DNA from: an uncultured Roseicyclus sp.
Lineage (GTDB): Bacteria; Pseudomonadota; Alphaproteobacteria; Rhodobacterales; Rhodobacteraceae
Assembly (NCBI GenBank): GCA_947500415.1
Contig: CANMRT010000001.1
Coordinates: 460,982 to 524,981, forward strand
Direction: 5' to 3'
DNA length: 64,000 nt
Shown in pieces: positions 1-64,000 of this stretch. The position numbers and the translations under genes are program-made. How positions within the stretch are numbered: the first letter of the stretch is position 1; every line of letters starts with the position of its first letter. The notes beneath the pieces are model-generated. The model ran no database searches. It worked only from the letters and a program-made list of their open reading frames with translations, and had not been told where the DNA came from.

Positions 1-420
1 CGGCAGCAAATAAACCGGGTTGAATGGATGCGCCACGATGCAGCGCGCACCCTGTGCGGTCAGTTCGGACGGTTTGAACCCGCTGGTGGATGAGGCGATT
101 ACCGCGCCCTCCGGCGCCGCCCTATCCAACTGCGTCAGAACCTTGTGCTTCAGGTCCAGCCGTTCCGGCACGCTCTCCTGCACCCAATCCGCCTCAGCCA
201 CAGCATCCGCAACGTCATCCGTAAATCGCAACGTCCCTTCAGAAGGCAAAGCCCGATCATAGAGCGCCGGCAGCGCGCGGCGGGCGTTGTCCAGCACCTC
301 GCCAATCTTCCGTTCAGCTTCCGGGTCCGGATCGAACACGACAACGTCCCAGCCATTCAGCAAGAACCGCGCGGCCCAACCCCCGCCGATCACCCCACCA
401 CCAATGATTGCCGCCTTCAT
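1..420 (-). CDS. lcdH: L-carnitine dehydrogenase, N-terminal 140 codons (partial)
   Basis: Only the N-terminal 140 residues lie in the window; the gene runs off the left edge. The product starts with a Rossmann dinucleotide motif (IGGGVIGGGWAARF, about residues 6-19), followed by the acidic VFDPDPEAE that favours NAD over NADP. It reaches the HPFNPVYLLP motif of 3-hydroxyacyl-CoA-dehydrogenase-like enzymes, in the form typical of carnitine 3-dehydrogenases. Such enzymes oxidise L-carnitine to 3-dehydrocarnitine in the cytoplasm. The ATG overlaps the stop of the upstream lipocalin gene (ATGA), so it is the last visible gene of the operon read from 5895. The dehydrocarnitine-cleaving enzyme two genes upstream supports the call over a general 3-hydroxybutyryl-CoA dehydrogenase. 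Whether a C-terminal thioesterase domain is fused, as in some rhizobial homologues, cannot be seen. Confidence 0.8.
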   Translation of the reverse strand, partial: MKAAIIGGGVIGGGWAARFLLNGWDVVVFDPDPEAERKIGEVLDNARRALPALYDRALPSEGTLRFTDDVADAVAEADWVQESVPERLDLKHKVLTQLDRAAPEGAVIASSTSGFKPSELTAQGARCIVAHPFNPVYLLP

Positions 421-956
421 GGCGTCACGCTCCGCTGCAATTGGCTGAGGTCATAGCCATTGAAGTCCAGCACTTCTCGGGCTGCGGCAAGCCGGTCCGC
501 GGGAATCTCCGGGTCGCGGTTCAGGATCCATCCGACCCGTCCGTTTGGCGCACCCACCACCGCCGTGCGATAGCCTCCATCGACCCACAGCACCCAATAG
601 GGGGCCGCGACCGGCACGCCCTGCAAGCGCACGGACAAACGCCCAAGCCCCTCGTCCGTCGCGGTCCCCGTAATCGCATCCGTCGGCACACCGTTCGCAT
701 CGAGGCAGATGTTATTCACCGTCAAAACGCCGGGCGTTTCCGACAGCCCGTATTCTGCAATCGCGCCCGCGCAGTCGGATTGAAACGGGTTGGGATAGCG
801 ATAGACCTCATACCAACGACCCAAATACTGCGACGGGTCGAAATTCGCCGATGAGGCGATGTTGACGCTTTCGTCGCGATACGATGGCCCAAACGCCACG
901 TCACACGACACAACTGCGAGGAGGGCCAACGGCCCGAGGAGCGCGCGAGCCTTCAT
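417..956 (-). CDS. Lipocalin family lipoprotein (Blc-like)
   Basis: A 179-residue protein with an N-terminal export signal ending in a lipobox-like VVSC (Cys18), so probably a lipid-anchored periplasmic or outer-membrane protein. The lipocalin signature GRWYEVYRYPNPFQ (about residues 46-59) is clear. The later YWVLWVDGGYRTAVVGAPNG and WILNRDPEIP stretches match the bacterial lipocalin Blc. Family members bind hydrophobic ligands such as lysophospholipids and fatty acids. The unusual point is position: it overlaps both the cleavage enzyme upstream and carnitine dehydrogenase downstream by ATGA, so it is translationally locked into a carnitine catabolic operon. A role with acylcarnitine or membrane-derived ligands is an inference; it could also be a passenger. 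Confidence 0.85.
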   Translation of the reverse strand: MKARALLGPLALLAVVSCDVAFGPSYRDESVNIASSANFDPSQYLGRWYEVYRYPNPFQSDCAGAIAEYGLSETPGVLTVNNICLDANGVPTDAITGTATDEGLGRLSVRLQGVPVAAPYWVLWVDGGYRTAVVGAPNGRVGWILNRDPEIPADRLAAAREVLDFNGYDLSQLQRSVTP

Positions 957-1861
957 ACCGGTGCTCGCTTCGTCAGGCCCAATTTCTTGCGCACCTCGTC
1001 CGGCCCCATGATCCGCGCACCCATGCCTTCCACGACACCGCGTGCACGCTCTACCAGTTGCGCGTTCGTCGCCAGCACGCCCTTCTCAAGCCAAAGATTG
1101 TCCTCCAACCCGACACGCACATGCCCGCCCGCCAGCACAGCCGCCGCCGCATAGGCCATCTGGTTGCGCCCCAACGCGAAGGCGCTGAACGTCCAGTCAT
1201 CCGGCACGTTGTTGACCATCGCCATGAAGGTGTTCAGGTCATCCGGCGCGCCCCAGGGCACACCCATGCACAGTTGCACCAATGCCGGGCTGTCGAGCAC
1301 ACCGTCTGCGACCAGCTGCTTGGCGTACCACAGGTGGCCGGTATCAAAGGCTTCGATTTCGGGCTTCACGCCCATCTCCGTCATCATCCGCCCCATCGCC
1401 TGCAACATGCCGGGCGTGTTGGTCATGACGTAGTCGGCCTCAGCGAAATTCATCGTTCCGCAATCCAGAGTACAGATCTCGGGTCGACATTCCGCCACAT
1501 GAGCCACCCGCTCCTCCGCGCCGACCATATCCGTACCGTCAGCCACCGGGAGCGGAGCCTCAGTGCCGCCGAAAACGATGTCACCGCCCATGCCAGCGGT
1601 CAGGTTCAGAACAACATCAACTTCCGCGTCGCGGATCCGGTCCGTGACCTCGCGGTAGAGCTTCAAGTCGCGCGACGGCACTCCCGTTTCAGGATCGCGC
1701 ACATGGCAATGCACAATCGCAGCGCCGGCTTTCGCGGCCTCAATCGCGCTTTCGGCAATCTGTTGAGGGGAACGTGGAACATGTGGAGAGCGGTCTTGCG
1801 TCGACCCCGACCCGGTCACCGCGCAGGTGATGAAGACATCTTTGGTCATCTGCAATGGCAT
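953..1861 (-). CDS. BKACE-family 3-dehydrocarnitine cleavage enzyme
   Basis: 302 residues of the beta-keto acid cleavage enzyme family (DUF849/Kce). The metal-binding HCHVRD motif lies near residue 51, and FITCAVTGSG near the N-terminus and VLNLTAGMGGD further on are typical. Family members are zinc enzymes that exchange acetyl-CoA with a beta-keto acid. With 3-dehydrocarnitine the products would be betainyl-CoA and acetoacetate. The neighbouring carnitine dehydrogenase makes exactly this substrate, so the specificity is inferred from context. The start at 1861 follows an AAGGGA ribosome site six bases away and abuts the caiD-like stop; an internal ATG at 1849 is possible. Its stop overlaps the lipocalin start (ATGA). 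Confidence 0.85.
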   Translation of the reverse strand: MPLQMTKDVFITCAVTGSGSTQDRSPHVPRSPQQIAESAIEAAKAGAAIVHCHVRDPETGVPSRDLKLYREVTDRIRDAEVDVVLNLTAGMGGDIVFGGTEAPLPVADGTDMVGAEERVAHVAECRPEICTLDCGTMNFAEADYVMTNTPGMLQAMGRMMTEMGVKPEIEAFDTGHLWYAKQLVADGVLDSPALVQLCMGVPWGAPDDLNTFMAMVNNVPDDWTFSAFALGRNQMAYAAAAVLAGGHVRVGLEDNLWLEKGVLATNAQLVERARGVVEGMGARIMGPDEVRKKLGLTKRAPV

Positions 1862-2647
1862 CTATTTTCCCTTCCAAACCGGGTCGCGTTTTTCGGCAAA
1901 GGCGCGTGCGCCTTCCAGTTGATCTTCGGAGCTATAAAGCCGTTCGACCGTCTCGAACTGGCTTTTGGTGATTTTGTTGAGCGCATCCTGGAACTTCATA
2001 TCCTCCGCCTCGCGCACCACTTCCTTGATTGCAGCGTTCACCAGCGGCGGGCCGGAGGCGATCAAGTCGGCCATCTCACGCGCCTTATCCATTAGCGCCT
2101 CCGCAGGGTGGATTTGGTTGATCAGCCCCCAACGCGCGGCTTCTTCGGCATCCAGCCAGCGGCCCGTGAACAGCATCTCCATTGCGATATGATAGGGGAT
2201 ACGCTTTGGCAGTTTGATGGAGGCCGCGTCGGCCACAGTGCCAGAGCGGATTTCCGGCAAGGCAAAACTCGCATGGTCTGCCGCAAGGATAATATCGGCG
2301 CTCAACGCTACCTCCAGCCCGCCGCCACAGCAAATCCCGTTCACTGCCGCGATGACAGGTTTGTTGAGCCCGCGAAGCTCCTGCAAGCCGCCAAAGCCGC
2401 CAACGCCATAGTCCCCATCCACTGCATCGCCCTCGGCGGCGGCCTTCAGGTCCCAACCGGGGCAAAAGAATTTCTCGCCCGCGCCGGTCACGATGGCGAC
2501 GCGCAGGTCCGGATCATCCCTGAATTCGGTAAACACCAGACCCATTATCCGGCTGGTTGCCAGGTCGATCGCGTTGGCCTTGGGCCGGTCGAGCGTGACC
2601 TCAAGCACATGGCCGCGACGTCGGGTCTTGATGGGGTTATCGGTCAT
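1862..2647 (-). CDS. caiD: Crotonobetainyl-CoA hydratase (CaiD-like enoyl-CoA hydratase)
   Basis: 261-residue crotonase-fold protein. The oxyanion-hole region GICCGGGLEVALSAD and the following SFALPEIRSGTV line up with E. coli CaiD, where the two glutamates of these segments are catalytic. TKSQFETVERLYSSEDQLEGARAF and the terminal KRDPVWKGK are the trimerisation and C-terminal helices. The expected reaction is reversible hydration of crotonobetainyl-CoA to L-carnitinyl-CoA. It overlaps the acyl-CoA ligase gene by ATGA and directly precedes the dehydrocarnitine cleavage gene, which favours this role over general beta-oxidation. A 2-enoyl-CoA hydratase of slightly different specificity remains possible. 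Confidence 0.75.
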   Translation of the reverse strand: MTDNPIKTRRRGHVLEVTLDRPKANAIDLATSRIMGLVFTEFRDDPDLRVAIVTGAGEKFFCPGWDLKAAAEGDAVDGDYGVGGFGGLQELRGLNKPVIAAVNGICCGGGLEVALSADIILAADHASFALPEIRSGTVADAASIKLPKRIPYHIAMEMLFTGRWLDAEEAARWGLINQIHPAEALMDKAREMADLIASGPPLVNAAIKEVVREAEDMKFQDALNKITKSQFETVERLYSSEDQLEGARAFAEKRDPVWKGK

Positions 2648-4680
2648 TTCTTTTCCCTCAATCGGATCAAGGCATCCACGGCCACGGCTTCCGTCGGCGT
2701 GCAGATCAGAGGATTGATTTCAACCTCCAGAACCTCCGCCGCGTGCTTGGTGACATAGTCCTGCACGGCCAGCACCGCGTTGACAATCGCATCCCGGTCG
2801 CATCCCGGCGCGCCGCGATATCCGGCCAGTCTTGGTGCGATGGAAAGACGGTTCAGGGCTGCATCGATGGTAGGCGCGTCGAGAGGCAAAAGCAGGTGCG
2901 TCGTGTCGGCCATAAGCTCGGCGAATGTGCCGCCCGCGCCGAGGGTCAGAACAAACCCATGGGCGGGATCATGCAACACGCCAATTAGAAGGTCGACGAC
3001 ACCGCCCCCCACTATCTCTTCTATAAGAAAGAACTCACTAGGCATGGCTTCGGCAGCTTCGATCACTTCGGCTGACGATGAAAGTCCCAGCCTGACCGCA
3101 CCCGCCTCGGACTTGTGCGCAAAGCCCTCACCTTTCAAAGCGATCAGCCCGTTCAAACGATCCGCAGCTTTACCAGCTTCATCGACAGACGCCGCGCAAA
3201 GGGCCTTGGGCACGCGCAGCCCGCAATCTGCCAGCGCCATCTTTGCGTCTGCCTCTGATAGCGTTCGCCCTTCGGCTGTATACGGCCCCGGAAGCAGCAC
3301 CGGCGCGGCCTGTTCTGGGTCAGGCCGAGCAGCCAGGGCGATAGCAGACAACGTATCATCCAGCCCACAAAGCGCTGGTATCCCTTGCCGTGTCAGGGCA
3401 ATCGCAACATCTTCCGGCATCGTGTCCGGCAAGCTGGAAACCACAGCAATCGGAACGCCGCGCGAAGCCACCGCATCCCGGATCGCATCAATGACAATGT
3501 CCCACTGCGACGCGTCGCACCGATCCCTGCGTGGAAAGTCCAACACAACGCAGCCCAAGGCCAGCGAGGGATCCATCATCGCCGCGAAACTGGCTGCCAT
3601 CGCCTCCCGGTCGCCCCAAATATAGGTGTGGTAATCCAGCGGATTGGCCAAAGCGACCTTGGGACCAAGCGCTTTGCGAAGATCATCCGATTGCCGGTCA
3701 TTGAGCGGCGGAAACACCACGCCGCGTCCCTCGGCCGTATCCGCCATCAGGCTTGCCTCACCGCCTGAGCAGGACATCGAGGCAATCTGGTTCGACGGCA
3801 ACGGCCCCGTGACATGCAGCAACATCAGCGTCTCAAGCAGAAGCGAGATCGTATCGACTTGCCGAATGCCCAACCGTGCCAACAGCGCATCTGCCCCGGC
3901 GGAGCTACCTGCGAGCGACGCCGTATGCGAAACCGTCGCCGCACGCGCCTGGGCAGACGTGCCAATCTTGAGGGCCACAATCGGTTTGCCCGCCACCCGC
4001 GCGGCCTCTGCCAACGCCTCGAACCATCGCAGATCGCCGATGCCTTCGATATGCATCCCCAGCGCCGTGACCCGGTGGTCGGCCAACGCAGCCATGCCAA
4101 GTTCGGCCAGATCAACCTGCGCCTGATTGCCCGCCGTTAGCAAATAGGCAATCGGAAGACCGCGTTTCTGCATCGTCAGGTTCAACGCGATGTTCGACGA
4201 TTGCGTGATTATCGCCACGCCACGATCCACCGGCACCATCCCATGCTGATCCGGCCAAAGCGCCACGCCATCCAAGCCGTTGATAGCGCCGTAACAATTC
4301 GGTCCAAGGATCGGCATGTCGCCTGCGGCCTCCAACAAGGCCGCCTGCACGTCCGCGCCGTCCGATAGCTCTTCCGAGGCCTCCAGAAACCCCGACGCAA
4401 AGCAAACCGCACCACCCGCCCTGCATTCTGCTAGGGCCTCCACAACCTCAACGGTCGCATGCCGATTCACACCAATGAAACTCGCATCCGGCGCGCGGGG
4501 CAGATCGGCAATCGCCGTAAATGCCGGTTCACCCGCAACCTCACCCCGTGTCGGATGCACTGGCCATATCGGCCCCTTGAACCCGAACGCACGGCATTCT
4601 CGGATTACGTTCTCACACCACGCGCCGCCGCCAACCACAGCGATGCTCTGCGGTCGCAACAGGCGCGACAGGTCCCGCAT
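2644..4680 (-). CDS. ADP-forming acyl-CoA synthetase (acetate-CoA ligase family), probable quaternary-amine activator
   Basis: About 678 residues from ATG 4680 (RDLSRLLRPQSIAVVGGGAW). An in-frame GTG at 4728 would add 16 residues not typical of the family. The N-terminal part is the CoA-binding and succinyl-CoA-synthetase-like region, including SFIGVNRHATVEVVEAL and GPNCYGAINGLDGVALWP. The C-terminal part is an ATP-grasp domain with KGEGFAHKSEAGAVRLGL, FLIEEIVGGGVVDLLIGV and LTLGAGGTFAEL. Such enzymes form acyl-CoA with ATP to ADP plus phosphate. In this operon it most likely activates gamma-butyrobetaine, crotonobetaine or carnitine, replacing the AMP-forming CaiC and CoA-transferase CaiB of enterobacteria; this is an inference. 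Confidence 0.8.
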   Translation of the reverse strand: MRDLSRLLRPQSIAVVGGGAWCENVIRECRAFGFKGPIWPVHPTRGEVAGEPAFTAIADLPRAPDASFIGVNRHATVEVVEALAECRAGGAVCFASGFLEASEELSDGADVQAALLEAAGDMPILGPNCYGAINGLDGVALWPDQHGMVPVDRGVAIITQSSNIALNLTMQKRGLPIAYLLTAGNQAQVDLAELGMAALADHRVTALGMHIEGIGDLRWFEALAEAARVAGKPIVALKIGTSAQARAATVSHTASLAGSSAGADALLARLGIRQVDTISLLLETLMLLHVTGPLPSNQIASMSCSGGEASLMADTAEGRGVVFPPLNDRQSDDLRKALGPKVALANPLDYHTYIWGDREAMAASFAAMMDPSLALGCVVLDFPRRDRCDASQWDIVIDAIRDAVASRGVPIAVVSSLPDTMPEDVAIALTRQGIPALCGLDDTLSAIALAARPDPEQAAPVLLPGPYTAEGRTLSEADAKMALADCGLRVPKALCAASVDEAGKAADRLNGLIALKGEGFAHKSEAGAVRLGLSSSAEVIEAAEAMPSEFFLIEEIVGGGVVDLLIGVLHDPAHGFVLTLGAGGTFAELMADTTHLLLPLDAPTIDAALNRLSIAPRLAGYRGAPGCDRDAIVNAVLAVQDYVTKHAAEVLEVEINPLICTPTEAVAVDALIRLREKK

Positions 4681-4734
4681 CACGCCAACCCGCCCATCTT
4701 TGTTCCACGAAAATGCAAAATTCCGCACCTCACC

Positions 4735-5895
4735 TCAGGCGCCCAACGGTCGGAAAAGGTCGCGCGAGATGATGTGACGCTGAATTTCGCTTGTCCCGTC
4801 CCAAATCCGTTCCACCCGCGCATCGCGCCAGAACCGCTCAATCGGGAAGTCGTCCATGAGGCCCATGCCGCCGAATATCTGCAAGGTCGTGTCCGTCACC
4901 CGCGCCAGCATTTCGGTCGCGTAGACTTTGGCCGAGGCAATCTCTCGGTTAGCGGGCAGCCCTTGGTCCAGCCGCCATGCACCGGCCAGCGTCAGATAAT
5001 CAGCGGCGTCAATCTCGGTGATCATGTCGGCAACCTGAAAGCTCAAACCTTGAAACTTCGCAATCTGCTGACCGAATTGCTTCCGCTCGGCGGCGTAGTT
5101 CAGGGCATAGTCAAAGCAGCGCCGCGCCCTGCCCACACTGAAGGCGGCCACCGTCAGGCGCGTGGCGTAGAGCCATTCGTTCATGACCGCAAAGCCACCG
5201 TCGACTTCACCCAGAACCTGCGCATCGGGCAGGCGGCAATCGTCGAATTCCAGGATGCAGTTCTTGTAGCCCCGATGGCTGACGGAGTTGTAGCCGTCCC
5301 GCACTGCGAAGCCCGGATGTCCGCGATCCACCAGAAAGCAGGTGATCCGCTTCTTTGGCCCGCGTGGCGTTTCATCTATGCTGGTTGCCACGAATACGAT
5401 GAAGAAATCAGCGTGGTCCGCGCCCGAGATGAAGTGCTTCGACCCGTTCACCACCCAGTCACCACCATCCCGAACAGCCGAGCATTTCATGCCACGCACA
5501 TCCGAGCCTGCGTTGGGTTCCGTCATCGCCAGCGCGTCCATCCGCTCACCGCGCACGGCGGGAAGCAGGTATTTCTCCCGCTGCTCCCCCTCGCAAGCCA
5601 TCAGGATATTCTGTGGCCGCCCGAAGAAATGCGTCAACGCCATGGAGCCGCGACCCAGTTCCCGCTCCACCAGGGTGAAATCCATGTGATTCAGCCCTGC
5701 ACCGCCGACCTCTTCGGGGAAGTTGCAGGCATAGAACCCCAAGTCGATGACCTTCTGCTTCAGTTCTTGTACAAGTTCATGCGGCACTTCCCCGGTGCGC
5801 TCGACCTCCGCCTCATGGGGATAGATCTCGTTCTCGACAAAACTGCGCACGGTGGAGACGATCATCTCCTGCTCATCACTCAGGCCGAAATGCAT
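4735..5895 (-). CDS. Acyl-CoA dehydrogenase, probable gamma-butyrobetainyl-CoA dehydrogenase
   Basis: 386 residues with the full acyl-CoA dehydrogenase fold: N-terminal helical domain (LSDEQEMIVSTVRSFVENEIYP), the flavin-binding ALAMTEPNAGSDVRGM and GSKHFISGADHADF beta domain, and C-terminal helices with RKQFGQQIAKFQGLSFQVADM and QIFGGMGLMDDFPIERFWRD. The reaction would be flavin-dependent desaturation of a gamma-butyrobetainyl-CoA-like thioester to crotonobetainyl-CoA. The residue in the usual catalytic-glutamate position of the Y-E-G-T motif is aspartate (IWDGTSEIQR, Asp366). It is the first gene of the operon and is divergent from a CdhR-like regulator, with a 57-base gap. Substrate is inferred from neighbours. 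Confidence 0.8.
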   Translation of the reverse strand: MHFGLSDEQEMIVSTVRSFVENEIYPHEAEVERTGEVPHELVQELKQKVIDLGFYACNFPEEVGGAGLNHMDFTLVERELGRGSMALTHFFGRPQNILMACEGEQREKYLLPAVRGERMDALAMTEPNAGSDVRGMKCSAVRDGGDWVVNGSKHFISGADHADFFIVFVATSIDETPRGPKKRITCFLVDRGHPGFAVRDGYNSVSHRGYKNCILEFDDCRLPDAQVLGEVDGGFAVMNEWLYATRLTVAAFSVGRARRCFDYALNYAAERKQFGQQIAKFQGLSFQVADMITEIDAADYLTLAGAWRLDQGLPANREIASAKVYATEMLARVTDTTLQIFGGMGLMDDFPIERFWRDARVERIWDGTSEIQRHIISRDLFRPLGA

Positions 5896-5952
5896 GGCGC
5901 CTACTCTCCCTTGTCACTGGCCTCCACTAGGGCATAGCTTCCAGTTCGAACC

Positions 5953-6921
5953 ATGCAGAAAATAGTACGAAACATGCAGAAAACGAAAAGCGTAAGTCTG
6001 CTCCTATTCGATGGCTTTTCGAACCTGTGTCTCGCTAATGCAGTCGAACCGCTACGCGCCGCCAATACGCTTGCACGGGCGGAGCTGTATCAATGGACCT
6101 TCGTTGGCCTAGGGCAGGGCACCCTGACGTCCTCCAGCGGATTGCCCGTTACACCGGAACCTATGACTGCAGGCCATCGTGGCGACGCCCTTTTCGTGAT
6201 GCCCAGTTATGGGCACGGGGCTTTGACCACACCCGCGACGGCCCGCGCGCTGCGCGCCGCTGCAAACCGGTTCGATCTGCTTGTCGGGCTCGACACAGGG
6301 GCGTTCCTTCTGGCTCAGGCGGGCCTTTTGGACGGCCACCGCGCGACCTGCCATTGGGATGTTCTGAATGAAGCGGCAGAGACCTTCCCGGACGTCGACT
6401 TCACCGAAGACCGCCACATCATCGACGGCAATCGCGCTTCCTGCGGGGGGGCCACGACGACGCTTGACCTCATGCTGGCCCTCATCGAACGCGACCACGG
6501 CCCGGCGCTATCGCTCGAAGTTGCGGCCCTGTTCATGTACGGCGAGCGTGATCCGCTCACTGATCCAAAACGTCTTATACCCAAACATCGACTGATCCGT
6601 GCGGCAGCCGCCCTGATGCGCCGTCACGTTGAGGAACCGTTGTCGCTTGCCCAGATCGCCAAAGGGCTTGGTCACGGCCAACGCAGCCTTGAGGCGGCCT
6701 TTCGCACCCACGCTGGGCTGACCCCGGCGCGTCTTTATCGGTCGATCCGTTTGGCCGAGGCACGGCGACGGATGGAGCAAACACGCGAAAGCGTGGCCGA
6801 GGTGGCCTTGCGCGCGGGCTACAAGGATGCCACCGCTATGACGCGCGCGTTCAGGGCGGAATTCGGGGTTACACCGACCGCCGTTCGTGCCGCCAAGATG
6901 TCTGAGGGGGACAAGCGATGA
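5953..6921 (+). CDS. GlxA/CdhR-like AraC-family transcriptional regulator
   Basis: 322 residues in two parts. Residues about 12-190 form a DJ-1/PfpI (glutamine-amidotransferase-like) sensor domain (VSLLLFDGFSNLCLANAVEPLRAAN, LVGLDTGAFLLAQAGLLDGHRAT). Residues about 215-315 form a double helix-turn-helix AraC domain (LSLAQIAKGLGHGQRSLEAAFR, SVAEVALRAGYKDATAMTRAFRAEFG). This architecture is shared by CdhR and GbdR, which control carnitine and betaine catabolism in Pseudomonas. It is divergent from the carnitine-type operon and overlaps the next gene by ATGA. Either or both could be its targets. A second in-frame ATG at 5974 is an alternative start. Confidence 0.85.
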   Translation: MQKIVRNMQKTKSVSLLLFDGFSNLCLANAVEPLRAANTLARAELYQWTFVGLGQGTLTSSSGLPVTPEPMTAGHRGDALFVMPSYGHGALTTPATARALRAAANRFDLLVGLDTGAFLLAQAGLLDGHRATCHWDVLNEAAETFPDVDFTEDRHIIDGNRASCGGATTTLDLMLALIERDHGPALSLEVAALFMYGERDPLTDPKRLIPKHRLIRAAAALMRRHVEEPLSLAQIAKGLGHGQRSLEAAFRTHAGLTPARLYRSIRLAEARRRMEQTRESVAEVALRAGYKDATAMTRAFRAEFGVTPTAVRAAKMSEGDKR

Positions 6922-8498
6922 AAACCGTGGGTAAGGCATTGATCGCACATCTCGAAAAGCGTGGCGTTGACACGATCTTTGGCATTCCCGGCGTGCATAC
7001 GGTCGAGATGTATCGCGGCCTGGCCGACAGCCCAATCCGCCACATCACCCCGCGCCACGAACAATCCGCAGGTTTCATGGCAGGCGGCTACGCGCGCGCC
7101 ACGGGTAAGCCCGGTGTCTGCCTGCTCATCACCGGACCTGGCGTGACCAACGCGATTACGCCCATGGCGCAGGCCCGTGCTGATAGCGTTCCGATGTTGG
7201 TGATCTCGGGCGTGAACCGGGTTGAGACCCATGGCCATGAGGAAGGCTTCCTGCACGAGCTTCCCAACCAGCACGCGATGATGCGCGAGGTAGCTTTGTG
7301 GTCGCACACGCTTCACCGTGCCGAAGACCTAGACCGCGTCTTGACACGCGCCTTCGCGGTTATGACCTCCGGCCGACCCGGACCTGTGCACATTGAGGTG
7401 CCGTTGGACGTGATGAAACAGATTGTGGAAGTGCCTGTTAAAGTACCTGCGCTTCCTGCTGCCGCCTTGCCGGACCCTGAGGCGATCCACCAAGCCGCCG
7501 AAGCGCTGAAGGACGCGAAACAGCCTTTGATCCTTGTCGGTGGCGGCGCAGTGGGTGCGGCGGACAAGATCAAAACACTGGCCGAGCGCTTAGATGCGCC
7601 TGTCATCACCACAACAAATGCGCGCGGCCTTCTGGGAGGGGTTGGGCTGGAATTACCTGCCAGTCCCTCGCTTCAAAGCACCCGCAACGTCATGGCGGAC
7701 GCTGATGTGGTGCTCGCCATCGGCACCCAATTCGGGCGCACGGATTACGACATGTATGAAGACGGGAAAGCACCCGCGCTTCAGCACCTGATCCGGATCG
7801 ACAGCGACGCCGCTCAGGTTAGCCGCGTACGGGTTCCGGACATGCCTATCGTTGCCGACGCCGCCCGCGCGCTCGGTGCCTTGCTTGATGCCACGCAGGG
7901 CGTGCAGCGTGACCACGCCGCCGCGTCACGGGTCATCCAAACACTGCAAGAAGCCCTCGACGAAGTTGGCCCGGCCTACGCCGACCAAATCGCCATGCTT
8001 CACATGATCCGCGACCTGATCCCCGGGGTGCGTATCATCGGCGACAGCACCCAAGCGATCTACGCGGGTAACCTGATCTGCCAGATGCCGGGCTCGCGCC
8101 GCTGGTTCAACGCTGCCACCGGCTATGGCGCGCTCGGATACGGGGCGCCTGCCGCGATTGGTGCAGCGCTCGGTGATCCCGATTCACCCGTGCTCTGCCT
8201 CACCGGCGATGGCGGTCTGCAATTCGTTCTGTCCGAACTCGGCACTGCGATGGACGAGCACACCCCGGTCATCTTCCTGGTCTGGAACAACAACGGCTAT
8301 CAAGAGATTGAGCGCTTCATGGTCGACAATGCGATCAAACCGGAGGGCGTCAAACCCTCCGCCCCGGATTTCGTGCAAGTTGCCAACGCTTACAATATGC
8401 CCTCTGAACGCATCGAAGGCCCCGCCGCGCTCCCAGCCGCGCTGGAGCGTGCTAAGGTCTCAGGTTCTGCCTATCTCATCGACATGATTGTGGACTAG
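6918..8498 (+). CDS. ThDP-dependent decarboxylase of the acetolactate synthase superfamily (AruI-like)
   Basis: 526 residues with three domains: N-terminal pyrimidine-binding domain with the activating glutamate (RHEQSAGFMAGGYARATG, Glu48), a central domain (LILVGGGAVGAADKIKTLAERL), and a C-terminal pyrophosphate domain with GDGGLQFVLSELGTAMDEH followed by WNNNGY, the GDG-to-NN thiamine diphosphate motif. Proteins like this are often annotated as 5-guanidino-2-oxopentanoate decarboxylase (AruI of the arginine transaminase route) or as large-subunit acetolactate synthase. No small regulatory subunit gene is adjacent, which argues against biosynthetic acetolactate synthase. Its start overlaps the stop of the AraC-type regulator, so the two are co-translated. 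The 2-keto acid substrate is not determinable from the sequence. Confidence 0.75.
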   Translation: MKTVGKALIAHLEKRGVDTIFGIPGVHTVEMYRGLADSPIRHITPRHEQSAGFMAGGYARATGKPGVCLLITGPGVTNAITPMAQARADSVPMLVISGVNRVETHGHEEGFLHELPNQHAMMREVALWSHTLHRAEDLDRVLTRAFAVMTSGRPGPVHIEVPLDVMKQIVEVPVKVPALPAAALPDPEAIHQAAEALKDAKQPLILVGGGAVGAADKIKTLAERLDAPVITTTNARGLLGGVGLELPASPSLQSTRNVMADADVVLAIGTQFGRTDYDMYEDGKAPALQHLIRIDSDAAQVSRVRVPDMPIVADAARALGALLDATQGVQRDHAAASRVIQTLQEALDEVGPAYADQIAMLHMIRDLIPGVRIIGDSTQAIYAGNLICQMPGSRRWFNAATGYGALGYGAPAAIGAALGDPDSPVLCLTGDGGLQFVLSELGTAMDEHTPVIFLVWNNNGYQEIERFMVDNAIKPEGVKPSAPDFVQVANAYNMPSERIEGPAALPAALERAKVSGSAYLIDMIVD

Positions 8499-8519
8499 CG
8501 CCACGACCTTTTCCCGCGC

Positions 8520-10175
8520 TTAGTTTCCCGCACCTTCCACGGCAGCTCCCGCACCGCCGGCCGCCCGTTCCTCAAGCAGCTTGTCGAGCCAATCCGGGTC
8601 CATCTCGGGTACAGACGACAGCAACAACTCAGTGTACGGGTCATGCGGCGGTTGGAACATCTCGGACTTCGGCCCCTGTTCCACAACCACACCCTCCTTC
8701 ATCACTACGACTTCGTCCGCGATGGATTTCACCGTCGCCAGATCGTGGGTGATGAACATGTAAGCCAGGTCAAATTCAGCCTGTAGTTTGTCGAGCAGCT
8801 TTAGAATGCCTTCCGCCACCAGTTGATCCAACGCGCTCGTCACCTCATCGCAGATTATGAACTGCGGCTCCGCGGCCAGTGCCCGCGCGATACCGATCCG
8901 CTGTTTTTGTCCACCCGAAAGCTCTGACGGAAGGCGATCAATGTAGTCGTCCGGTTCCAACTCAATCAGGTCGAGCAGATTACGCACGCGTTCTTCCAAT
9001 GCCTTGCCGTTCAAACCCAGGTACATCTGCGCTGGCCGTCCGATCAGCTCCCGAAGCTTTTGCTTGGGATTCAACGCTGTATCGGCCATTTGATAAATCA
9101 TCTGCGCCTGCCGTAACTGGTCTTTGGTTCGGTTGCGGTAATCGGCGGGAAGCGTTTGGCCGTTAAACTGAATTTCGCCTTCTCGCGGCGGAAGTAGACC
9201 TGTAATCACCCGTGCTGTCGTGGATTTTCCGGATCCGGATTCGCCCACAACTGCCACCGTACGGCGCGCGTGAATGTCGAAGTTGATGTTCTTGAGCACG
9301 TCCAACGTGCCGTAGCCCGCGGTCACGCCCTTAACGGACACGACTGGCGTGGTCCCGGCCTCAATCGGCGGCTGTTCAGGCCGCGCATGGCTGCGCACGG
9401 CCCAGAGCGACTTGGTATAATCCTGCGTTGGCGCATTCAGCATCGTGCGCGTATCGGCCTCTTCCACCTCTTCGCCCTTGAGCAGAACTTTGATTTTGTC
9501 CGCCATCTGCGCCACGACGGCGAGGTCGTGGGTGATGTAGATCGCAGCCGTATCAAACTGCTCCACGATATCGCGGATGGCCGACAGAACCTCGATCTGT
9601 GTGGTCACGTCCAGCGCAGTGGTAGGCTCGTCAAAGATGATGAGGTCTGGCCTGCAGGCCATCGCCATCGCGGTCATCGCGCGTTGCAACTGCCCGCCGG
9701 AAACTTGGTGCGGATAGCGAAATCCGATCTCGTCGGGGTTGGGCAATTGCATCTTGCCGTAAAGCTCAACCGCGTCATTGTTGGCCTCGCCGCGCGACAT
9801 GACGCCGTGCTGAACAGGCGCTTCGCTATATTGGTCGATCAGCTTGTGGGCCGGATTGAAACTGGCCGCTGCCGACTGCGCCACATAGGCGATGCGCTTG
9901 CCGCGCAGGCCCCGGCGTTTGGCTTCGCTGGCAGATCGCAGGTCGATCCCATCAAAGTCGATGGTCCCGCCTGAAATACGGCACCCGTCCCGGGCAAACC
10001 CCATTGCGGCAAGACCAATAGTGGATTTCCCTGCCCCGGATTCGCCAATCAGACCAAGCACTTCACCCTTGTGGAGGGTCAGGTCGACGCCCTTCACGAT
10101 CTCAAGCCATTCCTCATCAGCACGGCCTTCAATGCGAAGATCACGGATGGTCAGAAGCACTTCCTTGTCAGACAT
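8520..10175 (-). CDS. Dipeptide-type ABC transporter, fused double ATP-binding protein (DppD-DppF)
   Basis: 551 residues containing two complete ABC ATPase domains. The first (about 1-260) has Walker [10 protein letters not shown], signature SGGQLQRAM and Walker [13 protein letters not shown]. The second (about 275-530) has [23 protein letters not shown] and [12 protein letters not shown]. In most peptide importers these are separate DppD and DppF proteins; fused versions are common in alphaproteobacteria. It powers the permeases encoded just upstream (4 bases from DppC) and is the last gene of the cluster, ending tail-to-tail with the ThDP enzyme 21 bases away. Substrate class is set by the binding protein. 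Confidence 0.93.
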
Positions 10176-10179
10176 CGAA

Positions 10180-11109
10180 TTACTCCTTCAATCCGCTGGC
10201 GCGGTGCAGCTGCCAATCGACCACGAAGTTCACGCTCACTGTTAGCAGCGCGATCGCGGCTGCTGGCAAAAGTGGCGTGACGTTGCCGAAGGTGATCATG
10301 GTGGCGGTGTCCTTCACCATAGCACCCCAGTCCGCCGTGGGCGGCTGGATGCCAAGGCCAAGGAACGACAGGGCCGAGATGGTGAGGAAAACGAAGCAGA
10401 ACCGCAGGCCAAACTCGGCCACCAGCGGTGCCATGGCGTTGGGCAGGATCTCGCGGGTAATCAGGCGCCAAAGCCCCTCACCACGCAGTTTCGCAGCCTC
10501 CACATAGTCCATTACGACGATGTTCATCGCCACCGCGCGTGCCAAGCGGAAGACGCGAGTGCTGTCGATCACCGCGATCACGAGGATCATGTTGATGATT
10601 GATGTGCCCACGATGGTCAGCAGGAGCAGGGCAAAGATCAGCGCCGGGATGGCCATCAGGACATCCACGGTGCGGCTGAGCAATTGGTCCAGCCAGCCGC
10701 CGACAATGGCCGCCAGCAAGCCCAAGACGGAGCCGATGATGAACGCCAAAGCCGTTGTGACAAAGGCGATGCCCACGGTGTTTCGTGCGGCGTAGATCAT
10801 CCGGGACAACATATCGCGCCCCAGATTGTCCGTGCCCAACACGAAGGCCGGATCATCACCGGGGAACATGAACTCAGGTCCCACCACTTCCGTTTCCGAA
10901 AATGGCGCGATGACGGGCGCCAGGAAGGCTACGAGGATGTAGATAATGATCATCAACATGCCGAAGCTGGCCGTCAGCGGTGCGGTCTTCAGCTCCTTCG
11001 AAACACCGCGTGGCGTGACGGCCACGGCGGCGGTGCGGAACAGCCAACCTGCTGCCATTGCAGCGATAATTGCGGCCGCGAGCCAGAGAAGTCCGGTTAG
11101 AAAACCCAT
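10180..11109 (-). CDS. Dipeptide-type ABC transporter permease (DppC-like)
   Basis: 309 residues with an N-terminal membrane anchor (GFLTGLLWLAAAIIAAMAAG) longer than in DppC, a second segment (FGMLMIIIYILVAFLAPVIAPF) and the BPD transport core. The FVLGTDNLGRDMLSRMIYAARNT stretch and the EAA-loop segment VEAAKLRGEGLWRLITREILPNAMAPLVAEF are characteristic of this permease family. It forms the inner-membrane channel with the DppB-like protein encoded 12 bases upstream. Confidence 0.93.
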   Translation of the reverse strand: MGFLTGLLWLAAAIIAAMAAGWLFRTAAVAVTPRGVSKELKTAPLTASFGMLMIIIYILVAFLAPVIAPFSETEVVGPEFMFPGDDPAFVLGTDNLGRDMLSRMIYAARNTVGIAFVTTALAFIIGSVLGLLAAIVGGWLDQLLSRTVDVLMAIPALIFALLLLTIVGTSIINMILVIAVIDSTRVFRLARAVAMNIVVMDYVEAAKLRGEGLWRLITREILPNAMAPLVAEFGLRFCFVFLTISALSFLGLGIQPPTADWGAMVKDTATMITFGNVTPLLPAAAIALLTVSVNFVVDWQLHRASGLKE

Positions 11110-11121
11110 AATCCAGCCCCC

Positions 11122-12084
11122 CTAGCGACGGTGCACAAGGCGGGGGTTGGACAAGGTCGCCAACACATCCGCGGTAAGGTTCAAAAGCACGTAGGCGCCT
11201 GCGAAGATTAGGGCCACACCCTGCACCACTGGCATATCCCGCGCAGCCACGCTATCGACCATCAACTGCCCCAAACCGGGGTAGACGAAGACCACTTCGA
11301 CCACGACCACACCGGTGATCAGATAGGCGAGGTTGAGGGCTACGACGTTGATAATGGGCGCTAAAGCGTTGGGCAGCGCGTGCTTCACGATGATCCGCAT
11401 CGGGCTCATTCCCTTTAGGCGGGCCATCTCGATGTAGGGGCTCGATAGCAGGTTGATGATCGCCGCGCGGGTCATGCGCATCATGTGGGCTGTGACAACC
11501 AGCGTCAGAGTGAGGGCTGGCAGGAAGGCGACATGCAGATATTCGGTGAAGTTCGGGTCCCCACGAGAGATGTTGATTGCCGTGGACGGGAAGGCACCGT
11601 TGGCGCCGGCGAGTAGGAAAATAAGGATGTAAGCCACGAAAAACTCAGGAAAACTTATCGAACTGAGTGCGCTTGCGTTGGCAAAACGGTCGAAGAAGGA
11701 GTTGCGGAAGAGCGCCGCGAGAATACCCAGAACCAGCGATAGCGGCACCGCAATCGCGGCGGCGTAGGAGGCCAATTGCAAGGTGCGCACAAGACGCCCG
11801 CCGATCAGACCGGCCACGGATTGGCCATTGGCGAGACTTTCCCCAAAGTCGCCCTGCACGATGTCCGTCAGCCAGCCTAAGTACCTGATATGCATAGGAT
11901 CATTCAGACCCAACTGCTCTCGCAGGGCGGCGACGGTTTCGGGCGTTGCGGATTGGCCGAGGATCTCTTGCGCGAAATCGCCGGGCAAAAGCTCGGTCCC
12001 GAGAAAGATGATGAGTGACACGACGAACAGCGTCACGAGGCCAAGGGCCAAACGCTGTGCGATCATCGTCAGAATATGTGACAT
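11122..12084 (-). CDS. Dipeptide-type ABC transporter permease (DppB-like)
   Basis: 320 residues from ATG 12084 (SHILTMIAQRLALGLVTLFVV), chosen because an AGGGGA ribosome site lies six bases upstream and the protein then starts at the family's usual first helix. Extension to 12171 would add 29 polar residues that overlap the intergenic dyad array. The FLGTELLPGDFAQEILG and LREQLGLNDPMHIRYLGWL segments and the EAA-type loop MARLKGMSPMRIIVKHALPNALAPIINV are typical. It follows the binding-protein gene after a 171-base gap that holds hairpins, a layout that usually lets the binding protein be made in excess. Confidence 0.93.
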   Translation of the reverse strand: MSHILTMIAQRLALGLVTLFVVSLIIFLGTELLPGDFAQEILGQSATPETVAALREQLGLNDPMHIRYLGWLTDIVQGDFGESLANGQSVAGLIGGRLVRTLQLASYAAAIAVPLSLVLGILAALFRNSFFDRFANASALSSISFPEFFVAYILIFLLAGANGAFPSTAINISRGDPNFTEYLHVAFLPALTLTLVVTAHMMRMTRAAIINLLSSPYIEMARLKGMSPMRIIVKHALPNALAPIINVVALNLAYLITGVVVVEVVFVYPGLGQLMVDSVAARDMPVVQGVALIFAGAYVLLNLTADVLATLSNPRLVHRR

Positions 12085-12135
12085 GGGTGTCCCCTGTGAG
12101 GTCTTTTGCCCCTGCATCCCAAATCCGCGAACCCC

Positions 12136-12247
12136 GTTCAGGTGAACGCAAATGCGTTCATCTGGTCGCATATTTGGGAAAAAGTGCGTTCGTCTGAACG
12201 CATATCCCGGGCCGCAGATGCGCGGCCCGGAATCTGTTCACGTGAAC
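12136..12247. repeat. Array of four short dyads between binding-protein and permease genes
   Basis: Four inverted repeats with consensus TGCGTTC-ANNT-GAACGCA have centres at 12141.5, 12161.5, 12193.5 and 12241.5, giving intervals of 20, 32 and 48 bases. The third (TGCGTTC, GTCT, GAACGCA; 12185-12202) is a perfect 7-base dyad. The first and last keep GTTC-NNNN-GAAC cores. The second has a decayed right arm (GGTCGCA). Read on the minus strand, the third is a hairpin followed by CTTTTT, so it could act as a weak terminator or attenuator after the binding-protein gene. A second array with the same 32/20 spacing lies at 48415-48514. Hand-aligned; function unknown. Confidence 0.7.
12207..12230 (-). 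other. Strong GC hairpin between dppA-like and dppB-like genes
   Basis: CCGGGCCGC and GCGGCCCGG form a perfect 9-base GC-rich stem with a 6-base loop. It lies 26 bases past the binding-protein stop on the transcribed strand, followed by the perfect dyad at 12185-12202 and a run of T. Such processing or attenuating stems between the first and second genes of ABC operons commonly raise the ratio of binding protein to permease; that role is inferred here. Confidence 0.6.
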
Positions 12248-12255
12248 GGATCAGA

Positions 12256-13824
12256 TCAGGAGGCGAACCACCAGCGCTCGCCGATCCGGTGCCCGTCATT
12301 GCGCCAGTTCGACGCGATCTGTTCGGGGTGCGCCAGACGGTCGGAATAGGCACCGACATAGGCTGCGAACATCGGGATGATGATGCCACCTTCGTCGGAC
12401 ACGATCTGCTGCATCTCGAAATACTGCTCGCGGCGCAGATCCTCGTCCAGCTCGGCGCGGGCCGAAACCAGAAGCTCGTTGAAGCGATCGTTCGACCAGT
12501 AGGTTTCGTTCCACGGCACGCCCTCGGCGTAGGCAGTGGCGAACATCCAGTCTTCCGTCGGACGGCCACCCCAGTACGTGCCGGCGAAGGGCTTCTGCAT
12601 CCAGACGTTGGACCAGTAGCCATCGTTGGGCTCGCGCACCACGTTGAGGTTGATACCACCGGCGGAGGCGCTTTCAGCGAACAGAACGCCTGCATCCAAC
12701 GCGCCCGCAAAGGCGGCGTCGGCCAAGTGAATGTCCACGTCGAGGCTTTCCATGCCCGCTTCGCGCAGGTGGAACTGCACGCGGTCCGGATCGTATTCGC
12801 GCTGCTCAAGCTCGGTGTTGAAGTAACGCTGGCCGGGGCCGATGGGGTGATCGTTACCCAAGGAGCCGTAGCCGTTGAGGATCGTATCGACCAGCTGCTG
12901 GCGGTTAATGCCGAACTTCAGCGCCATGCGCACGTTTACATCGTCGAACGGCGCGGCGCGTGTGTCCATCGGCAGGCCGTAGTGCTGTGTGCCGGTGACG
13001 GACAGGATCTCGATCCCCGGTGCGCGTTCCAGCAGGTGCACGGTGTTGAGATCAGCGGTATCGATATAGTCGACGTCGCCCGAAATCAGCGCGTTCTGAC
13101 GGGCAGCGTCGTCGAAGATAACAACCTGCTCGATGGCGTCGAAATAGGGCAGGCCCTCTTTCCAGTAGCCTTCGTGACGCTCGTAACGGGCGCCAACGCC
13201 AAACTCAATCTCGGCGATGCGGAACGGGCCGCAGCCGTCTTGCGTGTTGGGGTCGATGGTGCCGTCGGCCTGCGCAGGCAGGATCGGCAGGTGGTAATCG
13301 GACAGAACGAACGGGAAGTCCGCGTTGCCGGCAGACAGCGTGAACACAACGTTCATGCCATCTGCGGTCATGTCGGTGATGTCTGCCACGATGGGGGCTG
13401 CAGCCGAGGTGCTGTCTTCGCCACGGTGGTGGTTGATCGACGCGATGACGTCATCGGCGGTCAGGATGTGACCCGAGTGGAATTCAACGCCCGAGCGCAG
13501 GGTGAAGGTCCAGGTCGCGGCATCTGCTGAGGCTTCCCAGCTTTCGGCCAGTTCCGGCACGAGGGAGCCGTCTGCAGCGATCTCGGTCAGGTAGTTGTTG
13601 CGCGTATGCGCCTGGAAGATCATGAAGTCCGCTTCCCACGAACCGGGGTCAAGCGCGTCGGTGGTCGAGCCGTGGGCCATGCCCACACGCAGCGTGCCGC
13701 CGGAAACGGGCTGAGCGCGCAGCGGCGTGCCCCATGGCGTGACCAATGCGGCGGCCCCGATTGCGGTGGCCCCCTTCAGCACGCCGCGGCGGCTGGGACT
13801 GGTCATGTTTGTCAGTTGGGTCAT
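12256..13824 (-). CDS. Dipeptide/oligopeptide-type periplasmic binding protein, Tat-exported
   Basis: 522 residues from ATG 13824, preceded by GGGAGAC eight bases away. The N-terminus has a twin-arginine signal (SPSRRGVLKGATAIGAAAL) ending near ALRAQPVSGG, so it is exported folded by Tat. The mature part belongs to the SBP family 5 (DppA/OppA-like): LAESWEASADAATWTFTLRSGVEFHSG, GCGPFRIAEIEF and LKFGINRQQLVDTILNGYG are typical. Many roseobacter paralogues of this family bind non-peptide solutes, so peptide specificity is not certain. It is the first gene of the dpp-like set and lies 117 bases after the M81 peptidase gene on the same strand. Confidence 0.9.
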   Translation of the reverse strand: MTQLTNMTSPSRRGVLKGATAIGAAALVTPWGTPLRAQPVSGGTLRVGMAHGSTTDALDPGSWEADFMIFQAHTRNNYLTEIAADGSLVPELAESWEASADAATWTFTLRSGVEFHSGHILTADDVIASINHHRGEDSTSAAAPIVADITDMTADGMNVVFTLSAGNADFPFVLSDYHLPILPAQADGTIDPNTQDGCGPFRIAEIEFGVGARYERHEGYWKEGLPYFDAIEQVVIFDDAARQNALISGDVDYIDTADLNTVHLLERAPGIEILSVTGTQHYGLPMDTRAAPFDDVNVRMALKFGINRQQLVDTILNGYGSLGNDHPIGPGQRYFNTELEQREYDPDRVQFHLREAGMESLDVDIHLADAAFAGALDAGVLFAESASAGGINLNVVREPNDGYWSNVWMQKPFAGTYWGGRPTEDWMFATAYAEGVPWNETYWSNDRFNELLVSARAELDEDLRREQYFEMQQIVSDEGGIIIPMFAAYVGAYSDRLAHPEQIASNWRNDGHRIGERWWFAS

Positions 13825-13941
13825 TATCGTCTCCCTGGGTTTCATTCATGTGCGGGTCGCGTTGGATGGACTCGCCTTATGGTTTCATTCTGCCCGCAAA
13901 TGGGGGGTATTCAACCTGTTTATGGGTTTCTGGCCGCAACT

Positions 13942-15444
13942 TCACGTTGAGTTGGACTCATGAGGTGGGCCGTTCGGACCAAGGCGCACGCCGGATCTGA
14001 GGTTCTGGTAGGGCACTTCTGTCAGGATGCCTCCAAGCGCGCCGGGGCTGACGACGGCAAGTGTGGCCTGTGCGATGGGGTCGAAATCGGCGCGGAAGTG
14101 GACGGTGCTCTTTACGGCAATCAGGCGTGCGGTTTCCGGCGTCAGGCCAATGTGGCGGAAGTAGGCGAGGTCGAGGCATTGATTGCGGATCGAGCTGACC
14201 ACAACCTTGGTATCCGCGCCATCTTCTGTGATGTGGAGAAGCGCGGTGGGGCCAATTTGGGCAATCCCGCCGCCATACATCGCGCCCTCGTAGGTGACTT
14301 TGCCGTCGCTGAGGGCCGCGACGGTGACAGGTACCTCGAAGGGCGTGTCGCCGTGTTGGCCGGATTTCCCGCCAAGCCCGAGGGTAAGCGTTGCACCGAT
14401 GCCTGCGGCATGGGCTGCAGCGGCAGTGGCGGGGTCGTGTAGGACGCCGAGTAGGGCGTTCGGGGCCTTTTCGGCGACCAAAGCGCGGAGGAGGCCGGTG
14501 GTGTCAGACGAGCCGCCGCCACCCGGATTGTCCTGCACATCGGCGAGTATCACGGGTTTCCCGGGGCGTAGGGACTTGGCGTGGCGGATTGCGTCGGTGG
14601 GGGAGAGCAGGGGCTGGTCGAAGGCGGACTCGGCGGCGATGACGCGGTTGAGAAGGGAGTCGGCGATCTGGTCGGCCTGAGTTTGAGTGGGGGCGTGGGC
14701 AATGATTGAGGCACCCGAAGCGGGGCAATCGCCGCCGCTGAAGCCGGTGGCAAATTCGGCCCATGTGTCGGGCGCATCATAGCTTGCGACCGCTTCATAG
14801 AGCGGACCCGCGGGGGCGATGCCGGTGAATTGTGCGTGCATAGGGATGAGGTAAGGCACTTGGCGGAAGGTTTTCGCGGGGCGGTGACCTTGTAGGATGC
14901 GGGTTAGAGCGCCGAAGGCCCGCGCGCCAGCGTCTGCCATGTCGAGGTGCGGATAGGTGCGATACATCGTGATGGCGGAGGCGTGGGCTGTGGCCTCGGC
15001 TGAGAGGTTCGCGTGGAGGTCGAGGCTGACGACGATGGGCAGATCTGGGCCTGTCTGCGCGCGGATGCGGCGGAGGAGTTCTGCTTCGCCGTCCGGGTGA
15101 CCCTCCGCGATCATCGCGCCATGGAGGTCGAGGTAGATTGCGTCGATGTCGGTGGGGATGCCTACGAGGATTTCCTCGGTGATAGCGTCGAAGGCGCGGG
15201 CGGTGACGGGGCCGGACGGCTCGGCGGCGCACCAGAGGATCGGGTGAAGGTCTGCGTTTTTTGCCGCCGCTATGAAGCCCGCGATGGGGAGGTTCATGCC
15301 GTGGGTCTCGGTCAGGACCGCGTCACCGCGCAGGAAGGGGGGCCAGCTGTCAGCCATCTCGAATTCCGGCAGATCGGCGGAGAGGTGGCTGAAACTGTTG
15401 GTCTCGTGCTGGAAACCGGCGATGGCGATGCGGGCGTTAGGCAT
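13942..15444 (-). CDS. M81 family metallopeptidase (MlrC/microcystinase-C-like)
   Basis: 500 residues starting at ATG 15444 (PNARIAIAGFQHETNSFS). The same frame is open upstream but antisense to no signal and unlike the family. The N-terminal GFQHETNSFSHLSADL, the YLDLHGAMIAEGHPDGE and the VVSLDLHANLS segments carry the histidines and acidic residues expected to bind zinc in the MlrC fold. ILADVQDNPGGGGSSDTTGLLRAL is the highly conserved family motif. MlrC of sphingomonads cleaves small peptide products of microcystin; most relatives have unknown amide substrates. It overlaps the CocE-type hydrolase by eight bases, and both lie next to a peptide-type importer, which suggests joint use of an imported amide or ester. 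Confidence 0.85.
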   Translation of the reverse strand: MPNARIAIAGFQHETNSFSHLSADLPEFEMADSWPPFLRGDAVLTETHGMNLPIAGFIAAAKNADLHPILWCAAEPSGPVTARAFDAITEEILVGIPTDIDAIYLDLHGAMIAEGHPDGEAELLRRIRAQTGPDLPIVVSLDLHANLSAEATAHASAITMYRTYPHLDMADAGARAFGALTRILQGHRPAKTFRQVPYLIPMHAQFTGIAPAGPLYEAVASYDAPDTWAEFATGFSGGDCPASGASIIAHAPTQTQADQIADSLLNRVIAAESAFDQPLLSPTDAIRHAKSLRPGKPVILADVQDNPGGGGSSDTTGLLRALVAEKAPNALLGVLHDPATAAAAHAAGIGATLTLGLGGKSGQHGDTPFEVPVTVAALSDGKVTYEGAMYGGGIAQIGPTALLHITEDGADTKVVVSSIRNQCLDLAYFRHIGLTPETARLIAVKSTVHFRADFDPIAQATLAVVSPGALGGILTEVPYQNLRSGVRLGPNGPPHESNST

Positions 15445-17431
15445 GGTCGCGTGGGATGTCCTCTTGCCATTCGCGCAGGAAGATTTGTTCGCCGTTCTCC
15501 AAAGCGGCCAGCCGCGCTTCGACGTGGAAATGGGTGGCGGTGGCGGTGAGGCGGCCCGTGGCCACAACCTCCGTGGTGATACCGTCGCGGATGCGCAGGG
15601 CGGTGGTTTCCTCCTGCCCGGACAGGCTGAGCGGATCGCCGCGGGTGATGGACCAGACGGCCTTGTGTGTGTCCTCAAATTGCAGGCCATGGTCGGGATG
15701 TTCGCGCAGGCCGGTGGTGCTGGCTTGCACAACGCGGGTTTCGCCGGTGGAGCGGTTGTGGGTTGTTGTGCGGTAATCCTCGGGCCGGGTTTTGCGCGCG
15801 TAGGTCGGGCGCGGGTCGCCGGCGGGCGGCTCTGGCACGGTTGTTTCGGTGTAGGGCGCGGTGGGCAGGGTCAGCTGCGCGTCCGGTCCCAGCGTGAGGG
15901 TCGCGGTTACGTCGCTGGGTGGTGGCAGGATCAGGGGGAAATATGCGGTAGAAAGCGCGAGGCGCAGCTTGTGGCCGGGGCGGAGGCGATAGGCGGTGGC
16001 GTCGAAGGGGAGCGTGATGGTCTCGGGCTGACCGGGTGTCATTGACTCGGGCGTTTCGCTGCTGTGTCGATGCGAGAGGTTCAGGACACCCATGCTGATC
16101 CGGTGTGCGCAGCCGTCCGGGTGAACGTCGACAAGGCGGGCGATCAGGTTGCCTTGGGGGCCGTCGATGGCGACAGGCAAGCGCAGGCTTGGGACGCCGA
16201 CGATGTCGAGTGCCTCGGTCAGCGCTTCGGTCTCGAAACAGAGCGAGCGGCCATCATCGGCGCGCTGATCGCCGGGCAGGTCGGTGTCGCCGCCTTGGGT
16301 GAAGAACGCGCCGCCGTCGGTGCCGGTGTCTGTGGGGGATTGGAGGAGCACATCTTCAACCTCCCCAGCCGCGCCGAGGGTGCCGGGGGAGAGGTGGAGC
16401 GTGGTTTGCGAGACCTCGGATTGGTCGATCGTGATCCAGTGGCCCTGTTCCACATCGCGCGGGGCGTCGGGGCGGACGGCTTCGGACAGGAACAGGCGAT
16501 GGGCGGGCAAATCGGGGACCTCGTCGCCGCGCAGATGCTGGCCGAACCAGCTCGCGGCTTCTTCGATGTAGTCCATGCGTAGGCCGGGTACGGCGATATG
16601 TGGGTAGAGGTGGACCCATGGGCCGGTGACGGAGCGCACATTCTCCCCCAGCCCGTCGCGCGCCTTCCATGGGGTGTTGCGGTAGCCGTCGGCCCATCCG
16701 GCGATCATCAGGGCGGGTGCCTGCACCACAGCGAAGTCTTCGCAGATCGAGCCGTGCTTCCAATAGGCATCGCGGCGTTGGTGGACGATCCATGTGAAGG
16801 CTAGCGCAGAGAGGTTCTCTAGCCGGTCCAGCCATTGCGCGCGCCAGCCCTCACCCACCACTGCGGCATCTGGTGGGGCGGCGGCGCGACCGAGCATCTG
16901 GGTCGCCCAATAGAGATTGGTCCCCATCTGCGCGCCGCCCTTGGTGTGGATGTCATCGGCGAAACGGTCGACGGTGGAGGCGATGGAAATGACCGCCTTG
17001 AGCGCAGGCGGCTGGCGGGCCGCAACTTGCAGCGCGTTGAAGCCGCCCCAGCTGATCCCTTGCATCCCGACGTTGCCATTGCACCACGGCTGGGCGGCGA
17101 TCCAGCCGATGGTGGCCTCGGCATCACTAAGCTCCGTCTCGGAATATTCATCATCGAAATGCCCATCACTGTCGCCGGTGCCGCGCAGGTCCACGCGGAC
17201 GCCTGCGAAGCCGCGCGCGGCAAGCGCGGGGTAGGTGGCCTCATCGCGGGGGGCGGTCACATCGCGGCGGCGGTAAGGAAGAAATTCGAGGATCGCAGGG
17301 ACGGGTGTGTCGGTGATTGGCCGCCAAATGCGCGCGGCGAGCCGGGTGCCATCGGGCAGCGGGATCCAGACGGTGGGGTGCTCTTCAAAATCCATGACGC
17401 ATTCGTTGCAGGAAGATAGGCCTGCGTCCAT
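15437..17431 (-). CDS. CocE/NonD family alpha/beta hydrolase (X-Pro dipeptidyl-peptidase-like)
   Basis: Up to 664 residues; an in-frame ATG at 17395 (DFEEHPTVWIPLPDGTRLAARIW) is closer to the usual family start and may be the real one. The N-terminal alpha/beta hydrolase domain has the nucleophile elbow GISWGG after NVGMQG. DLRGTGDSDGHFDDEYSETELSD and the cap region follow the cocaine-esterase pattern. The C-terminal jelly-roll domain (AFRLRPGHKLRLALSTAYFPLILPP-like region) is present. Relatives hydrolyse esters, acyl-amino acids or acylated beta-lactams. It sits between a CoA ligase and an M81 peptidase on one strand, in an operon-like series. Confidence 0.85.
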   Translation of the reverse strand: MDAGLSSCNECVMDFEEHPTVWIPLPDGTRLAARIWRPITDTPVPAILEFLPYRRRDVTAPRDEATYPALAARGFAGVRVDLRGTGDSDGHFDDEYSETELSDAEATIGWIAAQPWCNGNVGMQGISWGGFNALQVAARQPPALKAVISIASTVDRFADDIHTKGGAQMGTNLYWATQMLGRAAAPPDAAVVGEGWRAQWLDRLENLSALAFTWIVHQRRDAYWKHGSICEDFAVVQAPALMIAGWADGYRNTPWKARDGLGENVRSVTGPWVHLYPHIAVPGLRMDYIEEAASWFGQHLRGDEVPDLPAHRLFLSEAVRPDAPRDVEQGHWITIDQSEVSQTTLHLSPGTLGAAGEVEDVLLQSPTDTGTDGGAFFTQGGDTDLPGDQRADDGRSLCFETEALTEALDIVGVPSLRLPVAIDGPQGNLIARLVDVHPDGCAHRISMGVLNLSHRHSSETPESMTPGQPETITLPFDATAYRLRPGHKLRLALSTAYFPLILPPPSDVTATLTLGPDAQLTLPTAPYTETTVPEPPAGDPRPTYARKTRPEDYRTTTHNRSTGETRVVQASTTGLREHPDHGLQFEDTHKAVWSITRGDPLSLSGQEETTALRIRDGITTEVVATGRLTATATHFHVEARLAALENGEQIFLREWQEDIPRDHA

Positions 17432-17449
17432 GGCCCTGATCGGGCGTGC

Positions 17450-18937
17450 TCACAAAAGCTCGGCCAGTTTCAAACGCTGGATCTTGCCGGAAGGGCCCTT
17501 GGGCAGTTCGGGCAGAAAGTGAACCTTGTCGGGCGATTTGAACGCGCCGAGACGTTGATTGCAGAGCGCAATGATTTCGTCCGCTGACAGGGCCGAGCCG
17601 TCGCGCAGGCTGAGCGCCACTTCGACGCGTTCGCCGTATTGCTTGCAGGGGCGGGCGAAGGCAGCGGCCTCCACCACATCAGCATGGCTGTAGAGCACTT
17701 CGTCGATCTCGCGGGGTGCTATGTTTTCGCCGCCTTTGATTATGAGTTCCTTCAGGCGGCCAGTCACAAAGACATAGTCATCTTCGTCCATGCGCCCCAG
17801 ATCGCCAGTGCGCAGCCAGTTGCCCGCAAAGGTGGCGGCGGTGGCCTCAGGATTGCGCAGGTATTCCCGCATGACATTGGGGCCGCGCACGGCAATCTCG
17901 CCTTCCTGCCCACGCGGGGCCTCAGTCATATCGGGGGTCAGGATGCGGACCTCGTTGCCGTAACCCACGCCGGGGGAGCCGATTTTGCGGATGCCGGGGG
18001 GGAGCGGGTTTGACAGGATTTGTGCGGCGGTTTCGGTCAGGCCCATGGTCTCGATAATGGGGACGCTGAAGCGCGTCTCGAAGGCCTGTTGGGTTTCGAC
18101 GGCGAGGGCGGAGGATGCGGAGCGCCCGAACCGCAGGCGCGCGCGGGTAGCATCCCTGGGGTCGGAGGTGCCGTGAAGCAAATGGCTGATGATTGTGGGC
18201 ACAACCGAGAACCACGTGACCGCGCCCCGGTCGAGTTGGTCCCAGAACTGGCTGGCCGAAAAGCGTGAGAGGACGGCGGCGGACCCGCCGGAGACAAGCG
18301 TGCCCATCAGCGTCACGCAAAGACCATTGATGTGGTAGATCGGCAGGACGCAGCAGGCACGATCCTGCGGCGAAAGCGCATGGGCGACGGCGGTGGTCCA
18401 GCCGCCCGCAAGCAGGCTAGATTGGCTGTGGACGACGCCCTTCGGCCGGCCGGTGGTGCCGGACGTGTACATAAGGAGCGCGTGGTCTTTGGGCTGGAGA
18501 TCGGGCAGATCGCCGTGGGTTTCCAGATGCTTGGGCGAAAGGGCTTCCATGCCGTTTGGAGCGACTTTGGCGAAGGTTTGCATCTGATCGGGATGGACGA
18601 AAGCAAACCGCGCGCCGGAATGGTCAAGCGCGTAGGCGATGGCGTCGGGGCCAGCGGCAAGGTTGATCATCGTGGCTCGGCAGCCCGCGTAGAGGGCGGC
18701 GAAAAGGGCAAGGATACCGTCGCGGCCATTGGGGTGGATGATGGCGAGGCTTTCGCCCTTCGCCACGCCAAGTCCGGCCAGACCACGGGCCATGTCGCGC
18801 ACTTCATTGCGGAGGTCAGACCAGCTGATGTCCGCGCCGCCTTCGGGAAAAACAAAGGCCGTCCCGCCGCCTTCGGCCCGCGCGTCGATCCAGTCGCGCA
18901 GAGTGCCCGCAGGCGGCGTGGCCGGGTCGAAGATCAC
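17450..18937 (-). CDS. AMP-forming acyl-CoA ligase, probable sulfoacetate-CoA ligase (SauT-like)
   Basis: 495 residues from GTG 18937, which overlaps the stop of the upstream dehydrogenase by GTGA. The ANL-superfamily core motifs are present: the phosphate loop YTSGTTGRPKGVVHSQ, ETMGLTETAAQILSNPLPPG, WLRTGDLGRMDEDDYVFVTGRLKELIIKGGENIAPREIDEVL, and a catalytic lysine in PKGPSGKIQR. The coupling to an acylating aldehyde dehydrogenase matches the sauST pair of Cupriavidus necator, where the ligase makes sulfoacetyl-CoA from sulfoacetate. Substrate assignment rests on that context; another short or sulfonated carboxylate is possible. Confidence 0.6.
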   Translation of the reverse strand: MIFDPATPPAGTLRDWIDARAEGGGTAFVFPEGGADISWSDLRNEVRDMARGLAGLGVAKGESLAIIHPNGRDGILALFAALYAGCRATMINLAAGPDAIAYALDHSGARFAFVHPDQMQTFAKVAPNGMEALSPKHLETHGDLPDLQPKDHALLMYTSGTTGRPKGVVHSQSSLLAGGWTTAVAHALSPQDRACCVLPIYHINGLCVTLMGTLVSGGSAAVLSRFSASQFWDQLDRGAVTWFSVVPTIISHLLHGTSDPRDATRARLRFGRSASSALAVETQQAFETRFSVPIIETMGLTETAAQILSNPLPPGIRKIGSPGVGYGNEVRILTPDMTEAPRGQEGEIAVRGPNVMREYLRNPEATAATFAGNWLRTGDLGRMDEDDYVFVTGRLKELIIKGGENIAPREIDEVLYSHADVVEAAAFARPCKQYGERVEVALSLRDGSALSADEIIALCNQRLGAFKSPDKVHFLPELPKGPSGKIQRLKLAELL

Positions 18938-20337
18938 TTTCCGAACTCCGCCCAATAGGTGCCGAAGATGTCGTCGAGCGCTGGCTCACGAGATGGGATT
19001 TCGCGGACGATCTTGGTGGATTGCAGGAAATGCTTCCAATGCAGGTTCTCATCGATGGAATTGCCGCCCCACGATCCGCATCCCATCGAAAGCGAGAAGG
19101 GCATCCCATTGGTGAAGCTGCCGCCGGTGGCGAATGTATGGGCCTGGTTCACGATCACGCGGCTGGTGGGGATGGCTTTGGCGAGTGTCATAGGGCGATC
19201 CGCATCGGCGGTGTGGATGCCGACGGAATGGCCCGCGCCCTGGTGGAGTTGCACTTGCAGGGTCGTGGCGACAGCCTCGTTGAAATCGGCGGCGCGGTAG
19301 ACGGTGAGGACGCGGCTGAGCTTTTCGCCCGAGAGCGGATGGCCGGGGCCGATGCCTTTGGTCTCAACGGCGATGTATTGGGTGTTTTCGGGAACTTCGC
19401 CCGTTAGCCCGAGCGCCTCGATCATGTCGCCCGCGTCTTGGGCTATGGCGCGGGGGTTGAGGGTGCCTTTGACCCAGAGCTTGTCGGTGACCTTCGCCTC
19501 GTCTGTGATCAGCGCGCCGCCCGTCTTGGCCATTTCCGCGACGAAGGCGTCGTAGATCGCATCGACCACGACGATGGCGTTTTCCGAGGAGCAGGAGGTG
19601 GCGTTGTCGAAACACTTGGAGGCGGCGATTTTCTGGGCGGCGGCGGAGAGGTCGGCGGATTCATCCACGATCACGCAGACGTTGCCGGCGCCTACGGCCA
19701 GCGCAGGCGTGCCGGAGGTATAGGCGCGTTTGACGTTGTTTTGGGAGCCGGTCACGACGATCAGGTCGGAGGTCTCTAACAGGCGCTGGGTTTTCTCTTT
19801 CGACCCGCGACCGGGGATCATCAGCACGAGGTCGCGGTCGATCCCGGCCTTGTCGAATTCGGCGTAGATGTAACCGAGCAGCGCCTCGCAGGTCGGCACA
19901 CCCTTGGGCGAGGGCGAGACCACGATAGAGTTCCCGCATTTCAGCGCGTTGATGATGTTGTTCGCGGGGGTCGCACCGGGGTTTGTCGAGGGGACGACCG
20001 CGCCGATTACGCCGATGGGGCGCGCGATTTCGGTGATGCCCGTCTCAGGGTCGTCGCGGATGACGCCGTAGGTCGTGACGTCAGCGATGTCGCGCATCAG
20101 TCCCAGCGTCTTGCGGTGGTTCTTGGTGATCTTGTCGGGAACGTTGCCAAGGCCCGTCGTCTCAACGGCCAGCTCTGCCAGATGCCGGTTGCGCGAAGGC
20201 TCCATGATGGCCCATGCGGCGGCTTGGGCTGCACGGTCGTAGAGCGCTTGGCTGCCGTCCCGCTCATAGGCGGCCTGAGCGGCACGAGAGCGCGCGACGA
20301 TAGCGTCCACTTCGGCGATGGGATCAAGGTCAGACAC
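18934..20337 (-). CDS. Acylating aldehyde dehydrogenase, probable sulfoacetaldehyde dehydrogenase (SauS-like)
   Basis: 467 residues from GTG 20337, with AGGA about ten bases upstream; no ATG is available before conserved sequence. It is a CoA-acylating aldehyde dehydrogenase. The catalytic cysteine lies in NATSCSSENAIVVV, and the NAD region includes VPSTNPGATPANNIINALKCGNSIVVSPSPKG, VGAGNVCVIVDESADLSAAAQKI and a conserved C-terminal MGCGSWGGNSIDENLHWKHFL. In the sulfoacetate pathway it reduces sulfoacetyl-CoA to sulfoacetaldehyde with NAD(P)H. The pairing with the ligase and a carboxylate-type transporter supports this. No sulfoacetaldehyde acetyltransferase (Xsc) or Pta gene is in the window, so the final step would be elsewhere. 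Confidence 0.65.
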   Translation of the reverse strand: MSDLDPIAEVDAIVARSRAAQAAYERDGSQALYDRAAQAAAWAIMEPSRNRHLAELAVETTGLGNVPDKITKNHRKTLGLMRDIADVTTYGVIRDDPETGITEIARPIGVIGAVVPSTNPGATPANNIINALKCGNSIVVSPSPKGVPTCEALLGYIYAEFDKAGIDRDLVLMIPGRGSKEKTQRLLETSDLIVVTGSQNNVKRAYTSGTPALAVGAGNVCVIVDESADLSAAAQKIAASKCFDNATSCSSENAIVVVDAIYDAFVAEMAKTGGALITDEAKVTDKLWVKGTLNPRAIAQDAGDMIEALGLTGEVPENTQYIAVETKGIGPGHPLSGEKLSRVLTVYRAADFNEAVATTLQVQLHQGAGHSVGIHTADADRPMTLAKAIPTSRVIVNQAHTFATGGSFTNGMPFSLSMGCGSWGGNSIDENLHWKHFLQSTKIVREIPSREPALDDIFGTYWAEFGK

Positions 20338-20398
20338 GGGCGTGCATCCTGTCAGGTTGGGAACCGGGGCAGGCAGACGTGCCCGCCCCGGGATTGGC

Positions 20399-21373
20399 TT
20401 AGTTTTCGAGGTCGGCCAGAAGCGCCTCAAGCGTTTCCTGACGCGCGGCCCACATTTCTAGCACCTCGTCACGGGTCATGATGTGCATGGGCGAGCCACC
20501 GGCCTCCATCCGCGATCCGACGCGGCCATTCTCGAACATCGTGGGCACGATGGCGGCCAGATGATCGATGACCTCCTGCGGGGTGCCAGCGGGCACCATC
20601 ACGCCACGGAAGTTCACCGACGCGTTGTCGATGTCATAGCCTTGCTCGGCCATCGTGGGGACGTCGGGTAGGAAGTCGTTCCGCTCCAGATCGAAGACGC
20701 CGAGGATACGGACGTTGCCCGCTTCCTGCGCGCGGAACGCGTCGGAAAGGTTGTTGACGCCGCCCAGAACTTCACCCGCGATTACGGCGCGCATGGCCCC
20801 GGCGCCGCCTGCGTTGTTGGGGATGTAAGCCAGCTCAACGCCTGCCGCCTGCTCAAGCTGCAACGCTGCGATGTGGTGGCCCACGAAGAGGCCCGCACCC
20901 GAGAACGTCAGCCCGCCGGGGTTTTCGGTGGCATAGGCCACGACGTCGGCCATCGATTGAAACTCGCTGTCGGTTGGGACGACAAAGACGGCAGGGTCTG
21001 CGCCCCAGTTGGCGATGGGCTCAAAGCTTTCGGTGGAGTATTCAACGCCGCCCTCGATGGACTGGGCGATGAAGTGCGGGATGTTGTAGGCGCCGAGCGT
21101 GTAACCATCGGCCTCAGCCTCCGTCGCGAACCAGTTCCAGCCGACGCGGCCACCCGCACCGGGGCGGTTCAGGATGGCGATGGGCATACCCAGCGCGTCC
21201 TCGTTGCCCGCCGTCATCGTCACGATGCGCGCCTGAAAGTCCGTGGCACCCCCCGCGCCGTAGCTGACCATCAGCAGAAGCGGGCGTTCCGGGTAATCGC
21301 CATGTCCATCGGCAAAGGCTGCCCCGGACATCGCGGTCAGGGCCAGTGCGGCCCCTGCAATCCACTTTTTCAT
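20399..21373 (-). CDS. Tripartite tricarboxylate transporter substrate-binding protein (TctC/Bug family)
   Basis: 324 residues with a Sec signal peptide (KKWIAGAALALTAMSGAAFADG). The mature protein has the Bug fold signatures YPERPLLLMVSYGAGGATDFQAR, ILNRPGAGGRVGWNWFA and VAYIPNNAGGAGAMRAVIAGEV (read here as ELAYIPNN). It captures a carboxylate-type solute in the periplasm for TctAB. It is encoded between TctB (66-base gap) and the SauS-like gene (61-base gap). If the neighbouring enzymes are SauST, the ligand would be sulfoacetate or a precursor; C. necator uses an MFS carrier for this, so this would be a transporter replacement. Confidence 0.9.
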   Translation of the reverse strand: MKKWIAGAALALTAMSGAAFADGHGDYPERPLLLMVSYGAGGATDFQARIVTMTAGNEDALGMPIAILNRPGAGGRVGWNWFATEAEADGYTLGAYNIPHFIAQSIEGGVEYSTESFEPIANWGADPAVFVVPTDSEFQSMADVVAYATENPGGLTFSGAGLFVGHHIAALQLEQAAGVELAYIPNNAGGAGAMRAVIAGEVLGGVNNLSDAFRAQEAGNVRILGVFDLERNDFLPDVPTMAEQGYDIDNASVNFRGVMVPAGTPQEVIDHLAAIVPTMFENGRVGSRMEAGGSPMHIMTRDEVLEMWAARQETLEALLADLEN

Positions 21374-21439
21374 TTCACTTTCCTCCCTAAGGTTGGCTCT
21401 GCCGCTTTTTGTCCCGCTTTCCTGCGGAAAGACTGCGGT

Positions 21440-21904
21440 TCAGAAAAAGACCTCTCGCGGTGTGAACACGTTCAACAACAGCGCGAAAAGGCCATACATG
21501 ACCGCCATGAACCCGGCGGTGATCAGAATGCGTTTGATCCAGGATTTGACCGCGCCGTGGGGGGCAGGGTCGTAAAGCGAGATCAGGATGAAGACGGCGA
21601 TGGTTGTGCCGGTGTAAAAGCCCAGGCCCTTGGCGGCCCAATAGACGTAGACCAGCATTACAAGCAGGCCGGGCAACATGTTCTTCATGGCATCCCAGCT
21701 AAGCCCGTTGCCCACCTTGGTGCGGCCCAGAAGGGCTTTGCCGAAGGTCCAGATCGCCAGCACCGCAAAGACGGACGAAATTATGCGCGGGAACAGATAG
21801 GCCTCGGACGGTTCCTGCGTGAAGCTGATGTAGGCGACGGTCACACCCACGGCGGCGATGAAGCCCGAAGCGATGATGTGCTGCGTGCGGGGCAGATCGC
21901 TCAT
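21440..21904 (-). CDS. Tripartite tricarboxylate transporter small membrane subunit (TctB)
   Basis: 154 residues with four predicted membrane helices (HIIASGFIAAVGVTVAYISF, YLFPRIISSVFAVLAIWTFG, MLPGLLVMLVYVYWAAKGLGFYTGTTIAVFIL, ILITAGFMAVMYGLFALLLNVF), typical of TctB. The ATG at 21904 overlaps the TctA stop (ATGA). TctB assists TctA in the inner membrane. Size and order (TctA, TctB, TctC) fit the family. Confidence 0.9.
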   Translation of the reverse strand: MSDLPRTQHIIASGFIAAVGVTVAYISFTQEPSEAYLFPRIISSVFAVLAIWTFGKALLGRTKVGNGLSWDAMKNMLPGLLVMLVYVYWAAKGLGFYTGTTIAVFILISLYDPAPHGAVKSWIKRILITAGFMAVMYGLFALLLNVFTPREVFF

Positions 21905-23412
21905 CCCGTCACCTCTTCCTTGGTGGTGTAGCGACGCTGGCGGATTTCCATCCAGACCGAATAGCTGACGGAGGCCACGACGATCGCGATCAGCAACCAG
22001 TTGAGCGCGCCGGTGAAGAAGTAAGTACCGGTGCCGACGGTGGCGTTCGCGATCATGGAGCCCTGGATGAAGTTCGCCTCGGCGATGGGGCCGAGGATCA
22101 GGCCGAGGACCAGTGGCGCTGCGGAAAAGCCGAAGCGTTCCAGAAAATACATCGCCAGCCCCAGCGTCGCCATGACGTAGACGTCGCCCATGGAGTTCTG
22201 GACGGAGTAGCTGCCGAAGACGGCGAGGCCCAGGACAATCGCCGCCATCACCCCGTGCGGCACCCGCGCGACGGAGGCCGCGACACCGGCGATCAGCACG
22301 CCGAAGATGCACATCAGGATTTGCCCGATCAGCATCGAGTCGATGAAGGTCCACGCCACCTGCGGGTAATTCATGAAGAGGTCCGGCCCGGGGAAGATGC
22401 CGTGGATGAGCAGCCCACCCAGAAGGACGGCGGCGGTGGGAGAGCCGGGGATGGAGAGCGTCAGAAGCGGCACAAGCGACGGGCCGACCATAGCGTTGTT
22501 GGCGGATTCGGCGGCGATAACACCTTCCGGGTGGCCGGTGCCGAATTTCTCACTCTCCGAGCTGAATTTCTTGGATTGGTCATAGGCCACGAGCCCCGCG
22601 ATCTGGCCGCCCACACCGGGGATCAACCCGATGACGGAGCCGACCGCCGTGCCGATGGCCAGCGCGCGTTTGCGGCTGAAGATCTCGCGGAATGCCGCGC
22701 CGATGGGATGGCGCTGGACGGTGATAACCTCGGCCCCGCTGTCGGTGCGGCCCTTGGCAAACATGGTGATAACTTGCGGGATTGCGAACAGGCCGATCAG
22801 CGCCGGGATCACGTTGATGCCGCCCGAAAGCGACGAATGGAAGATGAAGCGCTGTGCGCCCATGATGTCGTCGAATCCGATGGTCGCAAGCCACAGGCCG
22901 ATGCAGCCGGAGAGCAGGCCTTTGACGACGGAGGAGCTATCCAGCGTGCCGATGACGGTCACGCCAAGGATGGCCAGCCAGAAGAGGTGCGACGGCCCAA
23001 ACGCCAGCGCCCATTGAGCCAGAACCGGGGTCAGGAAGATCAGCAGCAGCACACCGAAGATGCCGCCGACGGCAGAGGCCAGGAACGAAAGCTGCAACGC
23101 CCGCGCGCCCTGTCCGTTCTTGGCCATCGTGTGCCCGTCGAGCGTTGTGGCTATATTCGCGGGCGCGCCGGGGATTTTCAGCAGGATCGCGGAAACCGCC
23201 CCGCCCGCGACCGTTGACGTATAGGCGGCGCCGAGCAGGATCAGGCCCTGTTGCGGCTCAAGCTGGAAGGTGAAGGGGATGAGGAGGGCCACGGCCATCG
23301 TCGGCGACAGGCCGGGCGTCGCGCCAAGGATCAGACCCCCGATGGTGCCAAGCAGCAGAAGCCCGAAGTTCACCGGCGTGAACACGTCGCCCATGTAGAA
23401 CAGAAAATCCAC
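21901..23412 (-). CDS. Tripartite tricarboxylate transporter large membrane subunit (TctA)
   Basis: 503 residues from GTG 23412, with GGGAGGG nine bases upstream; a TTG at 23430 and an ATG at 23376 are less likely. The hallmark GATPGLSPTMAVALLIPFTF and LIPGVGGQIAGLVAYDQSKKFS, and the second GSPTAAVLLGGLLIHGIFPGPDL motif, are those of the TctA family of about ten-helix carriers. It is the first gene of the TTT-sau operon and faces a LacI regulator across about 110 bases containing a candidate operator. Confidence 0.92.
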   Translation of the reverse strand: MDFLFYMGDVFTPVNFGLLLLGTIGGLILGATPGLSPTMAVALLIPFTFQLEPQQGLILLGAAYTSTVAGGAVSAILLKIPGAPANIATTLDGHTMAKNGQGARALQLSFLASAVGGIFGVLLLIFLTPVLAQWALAFGPSHLFWLAILGVTVIGTLDSSSVVKGLLSGCIGLWLATIGFDDIMGAQRFIFHSSLSGGINVIPALIGLFAIPQVITMFAKGRTDSGAEVITVQRHPIGAAFREIFSRKRALAIGTAVGSVIGLIPGVGGQIAGLVAYDQSKKFSSESEKFGTGHPEGVIAAESANNAMVGPSLVPLLTLSIPGSPTAAVLLGGLLIHGIFPGPDLFMNYPQVAWTFIDSMLIGQILMCIFGVLIAGVAASVARVPHGVMAAIVLGLAVFGSYSVQNSMGDVYVMATLGLAMYFLERFGFSAAPLVLGLILGPIAEANFIQGSMIANATVGTGTYFFTGALNWLLIAIVVASVSYSVWMEIRQRRYTTKEEVTG

Positions 23413-23460
23413 GCGACCATGCCCTCCCAAGCCGTCAGCGGTTGACCAATCACGCTACCG

Positions 23461-23490
23461 AATGAAAATAGTATTGCAAATGTTTTCATT
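23461..23490. promoter_or_regulatory. Candidate LacI-type operator between tctA and lacI-like gene
   Basis: AATGAAAA (23461-23468) and TTTTCATT (23483-23490) form a perfect 8-base inverted repeat with a 14-base spacer, and a TTGCAA palindrome lies inside. It is in the only gap between the divergent TTT operon and the LacI-family gene, so it is a natural site for autoregulation and substrate control. Confidence 0.5.
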
Positions 23491-23522
23491 TTTGGCGGCG
23501 GTTTGGCGGGTAAGGCATTTGA

Positions 23523-24545
23523 ATGAAAGATAAAAAGGCTGATATTATCTCCGTCGCGAAGGCCGCGCGCGTCTCGCCCTCAACCGTGTCGCGCTACTTC
23601 AATCACCCTGAGATGGTGAAACTGGCGACGCGGCGAAAGATCGAATCCGTGGTCCGGCGGCAGGGCTACATTCGCAATCGCGCAGCGCAGACGATCCATG
23701 GCATCCGCTCAGGTACCATCGGCGTGGTCGTCCCCACACTTGACCACGCGATCTTTGCGGAGGTGGTGCAGGCGTTCTCGGACACCGTGGCGGAGATGGG
23801 GTTCACCATTCTTCTGGCGTCTCACGGCTATGACCAGCAGCGGGAGTATTCGATCCTGCGCAAGATGTTGGAACATCGGGTGGATGGCGTGGTGTTGACC
23901 GGCCTTGACCATGATGAAGCGGTCTTCCAGCTGATCGATAGCCAGGACGTGCCGCTGGTGTTGATGTGGAATTTCGCCGAAGCCGCGCCCTATCCTTGCA
24001 TCGGCGCGGATAACGAATTGGCCGGGCGGATGATTGCAGAGCATATCGTGGCGCTCGGCCATCGCGACGTGGCGTGCATGTTCCCCCCGACGGACGGCAA
24101 CGACCGCGCCGATGCGCGGCTGGTCTCTGTGATCGAGACGCTGGCGGATGCAGGGATTGATGTGCCGGAGCATTGGCGGCTGACGACGGTTTACAGCGTC
24201 TCCTCCTCCAAGCGGGATACGATCCAGCTTCTGCAATCGGGCAGGCGGCCCACGGCGCTTATCTGCGGGAATGACGTTTTGGCGACTGGCGCGATCTATG
24301 GCTCTGCCGCGATGGGCGTGGCGGTGCCGGATGACCTGACGATTGTGGGCATTGGCGATTTCCGTGGCGCGGCTGAGATTGAGCCCGCGCTCACCACGGT
24401 GCACATCCCGGCCCATGAGATCGGACGAGAGGCTGGCACGGCATTGGCCAACGCGATCACCGCACCTGAGACTGCGCGTGAGAGCATCCATTGCCGCCCC
24501 AGTCTGGTGGTACGCGCGTCGTGTCGGGCGTTTAACGGATCATAG
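23523..24545 (+). CDS. LacI-family transcriptional regulator
   Basis: 340 residues. The N-terminal helix-turn-helix ISVAKAARVSPSTVSRYFNHPEMVK, with hinge GYIRNRAAQTIHGIRSG, is followed by a periplasmic-binding-protein-like sensor domain (TIGVVVPTLDHAIFAEVVQAF to the GLVVRASC-type end). Divergent orientation from the TctA-first operon predicts that it represses uptake and use of that solute, with the pathway intermediate as inducer. The C. necator sauRSTU cluster also has an adjacent regulator gene, but family correspondence was not checked. Confidence 0.9.
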   Translation: MKDKKADIISVAKAARVSPSTVSRYFNHPEMVKLATRRKIESVVRRQGYIRNRAAQTIHGIRSGTIGVVVPTLDHAIFAEVVQAFSDTVAEMGFTILLASHGYDQQREYSILRKMLEHRVDGVVLTGLDHDEAVFQLIDSQDVPLVLMWNFAEAAPYPCIGADNELAGRMIAEHIVALGHRDVACMFPPTDGNDRADARLVSVIETLADAGIDVPEHWRLTTVYSVSSSKRDTIQLLQSGRRPTALICGNDVLATGAIYGSAAMGVAVPDDLTIVGIGDFRGAAEIEPALTTVHIPAHEIGREAGTALANAITAPETARESIHCRPSLVVRASCRAFNGS

Positions 24546-24630
24546 GGGCAAGGGCCCATCGCGGAGCAATCTGGCAGTCATATGCCCCTTCCCAATTCTC
24601 GCATCTTGATCGAGCCTGTCGCTTCAGTTG

Positions 24631-25182
24631 TCAGGCGCTTACGATCAGGGCATCCCCGTGAAGCGCAAAGTCGATGTCGCTGCGACGTGCCCGAATAATT
24701 GTGGGAAACGATGCCTCCAGCTCAGTATGACGCAGAAAGACGGCCCATTTAGTCCAATGGGAATAGTCGATGCCAAAATAGAACTCATTTAGAAACGCGC
24801 GTTCGTGCGGGTCGAGCGCTCCGGCATATTTGCGGATGGCTCGGTTCAACTCGCCGCGCAGTGTGAACATTTCATCTGTGTCGTAATCAGCTTGACCGAC
24901 TTGGACGGAGACAGGGCTTGGCACGCGTCCCTCCGGGATCAGCGCTACCAACTGCTGCACCTCGCCAAGCAATGCCTCATGCCAACCATCGCCCAGAGGT
25001 TCGAACGAAAGAACTTCGCCATGAATTGTAGCAAGGGCGTTTTCACACCCGGGAAACTTTTTCACGACGGCATCAAGCTTTCCCGCACCCAGGGCATCGT
25101 GAAACAAAGTCTCGGGTAATCTGATATTTGAGTATTCGGTAGGGTCCTTGATGGTCAGAACCTTGTCGATTTCACTGGTCAT
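24631..25182 (-). CDS. Candidate immunity protein for the TpsA toxin (unrecognised family)
   Basis: 183 residues, no signal peptide, acidic, with no motif I recognise. Two stretches stand out: PEGRVPSPVSVQVGQADYDTDEMF and LNEFYFGIDYSHWTKWAVFLRHTELEA. Its start overlaps the stop of the giant TpsA gene by four bases (ATGA), exactly where the immunity gene cdiI sits in contact-dependent inhibition loci. A cytoplasmic protein that neutralises the C-terminal toxin is therefore the leading hypothesis. A chance downstream gene of other function cannot be excluded. Confidence 0.6.
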   Translation of the reverse strand: MTSEIDKVLTIKDPTEYSNIRLPETLFHDALGAGKLDAVVKKFPGCENALATIHGEVLSFEPLGDGWHEALLGEVQQLVALIPEGRVPSPVSVQVGQADYDTDEMFTLRGELNRAIRKYAGALDPHERAFLNEFYFGIDYSHWTKWAVFLRHTELEASFPTIIRARRSDIDFALHGDALIVSA

Positions 25183-28100
25183 GGGTCAGGCCTTGCTGGC
25201 AGGAGCGCGGGGTCAATGCTCCAACGTTCTGCGAAATCTGGCAAGGCGTTGTAGAAGCTGTCCAGGTCAGGGCTGCTGGTGATGAGGTCACTGAGCTCAT
25301 TGTGGAAACGCGTGCTGCCAGTAAACGGCGCATTGCCGGGTGAGCTGACATGACCACCAGTTTGCCCACCGATATCAGGCACGTCATCGGGAACAGTCCA
25401 ACGCAGCTGGTCGGTGGCCGTTGAATAGGCGCGAACATCGTCAACCGACAGCCCCCATTCCGCGAACTGGTCAAAGTGCCGACACATGCACCATTCGTGT
25501 TGGCGACCAGGGCGGATCATGTCGGCAAAGTCCGTGCGCAAGTCAGGGTCAGTCCAAATCTGGCTGATATCTTCCTGCGAAAGCTCTGACGCCCATGCGT
25601 CGAAATCCGAGCGTGATGTCGGGATCCCGGACGATGGCACGATCTCGTCAAGAGAGCGCAACGTCGGCCCTGGCACCCAACTCAGCACGCGCGTTCCGGC
25701 GGCAACGGTTCCGCCAGCCCCGGTGGCCGCATAGGTGAAGCCTGCCGAAACCTCGCCAATGATTTCAGCGGCGCCTTCCCAATCGCCCGCGGCCTCCAGC
25801 CTTGCGGCTTCGTCCAACCGCTCAGCGATTGCTTCGAAGCCTTCCTGAACCGCGCCCGCCGGATCAGTGATCGTATCCCAGACGTTATCTCGTAGAACGA
25901 TCAGTTGGTTTTGTGCGGTCTCGTCCCCCAAGGCGGCCTGTGCTGTGATGCTGGCCAGATCGACCGCGCCGGTCACTGCGTCGACAGGCATCTGCAGAAG
26001 TGCCTCGACAAATGCGTTGCGAAGGAAGGCTTGGCGATATTCCGCAAATAGGCCGGAGACGGAGTCAGAACTCAGAGCGTATTCGCCCAAGGTTCCGTCA
26101 CCAGCAATCTCACCGTTCAGCGCAGCCTCGGTATAGCTTTCAAACGCTGCATTCAGGCTTTGCAACTGCACCGCACAACCGGAGGAGTAGAGGTCTTGGC
26201 ACGCCTCGCGCAACGCGGTGTCGCGCTGTTCATCCAGCTCTTGAAGTTCTTGGTACGTTTGCTGGAGGGCCGCAATTTCTGCATCGGAACATTCGCCACT
26301 GTCGTTGCATGCCCAAAGTGCATCCAACGCCTCGCGCCGCGCAATCGCCTCGGCGTGGTTGAGGTAGTTGTTCTCTTGCAGTGACCCTGCAACAGCGCCT
26401 GCCAAGCTGGCCCCCGCTGTGTCGCCATCACTGGCGATCAACACAGCAGCCGTTGCAATGAGGTTCTGCAACTCAATCTGGCGCGCGTCGCTAAGCCCGC
26501 TTTCGCCGATGGTGGTGGAGGCCAAAGCAGCAATGGCCGCGCCAAGGGCGCCATCGGCGAAGTCCTGTCCAAGGGCCTCTGCCGCCAATCCGCCTGCCAC
26601 AGCGTGGGCAAGAACGTGGGTGATGGACCCTTCCGCAATCCCATTCTCAAAGGCGAGATCGCCAATCTCATTCTGGACGATGGACAATCCACCCATGACC
26701 ATGGCGTTGGTCCAGCCGTCGAACAGCGCTTCACCCAGGTCGCCGCCATTGATGGCCACGTCAACGGTTGCACTGACGGAGGCGCGGATCAGGTCCGCTT
26801 GCAGATCGCGGATGGCGATGTCGGTGAATGTTGCGCCTTCTGCAAGGGGACCGCTGAGACCCGCCGCATCAACCAGCTGCGAGCCCAATCCGGCAGAGAC
26901 CATGGCCGTGATCAGACCACGGATGCTGTCGCCAGAGGCAAGCTCTTCCAGCACCGCGCCGATGTCGCCGCCGTTGTTGATCAGCGAGACGGCCGCCTGG
27001 TTGGACAGCGTCGTGAGGCCCGCATTGAGGGCGGCTTCAAGCGCTGCACCGCCACCCATCTGGGTTGCGAGATTGCCCGCAAGCGCGTCGATGCCCGGCC
27101 CAAGCACGTAGGAGGTGATCACTGTCACCAGAAGTGCGCCCGCCTCTGTCAGGCCCTGGCTTTCGTAATCCCATTCCTCGAACGAGGTTGCGGCAGCCTG
27201 CCAGTAGACGCCATCTTCCATTGCGGCCAGATCAGCCATCCATGCAAGGCCCGGCGCTTCGGCCATCTGGGCCACGCCAGCCTCAAAATCACCGGTGGCG
27301 ACATAGTCGACGATGATGTCGCCGTTGCCCGACACGATGGTCAGCCCGCCATCGGCTTCGATGGTGGTGAAGGTGCGCGACACTTCAGAGCTACCTTCAT
27401 CTGACTCGGTCCACCACAGCAGGTCTTCGGTGCTGTATTCATCGCGGGTGAAGGCGGAGTCTTCTGTCGTCAGGATCGCGACGATGCCGTTTTCTGCGGC
27501 GATCGTCGTCGCGCCACCGCTTTCCAGTGCGGGCGCTTCAAGGGTCACGTCCCCTTCGCCCGAGGCAATGGTCAGGTTGCCGCCTGCCGAGATTGTGGTC
27601 TGTTCAGTCGTGACGTCCTGATCCTGTTCGCGGATATCGGTGTCGACGCCAAAAAGGCCACCGCCGTTGATATCCCACACAACATCGTCTTGCTGGATTT
27701 CCTGCACCGACGAGATGGAGACGTCGCCTTCCGCCGTCAGGGCCGCGTCGCCGCCTGCCTCGATCTCAGCGCCCGCGATGATCAGGTCTTCGCCTGCCGA
27801 GATCTCAAGGTTTCCGCCCGCGGTCACGCCAGCCAGTTCAGCGTCCCGTGTGAAGCTGGTGTCCGAGCCGTTGCTGAATTCGTCTTCCCGGCTGGTTTCC
27901 ACCATCAACGCGCCAATCGCAATGTCGCCGCCCGCTTCCAACGAGGCGTCGCCACCAGCGGTGAATTGGCCCCCTTCGGAAGAGATGTTGCCTTCTACAT
28001 CGACATCCAAATCGCCGGTTGCCGCGATTTCGCCGATCTGCTGAACGCGGTCGGCAAAGCCGTTGTCAGATGGGTCACGGATCGCGGCGGTCGAGTTCTC

Positions 28101-31100
28101 AAGCTCACCGGCTTGGATGTCGATGTCTGCGCCGGTGATCTGGCCCGACACGTTGCCCAGACGGCCATCCACGTCGAGGTCGACGTCGCCGCCCGCCGCA
28201 ATCTGCCCGCCGATGTTCAGCAGGTCCGTGTCGGTCGCAATCTCAAGATCACCTTCGGCGGTGATGGCACCAGTGTTGATCGCTGTGCCAGCATCAATGT
28301 CGATTTCAGCGGCCGCGATCTGGGCCCCGGCGAGCGAGATACCTTCGGCACCGTTCGCCCCAAGATAGACCACGGGAACCAGAACGGCCTGCCCATCGAT
28401 AATCTGCTCTTCCAGCCAGATGATCGTCTCGGTCAGGGCCGCCACCTGCTCAGGGCTCAGCGCCACGCCGGGGGTCAGCTGCAGACCTTCCGCCGCCTCA
28501 ACGGCGTTGTCGTAAAGGCCCGCCATCAGCGCACGCAGATCATCAGGGTCTTCCGCCGCGCGCCGTCCGGTCAGCGCAAAAAGCTGTTCCTGGATCAGTC
28601 GAGCTTCGACATAGGCATCGCCGAAGCGGCGCTGCGTGATGTTGGCGTCGTAGCCGCCGATCTGGTCGAGGAAATAATCGGACGAAAGGAAGCGGCTGAC
28701 ATCGATGAACTCATCACGCGTCTCAATCAGGAAGGGAGCGTTGGGGTTTTGCGTGGGTGTGAACAGCGCCGGACGGTTCAGGATGGCGTTGGGGTTCACG
28801 GCACCGATTAGCGGCGGTGCGGACAGGGCGCGTCCGCCAGAGGTCAGACCAACCTGCGTGACGCCATCGCGCACGGCGTTGTTGCCCAGGTAGCCGGTAA
28901 CGTTTGCCGTAAGCGTACCACCAGCTTGAATGGTCGCAAAGACCGCGCCCGTGGTTGCCGTTTCGGTGAACGGTGTGCTGGTGGCTTCGCGGTTGCGCCA
29001 ATCGCGGTCGAGGCAAATGATGATCCGCAGCACGCAGACGCGGACGCGGTAGTGGGTGACATATGTCCGGGTCACGATCTCAATCAGATCCTGCCCGCTG
29101 TTCGTCACGGTGACGGCGTTGAGCGTCACGTTCCCGTTGCCCGCGATCTGGCTGTATTCGTTCGTGATGGTATCTGCGTTGATCGTCAGATCGCCACCGG
29201 CGAGGATGGCCGACGGTGCGTTGCTGGCAGCCTCAACCACGAAACGGCGGGTGACAGTGGTCTCGACAATGCGCGTGGTGTTTGAGCGTGCCAAAGCGTC
29301 CGGGAAATCTGCCGGATTGGTGCTTTCGGCGACAGTTGTCTCAACCTCTTCAACGATTGTCGGTGCGGGCTGGCTGTTTTCGACGGCAGTGGCGGCGATC
29401 AGGATCGATCCGGTGATCGCTTCGATATTCGCCGAGCGGTTCAGGACGGAAGCCGCGCGCGCGCCCGTTTCACCACGGATGGTGATGTCGCCTTCGGCAA
29501 TGACGTCGGCCATCAAGTTGTCAAACGCACCGTCCAGACGCATGGTCAAGTTCTGGCCAGCATAGATGAGGCCAGAGTTCGTGATATCGCCAAGCGTTGT
29601 TATGGCAACGTCGCCCCCCGATGATCCCAGCGGGCCGGAGTTGGTGATATTGGCAGCCTCAACGGTCAGGTTTCCAGCCGTCACGATCGAACCGGTGTTC
29701 GACAGATCGCCGTTCGCCGAAAGATCGCCCGTGGTTCCGCCGCGAATGGCTCCGGAATTTGTCATCCCCGCTGCAGAGGTAAACGTCAGCGCCCCGCCTG
29801 CATCCACATCGCCCGAATTCGTCAATGAGCCCGCCGTGGCGTCAAAGGTGACGGCCCCTGCAACTTCAAAGTCGGCTGAAGTGTTCAGTGCCGTCCCGGT
29901 CGCGTCCATATCGCCGCCGACGTCATAGGCGCCGCCGGTGATCGCCAGCGCGCGTGTGCTGGATACGGTCATGTCGCCGCCGATCATGGCGGTGGCTCCG
30001 TTCGCGGTGATCGCGGCGGTCTCAAGCGTCAGATCGCCCATGATGGTGAGGGCTTCGGCACCACCCGTTTGGTTCAGAGCGATGGAACTGAAGCTCAACG
30101 CCGCATCACCCGCCGCCGCAATGCGTGCGCCGGTGCCGTTCAGTGTGCTTCCGCTGAAGGTCAGCTGCCCCGCCGTGCCAAGCGTGCCCGCGCTGTCCAT
30201 GCCAGCCGCTGCCAAAGCGCCGGACCCAAGCGTCAACCCGCCCGTCGTGGTGATCGTCAGGTCAGATTCCGCCGCAAGCGTCGCACCATTGCTGAGTTCG
30301 GCAGACACGCCCTCCAGCGAGATTGCATCGCCTGAGAAGAGCGAGTTCTGCACAACCACAGGCGCGGCTGAGCGTACCGTGACGGGGCCCGTGGCCTGCG
30401 CGCGCCCGATCACAAGGCGGCCATCGGCGGTTAACGTCATGCCGCCTGCACTGGCCGCCATCTCGCGCGGTGCGCGGACGGCGACGCCCGCTTCGGTTGA
30501 CAGAAGTGTAATCCGCCCGGCGTAAAGCCCGCCCACTGCGGTGCTGTCGATACCGAACGCCGGCGACGTGCTGCCATCGTCGGCAAGCGCCGTTACAGCG
30601 CCGCTGTCGTAGGCGAAACTGTTGCGTCCGGCGGTGACGCGCACCTCATCAGCGCCCGCAACGGCACCTTCAAACGTCACCTGACGCGAGATGATGTCGA
30701 ACAGGCTAACACCGCTGAGATCCGCGCCGTTGGTTCCAATCAGGATATCGCCGCCATTCACGGTGAACCCTTGAAGGGCGCCACCGGCAACGTCCGGTGT
30801 ACCGGTGGTCAGCAACACGCGAGGCGTGCGGATAAAACCGCAACCATTACAGCTGATGCCATTGGGGTTGGCCACGATCACGTCAGCGGCCTGGCCCGCG
30901 ACTTCGATCACCCCGCCAAGGGTGGAACGGTTGGTGCCCACAACCTCATTCAGGATCACGCGAGCCGGGGAGACGCCGGTCAGGTTCGGGTTGCCGGGGA
31001 TAACACCGCCAAGCTGGCTGTCCCCGAATGTCCCGTTTTGGTTGTTCAGGATCAGGCCTTCGGATCCAACGTTGAACTCATCATAGAAGTTATGGGACAG

Positions 31101-31283
31101 GCCGTTGCCATTGGGCGTTGCGATATCGATCAGCGGCACGCCGTTGGGTGCGGTGTTCACGTTCAATCCACCGGTCGCACCTGGGTCAACCGTGACCTGT
31201 GCTAGGCTGTTCTGCGCGCCAAGGGCAAGTGCAGCGCCAAGGATCAGGCGCAGGGCAATCAAACGTGTCGAAATCAAAGCCAT
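25179..31283 (-). CDS. TpsA exoprotein: filamentous-haemagglutinin/CdiA-like with C-terminal toxin candidate
   Basis: 2034 residues. After a Sec signal (RLILGAALALGAQNSLAQ) comes the two-partner-secretion domain (about residues 30-280), with the diagnostic NPNL (in GVIPGNPNLTG) and NPNGISCNGCGF motifs. A long region of short beta-helix-like repeats (NSGDVDAGGALTFTSAAG type) reaches about residue 1300. A DUF637-like pretoxin region follows (DLQADLIRASVSATVDVAINGGDLGEAL, VLAHAVAGGLAAEALGQDFADGALGA), then a helical linker rich in charged residues and cysteines. The last about 140 residues, with RPGRQHEWCMCRHF (from 1924), TGSTRFHNELSDLI and FAERWS, look like a separate toxin tip. No VENN motif was seen. 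It is secreted by the TpsB protein encoded 18 bases upstream. Confidence 0.85.
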   Translation of the reverse strand: MALISTRLIALRLILGAALALGAQNSLAQVTVDPGATGGLNVNTAPNGVPLIDIATPNGNGLSHNFYDEFNVGSEGLILNNQNGTFGDSQLGGVIPGNPNLTGVSPARVILNEVVGTNRSTLGGVIEVAGQAADVIVANPNGISCNGCGFIRTPRVLLTTGTPDVAGGALQGFTVNGGDILIGTNGADLSGVSLFDIISRQVTFEGAVAGADEVRVTAGRNSFAYDSGAVTALADDGSTSPAFGIDSTAVGGLYAGRITLLSTEAGVAVRAPREMAASAGGMTLTADGRLVIGRAQATGPVTVRSAAPVVVQNSLFSGDAISLEGVSAELSNGATLAAESDLTITTTGGLTLGSGALAAAGMDSAGTLGTAGQLTFSGSTLNGTGARIAAAGDAALSFSSIALNQTGGAEALTIMGDLTLETAAITANGATAMIGGDMTVSSTRALAITGGAYDVGGDMDATGTALNTSADFEVAGAVTFDATAGSLTNSGDVDAGGALTFTSAAGMTNSGAIRGGTTGDLSANGDLSNTGSIVTAGNLTVEAANITNSGPLGSSGGDVAITTLGDITNSGLIYAGQNLTMRLDGAFDNLMADVIAEGDITIRGETGARAASVLNRSANIEAITGSILIAATAVENSQPAPTIVEEVETTVAESTNPADFPDALARSNTTRIVETTVTRRFVVEAASNAPSAILAGGDLTINADTITNEYSQIAGNGNVTLNAVTVTNSGQDLIEIVTRTYVTHYRVRVCVLRIIICLDRDWRNREATSTPFTETATTGAVFATIQAGGTLTANVTGYLGNNAVRDGVTQVGLTSGGRALSAPPLIGAVNPNAILNRPALFTPTQNPNAPFLIETRDEFIDVSRFLSSDYFLDQIGGYDANITQRRFGDAYVEARLIQEQLFALTGRRAAEDPDDLRALMAGLYDNAVEAAEGLQLTPGVALSPEQVAALTETIIWLEEQIIDGQAVLVPVVYLGANGAEGISLAGAQIAAAEIDIDAGTAINTGAITAEGDLEIATDTDLLNIGGQIAAGGDVDLDVDGRLGNVSGQITGADIDIQAGELENSTAAIRDPSDNGFADRVQQIGEIAATGDLDVDVEGNISSEGGQFTAGGDASLEAGGDIAIGALMVETSREDEFSNGSDTSFTRDAELAGVTAGGNLEISAGEDLIIAGAEIEAGGDAALTAEGDVSISSVQEIQQDDVVWDINGGGLFGVDTDIREQDQDVTTEQTTISAGGNLTIASGEGDVTLEAPALESGGATTIAAENGIVAILTTEDSAFTRDEYSTEDLLWWTESDEGSSEVSRTFTTIEADGGLTIVSGNGDIIVDYVATGDFEAGVAQMAEAPGLAWMADLAAMEDGVYWQAAATSFEEWDYESQGLTEAGALLVTVITSYVLGPGIDALAGNLATQMGGGAALEAALNAGLTTLSNQAAVSLINNGGDIGAVLEELASGDSIRGLITAMVSAGLGSQLVDAAGLSGPLAEGATFTDIAIRDLQADLIRASVSATVDVAINGGDLGEALFDGWTNAMVMGGLSIVQNEIGDLAFENGIAEGSITHVLAHAVAGGLAAEALGQDFADGALGAAIAALASTTIGESGLSDARQIELQNLIATAAVLIASDGDTAGASLAGAVAGSLQENNYLNHAEAIARREALDALWACNDSGECSDAEIAALQQTYQELQELDEQRDTALREACQDLYSSGCAVQLQSLNAAFESYTEAALNGEIAGDGTLGEYALSSDSVSGLFAEYRQAFLRNAFVEALLQMPVDAVTGAVDLASITAQAALGDETAQNQLIVLRDNVWDTITDPAGAVQEGFEAIAERLDEAARLEAAGDWEGAAEIIGEVSAGFTYAATGAGGTVAAGTRVLSWVPGPTLRSLDEIVPSSGIPTSRSDFDAWASELSQEDISQIWTDPDLRTDFADMIRPGRQHEWCMCRHFDQFAEWGLSVDDVRAYSTATDQLRWTVPDDVPDIGGQTGGHVSSPGNAPFTGSTRFHNELSDLITSSPDLDSFYNALPDFAERWSIDPALLPARPDP

Positions 31284-31301
31284 GTGTCAGGTCTTTCCAT
31301 T

Positions 31302-32885
31302 CTAGAAAGTCAGTCGGGCCTGGAGCGTGAACAGGCCGTCTTGAGGGGCTTGGGCAAAGTCTGGGGCAGACAGGATATCACTGTAAACAGCGTCGATGCT
31401 GAAGCTGCCTGCGGCGATCGTGAAGCCAGCGGAATAGGAGGTGAGCGAGCCGCCCTGCACGCCAAATTCGGACTGGGCAAAGACATGGCCCGCGTCGAGG
31501 CCGATGTAGGGTGTCAGGCTAACGCCATCGCCAAGGCGCACGAGGCCCGGCGCGCTAAGGGTGTTGATCCACGAGACGCCGGAATTGCCGAACAGAAGGC
31601 TGGTCCGCGCGCCACGAACGGACGAATAGCCGCCGATTGAGAACTGTTCAGACCCGAAGAGGTTTTGCGCGGAATATTGCCCGGACACACGCGTATTCAG
31701 CAGAAGGATCTGATCGCCAACCTCCCAGGGACGCACAAAGCTCGCGTCGACAAGGACAGCGGTATATTGCGCTTCGGGTGATCCGGTGGGCGCTGTGGCG
31801 TCGTCAAAGGCCCCGAACCAATCAACGCCCTGGCGGAAGGTTGTGGTGATATCCATCTGCCCGCCCCACAACGGTTGCGACGCGCGGATGTAGGCGTCAA
31901 GCACCGTCAGCCTGCGCGACGAGGTGTCGATGCGCGCTCCAAGTATCTGGTTTTCGTTGTCGGCCCATCGCAGGGCAAGACCCGCGTCAATGCGGCCTTC
32001 CTGGGACAAGGACAACAGCCGTTCCGCAGACAGGCGCACAGTCCGTGTTTGGCCAGAGCTTTCAATAGGTCCGGTGATGCCCGGTATATCAATCAGGTAG
32101 TCCGACCCACTCAGCGAAAGGCTGTAGGTCATGAAACCAAACGGAACAGCGCCCGACAAACTGTAAGAATTGCCAACCGGCACGTCGGGCCCAAAGGACA
32201 GGGCACCCGGTTCCATGCTGCGGCTGTAGGTCAGCGTCCAGCTGTCGTTCAGACCCAGCAGATTGTCATAGGTGAACGTGGTGCCGAAATTGTAGACGCC
32301 CGTGGACTCCGTGCCGCGATCATCCACCGTGATGCTGCCCGAAAGGCGAGGACCCTGGGCAATCTGAACGGCCACGACGCTGTCGCCGGGTTCAGCACCC
32401 GGAAGCAGCTCACTCGTGGCGTCGCTCGACGGCAAGCGGTTGATCTGTGCCAGACCCTGCTCCAACCGCCTCAGTTCCAGCGGGCGGCCTTCCATCTGCG
32501 GAAATGCCGTGACGGCGCGGCGCGGGGCAGGGGTTCCATTTTCGGCAACCACAATCTCGGACACGCGGCCTTCGACCACGGCGATTTCGAGCTCACCGTC
32601 GGACAGGTCCTGTTCGGGCAGGTAAGCGCGGGCCGCGATATAGCCCGCGTCGACATAAGCCAGCGTCACCGTTTCCAGCATCGCATTCAGCGTCTCAAGC
32701 CCGATGCAACCCAATAGCGGCGCGAATTCGGCTTGCAGCGGCGCCTCGGGAAGAAGCGTGACTCCATCCAGGGTCACGCGGTCCACGTCGATGCACGTCT
32801 GCGCGCCGGCCGTCACGGGCATCATCATGAATGCAAGGGCCGTTGATGTGGTTCGTTTATTCAAGGTTGCGTCTCGCGTCTTCAA
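31302..32885 (-). CDS. TpsB outer-membrane transporter (ShlB/FhaC/HecB family)
   Basis: Up to 527 residues. A signal-like N-terminus (ALAFMMMPVTAGAQ) precedes a POTRA domain (LLGCIGLETLNAMLETVTLAYVDAGYIAARAYLPEQDLSDGELEIAVVEG, about residues 60-110) and the linker, then a 16-strand type barrel region with GSITVDDRGTESTGVYNFG and the conserved VRG-type loop motif (GYSSVRGARTSLLFGNSG) reaching into the pore. The terminal residue is phenylalanine (ARLTF), as expected for outer-membrane insertion. It exports the adjacent TpsA. No ATG fits the start: TTG codons at 32885 or 32861 are the candidates, and both overlap the end of the IalB-like gene. Confidence 0.9.
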   Translation of the reverse strand: MKTRDATLNKRTTSTALAFMMMPVTAGAQTCIDVDRVTLDGVTLLPEAPLQAEFAPLLGCIGLETLNAMLETVTLAYVDAGYIAARAYLPEQDLSDGELEIAVVEGRVSEIVVAENGTPAPRRAVTAFPQMEGRPLELRRLEQGLAQINRLPSSDATSELLPGAEPGDSVVAVQIAQGPRLSGSITVDDRGTESTGVYNFGTTFTYDNLLGLNDSWTLTYSRSMEPGALSFGPDVPVGNSYSLSGAVPFGFMTYSLSLSGSDYLIDIPGITGPIESSGQTRTVRLSAERLLSLSQEGRIDAGLALRWADNENQILGARIDTSSRRLTVLDAYIRASQPLWGGQMDITTTFRQGVDWFGAFDDATAPTGSPEAQYTAVLVDASFVRPWEVGDQILLLNTRVSGQYSAQNLFGSEQFSIGGYSSVRGARTSLLFGNSGVSWINTLSAPGLVRLGDGVSLTPYIGLDAGHVFAQSEFGVQGGSLTSYSAGFTIAAGSFSIDAVYSDILSAPDFAQAPQDGLFTLQARLTF

Positions 32886-33417
32886 AGGCTGCCATGGCTG
32901 CGGTGAACCCCCTCAGTGAGAAGCTGATGCGGACTGTCTCACCCTCCACGAGGCTTAGGGCTGCCTCGGCGGTGATCCCCCGGCGAAAGCTGCTTAGAAC
33001 GCCGCTGTCGCCGCGCATCAGCACCCAGCAGCCGGTTTCATTGCAATTGCGGTAGCGCACGCGACGCTCGCCCGTGCCATCCACGCGCAGGCCGAAATCC
33101 GCAGGAAGATAGACGTCCAGCGGCACTTGGAACAAAACGACCAAGCCAGTGTCCGCAGGGGCGATTGAAACGGCCATCACGTCTTGCAAGCCGTCGTTGT
33201 AGGCCACCTGCACGCGCTGCCAGACCCGGCAATTGTCCGCCACGCCGTCCGCGCAAGACACACGCCAATCGTCAAATACTTCGACGTCTGCCGCGGGCGT
33301 TTCCGTGTCTTGCGCAGTGGCCAGAGTTGCGGTCAGCGCGACCGTCAAACCTATTGGCACCGCCCAAGGAATTGGACGACGCAAGATGCGCCAGACGATT
33401 GGAAGACAGCTGTTCAT
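32857..33417 (-). CDS. Invasion-associated locus B (IalB) family periplasmic protein
   Basis: 186 residues from ATG 33417. The N-terminus carries an inner-membrane or signal segment (PIPWAVPIGLTVALTATLATAQ). The mature part has the IalB pattern FDDWRVSCADGVADNCRVWQRV, VLFQVPLDVYLPADFGLRVDG, YRNCNETGCWVLM and the closing SFSLRGFTAAMAAFEDA. The four cysteines probably form two disulfides. IalB was described in Bartonella as an invasion factor, but the family is widespread in alphaproteobacteria with unclear function. Here it is the first gene of a two-partner secretion operon, overlapping TpsB, which suggests a periplasmic accessory role; that is inference. Confidence 0.8.
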   Translation of the reverse strand: MNSCLPIVWRILRRPIPWAVPIGLTVALTATLATAQDTETPAADVEVFDDWRVSCADGVADNCRVWQRVQVAYNDGLQDVMAVSIAPADTGLVVLFQVPLDVYLPADFGLRVDGTGERRVRYRNCNETGCWVLMRGDSGVLSSFRRGITAEAALSLVEGETVRISFSLRGFTAAMAAFEDARRNLE

Positions 33418-33750
33418 GGACCCGTGAAGCGTTGAAGCGTAGCCACTCAAAATGAACTTCGGCCCGGAGAGTCAAAATAGCGGGTCCGCTGTATGAGCGG
33501 CTTCACGCCGGGGTAGCCAAGGGTGCTGCGAAGGGGCAACACCGAAAGACAGGTGCGCGGCGCCTGGGTTTCAAAGCCGAGGCCTTTTTCAGGCTTTGAC
33601 CTATCAGGATCAATGGCAAATTCTATCGACCTCTCGCGCTTGCAGAGAAAGAGAATCTCAAAGGAGTTGGCAGCGGATGGCGCCGCGATGCGCGTCGGTC
33701 GGGTTGCCAGATTGGCGTGACTGAAACAGAAATTTCGCGAGGGGAAGATT
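33418..33750. other. Intergenic region upstream of the TPS operon, with one hairpin
   Basis: About 330 bases between the IalB-like start and the tRNA 3' end. TCAAAGCC (33571-33578) and GGCTTTGA (33592-33599) form a perfect 8-base stem with a 13-base loop. It could end tRNA transcription on the minus strand or lie in the leader of the IalB operon. A 65-codon plus-strand reading frame at 33523-33720 has no recognisable feature and I do not call it a gene. No other feature was seen. Confidence 0.4.
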
Positions 33751-33827
33751 TGGTAGCGGAGGAGGGACTTGAACCCCCGACACGCGGATTATGATTCCGC
33801 TGCTCTAACCAACTGAGCTACTCCGCC
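33751..33827 (-). tRNA. tRNA-Met (CAT), elongator type
   Basis: On the minus strand a 77-base cloverleaf starts GGCGGAG and ends CTCCGCT-ACCA, so CCA is encoded (with a G-U pair at position 1-72). The D-arm is AGCTCAGTTGGTTAGAGC, the anticodon stem GCGGA/TCCGC encloses ATCATAA (anticodon CAT), and the T-arm contains GGTTCAAGTCCC. The acceptor and anticodon stems match the elongator methionine tRNA of Rhodobacteraceae rather than initiator tRNA (no three G-C pairs before the anticodon loop) or the lysidine-modified tRNA-Ile. Confidence 0.95.
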
Positions 33828-33897
33828 ACGATGGCGCGGTGGGTATGACAGAGGGCGCGATGCGTCAACACGAAAATCGCACCCTCAACCCATTGCC

Positions 33898-34593
33898 TCA
33901 TAAGTAGGCGAGGCGCGCGCCCTCAACGCCCACGCGCAGGATCTGGCGGGCGATCACTTTGCCCGCCGCGTCATAGGCCGCCAGGCGCACCACCAAAAGG
34001 GCCGTGTGGCGGTCGGACGACAGCGCGACCGACTGCGACATGTCCGTCACTTCGGCCCGCGCATCGGCTTGCAGGCGGGCGCAGGTGACACCGTGATGCT
34101 CCAGAAGCGCGCTCAGCTCCGCCGGGGCATCTTCGTCCAGCGATGGGATCACAGAGACCGGCACCGCCACTGCTTCCAAAGCAGCACGGCTGCCCCGGTA
34201 CTTCAGCGTCCGTTCCAACACCGCGACGCGGTCGCAGTTCATAGTCTCAGCCTCTTGCGGGGTGGCCGCGCGGGTCGCGTTACGGCCCCGGAATGGCTCA
34301 AGCGATAGGGGCGCGCCATCGGGCCCGCACAAAACCGGGGAAAGGCTTGTCTGTGGCCCGCTGAGTGCCACCGCCGCGTTAGAGGCCACCAATGTGCCGC
34401 GACCTGGCTTGCGGCTCAGGTAGCCTTGCCCCTCAAGCGTGATCAATGCACGCCGCATGGTGCCTTGGCTTACGCCAAACTCATCTGCCAGTTCGAATTC
34501 ATTCGGCAAACGCCGCCCGACTTCCCAATCGCCGCGCGCAATGCGGGCGATCATCTCGGTCTCGGCGGTTTTATAAAGCGGAGTGCGGGCCAT
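33898..34593 (-). CDS. GntR-family (HutC-type) transcriptional regulator
   Basis: 231 residues from ATG 34593, with AAGGA nine bases upstream. The winged helix (LYKTAETEMIARIARGDWEVGRRLPNEFELADEFGVSQGTMRRALITLEGQGYLSRKPGRGT) fills residues 5-67. The rest is a UTRA-like ligand domain (VAVLERTLKYRGSRAALEAVAVP to the end). It lies downstream of, and probably in the same transcript as, the SnoaL-like gene, and both are divergent from the ABC importer at 35869, a likely target. Confidence 0.88.
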   Translation of the reverse strand: MARTPLYKTAETEMIARIARGDWEVGRRLPNEFELADEFGVSQGTMRRALITLEGQGYLSRKPGRGTLVASNAAVALSGPQTSLSPVLCGPDGAPLSLEPFRGRNATRAATPQEAETMNCDRVAVLERTLKYRGSRAALEAVAVPVSVIPSLDEDAPAELSALLEHHGVTCARLQADARAEVTDMSQSVALSSDRHTALLVVRLAAYDAAGKVIARQILRVGVEGARLAYL

Positions 34594-34674
34594 ATCTGTG
34601 CGTTCCTTGCGTGCAGGCAGGACAATGCCGCATCGCAGCATTTTTCGCAATGGCTGTCTGGTCGCGGGCGCGGA

Positions 34675-35679
34675 TCAGGCCTGATTTGGTTCCATCTCGG
34701 CAGCTTGCGCTATGGCATCCACGCCCATCTGCTCCAGCAAATGGATGTAATCCAGCAGTACCCAGTTTTCCGCGATCAGGCCATTTTCGCAGCGGTAGAA
34801 ATCCATCACGCGCAGGGTCAACGCTTTATCCGTCGCAGGCACCCCTAGATACGTGTCGCGATGCGTCATGGTCATGGACGGCCAGCCTGAGACGGCGGCA
34901 AAGGCCCCGTCGCCGATCCGGCAGTAGTGATTGCCACCCTTGCGGTCCGGGAAGGCACGCAGGAAGGGCGCGCGGTGGTGGTCCACGAAACCGGGCCAAG
35001 ACACGGTAGATCCGATGCCACCTGGCCCGTACCACGCAAAGTCCGGCGCCCAGGTGCCGCCCGCACCCACTTGCCCGTCCGAGCCGTAGGTTTCGGGGTT
35101 GTAGACATGCAGAGCTGACAGCATCGCCTCAACCACATCCAACGAGGCCGCCCCTTCGGACCGGTTCTCCGGGCAAAGGCCGTCTTGCGTGGCAGGCGGC
35201 GGAAAGGTGATGGGTGCCCCGTAGTGCGCCTCGGCCAAAGGCCAGCGCCCGCATTGCTGCAACAGGTCCAACAGGTCGATGATTAGGCGCCCCTCGACGA
35301 TCCGCCCTTCCTCGACACGCCAGAACTCCCCGATGCGCAGGTAGATCAGCTTGCCCGTCGGCGCGATGCCCCAAAGCGGGGATGTGAAGAGGCCCGTCAG
35401 ATGAGTAATGCCCGTGACCCATTCCCCGCCCACGTCCCGGCGATTCTGTCCGCCGATCACCAGCAGGTCGCGCCGTCTGGGTGTGGAAAGGGCCGCGCGC
35501 AGCGGCGCAATCAACCCGTCTACGACCCCAGCGGGCCCATTGAGCACACCGATTGGGCTGGACACATGGATCTCTGCGTTTGGCGCGAAGAGCTCAGTGG
35601 CGTGCGCCTCAACGCCCTCGTTTTCCAAGGAAAAAAGGGATGCCAATCCGGCCCGTACCCAGTTTCGCGCGTCGTCCAT
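34675..35679 (-). CDS. Tandem SnoaL-like (NTF2-fold) protein
   Basis: 334 residues from ATG 35679, which has GAGG six bases upstream; ATG 35691 is an alternative. The protein contains two successive SnoaL-like halves. The first (about 5-150) ends in LIYLRIGEFWRVEEGRIVEGRLIIDLLDLLQQCG, and the second (about 185-325) ends in LTLRVMDFYRCENGLIAENWVLLDYIHLLEQMG; the two endings are clearly alike, so an internal duplication is visible. The fold is used by polyketide cyclases and small hydrolases or isomerases acting on hydrophobic rings or sugars. The gene is paired with a GntR regulator and divergent from a sugar-type ABC importer, so it may act on the imported compound. Reaction unknown. Confidence 0.8.
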   Translation of the reverse strand: MDDARNWVRAGLASLFSLENEGVEAHATELFAPNAEIHVSSPIGVLNGPAGVVDGLIAPLRAALSTPRRRDLLVIGGQNRRDVGGEWVTGITHLTGLFTSPLWGIAPTGKLIYLRIGEFWRVEEGRIVEGRLIIDLLDLLQQCGRWPLAEAHYGAPITFPPPATQDGLCPENRSEGAASLDVVEAMLSALHVYNPETYGSDGQVGAGGTWAPDFAWYGPGGIGSTVSWPGFVDHHRAPFLRAFPDRKGGNHYCRIGDGAFAAVSGWPSMTMTHRDTYLGVPATDKALTLRVMDFYRCENGLIAENWVLLDYIHLLEQMGVDAIAQAAEMEPNQA

Positions 35680-35730
35680 TGCCTGCCTCATCGATGTTGC
35701 CGCCCGCAGGCTTGCCAGAACCAGACGACT

Positions 35731-35762
35731 GGCAAAAGGCAAATATTGCAAACCTATGCAAA
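35731..35762. promoter_or_regulatory. Candidate regulator sites: repeated TGCAAA words
   Basis: GGCAAA (35731), GGCAAAT (35738), TTGCAAA (35746) and ATGCAAA (35756) recur about every ten bases in the 189-base gap between the divergent SnoaL-like and binding-protein genes. Helically phased direct repeats here could be sites for the linked GntR regulator or an activator. Unproven. Confidence 0.35.
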
Positions 35763-35868
35763 TTCGGCAGAGTGGAAGGTGGTCGGGCCTTCCAATTGGT
35801 CCGAAATGCATGAAGACTGTCACGGGTCACCGGAAAACCGGGGCCAAAGAACAACCAGGGAGAAACAC

Positions 35869-37101
35869 ATGTTCTTCAAACGCCTTGCCCTCGCGGGTGC
35901 GGTCAGCGTCGCGGCCACTGCGGCCTATGCTGATGGCCACGCCTCGTGCGACTTTGAGAATACCACTGAAATCACCATGCTGTCCGCCGCCTTCGAAGCC
36001 TGGGTTGCCGTCACCGACGGTATGGCGGCTTGCGGCAACTTCTCGCCCGAGCTGGACCAGGAATTCCGCACCAAGCAGCCCGAAGGCTTCGCGGCTGACC
36101 CATCGCTTTACCAGCTGGGCGGCGTGTCCAACGGCACCATCACGCCTCTGCTGAACCAGGGCACCATTCGCCCGCTCGATGATCTGATAGAAGCGCACGG
36201 CCAGCAGCTGACACCGAACCAGCTGATCCAGATCGACGGTCAGACCATGGCCGTGGCCATGATGGTGAACGTGCAGCACCTGATGTTCCGTGAAGACATC
36301 CTTTCGGATCTCGGCATCGAAGTTCCCACCACTTGGGAAGAAGTGCTGACTGCGGCTGCGACCATTCAGGAAGCCGGTGTTGTGGACTACCCGCTGGGTG
36401 CCACGATGAAAGCAGGCTGGAACATCGCGCAGGAATTCGTGAACATGTATGCGGGCTTCGGCGGCACGCTTGTGAACGATGACAACACGCCCGGCGTGAG
36501 TTCCGAGGCCGGTCTTGCCGCCCTCGACATGATGATGCGCCTGACAGAGTACATGGACCCCGAATATCTGGTGTCCGACTCCACCTACGTGCAGCAGCAG
36601 TTCCAGCAGGGCTCCATCGCCATGGCCAACCTCTGGGCCTCGCGCGCAGGTGCCATGAACGACGAAGCTGAAAGCCAGGTTGTCGGTCTTGTGGCCACCG
36701 CCGCAGCACCGCTGGCCATGGAAGGCGGCTCGCCGGCCACCACGCTGTGGTGGGACGGTATCGTCGTTGCCGCCAACATCTCGGATGAGGAAGCTGAAAT
36801 GGCATTCCGCACCGCGATGGCCGGTATCGACTCCGAAACCGTAGCAGCCGCCCCTGACGCCGCCATCTGGCTGATCGAGGGCTATGAGCCCAACGAGATG
36901 TCCGCAGGCGCCATCGCTTCGGCCACGGCCAACCCGGCACCACCGGCCTACCCGTCGACCACGCAGATGGGTCTGATGCACACCGCACTGGGCAACGAGC
37001 TGCCCGCATTCTTCACCGGCGACGTGACCGCCGAAGAAGCGCTGGCCGCTGTTGAGGCCTCCTACACGGTTGCCGCTCAGGAAGCGGGCCTGCTGGAGTA
37101 A
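35869..37101 (+). CDS. Sugar-type ABC transporter substrate-binding protein (family 1)
   Basis: 410 residues from ATG 35869, with CCAGGGAGA just upstream; the frame is open further back but lacks signals. A Sec signal peptide (FFKRLALAGAVSVAATAAYADG) precedes a family 1 solute-binding domain: EFRTKQPEGFAADPSLYQLGGVSNGTITPLLNQGTIRPLDDLI, DILSDLGIEVPTTWEEVLTAAATIQEAG, and FQQGSIAMANLWASRAGAMNDEAES. Such proteins capture mono- or oligosaccharides, glycerol phosphodiesters or similar polyols. It is the first gene of a three-gene importer set; the ligand is unknown. Confidence 0.9.
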   Translation: MFFKRLALAGAVSVAATAAYADGHASCDFENTTEITMLSAAFEAWVAVTDGMAACGNFSPELDQEFRTKQPEGFAADPSLYQLGGVSNGTITPLLNQGTIRPLDDLIEAHGQQLTPNQLIQIDGQTMAVAMMVNVQHLMFREDILSDLGIEVPTTWEEVLTAAATIQEAGVVDYPLGATMKAGWNIAQEFVNMYAGFGGTLVNDDNTPGVSSEAGLAALDMMMRLTEYMDPEYLVSDSTYVQQQFQQGSIAMANLWASRAGAMNDEAESQVVGLVATAAAPLAMEGGSPATTLWWDGIVVAANISDEEAEMAFRTAMAGIDSETVAAAPDAAIWLIEGYEPNEMSAGAIASATANPAPPAYPSTTQMGLMHTALGNELPAFFTGDVTAEEALAAVEASYTVAAQEAGLLE

Positions 37102-37120
37102 GCGACACCGAAGGTCGCAA

Positions 37121-37184
37121 ACTCCGCCTCGCGGAGTAATCCAGACGGCACCATAAAATCGGTCGGGGCGTTCGCGCCCTGACC
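37121..37184 (+). other. Two hairpins between binding-protein and permease genes
   Basis: ACTCCGC/GCGGAGT (37121-37137, 3-base loop) is a perfect 7-base stem. GGTCGGGGCG/CGCCCTGACC (37161-37184) is a 10-base stem with one G-T pair, closed by a TTCG tetraloop of the very stable UUCG class. Both lie in the 120-base gap after the binding-protein stop. They probably protect the upstream mRNA end or limit read-through into the permease genes. Confidence 0.6.
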
Positions 37185-37221
37185 CACACATCGACAGGGC
37201 TAGGCACGGGGGCCGATCGCC

Positions 37222-38250
37222 ATGAAATTCAAGACATTCATCTGGTTTGTCGGACCATCAATGTTCCTGATGCTCCTGTTTATCGCTCTGCCGCTTTACG
37301 CTGTGCTGGTGGGCTCTTTCCAGGTCACCCAACCCATCATGCAGACGGTCGAGGTGGAAAGCTGCTCCGCCGGCTTCCTGGCCCAATCCTGCACGACCGA
37401 GGTTCGCACCATCCCCGTCCTGGACGAGGAAACCGGAGAGATGCTGACCACCACTGAATGGGTCGGTTGGCTCAGCTACCAACGCGTGCTCGAACCGCAG
37501 CGTGCGTGGGATGCGATCACGTCGCTGAACTACGGCGCTCTGATGCAAATCGACTTTTGGGCTGCGCTCCGCTTTACGCTGATGTTCACCTTCATCACGC
37601 TGCCTCTGGTGATCGGCGTGGGCCTTGCCATCGCATTGGCCGTGAACAACGCCGCGAAATCAATCCGCGGCCCGATCATCTTCATCTCGCTGCTGCCGTT
37701 TATCATCACACCCGTAATCGGCTCGCTCTCGATCTACTGGCTGTTTGTGGGTGACGGCATCCTGACGCGCGGGATCGAAAACCTGCTCGACCGCGACATC
37801 GCCATGTTCGCGCAGGCCTGGACGATTGAGCTCTTGATGCTTTTCTACCGCGTCTGGCACGTCGCCCCTTTCGCCTTCGTGATTTTCTATGCAGGCCTTC
37901 AGACCGTGAACCAGGACACGCTCGAATCCGCGATCATCGACGGCGCTTCCCGCTGGGATCGCCTGAAATACGTCGTCATCCCGCATCTGATGCCGCTGAT
38001 TATCTTTATCGCGCTGATCCACCTGATGGACAGCTACCGCGTCTTTGATGAGATCGTCGGTTTCCGGGCCGAGGCGCATGTTGTCTCGCTCCAGTATCTG
38101 ACCTTCGATTTCCTCCAGCCCGACGATGCCGGCAACCGCGCGTTCAGCCGTGCGTCGGCCTCTTCGATGCTGACCATGGTCGGGATTGTGATCCTGCTGA
38201 TCCCACTGCTCCGCCGAACCTGGCGCGACCATAAAGGGAGCTCGCACTGA
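37222..38250 (+). CDS. Sugar-type ABC transporter permease (MalF/UgpA-like)
   Basis: 342 residues with six predicted membrane helices beginning WFVGPSMFLMLLFIALPLYAVLVGSF. A roughly 60-residue periplasmic insert after the first helix carries two cysteines (VESCSAGFLAQSCTTE). The EAA-loop segment LESAIIDGASRWDRLKYVVIPHLMPL is canonical. The stop overlaps the next start by one base (TGATG). It forms a heterodimer with the following permease. Confidence 0.92.
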   Translation: MKFKTFIWFVGPSMFLMLLFIALPLYAVLVGSFQVTQPIMQTVEVESCSAGFLAQSCTTEVRTIPVLDEETGEMLTTTEWVGWLSYQRVLEPQRAWDAITSLNYGALMQIDFWAALRFTLMFTFITLPLVIGVGLAIALAVNNAAKSIRGPIIFISLLPFIITPVIGSLSIYWLFVGDGILTRGIENLLDRDIAMFAQAWTIELLMLFYRVWHVAPFAFVIFYAGLQTVNQDTLESAIIDGASRWDRLKYVVIPHLMPLIIFIALIHLMDSYRVFDEIVGFRAEAHVVSLQYLTFDFLQPDDAGNRAFSRASASSMLTMVGIVILLIPLLRRTWRDHKGSSH

Positions 38251-39410
38251 TGTCCGACACCCCCCGCGCCATGCGCCAGCCTTTCGGCCTCCGCCTCGGC
38301 TCTGCTGCCTTCCTCGCTTTCTGGTGTATCCTGGCGGCTTTCCCGATCGTCTGGATTACCTTGATGAGCTTCAAGTCACCGGTGGACGCCTTCGCGGCCA
38401 ACCCGTTTGACGTGATCCTCGGCCCCGTAACCCGGGATCGCGGCAATGGCCTGTCCTTGCTGGACATCGTCCTTGGCCTTGTCGTGATGTTCTTTGCGAT
38501 CAAGCTGGCCTTCAGCTTCCTGCCGCGAAAGATCAATGAATGGAGCCCGAAGGGCCAGGTCTGGGCCGGTTGGATCATCGGTGTCATGGCCTATGCCGTG
38601 GCGTTCCTGTTTGCCTTCTTCCTGATCCTGCCCGCCATCCTCGGCGTGCTGAACCCGATCCTCGGCCCATTGGGCACGCCGATTGTGGGCCTGACGACTG
38701 AACATTATGAGACCATTTGGGTCGAACGTGGGTTCTACAACAACTTCATCAACTCGCTGATCGTTGTCGGCGGCACGGTCACGATTTCGCTGACCATCGG
38801 CACGCTGGCGGGCTACGGGCTTGCGCGCTCCGGCTCCAACATTGCGTTCTGGATCCTGATCGTCGCGCTGATCTTCCGCGCGCTGCCCCACTCCGTGCTG
38901 CTGGCAGGCTACTTGCCCGTCTTCGTGAATTCCGCTGAAATCCTGCGCCCATGGCTGGGGGACAATGCGCCAACGCTCTATGGCCAGCCCCTCGCTGTGA
39001 TCGCCGTCCTGGTCTCGATCAACCAGCCCTTCACCATTTGGATGCTGCGCAGCTTCTTCCAGAACATCCCGAATGAATTGGACGAGGCTGCACGCGTGGA
39101 TGGCTGCACCCACTTCCAGGCGTTCCGCTGGGTCATCATGCCGGTCATGTGGCCGGGGGTAATCACGACGGGGCTGTTCTCATTCCTGCTGGCCTACAAC
39201 GACTACCTCATCACGGCGCTGCTTCTGGACGGAACGAACCAGACGATGGTTCCCGCCATCGCAGGCTTCTTCAACCGCGAGACAACGACAACCGACCAGG
39301 TCGTCGCCGTCGCCGCAGCCGTCTCGATCATCGCACCGCTGTTCCTGCTGGTAATGATCTTCCAGCGCCAGATTGTGAGCGGCCTGACGGCGGGTGCGGT
39401 GAAAGGATAG
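38250..39410 (+). CDS. Sugar-type ABC transporter permease (MalG/UgpE-like)
   Basis: 386 residues, longer than the usual about 280. An extra hydrophobic region of about 100 residues (LSLLDIVLGLVVMFFAIKLAFSFL, VWAGWIIGVMAYAVAFLFAFFLILPAILGVL) is inserted between the first helix and the transport core. The core has YNNFINSLIVVGGTVTISLTIGTLAGYGLAR and the EAA loop LDEAARVDGCTHFQAFRWVIMPVMWPG. It completes the binding-protein, permease, permease set. No ATP-binding gene follows; the cluster ends at a hairpin. Confidence 0.92.
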   Translation: MSDTPRAMRQPFGLRLGSAAFLAFWCILAAFPIVWITLMSFKSPVDAFAANPFDVILGPVTRDRGNGLSLLDIVLGLVVMFFAIKLAFSFLPRKINEWSPKGQVWAGWIIGVMAYAVAFLFAFFLILPAILGVLNPILGPLGTPIVGLTTEHYETIWVERGFYNNFINSLIVVGGTVTISLTIGTLAGYGLARSGSNIAFWILIVALIFRALPHSVLLAGYLPVFVNSAEILRPWLGDNAPTLYGQPLAVIAVLVSINQPFTIWMLRSFFQNIPNELDEAARVDGCTHFQAFRWVIMPVMWPGVITTGLFSFLLAYNDYLITALLLDGTNQTMVPAIAGFFNRETTTTDQVVAVAAAVSIIAPLFLLVMIFQRQIVSGLTAGAVKG

Positions 39411-39443
39411 TGGCGCAGCCCGGGGGCAACTCCGGGCGCGCCA
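39411..39443. terminator. Probable bidirectional terminator
   Basis: TGGCGCAGCCCGG and CCGGGCGCGCCA form a GC stem with one bulged base around an 8-base loop. It fills the 35-base gap between the convergent permease and LysR genes. No long T run follows, so efficiency is uncertain. Confidence 0.6.
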
Positions 39444-39445
39444 GC

Positions 39446-40411
39446 TTAACCCAAAACTCGATAACTTTCCCCAAGCCACGGCATCTGCTCCTGCCCCGGC
39501 TCCCAGAAATGCACGCCGATCAGTTCCCGCGCCAGACCCGCGATCTGCTCAGGGATGCCGCCGGACCAATCCGAGGTCGCATAGAGCACGATCTGCCGCG
39601 CCATGGACTCGCCGGGCAGGGGATGAGCATCTATCCCGCCCGCAAAACGCCCCGCGCGCAGAAGCGACAGGGGTGTGGTGATCGTCCAGCCCTGACCAGC
39701 TGCCACGAGCGCGCTGATGGACTGGTTCGAGTCCATCTCGAACCGTTTCGCAGGCACCGACCCCGTCCGCGTCAGCCAGGCCTCGATCTGCTGACCCATG
39801 ATCTGGTCCATGTCCCGGCGCAACAGCGGCAAGCCCTCAAGCGCCGCCATGCCACCACTCACATCGCGGCCCTTGGGCACGGCAAGAATATAGGGATCCT
39901 CCAACAGCGGCAGGGCAACCGTCCCCGACGGCGCGGCACGCCCTGCGGCTGCGATCACGATGTCCAGCTCCCGCGTCGCGACACGGGCTTGCAACAGGTG
40001 GCTCGGGCCTGTCTGCAGCGTGAACTCGCACTGGCTCATCGCGTCGGCTAGCCGCGTGGCCAAAAGCGGCGTGACCTCATTTTCGAAATCCTCGATCACG
40101 CCAAGCGACAGGGCTGACAGATCCGTCAGATCCAGCGCCGTCAGATCCCGCTGCCCGGCCCGCAATGCCTTCAACGCGGCCTTTGCCTGCCCCAGAAACA
40201 GCCGTCCCGCAGGCGTGAGGACCATCGGCCTGCGCGAGGCATCGACCAGATCGGCCCCCAGCGCGGCGCTCAGGTTCTTCATCTGTTGGCTGACCGCAGG
40301 CGCGCTCATCCCCAACTCCGCAGCCGTCGCCGCGACGGAGCCTGTCCGGGCCAGCGTCTCGAAGACTTCGAGGCCCCTGAGCGTCAATCCTTTGAGAAGC
40401 GGAGCCGGCAC
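39446..40411 (-). CDS. LysR-family transcriptional regulator
   Basis: 321 residues from GTG 40411. The N-terminal winged helix is clear (LRGLEVFETLARTGSVAATAAELGMSAPAVSQQMKNLSAALGADLVDASRRPMVLTPAG). An effector domain follows (LSLGVIEDFENEVTPLLATRLAD, ELDIVIAAAGRA, ALVAAGQGWTITTPLSLLR). It lies four bases downstream of the Ldh2-like gene on the same strand, so the two probably form an operon. Target unknown. Confidence 0.88.
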   Translation of the reverse strand: MPAPLLKGLTLRGLEVFETLARTGSVAATAAELGMSAPAVSQQMKNLSAALGADLVDASRRPMVLTPAGRLFLGQAKAALKALRAGQRDLTALDLTDLSALSLGVIEDFENEVTPLLATRLADAMSQCEFTLQTGPSHLLQARVATRELDIVIAAAGRAAPSGTVALPLLEDPYILAVPKGRDVSGGMAALEGLPLLRRDMDQIMGQQIEAWLTRTGSVPAKRFEMDSNQSISALVAAGQGWTITTPLSLLRAGRFAGGIDAHPLPGESMARQIVLYATSDWSGGIPEQIAGLARELIGVHFWEPGQEQMPWLGESYRVLG

Positions 40412-40415
40412 GGGT

Positions 40416-41123
40416 TCAGGCGTTCACGATCTGCATGAGCAATTCAGGCGCCAGCGCGATCCCTCCGCGCCGTTGCGGCAGCGTCTTCTCTGCGGCGGGC
40501 AGCCCATCCAGCATCTGTTCGGCCGCTGTCACCTCCGGGTTCAGCGCGGCAATCCACCCTGAATGCGCAACCGACCCGTCCACTGGCGAATCCGCAGGCG
40601 GCGGGGCCTTCGATAGCAGCGCCGACAGCACCGTATTGGTGCCCGAGTCAAACTTTGTGACGGGCTCACCACCGGGTCGCACCGCATAGGCCTGCCCCTG
40701 TGGTCGCAGCGAGATCCCCGCCAAACCCGCCTTCGCCAAATCCGCCATCGCACCGGCCATCGCGCCGGGATCACTTGCATGGGTCAGATGCAGTAGGGCC
40801 AGCCCTTCGGCCCGCGCGACCTCGATCAGTCGCGGCATGGCATGGGAAAGGGCAGGGGCCGCCAAGCCGTGGCCAGCATCAACATGCAATACGGCCCCAG
40901 CTGGCTTTGAAATCTTCGGCACGGCATCCATGTGCACACGACCATAACGAACCAACCGGATATCGCGGAGCAGGGCCGCGAACCCGTTGTCCTTATCCCC
41001 GGCGGCTTCTGAAAGGGCCACATCGCGGGCGACGATCGCGGCCTCCGCTTCGCCAACGCCCGCGCGCGTCAAACAGTCCCGCGCCAGCATTTCAAGGTCG
41101 GACAGGTCGTATAGTTCGGTCAT
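40416..41123 (-). CDS. Short Ldh2/malate dehydrogenase-like protein, probably non-catalytic
   Basis: 235 residues from ATG 41123; family enzymes have about 330-350. The N-terminal part resembles Ldh2-type NAD(P)H oxidoreductases (LARDCLTRAGVGEAEAAIVARDVALSEAAGD, RYGRVHMDAVPKISKPAGAVLHVDAGHGLAAPALSHAM, GISLRPQGQAYAVRPGGEPVTKFDSGTNT). However, the usual S-H-G active-site stretch is replaced by KDNGF, and the middle of the domain is missing. It may be a degenerate or repurposed member. It is followed at once by a LysR gene. I am confident it is coding, less so of the family. Confidence 0.55.
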   Translation of the reverse strand: MTELYDLSDLEMLARDCLTRAGVGEAEAAIVARDVALSEAAGDKDNGFAALLRDIRLVRYGRVHMDAVPKISKPAGAVLHVDAGHGLAAPALSHAMPRLIEVARAEGLALLHLTHASDPGAMAGAMADLAKAGLAGISLRPQGQAYAVRPGGEPVTKFDSGTNTVLSALLSKAPPPADSPVDGSVAHSGWIAALNPEVTAAEQMLDGLPAAEKTLPQRRGGIALAPELLMQIVNA

Positions 41124-41198
41124 GGCGCTACTCTTTCCGCCCCGCGCCGCCAAGGTCAATGGCCGTTGATTGAAACGGCCAGACCCGGCGGACCCACG

Positions 41199-42137
41199 CT
41201 AACCCTCCAGAACCAACTCCGGGAACCGCCGCGCCGTTTCGCGGATCGCCTTGGCCAGCCGCTCAAACGCCGGGGTTGCCCCCGAACTCGACCGCCAGAC
41301 CAACCCGATAGAGCGGGAGAATTTGCGCCCCCGAAAAGGCCTCACGACCACATCCTGCGCCCGACCTTCGATCTCGGATCGCACATAAAGCGCCGGCAGG
41401 AACGTCAGCCCCATGTCCATCGCAACCATCTGCCGCAAAGCGTCCAGGGAGGTCCCCTCATAATCGCGGCTCATCTGCGCGCCCGTCTCCTGACACAGCG
41501 CGGAGATCTGATCATGCAAGGCATAAGCTGGCGACAGCGACAGGATCGTCTGATCGGCAAGCTCCGGCCCTTCGATGTTCGAGGATGCTTCAAGGGCGTG
41601 ATCGACGGGCATCGCCACACCCAAAGGCTCCCGAAACAGGCGCGTCGACGTCAACCGCGCCCCCGGCACCGGCAATTGCGTCAGGATCAGATCGTGGATG
41701 CCGTCATTGAGCTCCCGCAGCAGGGATTGCGGCGGGCCTTCGCGGATATAGAGCCGCAAATCAGGGTGAGTGCGGTGCAGATCACCGACCACATGGGGCA
41801 TCAGGTACGGCCCCAGCGTCGCCGAAGTGCCAAGGCGCAAGGTGCCGCCCATGCCGGATTGGAGGGTTGCCGAGAGGTCTACGATGCCCTGCCCGGCATC
41901 CAGAATGTCACGTGCGCGCGTCGTGATTTCGCGGCCCGCCTGCGTCAGGCGCACAGGTCCGCGCCCACGCTCCACAAGAGTCAGACCCAGCGCGTCTTCG
42001 AGCGCCTTGATCTGGACGGAAAGGGAGGGTTGGGAAATTCCGCAGGCTTCAGCGGCCTCGCGAAAATGGCGCGTGTCTTCCAGCGCTGTCAGGTAACGCA
42101 GCTGACGCAGCGTGAAGGGGAGGGTTCGTGTCTGCAC
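41199..42137 (-). CDS. OxyR-like LysR-family regulator lacking the peroxidatic cysteine
   Basis: 312 residues. The LysR winged helix spans residues about 8-66 (FTLRQLRYLTALEDTRHFREAAEACGISQPSLSVQIKALEDALG). The effector domain follows OxyR (LRLGTSATLGPYLMPHVVGDLHRTHPDLRLYIREG, TSLDALRQMVAMDMGLTFLPALYV). In the redox loop, E. coli has C199-LRDQAMGF-C208; here the aligned residues are Ala206 and Cys215, with the nine-residue spacing kept. So the peroxide-reacting cysteine is gone while the resolving one stays. It likely senses something other than peroxide through a disulfide. No katG or ahp gene is next to it. It faces the mrp operon across a 485-base gap. Confidence 0.85.
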   Translation of the reverse strand: MQTRTLPFTLRQLRYLTALEDTRHFREAAEACGISQPSLSVQIKALEDALGLTLVERGRGPVRLTQAGREITTRARDILDAGQGIVDLSATLQSGMGGTLRLGTSATLGPYLMPHVVGDLHRTHPDLRLYIREGPPQSLLRELNDGIHDLILTQLPVPGARLTSTRLFREPLGVAMPVDHALEASSNIEGPELADQTILSLSPAYALHDQISALCQETGAQMSRDYEGTSLDALRQMVAMDMGLTFLPALYVRSEIEGRAQDVVVRPFRGRKFSRSIGLVWRSSSGATPAFERLAKAIRETARRFPELVLEG

Positions 42138-42622
42138 GTCTTGATAGCTTTTTCCAATTGAAATCCACGTAGCTTAGGCATTTCACCTATTAACTACTTG
42201 GAATAGAGTAGAGCTGTTGCAAATGAAATCAATTGCGGTGGGGCACGCTGCCGCATTTGATGGTGTTTCGATTGCTCTGGTCGTTGTCCCTTCCAGTGTG
42301 CACACACTTCGGAACACCTTCCATGGGCTGCGCGTTTGGAAACATGCCGTCATCTCAAACGCGCGGCCTGTGGCACCTTCATCCAAGCGAAAAAGGCCTC
42401 TGCCGCGCTCGCTCGCACCAAATTTTGCACGTAAACTATCAAAAATCGTAAGTAGATAGTCTTGATCTATCATCCCTAAAAACTATCTGTTCCCTCGAAC
42501 GTGGCCATTGCGCATGAAAGTGCAACTTCGTCTGGACCTTGGGGCAGATTGCACCAAATTAGTGATAGACCGGCCAGAGAACGAACGCTGCCGAATGGTG
42601 GCAACCGAAGGGACAAGACGAC
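42138..42622. promoter_or_regulatory. Long control region between the OxyR-like gene and mrpA
   Basis: A 485-base gap with lower GC than its surroundings at both ends. In the part nearest mrpA the words ACTATC/GATAG recur: ACTATC 42435-42440, GATAGT 42455-42460, GATCTATC 42464-42471, AACTATC 42481-42487 and TGATAGAC 42563-42570. The first pair makes an inverted repeat with 14 bases between. These could be operator sites for mrp. Short reading frames on both strands here have no recognisable features and I do not call them genes. Confidence 0.35.
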
Positions 42623-44920
42623 GTGGCAAAAAGCGGCGTGGAAGTGCCACGGCTGGCAGGCGGTCCGGCGGGGTGGGTATCTGTATTGATCCCCGCGGCG
42701 CTTTTCGTCTGGTTTGCTCAGTTCCTTGGCCCCGTCGCGGCGGGTGAGACACCCCTGATCGGGTTCGATTGGGTGCCGTCCATGGGCATCCGTCTTGAGA
42801 TGCTGGTCGACGGTCTGTCGCTGACCTTCGCCCTCCTGATCACCGGCATCGGCACTCTGGTCACGCTGTACACGACCTCCTACCTCGGCAAGCACCCGGA
42901 ATATCCGCGTTTCGTACTCTACTTGATGACCTTCATGGTCGGCATGTTGGGCCTTGTCCTCGCCGACAACTTGATCGCGCTTTTCGTCTTTTGGGAAATC
43001 ACAACGATCTCCTCATACCTTCTGATCGGCTTCACTTCCGATAGCGCGAAATCACGCCGTTCCGCCCTGCAAGCCTTGCTCGTCACCGGCACCGGCGGTC
43101 TCGCGTTTCTGGCCGGCACGATCCTTTTGGGGCAGGCGGCTGGCACCTACTCGCTGGCCGAGATCCGTGGTATGGGCGACGCGATCCGCAACCACGAACA
43201 CTACATCCCGATCTTGATCCTGTTCCTCGCGGGCGCCTTTACCAAGTCGGCGCAATTCCCGTTCCACTTCTGGCTGCCCAACGCCATGGCCGCGCCCACG
43301 CCTGTTTCGGCATACCTGCACTCCGCCACGATGGTGAAAGGCGGCGTCTACCTGATGGCGCGGATGAACCCGACCCTTGGCGGGACCGAGCCCTGGTTCT
43401 GGGCGCTTGTCATTGCAGGCGGCTTCACCACTGTCTTCGCCAGCGTCCTTGCCATCCGCCAGACCGACATCAAACAGGTCCTCGCCTACACGACCCTCAT
43501 GGCCCTCGGCGCGCTGACGCTGTTCATCGGCGCGGGCTCCTCGGATGCGATCAAGGCTGCGATGATTTTCCTTGTCGTCCATTCGCTCTACAAGGCCGCA
43601 CTCTTCCTGATGATCGGCATCGTCGACCATGAAACCGGCACCCGAGAGGTCGCCGACCTGCGCGGCCTCGCCCGCAAAATGCCCGTGACGTTCCTCGCAG
43701 GTGCGCTCGCCGCCATCTCCATGGCTGGCATCCCGCCCTTCTTCGGCTTCATCGGCAAGGAATTCCTCTACAAAGCGGGGCTAGAGGCCACCACCGCGCA
43801 ACTCTGGATCACCGGCACCATCTTCGCCGCCTCCGTCCTGATGTTCGTCGCCGCTGGCATCGCCGTCGCGCGGCCGTTCCTGGGCAGCCTCCCCGAGAAG
43901 TTCAAAGACGTCCACGAAGGCCCCTGGCCCATGTGGATCGGCCCCTTCATTCTGGGCGCCCTGTCGCTTTTCTTCGGTATCTACTCCGACATTCCCGAAT
44001 TCTGGATGGTCGGCCCCGCCACGGACGCGGTCTACGGTTCCGATGTCTCCGTCGATCTCTACCTCTTCCGCGAGGTCAACGCGGCCTTCATCCTGTCAAT
44101 GATCACTTTCGGCGTGGGCTTCATCCTCTACCTTATGCACGCCCGCATCCGTGACGCGCTCGCCGCGATCATCCAGGCCAATCCACTCAAATTCGACCCC
44201 GGCTGGGATCGCACGCTCGACGGCGTCAAAGCACTGGCTGAATTTCAGACGCGCCACCTGCAATCCGGGGTGCTGACCCGCTACGTCTTCATCATCTTCG
44301 CGACCTTTGCCGTCACGACCGGTTTCACCCTCTGGGCGCAGGACGCGCTGAACTTCCAGCTCGACATCGCCGCCGAGCTTGACGGGCTGGAGTTCAAGCA
44401 CTGGGCCGTCCTGGTCTTCATCACCGCGGGCGCGATCCTGACCGCGCTGACCGGCTCGCGCATGACCGCCATCGCTGCCCTTGGCGTCGTGGGCATCGGC
44501 GTGGCGCTTCTTTTCATCATGTTCTCCGCCCCCGATGTCGCCATCACCCAGCTGCTGGTCGAAACACTCGTCGTCGTCCTCGTTGCCGTCGCCATGTTGA
44601 AACTGCCGCACCTCGGCGTGCGGACGTCCGAGCCGAACCGCCCCGTCCACGCCATGCTCTCCATCGCTGTTGGCACCGTCACCACGCTCGTCCTTGTCGC
44701 CGTCCTGCAAACCGACCTCGACCTGCGCCTGACCGAGTATTTCAACGCGACCTCCTATTATGAGGCCTTCGGCTCCAACATCGTGAACGTCATCCTTGTG
44801 GACTTCCGCGCGCTTGATACCTTCGGCGAAATCGCAGTCGTCGTCATCGCGGCCCTCTCCGCCTACGCCCTTCTGCGCGGCACACGCTACGGCTCCATCC
44901 GCGAAGAGGAGGACCGCTAA
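42623..44920 (+). CDS. mrpA: Na+/H+ antiporter subunit A (MrpA/PhaA)
   Basis: 765 residues from GTG 42623, with AGGGAC about ten bases upstream. The protein is a long membrane protein related to NuoL: LFVFWEITTISSYLLIGF, FTKSAQFPFHFWLPNAMAAPTPVSAYLHSATMVKGGVYLMARM and KAALFLMIGIVDHETGTREV are conserved proton-channel segments. The C-terminal third has the additional MrpA domain (LFIMFSAPDVAITQLLVETLVVVLVAVAMLKLP). It is the first gene of a complete seven-subunit antiporter that expels Na+ (or K+) in exchange for H+ and supports pH and salt tolerance, as expected in a marine bacterium. Confidence 0.95.
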   Translation: MAKSGVEVPRLAGGPAGWVSVLIPAALFVWFAQFLGPVAAGETPLIGFDWVPSMGIRLEMLVDGLSLTFALLITGIGTLVTLYTTSYLGKHPEYPRFVLYLMTFMVGMLGLVLADNLIALFVFWEITTISSYLLIGFTSDSAKSRRSALQALLVTGTGGLAFLAGTILLGQAAGTYSLAEIRGMGDAIRNHEHYIPILILFLAGAFTKSAQFPFHFWLPNAMAAPTPVSAYLHSATMVKGGVYLMARMNPTLGGTEPWFWALVIAGGFTTVFASVLAIRQTDIKQVLAYTTLMALGALTLFIGAGSSDAIKAAMIFLVVHSLYKAALFLMIGIVDHETGTREVADLRGLARKMPVTFLAGALAAISMAGIPPFFGFIGKEFLYKAGLEATTAQLWITGTIFAASVLMFVAAGIAVARPFLGSLPEKFKDVHEGPWPMWIGPFILGALSLFFGIYSDIPEFWMVGPATDAVYGSDVSVDLYLFREVNAAFILSMITFGVGFILYLMHARIRDALAAIIQANPLKFDPGWDRTLDGVKALAEFQTRHLQSGVLTRYVFIIFATFAVTTGFTLWAQDALNFQLDIAAELDGLEFKHWAVLVFITAGAILTALTGSRMTAIAALGVVGIGVALLFIMFSAPDVAITQLLVETLVVVLVAVAMLKLPHLGVRTSEPNRPVHAMLSIAVGTVTTLVLVAVLQTDLDLRLTEYFNATSYYEAFGSNIVNVILVDFRALDTFGEIAVVVIAALSAYALLRGTRYGSIREEEDR

Positions 44921-45343
44921 ATGATGAATTCCATCATCCTCAACGCGGCCACCCGCCTTCTGGTGGCGCTGCTGCTGCTCTTCTCGGTCTATATGCTTCT
45001 GCGCGGTCACAACCTGCCCGGCGGCGGCTTCATCGGGGGCCTTATCGGCTCCACCGGCTTCATCCTCTATGCCATCGCCCAAGGTCCCACCGCCTGCCGC
45101 AAAGCCCTGAATTTCGAGCCGCAGAACATCGCGATGGTCGGCCTCGGCATCGCGCTTGCCGCTGGCGTCTATCCGGTCTTTTTCAACGACGCTTTCTTCA
45201 CCGGCCAATGGTGGTTCATCGGTGACCGCTCCACAGGTGATTACATTCCGATCTCGTCCGTGCTTGTCTTCGACATCGGCGTCTACCTCGTCGTATTCGG
45301 CGCGATCCTTACCCTTGTCCTCGCGCTGGAGGATGAAGTCTGA
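44921..45343 (+). CDS. mrpB: Na+/H+ antiporter subunit B (MrpB)
   Basis: 140 residues, immediately after mrpA. LFSVYMLLRGHNLPGGGFIGGLIGSTGFILYAIAQG is the conserved MnhB motif with the GHNxPGGGF loop; three further membrane helices follow. The stop overlaps the mrpC start by one base (TGATG). It is a structural subunit of the hetero-oligomeric Mrp complex. Confidence 0.95.
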   Translation: MMNSIILNAATRLLVALLLLFSVYMLLRGHNLPGGGFIGGLIGSTGFILYAIAQGPTACRKALNFEPQNIAMVGLGIALAAGVYPVFFNDAFFTGQWWFIGDRSTGDYIPISSVLVFDIGVYLVVFGAILTLVLALEDEV

Positions 45344-45759
45344 TGGAACTCCTCGTCGCTCTCATGGTCGGTGTCCTTGTCGCCGCGTCGGTCCACCTGA
45401 TGCTGGCCCGCAACGTACTGCGCTTCATCTTCGGCCTTGTGCTGATCTCGAACGCCGCGAACCTCACGATCTTTGTCTCCGGTCGCCTGACGCCCGAAAG
45501 CCCGCCGCTCATCCCCGAGGGTGCGACCACCCCCGTGGCCGACGCCGCCAACGCCCTGCCACAGGCGCTGGTGCTGACGGCAATCGTGATCGGCTTCGGC
45601 CTTTTCGCCTTTGCCCTCACGCTGGTCTACCGCACCTACCAGAACCTCGGCACGCTGAACTCCGATGAGATGCGTCTCGCCGAACCTCGCCCGGCCAAGC
45701 CCGCCAGGGCCATTGAAACCGACTCCAAAACCTACATCGCGCGAGACACCCAATCATGA
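45343..45759 (+). CDS. mrpC: Na+/H+ antiporter subunit C (MrpC)
   Basis: 138 residues related to NuoK, with three membrane helices (LVALMVGVLVAASVHLMLARNVLRFIFGLVLISNAANLTIF, ALVLTAIVIGFGLFAFALTLVYRTY) and the conserved DALPQALVLTAIVIG-like segment (NALPQALVLTAIVIG). A hydrophilic tail extends about 30 residues. It overlaps mrpD by ATGA. Confidence 0.95.
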   Translation: MELLVALMVGVLVAASVHLMLARNVLRFIFGLVLISNAANLTIFVSGRLTPESPPLIPEGATTPVADAANALPQALVLTAIVIGFGLFAFALTLVYRTYQNLGTLNSDEMRLAEPRPAKPARAIETDSKTYIARDTQS

Positions 45760-47267
45760 GCTGGATCCTCGCCACCCCCATCATCATCCCGTTCGCCACG
45801 GCGGTGCTGGCCTTCCTCTTCCGCCATGGGCCGGAAGGCCGCTGGATCTCCGTGCTTGGCTCGGCTGGCCTTCTGATCGCCTCGGTGATCCTCATGGTCG
45901 AAGTCCTCGACCAGGGCGTTGTCGCGGCCCAAATGGGCCAATGGGCCGCCCCCTTCGGCATCACGCTGGTGGCCGATCTGCTGTCGGCCGTCATGGTGGT
46001 CATCACCGGTATCACCGGCCTGGCCGTCGCCATCTACGCGCTGGCTGACGTCGAAGAACGCAAGGAACAACTGGGCTACCACGCCCTCTACCAAGTCCTC
46101 CTCGCGGGCGTCTGTGGGGCTTTCCTGACCGGCGACCTCTTCAACCTCTACGTCTGGTTCGAGGTCATGCTGATCTCGTCCTTCGGCCTCCTGATCCTCG
46201 GCGGCCAGCGTCAGCAGCTCGACGGCGGCATCAAATATGTGACGCTGAACCTGATCTCGACGATCCTGTTCCTCAGCGGTGTGGGCCTCCTCTACGGTAT
46301 GACCGGCACCCTCAACATGGCAGACCTGCACGGCGCGGTGCAGGAGGTTGAAAACCCCGGCCTCCTCGTCGTCATCGCCGTCATGTTCATGATCGCCTTC
46401 GGCGTGAAAGCGGCCGTCTTCCCGCTCTTCTTCTGGCTCCCGGCCAGCTACCACACGCCCGCCATCAGCGTTTCGGCCATTTTCGCAGGACTCCTCACGA
46501 AGGTCGGCGTCTACGCCCTCATCCGCATGTTCACGCTCGTCTTCACGACGGACGTGGCCTACACCCACACGATCTTACTCTGGGTCGCGGGCTTCACTAT
46601 GGTTACGGGCGTTCTTGGCGCCGCCGCGATGAACGATTTCCGCCGCATCCTTTCGTTCCACATCGTCAGCCAGATCGGCTACATGATCCTCGGCTTGGCC
46701 CTCTTCACGCCGCTCGCTCTGGTCGGTGCCGTCTTCTACCTTGTCCACCACATCATCGTGAAAGCGAACCTCTTCCTCGTCGCGGGCGTCGCCCGCCGCA
46801 TCGCGGGCTCAACCGAGCTCAGCCAGATCGGCGGTCTCTACAAAACGGCACCGCTCCTGGCGCTCCTCTTCCTGATCCCGGCGTTCTCTCTTGCGGGCTT
46901 TCCACCGCTCTCTGGCTTTTGGGCCAAGTTCGTTTTGATCAAAGCGGCCCTCGAAGACGGCGGCTATGTTATCGCCGCCGTGGCGCTGATCGTGGGCCTG
47001 CTCACGATTTATTCCATGACCAAAATCTGGGGCAACGCCTTCTGGAAGCCGCATCCTGCAGGCCTCCAGCCGCGCCTTTCCAGCCTGCCAGCCAAAGACC
47101 GCGCGGCCTTGCTCACCCCCATCGCGGCGCTGGCCATCCTGACCTGCATCATCGGCCTCTTCCCCGAGCCCTTCATTCAATTCGCCACCCGCTCGGCTGA
47201 GCAGCTCCTGAACCCCGAAATCTACGTGCAAACCGTCCTCGGCGCCGCCTCGGAGGCCACGCAATGA
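45756..47267 (+). CDS. mrpD: Na+/H+ antiporter subunit D (MrpD)
   Basis: 503 residues, NuoM/NuoN-like membrane protein. LFNLYVWFEVMLISSFGLLILGG, FMIAFGVKAAVFPLFFWLPASYHTPAISVSAIFAGLLTKVGVYALIRMFTLVF and ILSFHIVSQIGYMILGLALFTP are the antiporter-type segments with the buried glutamate and lysines used in proton movement. The start overlaps mrpC and the stop overlaps mrpE by four bases each. Confidence 0.95.
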   Translation: MSWILATPIIIPFATAVLAFLFRHGPEGRWISVLGSAGLLIASVILMVEVLDQGVVAAQMGQWAAPFGITLVADLLSAVMVVITGITGLAVAIYALADVEERKEQLGYHALYQVLLAGVCGAFLTGDLFNLYVWFEVMLISSFGLLILGGQRQQLDGGIKYVTLNLISTILFLSGVGLLYGMTGTLNMADLHGAVQEVENPGLLVVIAVMFMIAFGVKAAVFPLFFWLPASYHTPAISVSAIFAGLLTKVGVYALIRMFTLVFTTDVAYTHTILLWVAGFTMVTGVLGAAAMNDFRRILSFHIVSQIGYMILGLALFTPLALVGAVFYLVHHIIVKANLFLVAGVARRIAGSTELSQIGGLYKTAPLLALLFLIPAFSLAGFPPLSGFWAKFVLIKAALEDGGYVIAAVALIVGLLTIYSMTKIWGNAFWKPHPAGLQPRLSSLPAKDRAALLTPIAALAILTCIIGLFPEPFIQFATRSAEQLLNPEIYVQTVLGAASEATQ

Positions 47268-47740
47268 ACATCTTCGGCCTCAACATCGCCCTCGCCGTCG
47301 CTTGGGCCGCCCTGACGGGGGAGATCACCCTCCCGAACCTCCTCGTCGGCTTCGCCCTCGGCTCTGCGGCTCTCTTCGTGACGCGCCCACTTTTCCCGGG
47401 GAGTGAGCGCTATTTCAAACGGACCGGCCGCTGGATCCGCCTACTCATCACCTTCCTGTGGGAACTTGTCGTGTCATCCGTACAGGTCGTTTGGGACGTG
47501 CTCACACCCCAGCACATGGCACGCCCCGGCATCGTCTCCGTTCCCCTCGACGTGAAGGATGAGATGGCCGTGCTGGTCCTGACCAACTACATCTCACTCA
47601 CCCCCGGTACGCTCAGTCTTGACGTGACCGAAGATTGCAACACGCTCTACATCCACGCCATGTTCGCGGATGACCCAGATGAAATCCGCCGCCAGATCAA
47701 GGAAGGCGTTGAGCGTCGCGTGAAGGAGGCCATGGAATGA
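47264..47740 (+). CDS. mrpE: Na+/H+ antiporter subunit E (MrpE)
   Basis: 158 residues, with two N-terminal membrane helices (NIALAVAWAALTGEITLPNLLVGFALGSAALF, RLLITFLWELVVSSVQVVWDVL) and a cytoplasmic domain carrying the MrpE signature VLTNYISLTPGTLSLDVTEDCNTLYIHAMF. Overlaps mrpD and mrpF by ATGA. Confidence 0.95.
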   Translation: MNIFGLNIALAVAWAALTGEITLPNLLVGFALGSAALFVTRPLFPGSERYFKRTGRWIRLLITFLWELVVSSVQVVWDVLTPQHMARPGIVSVPLDVKDEMAVLVLTNYISLTPGTLSLDVTEDCNTLYIHAMFADDPDEIRRQIKEGVERRVKEAME

Positions 47741-48066
47741 GTCCCATCCTATCCACCGCAGTCGATATCTCCTTCATCCTCGTGATGCTGGGCGTGGTCG
47801 GCGGTTTCATCCGCCTCGTGAAAGGCCCAAGCCTGCCGGACCGTGTCGTTGCGCTCGACATGATGACCGTCCTGATCGTCAGCTTCTGCGGCCTCTACGC
47901 GATCCTGTCCGAGCAAACCGCCTTCGTAGACGTCGCCATCGTCGTCGCCGTTATCGGCTTCCTGGCGACCGTAGCACTCGCCCGCTACGTCGAGCGTCGG
48001 CAGCACCGCTATGACGGCTCCACCCCCATCACCGCGCCCGGTGCGAAGAAGGAGGGCGCGGAATGA
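47737..48066 (+). CDS. mrpF: Na+/H+ antiporter subunit F (MrpF)
   Basis: 109 residues with three membrane helices; GFIRLVKGPSLPDRVVALDMMTVLIVSFCGLYAIL is the conserved MrpF segment. The C-terminal tail (RRQHRYDGSTPITAPGAKKEG) is longer than in Bacillus. Overlaps mrpG by ATGA. Confidence 0.95.
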   Translation: MSPILSTAVDISFILVMLGVVGGFIRLVKGPSLPDRVVALDMMTVLIVSFCGLYAILSEQTAFVDVAIVVAVIGFLATVALARYVERRQHRYDGSTPITAPGAKKEGAE

Positions 48067-48395
48067 TCGTCGAATATATCCTCGCGGGTCTCATTATCCT
48101 CGGCGGATTCTTCTGCTTCGTCGCGGGCCTTGGCGTGTTGCGTCTGCCCGATGTGCTGATCCGCATGCATGCCTCCACCAAGGCGGGCACCCTCGGCTCG
48201 GGCCTGATCCTGATCGCGGTCGCCGTCTTCTTCGCTGACACCGGTACGATCACCCGCGCGGTGGCCACGATCCTCTTCCTTCTGATAACCGCACCGGTCG
48301 CCGCCCACATGATTGGACGCGCCGCGTTCCGGTCGCGTGTTCCACTGTGGAACACCACCGTCGAAGAGGGCGCGGAAGAGAAGCTGTCGCGCTAA
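48063..48395 (+). CDS. mrpG: Na+/H+ antiporter subunit G (MrpG)
   Basis: 110 residues with three membrane helices and the PhaG/MnhG motif FFCFVAGLGVLRLPDVLIRMHASTKAGTLGSGLILIAV. This is the last gene of the mrp operon; the dyad array at 48415-48514 begins 19 bases after its stop. Confidence 0.95.
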   Translation: MIVEYILAGLIILGGFFCFVAGLGVLRLPDVLIRMHASTKAGTLGSGLILIAVAVFFADTGTITRAVATILFLLITAPVAAHMIGRAAFRSRVPLWNTTVEEGAEEKLSR

Positions 48396-48414
48396 AGCCC
48401 CACGGTCCAATGTA

Positions 48415-48514
48415 ACCGACTGACCGCGTTTTTTCGGCGGCTCGAAACTATCACCATATGGTTGCAATTTTCGCGAAAAGAGTGACCATCTGGGTGCATT
48501 TGTAACCAGATGGT
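48415..48514. repeat. Second array of short dyads, downstream of mrpG
   Basis: Four related units with consensus TGNNACC-ANNT-GGTNGCA and a T-rich tail have centres at 48419.5, 48457.5, 48489.5 and 48509.5, giving intervals of 38, 32 and 20 bases. The second contains the perfect ACCATATGGT. The third and fourth also pair with each other: GACCATCTGG (48484-48493) and CCAGATGGTC (48506-48515) form a perfect 10-base stem. The first unit is the most degenerate. Relative to the upstream gene, order and spacing match the array at 12136-12247. It lies between convergent genes, so it is not an obvious promoter; it may contribute to transcript ending. Confidence 0.7.
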
Positions 48515-48525
48515 CGCACTTTGGA

Positions 48526-49335
48526 TCAGGTCTGCAGAAAATCGTGCCGCCCGTCCGTGCGGATTGCACAGGCCGTCAATCGCCCGCTTTTCCACGCCGC
48601 AGTATCCGTCGCGATCCGCCCCTCAACAGCCAGCGGAGCGTCCATTTCGGTGTGCCCATGGGCAATCCAGACATCGTCCCCGCGTGAGGCGGAGTCGAAT
48701 TCAGGATGCCCCCAAAGCAGCACCCGCGCCGTCTGATCTTCCATCGCGTGCCCCGGATCGGCACCTGCATGAACGACCCAAAGATTACCTGAGGTCCAAG
48801 ACAGTGGCAGGTTTTCCAGCCACTCCTGCGTGGATTTCGGCAGGCGGCGGCGCAGGGAATGGGCGGCGGCCGGGAAGGCATCATACTCTGGTGTGTCTTC
48901 CAGATCTGCCGTTGCCACGCCGAAACTGCGCAGCGTTTCTGCCGCACCCGCGCGCAGCCATCGCGGCCCGCGCGTCGTGGGATCTGCAAGGAAATCCAAC
49001 AACATACGCTCGTGGTTGCCCATCAGGCATACGACATTGTCGGGGAAACTTTCCTGCAATTCCTGCATACGTTGCAGGACGACCGCGCTGTCCGGTCCAA
49101 GGTCAATATAGTCTCCCACAAAGACCAGTTTCGGGTCGGTGGCCGAAGTGCCGCCGATGTGGGCGTCGATCAGTTCAAGCATCAACTCCAACAGGTCAGC
49201 GCGCCCGTGGATGTCGCCAATCACATAGGTCTGCTGCTCAGGGCACGGCAGATCCTGCGCCACCGCGACCGGTGCCTGCTCTGCCTTTTTGCCCTGTTTG
49301 TTGCGCCCCAGAAGGGATTTGACCGACCTCAACAT
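48526..49335 (-). CDS. Metallophosphoesterase / PPP-type serine-threonine phosphatase-like protein
   Basis: 269 residues. The metal-binding motifs of the calcineurin-like family appear in order: YVIGDIHGRADLL (Asp41, His43), FVGDYIDLGPDS, CLMGNHERMLLDFL, then VVHAGADPGHAME and WIAHGHTEMDAP with the late histidines. The size matches bacterial PPP-type phosphatases such as PrpA and ApaH-like enzymes. Cytoplasmic; substrate could be a phosphoprotein or dinucleotide. It is monocistronic, ending tail-to-tail with mrpG. Confidence 0.88.
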   Translation of the reverse strand: MLRSVKSLLGRNKQGKKAEQAPVAVAQDLPCPEQQTYVIGDIHGRADLLELMLELIDAHIGGTSATDPKLVFVGDYIDLGPDSAVVLQRMQELQESFPDNVVCLMGNHERMLLDFLADPTTRGPRWLRAGAAETLRSFGVATADLEDTPEYDAFPAAAHSLRRRLPKSTQEWLENLPLSWTSGNLWVVHAGADPGHAMEDQTARVLLWGHPEFDSASRGDDVWIAHGHTEMDAPLAVEGRIATDTAAWKSGRLTACAIRTDGRHDFLQT

Positions 49336-49381
49336 GCCCTAACAGGTGCGGTCTTGGGCGCTGTTTGGCAAGAGGAAAGCC

Positions 49382-51901
49382 TCAATCCTGCGCCCTTAGA
49401 ATACGGGCAGGCCGCACACCAAGCGGGCGCCAAGCAAAAGCAAGCCCCGACAGCAGCGTCGCGAGTGCGCCACCAAGCACGATTGCGCCCGCAGAATAAG
49501 GCTCAAATACATAATCCGTGTCCATCACAAAGGTCATCACGGCCCATCCGCCAAGCGCCCCTGCCAGGATCGCCACAAGCCCCGCCGCCGCCCCCATAAG
49601 CGCCGCGCGCAGGGCGAATGACCGCAGGATCAACCCGCGAGAGGCCCCCAGTGTCTTCAGTACCGCCGCCTCAAACACACGGCCCCGCTCACCCACCGCT
49701 GCCGCGCCAATCAATACGATGAACCCGGTCAAAAGCGTGGCCAAAGCGGCGTATGAGGTTGCAGAGGCGATCCCGCGCAAGGCTTCCGCCACTTGATCCA
49801 AAGCGTCCCGCACGCGGATCGCGGTGATATTGGGCGCGTCCCCCGCCACGTCACGCAGGATCTGCGCCTCGGCCTCTTCCTCGGCGTAGACGGTCGCGAT
49901 GTGTGTGTGCGGCGCGCCCGCGAGAGCGGCGGCGTTCATCGTGACGATGAAGCCTATCCCTGCGTTTTCAAAGGAAACATCGCGCAGGGCGGCGATGCGG
50001 GCGGTGAAGTCGCGGCCCAGGATATTCACGGTGATCGTGTCACCAATGCCGATCCCGATCTCCAACGCTTCTTCCGCGGCGAACGCCACCAAGGGCTCGC
50101 CCGTGTAATCATCGGGCCACCATTCGCCCGCAACGATTTCATCCGCTGGCGGAGCCTCGGCCATATAGGTCACGCCCCGGTCGCCCTGAATAACCCAGTG
50201 ATCGCCGGCCACGTCTTGTGCCCGTTCGCCGTTGATCTGCGTGATAACACCGCGCAGCATCGGGGCGGTTTCGACCCGGCTGACTTGAGGATCGCCCTCG
50301 ACACGATCGAGGAAGGGAGCCAGCTGATCTGGTTGAATATCAACAAAAAAGTACGACGGCGCGACATCCGGTAGGTCTCGTTGAATCGCACTGCGCAGGT
50401 TCGTGTCGATCTGCCCTACGGTCGCCAGAACGGACAAGCCAAGACCAAGCGACAGCACCACGGATGTCGCCTCTGACCCCGGCCCACCAATGGCCCCAAG
50501 CGTCGTGCGCAGAACCGTGCGGCCCCTTACCAATCGGCTCCGCGCCGCCGCACGTGACAGAACACGGATCAGGAGCGCTGCGAGCCCAAGGATCAGCAGC
50601 GACCCAAGAATCCCGCCTGCCGTGCCAAGCGCGAGTGTGGGAATGCCAGAAAGAGCGACGGCCGCCCAGATGAGCGCGGCGGACAGCGCAAGGATCACAA
50701 CCAGATACGGCCACCGAGGCCACCCGCGCGTCGGTGCGGTGGCGTCCCGGAACAGGGCTGCGGCACGGACGCTTTCGGTGCGCGCCAGCGGCCATAGCGT
50801 GAAGATCAGCGCGGCCAGCACGCCGTAGAGAGCGGCCTCCGCCAGCGGGGCTGGGTAGACGCTTATTGCAACCGGTACGGGCAAGCGGGCTTCGATGAGC
50901 GGACCCAAAGCGATTGGAGCCAGCGCGCCAAGCGCAAGGCCGAGGGCAAGCCCGACTAGTGTCAGCAAACCCACTTGCAGGAAATAGGCCGCGAAGATCG
51001 TCCGGCTTTCTGCGCCAAGCGTCTTGAGCGTCGCAATGGTTGCAGTCTTCCCATCCAAGTAAGCGCGCACGGCGGCGGCAATGCCAACACCGCCCACCGC
51101 CAAACCGGCGAGGCCCACCAGCACCAGAAAGGCCCCGATCCGTTCGATAAATTCGGCAATCCCCGGTGCGCCGTTGCGGGCATCGCGCCAACGGGCGCCA
51201 CTGGCCTCGAACACCTGCGCCTCGGTTTCAAGGGCAGCGAGGTCGGTGCCCTCGGGAAGGGCGAGGCGGTATTGGCTTTCGTAGAGCGTGCCCGGCTGGA
51301 TCAGGCCAGAGCCTTCCAGGCCCTCCAGCGACACGATGGTCCTCGGGCCAAGCCCAAAGCCCGAGGCTGCGCCGTCGGGTTCCTCGGTCAACGCCGCGCG
51401 AAGCTCAAACGCCTGTACGCCCAAGGTGAATGTATCGCCCACGGACAGCGCGAGCCGGTCCATCAACAGCGGTGCCATGACGGCGCCGGGCAGATCACGC
51501 ATTTCCAACGCCTCGGCCATCGGCATCGGCGGGTCCAGCCCTGCTTCGCCATACAGCGGCCAGGCACCATCCACGCCGCGCACCTGCGTCAGGCCGCGCT
51601 CCATCGGGTCGCGGTCGACCACGACCATGGAGCGGAAATCGACGGATTCGGACACCGCCTCGGCCACGCTGTCCATAAAGGCGCGTTCCTCCGGCTCGGC
51701 AAAACGGTAGGTGAATGACATCTCGGCGTCGCCGCCAAGGATTACCGCCCCCTCCCGTGCCATGCCTTCTTCGATAGAGACGCGGACCGAGCCTACGGCG
51801 GCAATCGCGCCCACGCCAAGCGCCAGACAGGCGAGAAACACGCGGAACCCGCGTAGGCCGCCACGCAACTCGCGTCGTGCGATCCGAAAGGCAATGCTCA
51901 C
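49382..51901 (-). CDS. ABC transporter permease, FtsX/YbbP-like
   Basis: 839 residues with the YbbP layout: an N-terminal helix (FRVFLACLALGVGAIAAVGSVRVSIEEGMAREG), a large periplasmic domain (about 45-250), two FtsX cores (FLVLVGLAGLAVGGVGIAAAVRAYLDGKTATIATLKTLGAESRTIF, and near the C-terminus FIVLIGAAAVGERGRVFEAAVLKTLGASRGLILRSF) and a second periplasmic domain (about 500-690). It pairs with the ATPase encoded two genes upstream. Related systems (YbbAP, LolCDE, MacB) move lipophilic molecules or act mechanically from the inner membrane rather than importing solutes. Its start overlaps the preceding small gene by ATGA. Confidence 0.9.
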   Translation of the reverse strand: MSIAFRIARRELRGGLRGFRVFLACLALGVGAIAAVGSVRVSIEEGMAREGAVILGGDAEMSFTYRFAEPEERAFMDSVAEAVSESVDFRSMVVVDRDPMERGLTQVRGVDGAWPLYGEAGLDPPMPMAEALEMRDLPGAVMAPLLMDRLALSVGDTFTLGVQAFELRAALTEEPDGAASGFGLGPRTIVSLEGLEGSGLIQPGTLYESQYRLALPEGTDLAALETEAQVFEASGARWRDARNGAPGIAEFIERIGAFLVLVGLAGLAVGGVGIAAAVRAYLDGKTATIATLKTLGAESRTIFAAYFLQVGLLTLVGLALGLALGALAPIALGPLIEARLPVPVAISVYPAPLAEAALYGVLAALIFTLWPLARTESVRAAALFRDATAPTRGWPRWPYLVVILALSAALIWAAVALSGIPTLALGTAGGILGSLLILGLAALLIRVLSRAAARSRLVRGRTVLRTTLGAIGGPGSEATSVVLSLGLGLSVLATVGQIDTNLRSAIQRDLPDVAPSYFFVDIQPDQLAPFLDRVEGDPQVSRVETAPMLRGVITQINGERAQDVAGDHWVIQGDRGVTYMAEAPPADEIVAGEWWPDDYTGEPLVAFAAEEALEIGIGIGDTITVNILGRDFTARIAALRDVSFENAGIGFIVTMNAAALAGAPHTHIATVYAEEEAEAQILRDVAGDAPNITAIRVRDALDQVAEALRGIASATSYAALATLLTGFIVLIGAAAVGERGRVFEAAVLKTLGASRGLILRSFALRAALMGAAAGLVAILAGALGGWAVMTFVMDTDYVFEPYSAGAIVLGGALATLLSGLAFAWRPLGVRPARILRAQD

Positions 51902-52254
51902 CGGCGGATGCCCATATTCCAGGGTGGTTGGTCGATCTCGATCAAGCGTTGTGTGGTTTCAGCCGCCGCGAGCGGGTCATGCTCCCACGTGTGGATGTAG
52001 ACGCCCACATCAGCACCCTCCAGAAGCGCCTGCCGCGCCATGGGATGCGGACGGTCGAGTACCGCGCGCAGCCAGCCGTGTTTGAGGTAACGGATGGCGC
52101 CCGCGGCGCTGGCCAGACGCCCCTCCACGGTCGCGCCACGTTCCACGAAAGCGACGATCCCCTGCGGGTCGCCGTGCGAAGGTTGGTCGAGCGATACGCC
52201 CTGACCTTCCAGTGTAAGAGCCCCAAGCCCCTGATATTTCCAACGTCGCATCAT
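51898..52254 (-). CDS. 118-residue protein of unknown function inside the ybbAP-like operon
   Basis: The start overlaps the ATPase stop (ATGA), and the stop overlaps the permease start (ATGA), so it is firmly part of the operon. It has no signal peptide or membrane segment. Features are RRWKYQGLGALTLEGQGVSLDQ, GIVAFVERGATVEGRLASAAGAIRYLKHGWLRAVLDRPHPMARQALLEGADVGVYIHTWEHDPLAAAETT and a proline-rich end. Tryptophans are frequent for its length. I do not recognise the family. The position suggests a subunit or adaptor of the transporter. Confidence 0.75.
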   Translation of the reverse strand: MMRRWKYQGLGALTLEGQGVSLDQPSHGDPQGIVAFVERGATVEGRLASAAGAIRYLKHGWLRAVLDRPHPMARQALLEGADVGVYIHTWEHDPLAAAETTQRLIEIDQPPWNMGIRR

Positions 52255-52940
52255 TCTGCTGCGTCTTGTAGCACCGGATCGATGTGGCCGTCGCGCAGGC
52301 GCACCTCTCGGTCGCATCGATTGGCGAGGTCTTGCGCATGGGTGACAAGGATCAGGGTCGCGCCGTGCCGGTCGCGCAGCTCCATCAACAGGTCCATGAT
52401 CTGCGCGCCGGTGGTGCCGTCGAGGTTGCCGGTGGGCTCATCGGCCAAAAGGATATCGGGGCGCGGTGCGGCGGCACGGGCGAGGGCCACGCGTTGTTGC
52501 TCCCCACCGGACATCTGGGCGGGGTAGTGGGTCAGCCGGTGGCCAAGGCCCATGGCGGCGAGCTCCGCTTCCGCACGCTCGAATGCGTCGGCATGGCCAG
52601 CCAGTTCCAGCGGGGTTGCAACGTTTTCCAGCGCCGTCATGGTGGGGATCAGGTGGAAGGACTGGAACACCACCCCCATATGATCCCTGCGAAACCGGGC
52701 CAGTTGATCCTCGGACATCGCGGTCAGATCGTGGCCCAAGGCCGTGACCTCGCCGCCGGTGGCCCGTTCCAACCCGCCCATCAGCATGAGGAGTGAGCTT
52801 TTGCCCGACCCCGACGGCCCCGTCAGCGCCAGCGTTTCCCCCTTTGCCACGTCCAGCGTGATGCCATGCAGGACGTCCACGCGGCCCGCATTTCCATCCA
52901 GCGTCAGGCGCGCATCGTTCAGCGAAAGGATGGGGTCCAT
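52251..52940 (-). CDS. ABC transporter ATP-binding protein (YbbA/LolD-like)
   Basis: 229 residues from ATG 52940 (DPILSLNDARLTLDG). Walker A GPSGSGKSSLLMLMGGLE, the MacB/LolD-class FRRDHMGVVFQSFHLIPTMTALENVATPLELAG, signature SGGEQQRVALARA and Walker B ILLADEPTGNLD are all present. It drives the FtsX-like permease downstream. It is divergent from the TesA-type esterase, 46 bases apart, the same pairing as tesA and ybbAP in E. coli. Confidence 0.93.
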   Translation of the reverse strand: MDPILSLNDARLTLDGNAGRVDVLHGITLDVAKGETLALTGPSGSGKSSLLMLMGGLERATGGEVTALGHDLTAMSEDQLARFRRDHMGVVFQSFHLIPTMTALENVATPLELAGHADAFERAEAELAAMGLGHRLTHYPAQMSGGEQQRVALARAAAPRPDILLADEPTGNLDGTTGAQIMDLLMELRDRHGATLILVTHAQDLANRCDREVRLRDGHIDPVLQDAAE

Positions 52941-52986
52941 GGGGCAAGGCCTTTGGCGTGTGTGTTCAAGGGCATATGGGGCTGCA

Positions 52987-53643
52987 ATGGCGCGAAGCAA
53001 GCGGGCACTCCTCGGGCCTGCGGCCCTCCTTGCGGTTGCCATGCCGTTGCAAGCTCAAGAGGTGACGATTGCGGCTCTCGGCGACAGCCTAACGCAGGGC
53101 TACGGTTTGGTGCAGGAGGAAGGCTTCGTGCCGCAGCTGGAGGCATGGTTGCAGGCGCGTGGCCATGACGTGCGGGTTTTGAATGCAGGCGTTTCGGGGG
53201 ACACGACGGCGGGCGGGTTGTCGCGGGCGGCCTGGACCCTGACTGATGAGGTCGACGCGATGATCGTGACGCTCGGCGGCAACGATTTGTTGCGGGCGAT
53301 CCCGCCGGAAGCCAGTCGCGCGAACCTTGCAGGGATTCTGGAGGTGGCGACCGCCACCGATGTCGCGGTTCTGCTCGTTGGCATGACCGCGCCGGGCAAC
53401 TACGGGCCAGACTATCAGCAGGCCTTCGACGCAATGTATCCTGAGTTGGCGGAAGAATATGGGACGCTCTACGCCGAAAGTTTTTTTGCGGGGATGATGG
53501 GGACGCCGGAAAGTGATCCGGGTGATCTGGTTGACTTGATGCAGGCGGACGGCATTCACCCCAACGCGAATGGGGTTGCCTTGATTGTCGAGGGTTTGGG
53601 CCCCGATGTAGAGGCCCTGATCGAGGCAGTACGCACAAACTAG
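52987..53643 (+). CDS. tesA: Arylesterase / lysophospholipase TesA-like GDSL hydrolase
   Basis: 218 residues from ATG 52987; an ATG at 52939 would overlap the divergent gene. A Sec signal (KRALLGPAALLAVAMPLQAQ) directs it to the periplasm. The SGNH motifs are GDSLTQGYGL (nucleophile Ser), NAGVSGDTTAGGL, VTLGGNDLLR and a final DGIHPNANG with the Asp-His pair. TesA hydrolyses thioesters, aryl esters and lysophospholipids. Divergent pairing with the YbbAP-type transporter is conserved in distant proteobacteria and supports a shared lipid-related role. Confidence 0.92.
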   Translation: MARSKRALLGPAALLAVAMPLQAQEVTIAALGDSLTQGYGLVQEEGFVPQLEAWLQARGHDVRVLNAGVSGDTTAGGLSRAAWTLTDEVDAMIVTLGGNDLLRAIPPEASRANLAGILEVATATDVAVLLVGMTAPGNYGPDYQQAFDAMYPELAEEYGTLYAESFFAGMMGTPESDPGDLVDLMQADGIHPNANGVALIVEGLGPDVEALIEAVRTN

Positions 53644-53650
53644 TCGTGAC

Positions 53651-53706
53651 AAAGCGAGCCAAAACGAAAGCAAAACTTGACGAAGCGAACATGAAGTGAA
53701 ACGACG
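53651..53706 (+). promoter_or_regulatory. Candidate GlpR-type operator region upstream of glpD
   Basis: The 90-base gap before glpD contains purine-rich repeats: AACGAAAGCAAAA (53663), GACGAAGCGAAC (53680) and AAGTGAAACGA (53694), about 15 bases apart. DeoR-family glycerol-3-phosphate repressors bind TTTCG/CGAAA-rich repeats, so these are plausible sites. No glpR gene is in the window. Confidence 0.35.
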
Positions 53707-53733
53707 CGCTTAGGCACACGCGGAGATTCTGAC

Positions 53734-55290
53734 ATGGCAGAGCCCTACGACCTTTTCGTCATCGGTGGCGGCATCAACGGCTGCGGCATTGCGCGGGATG
53801 CGCAGGGGCGGGGTTTGAATGTTGCTTTGGCGGAGATGGGCGATCTGGCCGGGGCCACCTCCAGTGCGTCAACCAAGCTGTTCCATGGCGGTCTGCGATA
53901 CCTCGAATATTTCGAATTCAAACTGGTCCGCCACGCGTTGCAAGAACGGGAAATCCTGCTTAGCGCGATGCCGCACATCAGTTGGCCCATGCGATTTGTT
54001 CTTCCGCTGTCCAAGGATATGCGGTTCGACAATTCCACGCCGACCTCGCGCATCCTGAGCGCAGTGATGCCATGGATGAAAGGGCGCCGCCCGAACTGGC
54101 TGATCCGGCTTGGCCTGTTCCTCTACGACAACCTTGGAGGGAGAAAAATCCTGCCCGGCACGGACCGCGTATCACTCGACGGCACATCTGAAGGCGCGCC
54201 GCTGCAAGACCGCTTCACCAAGGCCTACGAATACTCGGATTGCTGGGTGGAGGACTCGCGCCTTGTCGTGCTGAATGCCCGCGACGCGGAAGAACGCGGT
54301 GCGAAGATCATGGTGCGCACCAAGGTGGCGAGTGCCGAGCGTGAAGGTGATCTGTGGCGGATCGAGCTGGAAGGTGAAGGCGCGGGCATGGTCTACGCAA
54401 AAGCCCTGGTCAACGCAGGTGGGCCTTGGGTGGCGGACGTGGTGCGCAATGTTGCTCGGCAGAACTCCTCAGAAGGGGTCCGGCTCGTGCGCGGATCCCA
54501 CATCGTGACGCGCAAGCTCTACGATCATGACAAGTGTTACTTTTTCCAGGGCACCGACGGGCGGATCATCTTTGCCATTCCTTATGAGACGGATTTCACC
54601 CTGATCGGCACCACGGATGCGGAGCATTTCGACGACCCGCGCGCTGCTGAATGCACGCCGGAGGAGCGGGATTATCTGCTCAACTTCGCCAATGAATACT
54701 TCAAGGAAAGCCTTAGCGCGCAGGATGTTGTCTGGACCTATTCCGGCGTTCGCCCGCTCTACGATGATGGCGCGAAATCTGCGACGGCGGCGACCCGCGA
54801 CTACGTGCTTTCGCTGGACGCCAAAGGCGCACCGATGCTGAATGTCTTCGGCGGCAAGATCACAACATATCGCGTTTTGGCAGAGGATGCCTGGGATAAG
54901 CTGGCCGGGTTCTTTCCCAATGCAGGCGGCAAATGGACGGCGGGCGTGGCGCTGCCGGGCGGCGATTTCCCGGTTGATGGCGTCCAGGCGCAGATCGATC
55001 AGCTTAAGTCAGCCTTCCCCTTCCTGACTGACCGCTGGGCCAAGCGCCTGATCCGCGCCTATGGCACCGACGCGAAGAACATGCTGGGCCTTGCGAAATC
55101 GACTGAAGATCTGGGCCGCGATTTCGGCGCAACATTGACGGAGGCCGAAGTGCGCTGGTTGATGACCCGCGAATATGCCCGTTCGGCGGGAGATGTCGTC
55201 TGGCGGCGGTCCAAGATCGGCCTGCATCTGACGCCTGCACAGATTGACGCGCTCGATGAATTCATGCGGGATGCGGCGCAAGCGGCCTAA
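53734..55290 (+). CDS. glpD: Glycerol-3-phosphate dehydrogenase, aerobic (FAD)
   Basis: 518 residues. The FAD-binding start LFVIGGGINGCGIARDAQGRGLNVALAEMGDLAGATSSASTKLFHGGLRYLE and VNAGGPWVADVV, FAIPYETDFTLIGTTDAEH and NVFGGKITTYRVLAEDA identify GlpD. It oxidises glycerol 3-phosphate to dihydroxyacetone phosphate at the inner membrane and passes electrons to quinone. It precedes glpK by 31 bases, and the two make a glycerol-use operon. GGAG lies nine bases before the ATG. Confidence 0.96.
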   Translation: MAEPYDLFVIGGGINGCGIARDAQGRGLNVALAEMGDLAGATSSASTKLFHGGLRYLEYFEFKLVRHALQEREILLSAMPHISWPMRFVLPLSKDMRFDNSTPTSRILSAVMPWMKGRRPNWLIRLGLFLYDNLGGRKILPGTDRVSLDGTSEGAPLQDRFTKAYEYSDCWVEDSRLVVLNARDAEERGAKIMVRTKVASAEREGDLWRIELEGEGAGMVYAKALVNAGGPWVADVVRNVARQNSSEGVRLVRGSHIVTRKLYDHDKCYFFQGTDGRIIFAIPYETDFTLIGTTDAEHFDDPRAAECTPEERDYLLNFANEYFKESLSAQDVVWTYSGVRPLYDDGAKSATAATRDYVLSLDAKGAPMLNVFGGKITTYRVLAEDAWDKLAGFFPNAGGKWTAGVALPGGDFPVDGVQAQIDQLKSAFPFLTDRWAKRLIRAYGTDAKNMLGLAKSTEDLGRDFGATLTEAEVRWLMTREYARSAGDVVWRRSKIGLHLTPAQIDALDEFMRDAAQAA

Positions 55291-55321
55291 GCCCGACCGA
55301 TAAGACCCAAGGGAGGCAAAC

Positions 55322-56794
55322 ATGACCCAAATCCTCGCCATCGACCAAGGCACGACCTCCTCCCGCGCGATTGTCTTTGACGGCGATCTGCGACCCAAGG
55401 CGTCGGCGCAGAGGGAATTCACACAGCATTTCCCGGCCTCCGGCTGGGTGGAGCATGACCCGGAAGAGATCTGGGACAGCGTGGTTGAGGTCTGCAAGGG
55501 CGCGCTGGCCAAAGGCGGGGACGTAGCCGCCATCGGCATCACCAACCAGCGTGAGACGGTCGTGTTGTGGGATCGTGAAACTGGTGAGGCCGTGCACAAC
55601 GCCATCGTCTGGCAAGACCGCCGCACGGCAGAGCTTTGCGCGCGCCTGAAGGGGAAAGGCCATGAGGCGATAGTGCAGGAGAAGACCGGCCTGCTGCTCG
55701 ACCCCTATTTCAGCGGAACGAAACTGGCTTGGCTTCTGGACAACGTCGACGGTGCGCGCGCAAGGGCCGAGGCCGGGACGCTTGCCTTTGGCACCATCGA
55801 CAGCTTCCTGATCTGGCGATTGACGGGTGGCAAACGGCACGTGACCGACGCAACGAACGCCGCGCGGACCCTGCTTTACAACATCCGCGAAGGGCGTTGG
55901 GACAACGATATTCTCTCAATGTTGAACATCCCTGCCGCAATCCTGCCGGAGGTTCTCGATAGCGGCGCCGATTTCGGGGAAACGACGTTGTTCGGAGGGT
56001 CTCTCCCGATCCTTGGTGTTGCGGGCGACCAGCAGGCGGCGACCGTTGGGCAAGCCTGTTTCCAGCCGGGGATGCTGAAATCGACCTACGGCACCGGCTG
56101 TTTCGCGCTTCTTAACACGGGCAACACTCTGGTGACGTCGCAAAACCGGATGCTTGGGACCATCGCTTACCAGTTTGACGGCAAGCCGACCTATGCGCTG
56201 GAAGGCTCCATCTTCATCGCGGGTGCTGTGGTTCAATGGCTGCGAGACGGGTTGCAGATCATCAAGGACGCGCCGGAAACTGCGCCTTTGGCGGAACAGG
56301 CCGACCCGGCCCAAACCCTCTACATGGTGCCCGCCTTCACTGGCCTTGGCGCGCCCTACTGGGACTCGGAAGCGCGGGGGGCGATCTTTGGGCTGACCCG
56401 CAATTCCGGCCCCGCTGAGTTCGCCCGTGCGGCCTTGGAAAGCGTCGGTTTCCAGACCCGTGATTTGCTGGAGGCGATGGCTGCGGACTACCCGGGTGAG
56501 ACTGGAACGGTGCGCGTGGACGGTGGCATGACGGCCAGCGATTGGACGATGCAGTTCCTGTCCAACATCCTCGGCGCGCCGGTGGATCGACCCGAGGTGT
56601 TGGAGACGACGGCACTGGGAGCCGCTTGGATCGCAGGCCATCGCGCGGGCATCTACCCCGATCAGGAGGGGTTCGCGGCCACCTGGGCGCTTGAGCAAAA
56701 ATTTGAGCCGCAGATGGAAGACGTTACCCGCGCCGCCCGCTATGCCGGTTGGAAAGACGCCATAGCACGGACGCTGAGCGACCATGGAAAATAA
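55322..56794 (+). CDS. glpK: Glycerol kinase
   Basis: 490 residues of the FGGY family. [15 protein letters not shown] is the phosphate loop. [86 protein letters not shown] and [23 protein letters not shown] are diagnostic of GlpK. It phosphorylates glycerol to glycerol 3-phosphate, the substrate of GlpD. A strong GGGAGG site precedes the ATG, and the gene overlaps the next one by 11 bases. No glpF gene is visible nearby. Confidence 0.96.
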
Positions 56795-57614
56795 CCTTCG
56801 CATAGCCCTGGCGCAGATGTGTTCGGCTGACAGCCACGCACCGAACATCGCCGCGATGAAGGCTCTGGCCTTGGATGCCAAAGGGCAGGGGGCCGACATG
56901 TTGGCCTTGCCCGAAGTGTCAGGCCTGATGAATGCCAACCGCAAAGTCTCGCTGACCCAAGTGGTGGCCGCCGAAGACGACCCTTTCATCGCTGCGTGCC
57001 GGGAAGAGGCCGCGAAGCAGGGCATTTGGGTTCACTCCGGCTCAACCCCCGTACTGGCCCCGGACGGGCGGTTCTTCAACCAATCGACCCTGATCGACCC
57101 CGCTGGAGAGATCCGCGCGACCTACAACAAGGTGCACCTTTTCGACGTCGACATACCGGGCGCGACCTTCAAGGAATCCAAATCCTTCGCGCCGGGCGAT
57201 GCCGCCGTACTGGCAGAGACACCCTGGGGTCCGATGGGCCTGACGATCTGCTACGACATGCGGTTCCCGCATCTGCACCGGACCTTGGCAGAGGGCGGCG
57301 CGCGGGTAATCTTCAGCCCCGCCGCCTTCACGGTGCCTACGGGCCGCGCCCATTGGCATGTGTTGCTGAGGTCCCGCGCGATTGAGACGGGGGCTTTCGT
57401 CATTGCGCCCGCCCAAGCGGGCCACCACGCCGATGGTAGGGAGACTTACGGCCATTCGCTTGCAGTGGACCCCTGGGGTAAGGTGATTGCCGATCTGGAA
57501 GAGGGCGCGCCGAAGCTTGAGGTGGTGGAGATGGACCTTGGCCTCGTCGAAAAGACGCGTGGGCAAATTCCGAATTTAGTGAACAAGCGCGACGCGCCGC
57601 TCCGCCGGATGTGA
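56784..57614 (+). CDS. Carbon-nitrogen hydrolase, Nit1-like (deaminated-glutathione amidase candidate)
   Basis: 276 residues of the nitrilase superfamily with the Glu-Lys-Cys triad visible: LALPEVSG (Glu44), [15 protein letters not shown] (Lys116) and [15 protein letters not shown] (Cys156). [23 protein letters not shown] and [21 protein letters not shown] match the Nit1 branch, which removes the amide from deaminated glutathione as metabolite repair. Its ATG lies inside the end of glpK, so it is co-translated with glycerol genes, a neighbourhood without clear metabolic logic. An omega-amidase-like activity is the alternative. Confidence 0.8.
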
Positions 57615-57622
57615 CGCGGGCC

Positions 57623-60600
57623 CTAGGAAGTAAACGCGCTTTCTGAGATCAGCGCGGCTTCGTGCGCCTTCAGGCTGAGCCGAGCCGAGACGTAATGCGC
57701 GCGGCCGCCTTCAGTTCCAAGTTCCGGGAACTCTGCCAGCAGATCACCGAAAATCTCGCGGGCTTCTTGGTTATGCACCATGTCGCCGGGCTGGAAGCTT
57801 TCGGTCCAGGCATTGTCCACGCGGATGACCTCATGGGCGTCGCACATCAGGTGGATGTAGGTGACACGTTCGCAGGCGCTCACGACCTCAACGCCAGGCA
57901 AATGGGTGAGATGCTTGGCGCGCACCAGAACCTGATCAGCACCGAAAAGAAGCTCGGCCTGATTGCCCTCGATCAACATGCAATGCTGAGGCGAAACCTG
58001 CATATCGCGGTTCGGCACTCCCTTACCCAACGCGCCCTTGCGGATGCGGATGGGCCGAAGATGAGGGGCCTGCGCCAGATCGCATTGGTTCAGCTGTTTG
58101 TGCCCAATCCAGCGGATCGGCTGCAAGCCGTTGTCGCGCGTCTCGATCAGGTCGCCGACGCGCAGGTCTTCGACCTTGTAGGTCCCGCGTTCCACTTTCA
58201 CGCGGCTGCCGGGCGTGAAGCAGGGAATGACCGTTTCGATATTCGTGAAAGTCAGCGTGGTGCCATCGCTGAACGTGACAGTTCCGTTTTCCGGGTTGCC
58301 GCTGTCGTAGGTGATGACTGCGTTCTCATCGCCAAGGAACAACGTGTCGTTATCGTCGCCCCCTTCACCGCCGTCGATCACATCGCCGGAGGAACCCACG
58401 ATATAGTCCGCGTCGTCGCCCGCATTGACGGTGTCCGCGCCCTGGCCCGTGATGATGCTGTCTTCGCCCGCGCCGCCAAGGATGTTGTCATCCCCTTCGC
58501 CGCCATCAATGGTGTCGTTGCCCGCGTCACCCGAAAGCTGATCCGCGCCTTCCTCGCCCATGATCGAGTCGTTGCCATCGCCCCCTTCGATCGTATCGTT
58601 GTTGGACGACCCAGCCGAGGTGAACGTGACCGGATCGATCGAAGTGTCGTTGGTCGAGACAATCGCGAAATTGTCGAGTGCGTAGCTTTCGTCGCCGACG
58701 CCTTGGTTCAGGGTTGAGCCAAAGCCAAGCTCAAGCGTATCGGGGGCATCCTCCACTTCGATCCGCACGCGGAAGCTTTGGTCGGTTGTCCAGCTTTGCC
58801 CGGACCAATACCCATTCTGCGCGGCGTCGCCGAGCGAGGTAAGCGTCACATTGTATGTGACACCGCCAATGACGACCGTGTTCGACCCACCCACAGCTGT
58901 CCCGGGGAAGAACGCCTGGCTGAAGATCTCATCGCCATTGGCGTAGATCTGGAATTCTTCGTTGTCCCAGCTGTCGATGCGGTGGAAGTCGAACTCGATG
59001 ACCGCGTCGTCATAGCTGCCGTCCAGATCAAATGTGCGGCTGATCTCGATATCCGTCGCATTCGACGTGCCCTGCACGCGGCCAAGGACCGAGCCGAAGA
59101 ACGGGTCAGTATTGTCGGTCGTGGCCGGACTCCAGCCCGCGGCGCCACCGTCGAAGTCATCCTCGTAGATCAGCGTGCCATTGGCGGCTGTCCCATCGCC
59201 GCTGTCGCCATAAAGCGTGTCATTGCCGGACCCGCCCACAAGGCTATCGGCCCCGTCGCCGCCAATCAGCGTCTGGTCAGCGGTCGAGGCGCCCGCATCA
59301 ATCGTGTCGTCCTGATCGGTGCCGGTGACCTGTTCGATATTCGTGAATTCAACAGAATCCGCAGACCCTGTGTCGTTTACATCGCCCTGCTCATCGCCAT
59401 CGAAGACCGCGTTGATGCCGGTGGACATCGCGCTGAAATCGAGCGTGTCGAGGTCGTCGCCATCTTCACCGCCATCGACTGTGTCCGTGCCGAACCCGTC
59501 CGAGAACTGGAACAGATCCTGCTCTGCGCCGCCTGACATGCTGTCATCGCCCGCGCCGCCATCGAGTGTGTCGTTGCCGAAGTCGCCAGACAGCGTGTCA
59601 TCGCCGAGGCCACCGTCCAGACTATCCGCGCCACTGCTGGCGAAGACTTGGGTGGAGCCATCCGCAGGCGCTTCATAGACTTGCAGGATATCGTCGGTCG
59701 CGGGATCGCGCAGGACCCAATTGGTTTGTGTCGTCGAAGCCGTGGTGAAATCGCTGCCGGCGGGAATTGTGATGACGCCAACAACGGCACCCGTCGCGTC
59801 GACCTGCGCGAGCTCCACGGCATAGGGGCTGTCGTTTTGGAATGTGACGGACGTGGCCGTGCCGCCGGTGCCAGACGGGATCGTTGTGGGGTCGATCGCC
59901 AGCTGATCGCCAAAGATCGCATCATTGCCCGCCCCACCTTCCAGCGTATCGCCGCCTTGGTCCCCATGGATGACATCGTCGTCAAACTCGCTGGCGGTGT
60001 AGTGCACATCGGTCAGGTAAACGAGCTGCCCGCCGGTACTGCCATTCTCGTAAATCACCTCGAACGACGTGATGGGGCCCGCAATCTCCACCAGGACAGA
60101 GCCGTTGGCGAGGTTTGGATCATCCGCCGCACCGCCCGCCGTTACGGTTTGACCAACGACTGTGTCATCCCCGGCCTCGGTCAAGGTGACCGTCACCGGA
60201 TTGCCGTTCGCGTCGTAGGCGTTGACCGTGACGATATCTTCCCAGGTATCACTGTCGATGTCGTTGAGGCGGAACGAAACGTTGGTCAGTTCCACATCCG
60301 AGGCGAACTCAACCGTCGCCACATCTGCGCCGCCATTGCCGCCAAGCGAAAGGCCGGATGTGGTCGAAAAAGGTTCGGACCCGCCAGCGGTATATTGTGT
60401 GGTCGTGTTGACCTGTGCCTGGTTCAGCGCCCCGTCGTTGGTAATGGAGACAGAGATATTGGCAACGCCGGTGTCCTGCGTGAATCCACCGGACAGATCG
60501 GTGCCATTGGTGCCTTCGGCCACCCAGCTCAGGTTCTCGACGCTGTTGACGTTCAGCGCAGCGCTCGGCCCGCCCACCACGCTATCGTCGCCTTCGCCCG

Positions 60601-62038
60601 CATAGATCGTGTCGTCGCCAAAGCCCGCTTGGATGTTGTCTTGGTCGCCGGTTGTTCCAAGGGTTCCGTCGTCATTGTCGACCTGTTCGAGGTTTTCATC
60701 GAAATAGTTGCCGTCGATCACATCATTGCCTGCCGTACCCGAAACGATGCCATCGGGGCCGCCGTTGACGATCAGTTCTTCGATCCCGGTGAAGGTCGCG
60801 GTGGAGCCGTTGTTAAAGACCACTGTGCCGTTTTCACTGTTGGTCGGATCGAAGATGACCTCAGCGACATCATCGACAATCAGCTGGTCGGCTGTATCCG
60901 TGCCGCCTTCACCGCCGATAACCACGTCGCCACCGGAGGCCGTGATCGTATCGTTGCCATTGCCGCCGTCCAGCGTATCGGCACCCTCACCGCCGCTTAG
61001 AATGTCAAAGCCACTGCCCCCCAACAGGCTGTCGTCGCCTTCACCGCCTTCCAGCGTATCCGCCCCACCGTCGCCTTCGAGGGTGTCATCGCCTGCGCCG
61101 CCAACAAGCGAGTCGCTGCCACCGCCGCCTTCCAGGCTGTCTTGTCCTTCGCCGCCAAGAGCCGTGTCATTGCCTGATCCGCCCAAAAGCGTGTCATTGC
61201 CGGACCCGCCATCCAGACTGTCGTTGTTGTCGCCGCCGTCCAAAAGGTCGTCGCCAAAACCGCCAAGGATCGTATCGTTGCCGGCCTCGCCAAACAGTTC
61301 GTCTTCGTCGGTCGGGACGGCCTCGAATTCTACATCCGTGATGAGGCCAAGCTGGCCTGACGTGCCGCCGTTTTCATAGATGATCTCGACGCGTGCGACC
61401 GGGCCTGCAATTTCCACCAGAACCGAGCCAAGCGGATCGTCGGCGCTTGTGCCACCCGGTCCGGCCGAAACGGTATTGCCGCTGACGGTATCATTGCCCG
61501 CAGGGGTGAGCGTCACCGGGATCAGATTGCCGTCCGCATCGTAGGCGTTGACCGTGAAGATGTCTTGCCAGCCGTTTGCGTCGATGTCCTGCAACCGGAA
61601 GGAGACATTTTCGACTTCATCGGCGAAGCCAGAACCGCCCACAGCTGAGAAGTTGAGGTCAACGGTCCAGACCGATGCGCCACCATCACCGCGCAGGGCG
61701 AGGTTCGAATTGGCATCGAATGTCTCGCCACCATCGACATAGGTGTCGCGCGTATCGACGACAGCGGTTGTTCCGCCGCCATCATCGGTAAAGCTTACGG
61801 CGACGTTGATACCGCCTGTGTTTTGCGTAAATCCGCCTGCAACAGACGTGCCGTCACCGCCCTGCGCGGTCCAGTTCAGGTCCAGCGGGGTAGGGGCGAG
61901 GCTTGGGGCACCGCCGTCGATATAGTCGTTGCCGCCACCGCCACTTACCGTGTCGTTGCCCGCAAATCCCGTAATGCTATCGGCACTGCCTGTCCCGGTC
62001 AGAGCGTTGTCTGATGCGTTGCCGTTTATCGTTGCCAT
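57623..62038 (-). CDS. RTX-repeat exoprotein with C-terminal Hint domain
   Basis: 1471 residues, very acidic. There is no Sec signal; the start (ATINGNASDNALTGTGSADSITGFAGNDTVSGGGGNDYIDGG) goes straight into calcium-binding GGxGxD repeats, which recur in several blocks. Two copies of an about 190-residue beta domain lie at about 50-240 and 497-685. A segment at about 728-785 (FQNDSPYAVELAQVDATGAVV to WVLRDPATDDILQVYEA) resembles the VHL beta domain. A lectin-like module lies at about 955-1130 (DDFDGGAAGWSP to YALDNFAIVS). A Hint_2 domain starts at Cys1273 (CFTPGSRVKVERGTYKVEDLRVGDLIETRDNG, with VSPQHCMLI). Probably secreted by a type I system encoded elsewhere; it may process itself. Confidence 0.88.
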   Translation of the reverse strand: MATINGNASDNALTGTGSADSITGFAGNDTVSGGGGNDYIDGGAPSLAPTPLDLNWTAQGGDGTSVAGGFTQNTGGINVAVSFTDDGGGTTAVVDTRDTYVDGGETFDANSNLALRGDGGASVWTVDLNFSAVGGSGFADEVENVSFRLQDIDANGWQDIFTVNAYDADGNLIPVTLTPAGNDTVSGNTVSAGPGGTSADDPLGSVLVEIAGPVARVEIIYENGGTSGQLGLITDVEFEAVPTDEDELFGEAGNDTILGGFGDDLLDGGDNNDSLDGGSGNDTLLGGSGNDTALGGEGQDSLEGGGGSDSLVGGAGDDTLEGDGGADTLEGGEGDDSLLGGSGFDILSGGEGADTLDGGNGNDTITASGGDVVIGGEGGTDTADQLIVDDVAEVIFDPTNSENGTVVFNNGSTATFTGIEELIVNGGPDGIVSGTAGNDVIDGNYFDENLEQVDNDDGTLGTTGDQDNIQAGFGDDTIYAGEGDDSVVGGPSAALNVNSVENLSWVAEGTNGTDLSGGFTQDTGVANISVSITNDGALNQAQVNTTTQYTAGGSEPFSTTSGLSLGGNGGADVATVEFASDVELTNVSFRLNDIDSDTWEDIVTVNAYDANGNPVTVTLTEAGDDTVVGQTVTAGGAADDPNLANGSVLVEIAGPITSFEVIYENGSTGGQLVYLTDVHYTASEFDDDVIHGDQGGDTLEGGAGNDAIFGDQLAIDPTTIPSGTGGTATSVTFQNDSPYAVELAQVDATGAVVGVITIPAGSDFTTASTTQTNWVLRDPATDDILQVYEAPADGSTQVFASSGADSLDGGLGDDTLSGDFGNDTLDGGAGDDSMSGGAEQDLFQFSDGFGTDTVDGGEDGDDLDTLDFSAMSTGINAVFDGDEQGDVNDTGSADSVEFTNIEQVTGTDQDDTIDAGASTADQTLIGGDGADSLVGGSGNDTLYGDSGDGTAANGTLIYEDDFDGGAAGWSPATTDNTDPFFGSVLGRVQGTSNATDIEISRTFDLDGSYDDAVIEFDFHRIDSWDNEEFQIYANGDEIFSQAFFPGTAVGGSNTVVIGGVTYNVTLTSLGDAAQNGYWSGQSWTTDQSFRVRIEVEDAPDTLELGFGSTLNQGVGDESYALDNFAIVSTNDTSIDPVTFTSAGSSNNDTIEGGDGNDSIMGEEGADQLSGDAGNDTIDGGEGDDNILGGAGEDSIITGQGADTVNAGDDADYIVGSSGDVIDGGEGGDDNDTLFLGDENAVITYDSGNPENGTVTFSDGTTLTFTNIETVIPCFTPGSRVKVERGTYKVEDLRVGDLIETRDNGLQPIRWIGHKQLNQCDLAQAPHLRPIRIRKGALGKGVPNRDMQVSPQHCMLIEGNQAELLFGADQVLVRAKHLTHLPGVEVVSACERVTYIHLMCDAHEVIRVDNAWTESFQPGDMVHNQEAREIFGDLLAEFPELGTEGGRAHYVSARLSLKAHEAALISESAFTS

Positions 62039-62174
62039 CTTGTCTGCTCACTTCGACCTTCAACGGCCGTTACTGGTTATTGCGGAAACCTAACCAGAAT
62101 TGAGTGACAGGAATGGGGCGGCTATGCCCCGAATTATGACGAAAGCAAGGCATTTGTATACAGGTATACGACGT
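62039..62174 (-). other. Gap between GMC oxidoreductase and RTX genes
   Basis: 136 bases, AT-richer than its neighbours. GGGGC (62115-62119) and GCCCC (62126-62130) form a short stem that might end GMC transcription on the minus strand. The remaining sequence must hold the RTX promoter if that gene is independently expressed; no clear promoter motif was seen. Confidence 0.35.
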
Positions 62175-63800
62175 TCAGGCAGCTGACATGGCCGCCTTTG
62201 CATCTTCCAGGATCAGGTCTGAAGCCTTTTCCCCGATCATGATCGCGGGTGCATTTGTGTTCCCCGAAACGATCTCAGGCATGATCGAGCAATCGGCGAC
62301 CCGCAGGCCGGTGATCCCATGTACCCTCAGCCGTTCATCCACCACAGCATCGCCACCTTGCCCCATCTTGCAGGTGCCGGTGGGGTGATAGATTGAGGCC
62401 GTGTTGGACCGTGCCCAATCCAGGGTCGCATCGTAATCGTCGATGTCGAGGGAAGCGTGCGGCCGGTATTCCTCAGATATCTTTGAGGTCAGCGGTGCCT
62501 GACGCGCAATCCGCCGCGCGATATTGACGCCGGCCACGATCGTCCGGCAATCCGTCTCGGTCGACAGGTAACGCGGGATGATCTTGGGGTATTCCCTTGG
62601 CTTGGACGAGCTCAACCGGATTTCGCCGCGGCTTTCGGGGCGAAGTTGGCACACCGACATGGTGAAGGCCGAAAACTTGTCCGCTCCCTTCCCGGGGTTC
62701 TCCGCCGAAAGCGGCTGAACGTGGAACTGGATATCCGGCGTTTCAAGGCTTTCGTTGGTGCGCATGAAGCCAGTCGCAAGGCTTGCGGCCATCGTCATGG
62801 GGCCCGCCCTAAACATAAGATATTTCAAACCGATGCGGGCTTGGCCAAACAGACTGGAGACCTCGTCATTCAGGGTCGGCTCATTGCACTTGTAGACCAG
62901 TCGCGCTTGCAGATGGTCCTGCATGTTCTTGCCTACACCGCCAAGGTCTTGGGCCACTTCGATCCCGTGCTCGGCCAGTTGCGCGCCTTCACCAATGCCC
63001 GACAGCATCAGCAGCTGGGGGGAATTTATGGCACCGCCCGAAAGGATCACCTCACGACCGGCCATGACTCGCTGCACCTGACCGCTTCGATCGGTGTATT
63101 CCACGCCAGTGGCACGCCGACCGTCTAGGATGATGCGATCAACCTGCGCATGCGTGACGATCTGAAGGTTTTCGCGACCGCGGGCAGGTTTGAGGTAGGC
63201 CACCGCTGCACTGCACCGCCGCCCATTCTTTGAGGTCAGCTGGAAGTAGCCAACGCCTTCTTGTTCGGCGCCGTTATAATCCGGATTGAACGGATAGCCC
63301 TCTGCTTGCGCGGCGGCGACCCATGCGTCGGTGATCGGGCGCTGGATGCGCATGTTGGAGACGGACAAGGGCCCTTCGTCTCCGTGGAACTCATCCGCGC
63401 CGCGTTCATTGCATTCCGCGCGCTTAAACAACGGCAGCACATCGTCCCAGCCCCAGCCGGAATTTCCCATCTGCCGCCAGCGGTCGTAGTCTTGCGGTTG
63501 TCCGCGAACGTAAAGCAGCCCGTTCAATGACGATGAGCCACCCAGAACCTTGCCGCGCGGCCATTCAATGGAGCGTCCGTTCAGGCCGGGATCAGGCTCG
63601 GTCTTGTAGCACCAATCGACCGTCGGATTGTGGATCGTTTTGAAATACCCGACCGGGATATGGATCCAAGGATTCCAATCTCGACCACCGGCTTCAAGCA
63701 GGATCACACGATTCTTTGGGTCTGCAGAAAGACGGTTGGCCAACACGCAGCCTGCTGATCCGGCGCCTACAACCACGTAGTCTGCTGAAAGTTCCGCCAT
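62175..63800 (-). CDS. GMC-family FAD oxidoreductase (choline dehydrogenase-like)
   Basis: 541 residues from ATG 63800, with GGGGGCC about eight bases upstream; 29 further upstream codons have no support. DYVVVGAGSAGCVLANRLSAD binds FAD. WPRGKVLGGSSSLNGLLYVRGQPQDYDRW and GGAINSPQLLMLSGIG are the two GMC signatures. The active-site His and Asn lie in ASIYHPTGTCKMG and VSGNTNAPAIMIGE. Members oxidise alcohols such as choline, polyethylene glycol or aliphatic alcohols. It is divergent from a Tat-exported binding protein, which suggests oxidation of an imported alcohol; the exact substrate is unknown. Confidence 0.88.
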   Translation of the reverse strand: MAELSADYVVVGAGSAGCVLANRLSADPKNRVILLEAGGRDWNPWIHIPVGYFKTIHNPTVDWCYKTEPDPGLNGRSIEWPRGKVLGGSSSLNGLLYVRGQPQDYDRWRQMGNSGWGWDDVLPLFKRAECNERGADEFHGDEGPLSVSNMRIQRPITDAWVAAAQAEGYPFNPDYNGAEQEGVGYFQLTSKNGRRCSAAVAYLKPARGRENLQIVTHAQVDRIILDGRRATGVEYTDRSGQVQRVMAGREVILSGGAINSPQLLMLSGIGEGAQLAEHGIEVAQDLGGVGKNMQDHLQARLVYKCNEPTLNDEVSSLFGQARIGLKYLMFRAGPMTMAASLATGFMRTNESLETPDIQFHVQPLSAENPGKGADKFSAFTMSVCQLRPESRGEIRLSSSKPREYPKIIPRYLSTETDCRTIVAGVNIARRIARQAPLTSKISEEYRPHASLDIDDYDATLDWARSNTASIYHPTGTCKMGQGGDAVVDERLRVHGITGLRVADCSIMPEIVSGNTNAPAIMIGEKASDLILEDAKAAMSAA

Positions 63801-63922
63801 TTTTAGGCCCCCTCCGCATAGAATCGGTGCGATTTGAAGTTTTTCCTTGCCAGCACGACCATAAGTTGAGCAAGATTGAGACCACAAGTATCAATTTCGC
63901 GCATTATTGGGAGGTAATGGAT

Positions 63923-64000
63923 ATGAAGGCTTCAAAAGTCCTCAGCCAGGTTTCGCGCAGAGACTTGATGAAACTGACCGGGACCTATGGTCTGTCGTCG
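63923..64000 (+). CDS. Tat-exported solute-binding protein, N-terminus only (TRAP DctP candidate)
   Basis: Twenty-six codons before the right edge. GGGAGG lies eight bases before the ATG at 63923, which is better placed than the ATG at 63917. The peptide has a twin-arginine motif, VSRRDLMKLTGTYG. This kind of start is seen in Tat-dependent TRAP-type (DctP) binding proteins of roseobacters, and the divergent GMC dehydrogenase fits an uptake locus. With so little sequence, another Tat substrate is possible. Confidence 0.5.
   Translation, partial: MKASKVLSQVSRRDLMKLTGTYGLSS

Follow-up and report, generated by a model that had tools for sequence, protein, structure and literature searches.

Dyad arrays at fixed, oriented and evenly spaced chromosomal addresses in Roseicyclus, and their apparent replacement as blocks

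Introduction

In the genome of an uncultured Roseicyclus species, the DNA downstream of mrpG carries a row of short dyads whose spacing recurs, on different arms, at a second place in the same 64,000-nucleotide stretch of DNA (the window, whose positions are used below unless a contig is named). What kind of element keeps its spacing and changes its arms? The sequence-only reading of the window took the pair for one mobile or modular element type with changeable specificity, or for two sites of paralogous proteins, and regarded the matched changes on both arms as a sign of selection for the dyad itself. We followed the arrays through the genome of the window (G000, 4.01 Mb), a sister Roseicyclus genome (G005), the congeners G001, G003, G004 and G008, and wider sets of genomes. 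The dyad arrays are real, and the phenomenon is larger than was first described.

Results

The two arrays of the window

Array 1 is of the A-type, with ACC arms, and its 70-bp core lies on the plus strand (48449..48518; 62.9 bits with the family model R1 described below). By its sequence and the array model it consists of dyad units C (48449..48466), B (48481..48498) and A (48501..48518), and the array alignment places a 14-nt T-run/A-run spacer (48467..48480) between C and B. Four dyads at intervals of 38, 32 and 20 had been read here. Their positions and intervals stand (unit starts 48411, 48449, 48481 and 48501), but the first one, outer unit D (48411..48428, plus strand; TGTAACC GACT GACCGCG), is degenerate in sequence and does not reach 9 bits with the unit matrix; array 1 has three solid dyads, and the fourth is at best a remnant. 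On the left is mrpG, for a Na+/H+ antiporter subunit (48063..48395, plus strand; Pfam PF03334), and on the right a convergent gene for a calcineurin-like phosphoesterase (48526..49335, minus strand; Pfam PF00149). Unit A ends 7 bases short of the stop of this phosphatase gene.

Array 2 is of the T-type (GTTC arms, with one hybrid unit), and its 70-bp core lies on the minus strand (12133..12202; 75.9 bits with R1). Units A (12133..12150), B (12153..12170) and C (12185..12202) are read from the sequence, and outer unit D (12233..12250), 48 bp from C, from the sequence and the unit matrix, all on the minus strand. The unit starts on that strand (12233, 12185, 12153 and 12133) give the intervals of 48, 32 and 20 that had been assigned to them, and the features described as shared (GCATTTG, the outer T/A and the central ANNT) are present in both arrays. 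A switch of arms on both sides is an oversimplification, since unit B of array 2 (12153-12170) is itself hybrid, with GTTC on one side and GGTC on the other, and hybrid-arm units are common across the family, as seen in an alignment of 30 arrays. The setting between convergent genes is likewise correct for array 1 (mrpG and the phosphatase) and not for array 2, which lies between two minus-strand genes: upstream, one for an ABC transporter solute-binding protein (12256..13845; Pfam PF00496), and then one for an ABC transporter permease (ORF as listed, 11122..12171; Pfam PF00528) whose true start is probably downstream of the array. Array 2 also has a strong GC-rich hairpin (CCCGGGCCGCAGATGCGCGGCCCGG) at 12206-12230, in the stretch that separates unit C from unit D.

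A family of arrays with one architecture

Thirty G000 arrays, arrays 1 and 2 among them, align without gaps over 70 columns in the order unit C, a 14-nt spacer like nTTTTCGCGAAAAn, unit B, 2 nt and unit A, the 18-bp unit being roughly TNNGNYCANNTGRNCNNA. Unit starts are at 0, 32 and 52, and optional outer units are found at set distances. The 70-position model R1, built on these 30 arrays, recovers 42 full-length arrays in G000 (matches with E below 1e-9), which are the 30 used to build it and 12 new ones, and at least 44 in G005; the search for a third instance, proposed when the first two were described, has thus borne fruit. The dyad pattern TGYGWYCAKMTGRWCRCA, with up to two mismatches, occurs at 88 sites in G000 compared to 8 for a reversed control. 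We listed 50 of these sites, including all those with 0 or 1 mismatch, and all 44 in the latter group are inside arrays (the core plus 80 bases on the unit C side), with none solitary.

At an E-value of 0.01, R1 has matches in four of 41 genomes (its own and 40 relatives): G000, G005, G010 with 4 matches, and G001 with a single weak one. A family-wide search at E 1e-7, in which 12 candidates per genome were scored, gave no match in 393 genomes besides its own; it reported 12 of the 42 arrays of its own genome, would miss lineage-specific motifs, and sets no bound on the phenomenon. Our searches of the published literature for such arrays returned no report.

Outer units were tallied relative to unit C in G000 and G005 together (86 arrays, each orthologous pair entering twice). 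They fall mainly at -48/49/50 (35 units), -24 (13, of which 12 occur together with a unit at -48) and -38/39 (11), and more rarely at -68/69 (4) and -58/59 (2), with about 2 matches expected by chance over the whole outer-unit search. Single matches at -139, -101, 101, 133 and 153 are units of one tandem double array, and the other single matches are a terminator-like dyad at -35 and a weak one at 201. All four units at -68/69, and the unit at -59, sit 20 bases past another outer unit, which is the A-to-B spacing (one such pair comes from the tandem double array). What remains of the ladder is two main outer classes ten bases apart, one lone -58 unit, and the -24 class. In the G001 arrays described below the C-to-B distance is 43, not 32 (about one turn more), and the distance of 20 is unchanged. 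The outer-unit spacing and this change from 32 to 43 are suggestive, though not proof, of helical phasing and of a protein complex bound to double-stranded DNA.

Fixed, oriented and evenly spaced positions

We use the term address for the location of an array in G000, G005 or G010. By comparison of 1.5-kb flanks, 39 of the 42 G000 arrays have a counterpart at the corresponding place in G005, never reversed (array C1:874689 was paired by its right flank only). These 39 correspond to 38 distinct G005 arrays, because two tandem arrays at one G000 address map to a single G005 array, and the 38 orthologous pairs were used for all comparisons of type, identity and gene context. Within a genome no flanks are shared, except by the two tandem arrays. 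Three arrays occur only in G000 and six only in G005, and at least two of these one-genome arrays are at addresses used by congeners (G000 C1:1314750 in G004, and G005 C3:16020 in G001). Of the idea of a mobile or modular element with changeable specificity, the modularity and the changeability hold up, but recent mobility does not, given 39 of 42 arrays at the same G005 place. The array at G000 C1:153023 (L021) is found together with both its flanks at a different G005 place (C1:1477287), as if the address had moved along with its genes in one lineage; in G001 (L235) these flanks are found at about 845 kb.

The spacing of the arrays is more even than random. With tandem arrays counted once, the 37 gaps in G000 have a CV of 0.51 compared to 0.91 for random placement (none of 20,000 random sets was as even), and the smallest gap is 25.5 kb. 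The 36 gaps in G005, which are not independent of those in G000 and exclude two single-array contigs, have a CV of 0.56 compared to 0.92 (p = 0.00025), the smallest being 10 kb. Density is 0.88-1.12 arrays per 100 kb across the four large G000 contigs. We found no uneven distribution tied to the origin or to the terminus, which was placed by inference from parS only, and no polarity with the replication fork was apparent by eye.

Gene context was assigned automatically by codon-position substitution, with some doubtful cases, and is convergent at 14 of the 38 loci, tandem at 19, divergent at 4 and uncalled at 1. There is no promoter preference among these loci, in agreement with the earlier view that a promoter role is unlikely. 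Of the 21 loci with a minus-strand gene on the right, 19 have the stop of that gene no more than 15 bases away from where unit A ends. Two arrays lie within likely operons (solute-binding protein/permease, and hisB/hisH). The neighbouring genes have 75 predicted proteins, 72 of which were scanned with Pfam, and no pathway is common to the ones with matches, which are as varied as SHMT, citrate synthase, a transketolase-like protein, ScpB, GapR, HisB, a tRNA synthetase, transporters and others; 14 of 70 have no Pfam match.

Two array types and their exchange

Arm sequences do cluster into discrete types. When arrays are classified by how many of their 6 half-sites are GACC, with the cut placed at two, two clear classes coexist in each genome: in G000 there are 34 arrays with 0 such half-sites, 2 with 1, 1 with 3, 4 with 4, and 1 with 5; in G005 there are 18 with 0, 1 with 1, 3 with 2, 5 with 3, 15 with 4, and 2 with 5. 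Half of the orthologous pairs (19 of 38) differ in type, 17 of them clearly (0 versus 3-5, or 4 versus 0) and 2 as borderline cases (1 versus 2, and 0 versus 2). Identity over the ten least constrained columns is 56% for same-class pairs, compared to 37% when shuffled (0 of 5,000 shuffles as high), whereas it is 40% for switched pairs, compared to 36% (p = 0.13). Over the whole core, switched pairs agree at 39-54 of 70 positions, no differently in range from non-orthologous arrays, which agree at a mean of 46.5 (sd 5.2). In the nine switched alignments that we inspected, identity picks up again in the flanks close to the array. Because switched pairs have no detectable identity at free positions, a change of type looks like replacement of the whole block, not a stepwise change of the old array, although there may be a small residual signal.

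The matched changes on the two arms, from which selection for the dyad had been argued, have a different distribution from the one that this argument needs. Half-sites match throughout an array, partner or not, with no preference within the dyad (all arrays), and consistent matching of partners vanishes within one array type: for units C, B and A the partner z-scores are 2.5, -0.6 and -0.8 in the T-type, and 0.5, -3.7 and -1.1 in the A-type, and the value of 2.5 is equalled by non-partners from the same unit (C1 non-partners reach 3.0 and 2.6 in the T-type). The proposed check for arm covariation thus finds none that is consistent between dyad partners within a type. We read the excess of pairs in the first 30-array alignment (79.7% paired versus 77.4% shuffled; 29 double changes versus 17.6) as an effect of the two array types. 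As far as these comparisons go, matched arms indicate neither selection on each dyad nor an RNA stem.

Other arrays at the same addresses in congeners

At the address of array 1, G001 holds TCCCGTTYGGGA dyads. This 12-mer has 28 copies in G001 compared to 4 for a control, and we know of 13 CCCGTTYGGG arrays in G001, including those from a model search. Each of the 13 occupies an address, with the orientation unchanged; 11 were placed by their flanks, and L155 and L161 were added through one unbroken alignment that runs through the array. The address of L163 is common to G005 only. A different repeat, ATTGATNTANNATTGATNTACC, has 17 copies in G004 and 12 in G008 (controls 0 and 1). For these ATTGATATACC repeats, 11 of the 29 are at addresses (8 distinct ones; 10 repeats placed by both flanks and 1 by one), and 10 of the 11 are in the same orientation. 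Two loci, L220 and L227, have one matching flank 408 and 1,061 bases away and the other at 50 and 68, and L205, whose motif is 396 bases from its sole matching flank, is excluded from the address count. The remaining 18 of 29 are elsewhere, among them the matches L217 and L224, which fall within long open frames and are probably coding. A third motif, that of G003, has 4 copies, of which 3 are at addresses, all 3 in the same orientation, and the fourth is elsewhere. The G004/G008 and G003 repeats resemble direct repeats, not dyads.

The G001 motif was first spotted at one of these very addresses and each of the other congener motifs at two, and the independent counts are 12 of 12 in G001, 8 of 26 in G004/G008 and 1 of 2 in G003. 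Since the forty-six 3-kb address windows make up about 3.5% of the genome, the overlaps in G001 and in G004/G008 appear to be far beyond genome-wide chance; G003 alone is weak.

Addresses are not always occupied in G001. Twenty G001 windows of 20 kb, placed by interpolation, gave nine further addresses spanned by flank matches, and six of these are without an array (C1:1521543, C2:117454, C1:1355426, C1:1138920, C1:574527 and C3:376660). The address of C4:276558 has four CTACAG repeats about 11 bp apart (L241, about 11529-11570), that of C1:153023 has a TCTAGA repeat cluster (L235, about 9250-9290), and that of C2:586798 is spanned by a 670-base stretch inspected in part. In these 20-kb windows R1 scored at most 16.3 bits, and model R2 had no match. 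The genes hisB and hisH are practically adjacent in G001, and are separated by an array-bearing spacer in G000 and G005 (G001 locus L237 compared with L029).

The G001 locus L165 (about 1434056) has a degenerate R1-type array, at an address common to G000 C2:235941 and G005 C2:233521, as if an older array type were decaying in G001. We also observed TTAACC/GGTTAA, which resembles a CtrA half-site, near several of the G001 arrays (L154, L160, L161 and L163) and near all four G003 motifs (L251-L254); near versus far counts are 4 versus 5 in G001 (12 loci), 4 versus 1 in G003 (4 loci), and 3 versus 13 in G004/G008 (29 loci).

Discussion

The reading that we prefer, with a probability of somewhat under 0.4, is that the arrays are protein-binding platforms at fixed, oriented addresses, with a role at the scale of the chromosome and with labels that are replaced as blocks. 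The arrays would be double-stranded-DNA platforms for a dimeric DNA-binding protein, the likeliest candidate being one with a TetR fold, at about 40-47 fixed, oriented chromosomal addresses, many of them at the 3' ends of genes. Three or four dimers at fixed spacings (20 and 32 bp, with the outer unit in most cases 48 or 38 bp away) could touch each other on defined helix faces and so form one complex per address, and what matters would be the address, not the local gene. We propose a chromosome-scale role because of the evenness, the lack of a gene theme, and the reuse of addresses. The complex would probably serve chromosome organisation (anchoring, a domain boundary, or the timing or occlusion of division) and not the control of single promoters. 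If the specificity of the protein shifts between lineages, the arrays would then be replaced as whole blocks at the old addresses.

The TetR fold is our best guess because the A-type core TGACCAnnTGGTCA equals the core of an operator-like palindrome: it also occurs within a TTGACCAnnTGGTCAA site, kept in G000, G005 and G001, beside a RutR-like TetR gene (L104:1369-1989; TetR_C_3). We take TTGACCAnnTGGTCAA to be the E. coli RutR consensus, which would have this core in common with A-type arrays. The RutR-like gene stands near an aminotransferase gene and the array at G000 C1:1449091.

Several observations count against platforms. The six empty addresses in G001 suggest that a given address is dispensable there, and the direct-repeat look of the G004/G008 and G003 repeats makes it unlikely that one protein binds all types. 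To these can be added the 18 of 29 G004/G008 repeats that are off addresses, the presence of two types in one genome, an outer-unit ladder that is shorter than it was at first sight, and the lack of apparent fork polarity. Even spacing could alternatively come from transposon target immunity.

That last point belongs to the main rival, which we consider unlikely but a serious competitor: a family of non-autonomous palindromic repeats (REP/BIME- or MITE-like) that spread in an ancestor and then halted, and whose successors insert in or beside older arrays, reusing their landing sites. It would account for several dispersed short-repeat families within one genus, for the tandem double array in G000 at the address of a single one in G005, for two G005 addresses (C1:592950 and C3:200019) where an A-type core is accompanied by T-type outer units, and for the hisB-hisH array of G000 and G005 that is missing from G001; the evenness, with no gap below 25.5 kb in G000 (or below 10 kb in G005), would fit target immunity. 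As a precedent, orthologous RAYT genes have been described with differing REP classes in Pseudomonas and Stenotrophomonas (PMC3686654). The conserved position and orientation of the arrays speak against this rival. MITEs should differ in insertion position between sister species, whereas 39 of 42 arrays do not; at least two of the nine one-genome arrays are at addresses used by other congeners; and orientation was kept after replacement in 13/13 (G001), 10/11 (G004/G008) and 3/3 (G003) cases. Three filled/empty comparisons by eye, across diverged flanks, gave no obvious target-site duplication, the consensus of 30 arrays has no GTAG/CGTC tag at unit ends, and plasmid and phage collections had no match to one array with its flanks (156 bases). 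No Y1-type transposase was seen among the 72 of 75 predicted neighbour proteins that were scanned. REP/BIME copy number is usually over 100 per genome, often with a RAYT gene beside copies; the 42 arrays amount to at least 126 units, of very different quality.

An improbable alternative is that protein-bound arrays act at gene ends as transcription roadblocks or insulators that stop read-through or collisions, with a lineage-specific repressor-like protein. The 14 convergent loci versus 4 divergent ones, and the proximity of unit A to the stop of the minus-strand right-hand gene (19 of 21 loci), are what it would predict, but it does not explain why a 4-Mb genome should have as few as about 42 addresses at even spacing, or why two arrays are inside likely operons. 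Moreover, the arrays at C1:574527 and C1:1138920 have a canonical terminator beside them that persists where the array is missing.

We find RNA-level elements, either tandem bidirectional terminators or hairpins that stabilise 3' ends, quite improbable. The units can form hairpins, often with A-runs before and T-runs after them, and the window arrays fold well (z-scores on the two strands of -3.6/-2.0 for array 1 and -7.2/-5.6 for array 2, which includes another GC-rich hairpin), and double changes exceed shuffles in the 30-array alignment. RNA structure is disfavoured nonetheless, as partner covariation is not consistent within types and gives no pattern of compensatory change, and hybrid units leave stems broken. 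There is no terminator-like site at 48300-48600 of the window, and Rfam 15 at gathering thresholds matches only a tRNA in the window, and nothing at the arrays.

Operators of an ordinary metabolic regulon, for which the TetR-like look of the palindromes is an argument, are very improbable, since the neighbours have no functional theme, there is no promoter preference, and none of the 44 sites with 0-1 mismatch is outside arrays.

Two further candidates were rejected. The parS site is TGTTTCACGTGAAACA, present in few copies near the origin, and the T-type unit has its inner TTCAnnTGAA; despite this similar inner core, the genomes have their own parS, separate from the arrays, with 2 copies each and no difference between G000, G001 and G005. 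As for a viral origin, one viral contig (L100) matches the core pattern, with only 19.7 bits to R1. On that contig an ERICV-like stretch recurs near the starts of many ORFs and is probably a phage-specific repeat.

Among known systems, the likeness to RefZ lies in near-palindromic sites at conserved chromosomal positions across species. RefZ is a TetR-family protein bound to near-palindromic motifs (RBMs), and the cited account describes their relative chromosomal positions as conserved across the genus Bacillus (PMC6657595). There are five RefZ motifs (two per arm and one near oriC) in contrast to about 42 multi-dyad arrays here, and in Roseicyclus the sequence at an address is replaced and the binding protein is only putative. 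SlmA, which is TetR-like, and Noc use specific short sites (SBS and NBS) scattered over the chromosome (PMC3573117, PMC4331003), and SBSs are described as more abundant near the origin (PMC4117426), unlike our arrays, whose density is similar on all four large contigs; multi-dyad arrays and reuse of addresses are not mentioned for SBS or NBS in the parts of these papers cited here. REP and BIME elements, like REPINs, resemble the arrays in being dispersed extragenic palindromes in regular composite structures (PMC2817692) with lineage-specific classes (PMC3686654), in the portions of those reports that we draw on, and differ in the GTAG/CGTC tags of REPs (PMC3733652), which the arrays lack, and in the fixed interspecies position and orientation and the even spacing of the arrays. 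Finally, E. coli RutR operators are palindromes of about 16 bp, some of them boxes at places of unknown consequence (PMC10891134); as described there in part, they are single boxes, not spaced arrays, and show no reuse of addresses.

To summarise in terms of sequence, the result is a fixed address with a replaced label, and function is our proposal. A wider formulation, which we offer tentatively, is that of an address system: 45 or more fixed, oriented, evenly placed sites at which a lineage-specific label can be swapped as a module for an unrelated one, with address and direction retained. It is unusual for bacterial DNA sites to keep their location while their sequence is exchanged wholesale, and this pattern distinguishes what is under selection (an address with its direction) from the sequence used to mark it. 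If real, the address system would be a bacterial counterpart of loci that are defined by position and turn over in sequence, such as centromeres. If a chromosome-organising protein binds the arrays, the genus would be a natural experiment in the joint change of specificity of a protein and dozens of its sites, and the list of addresses makes a chromosome-scale function directly testable.
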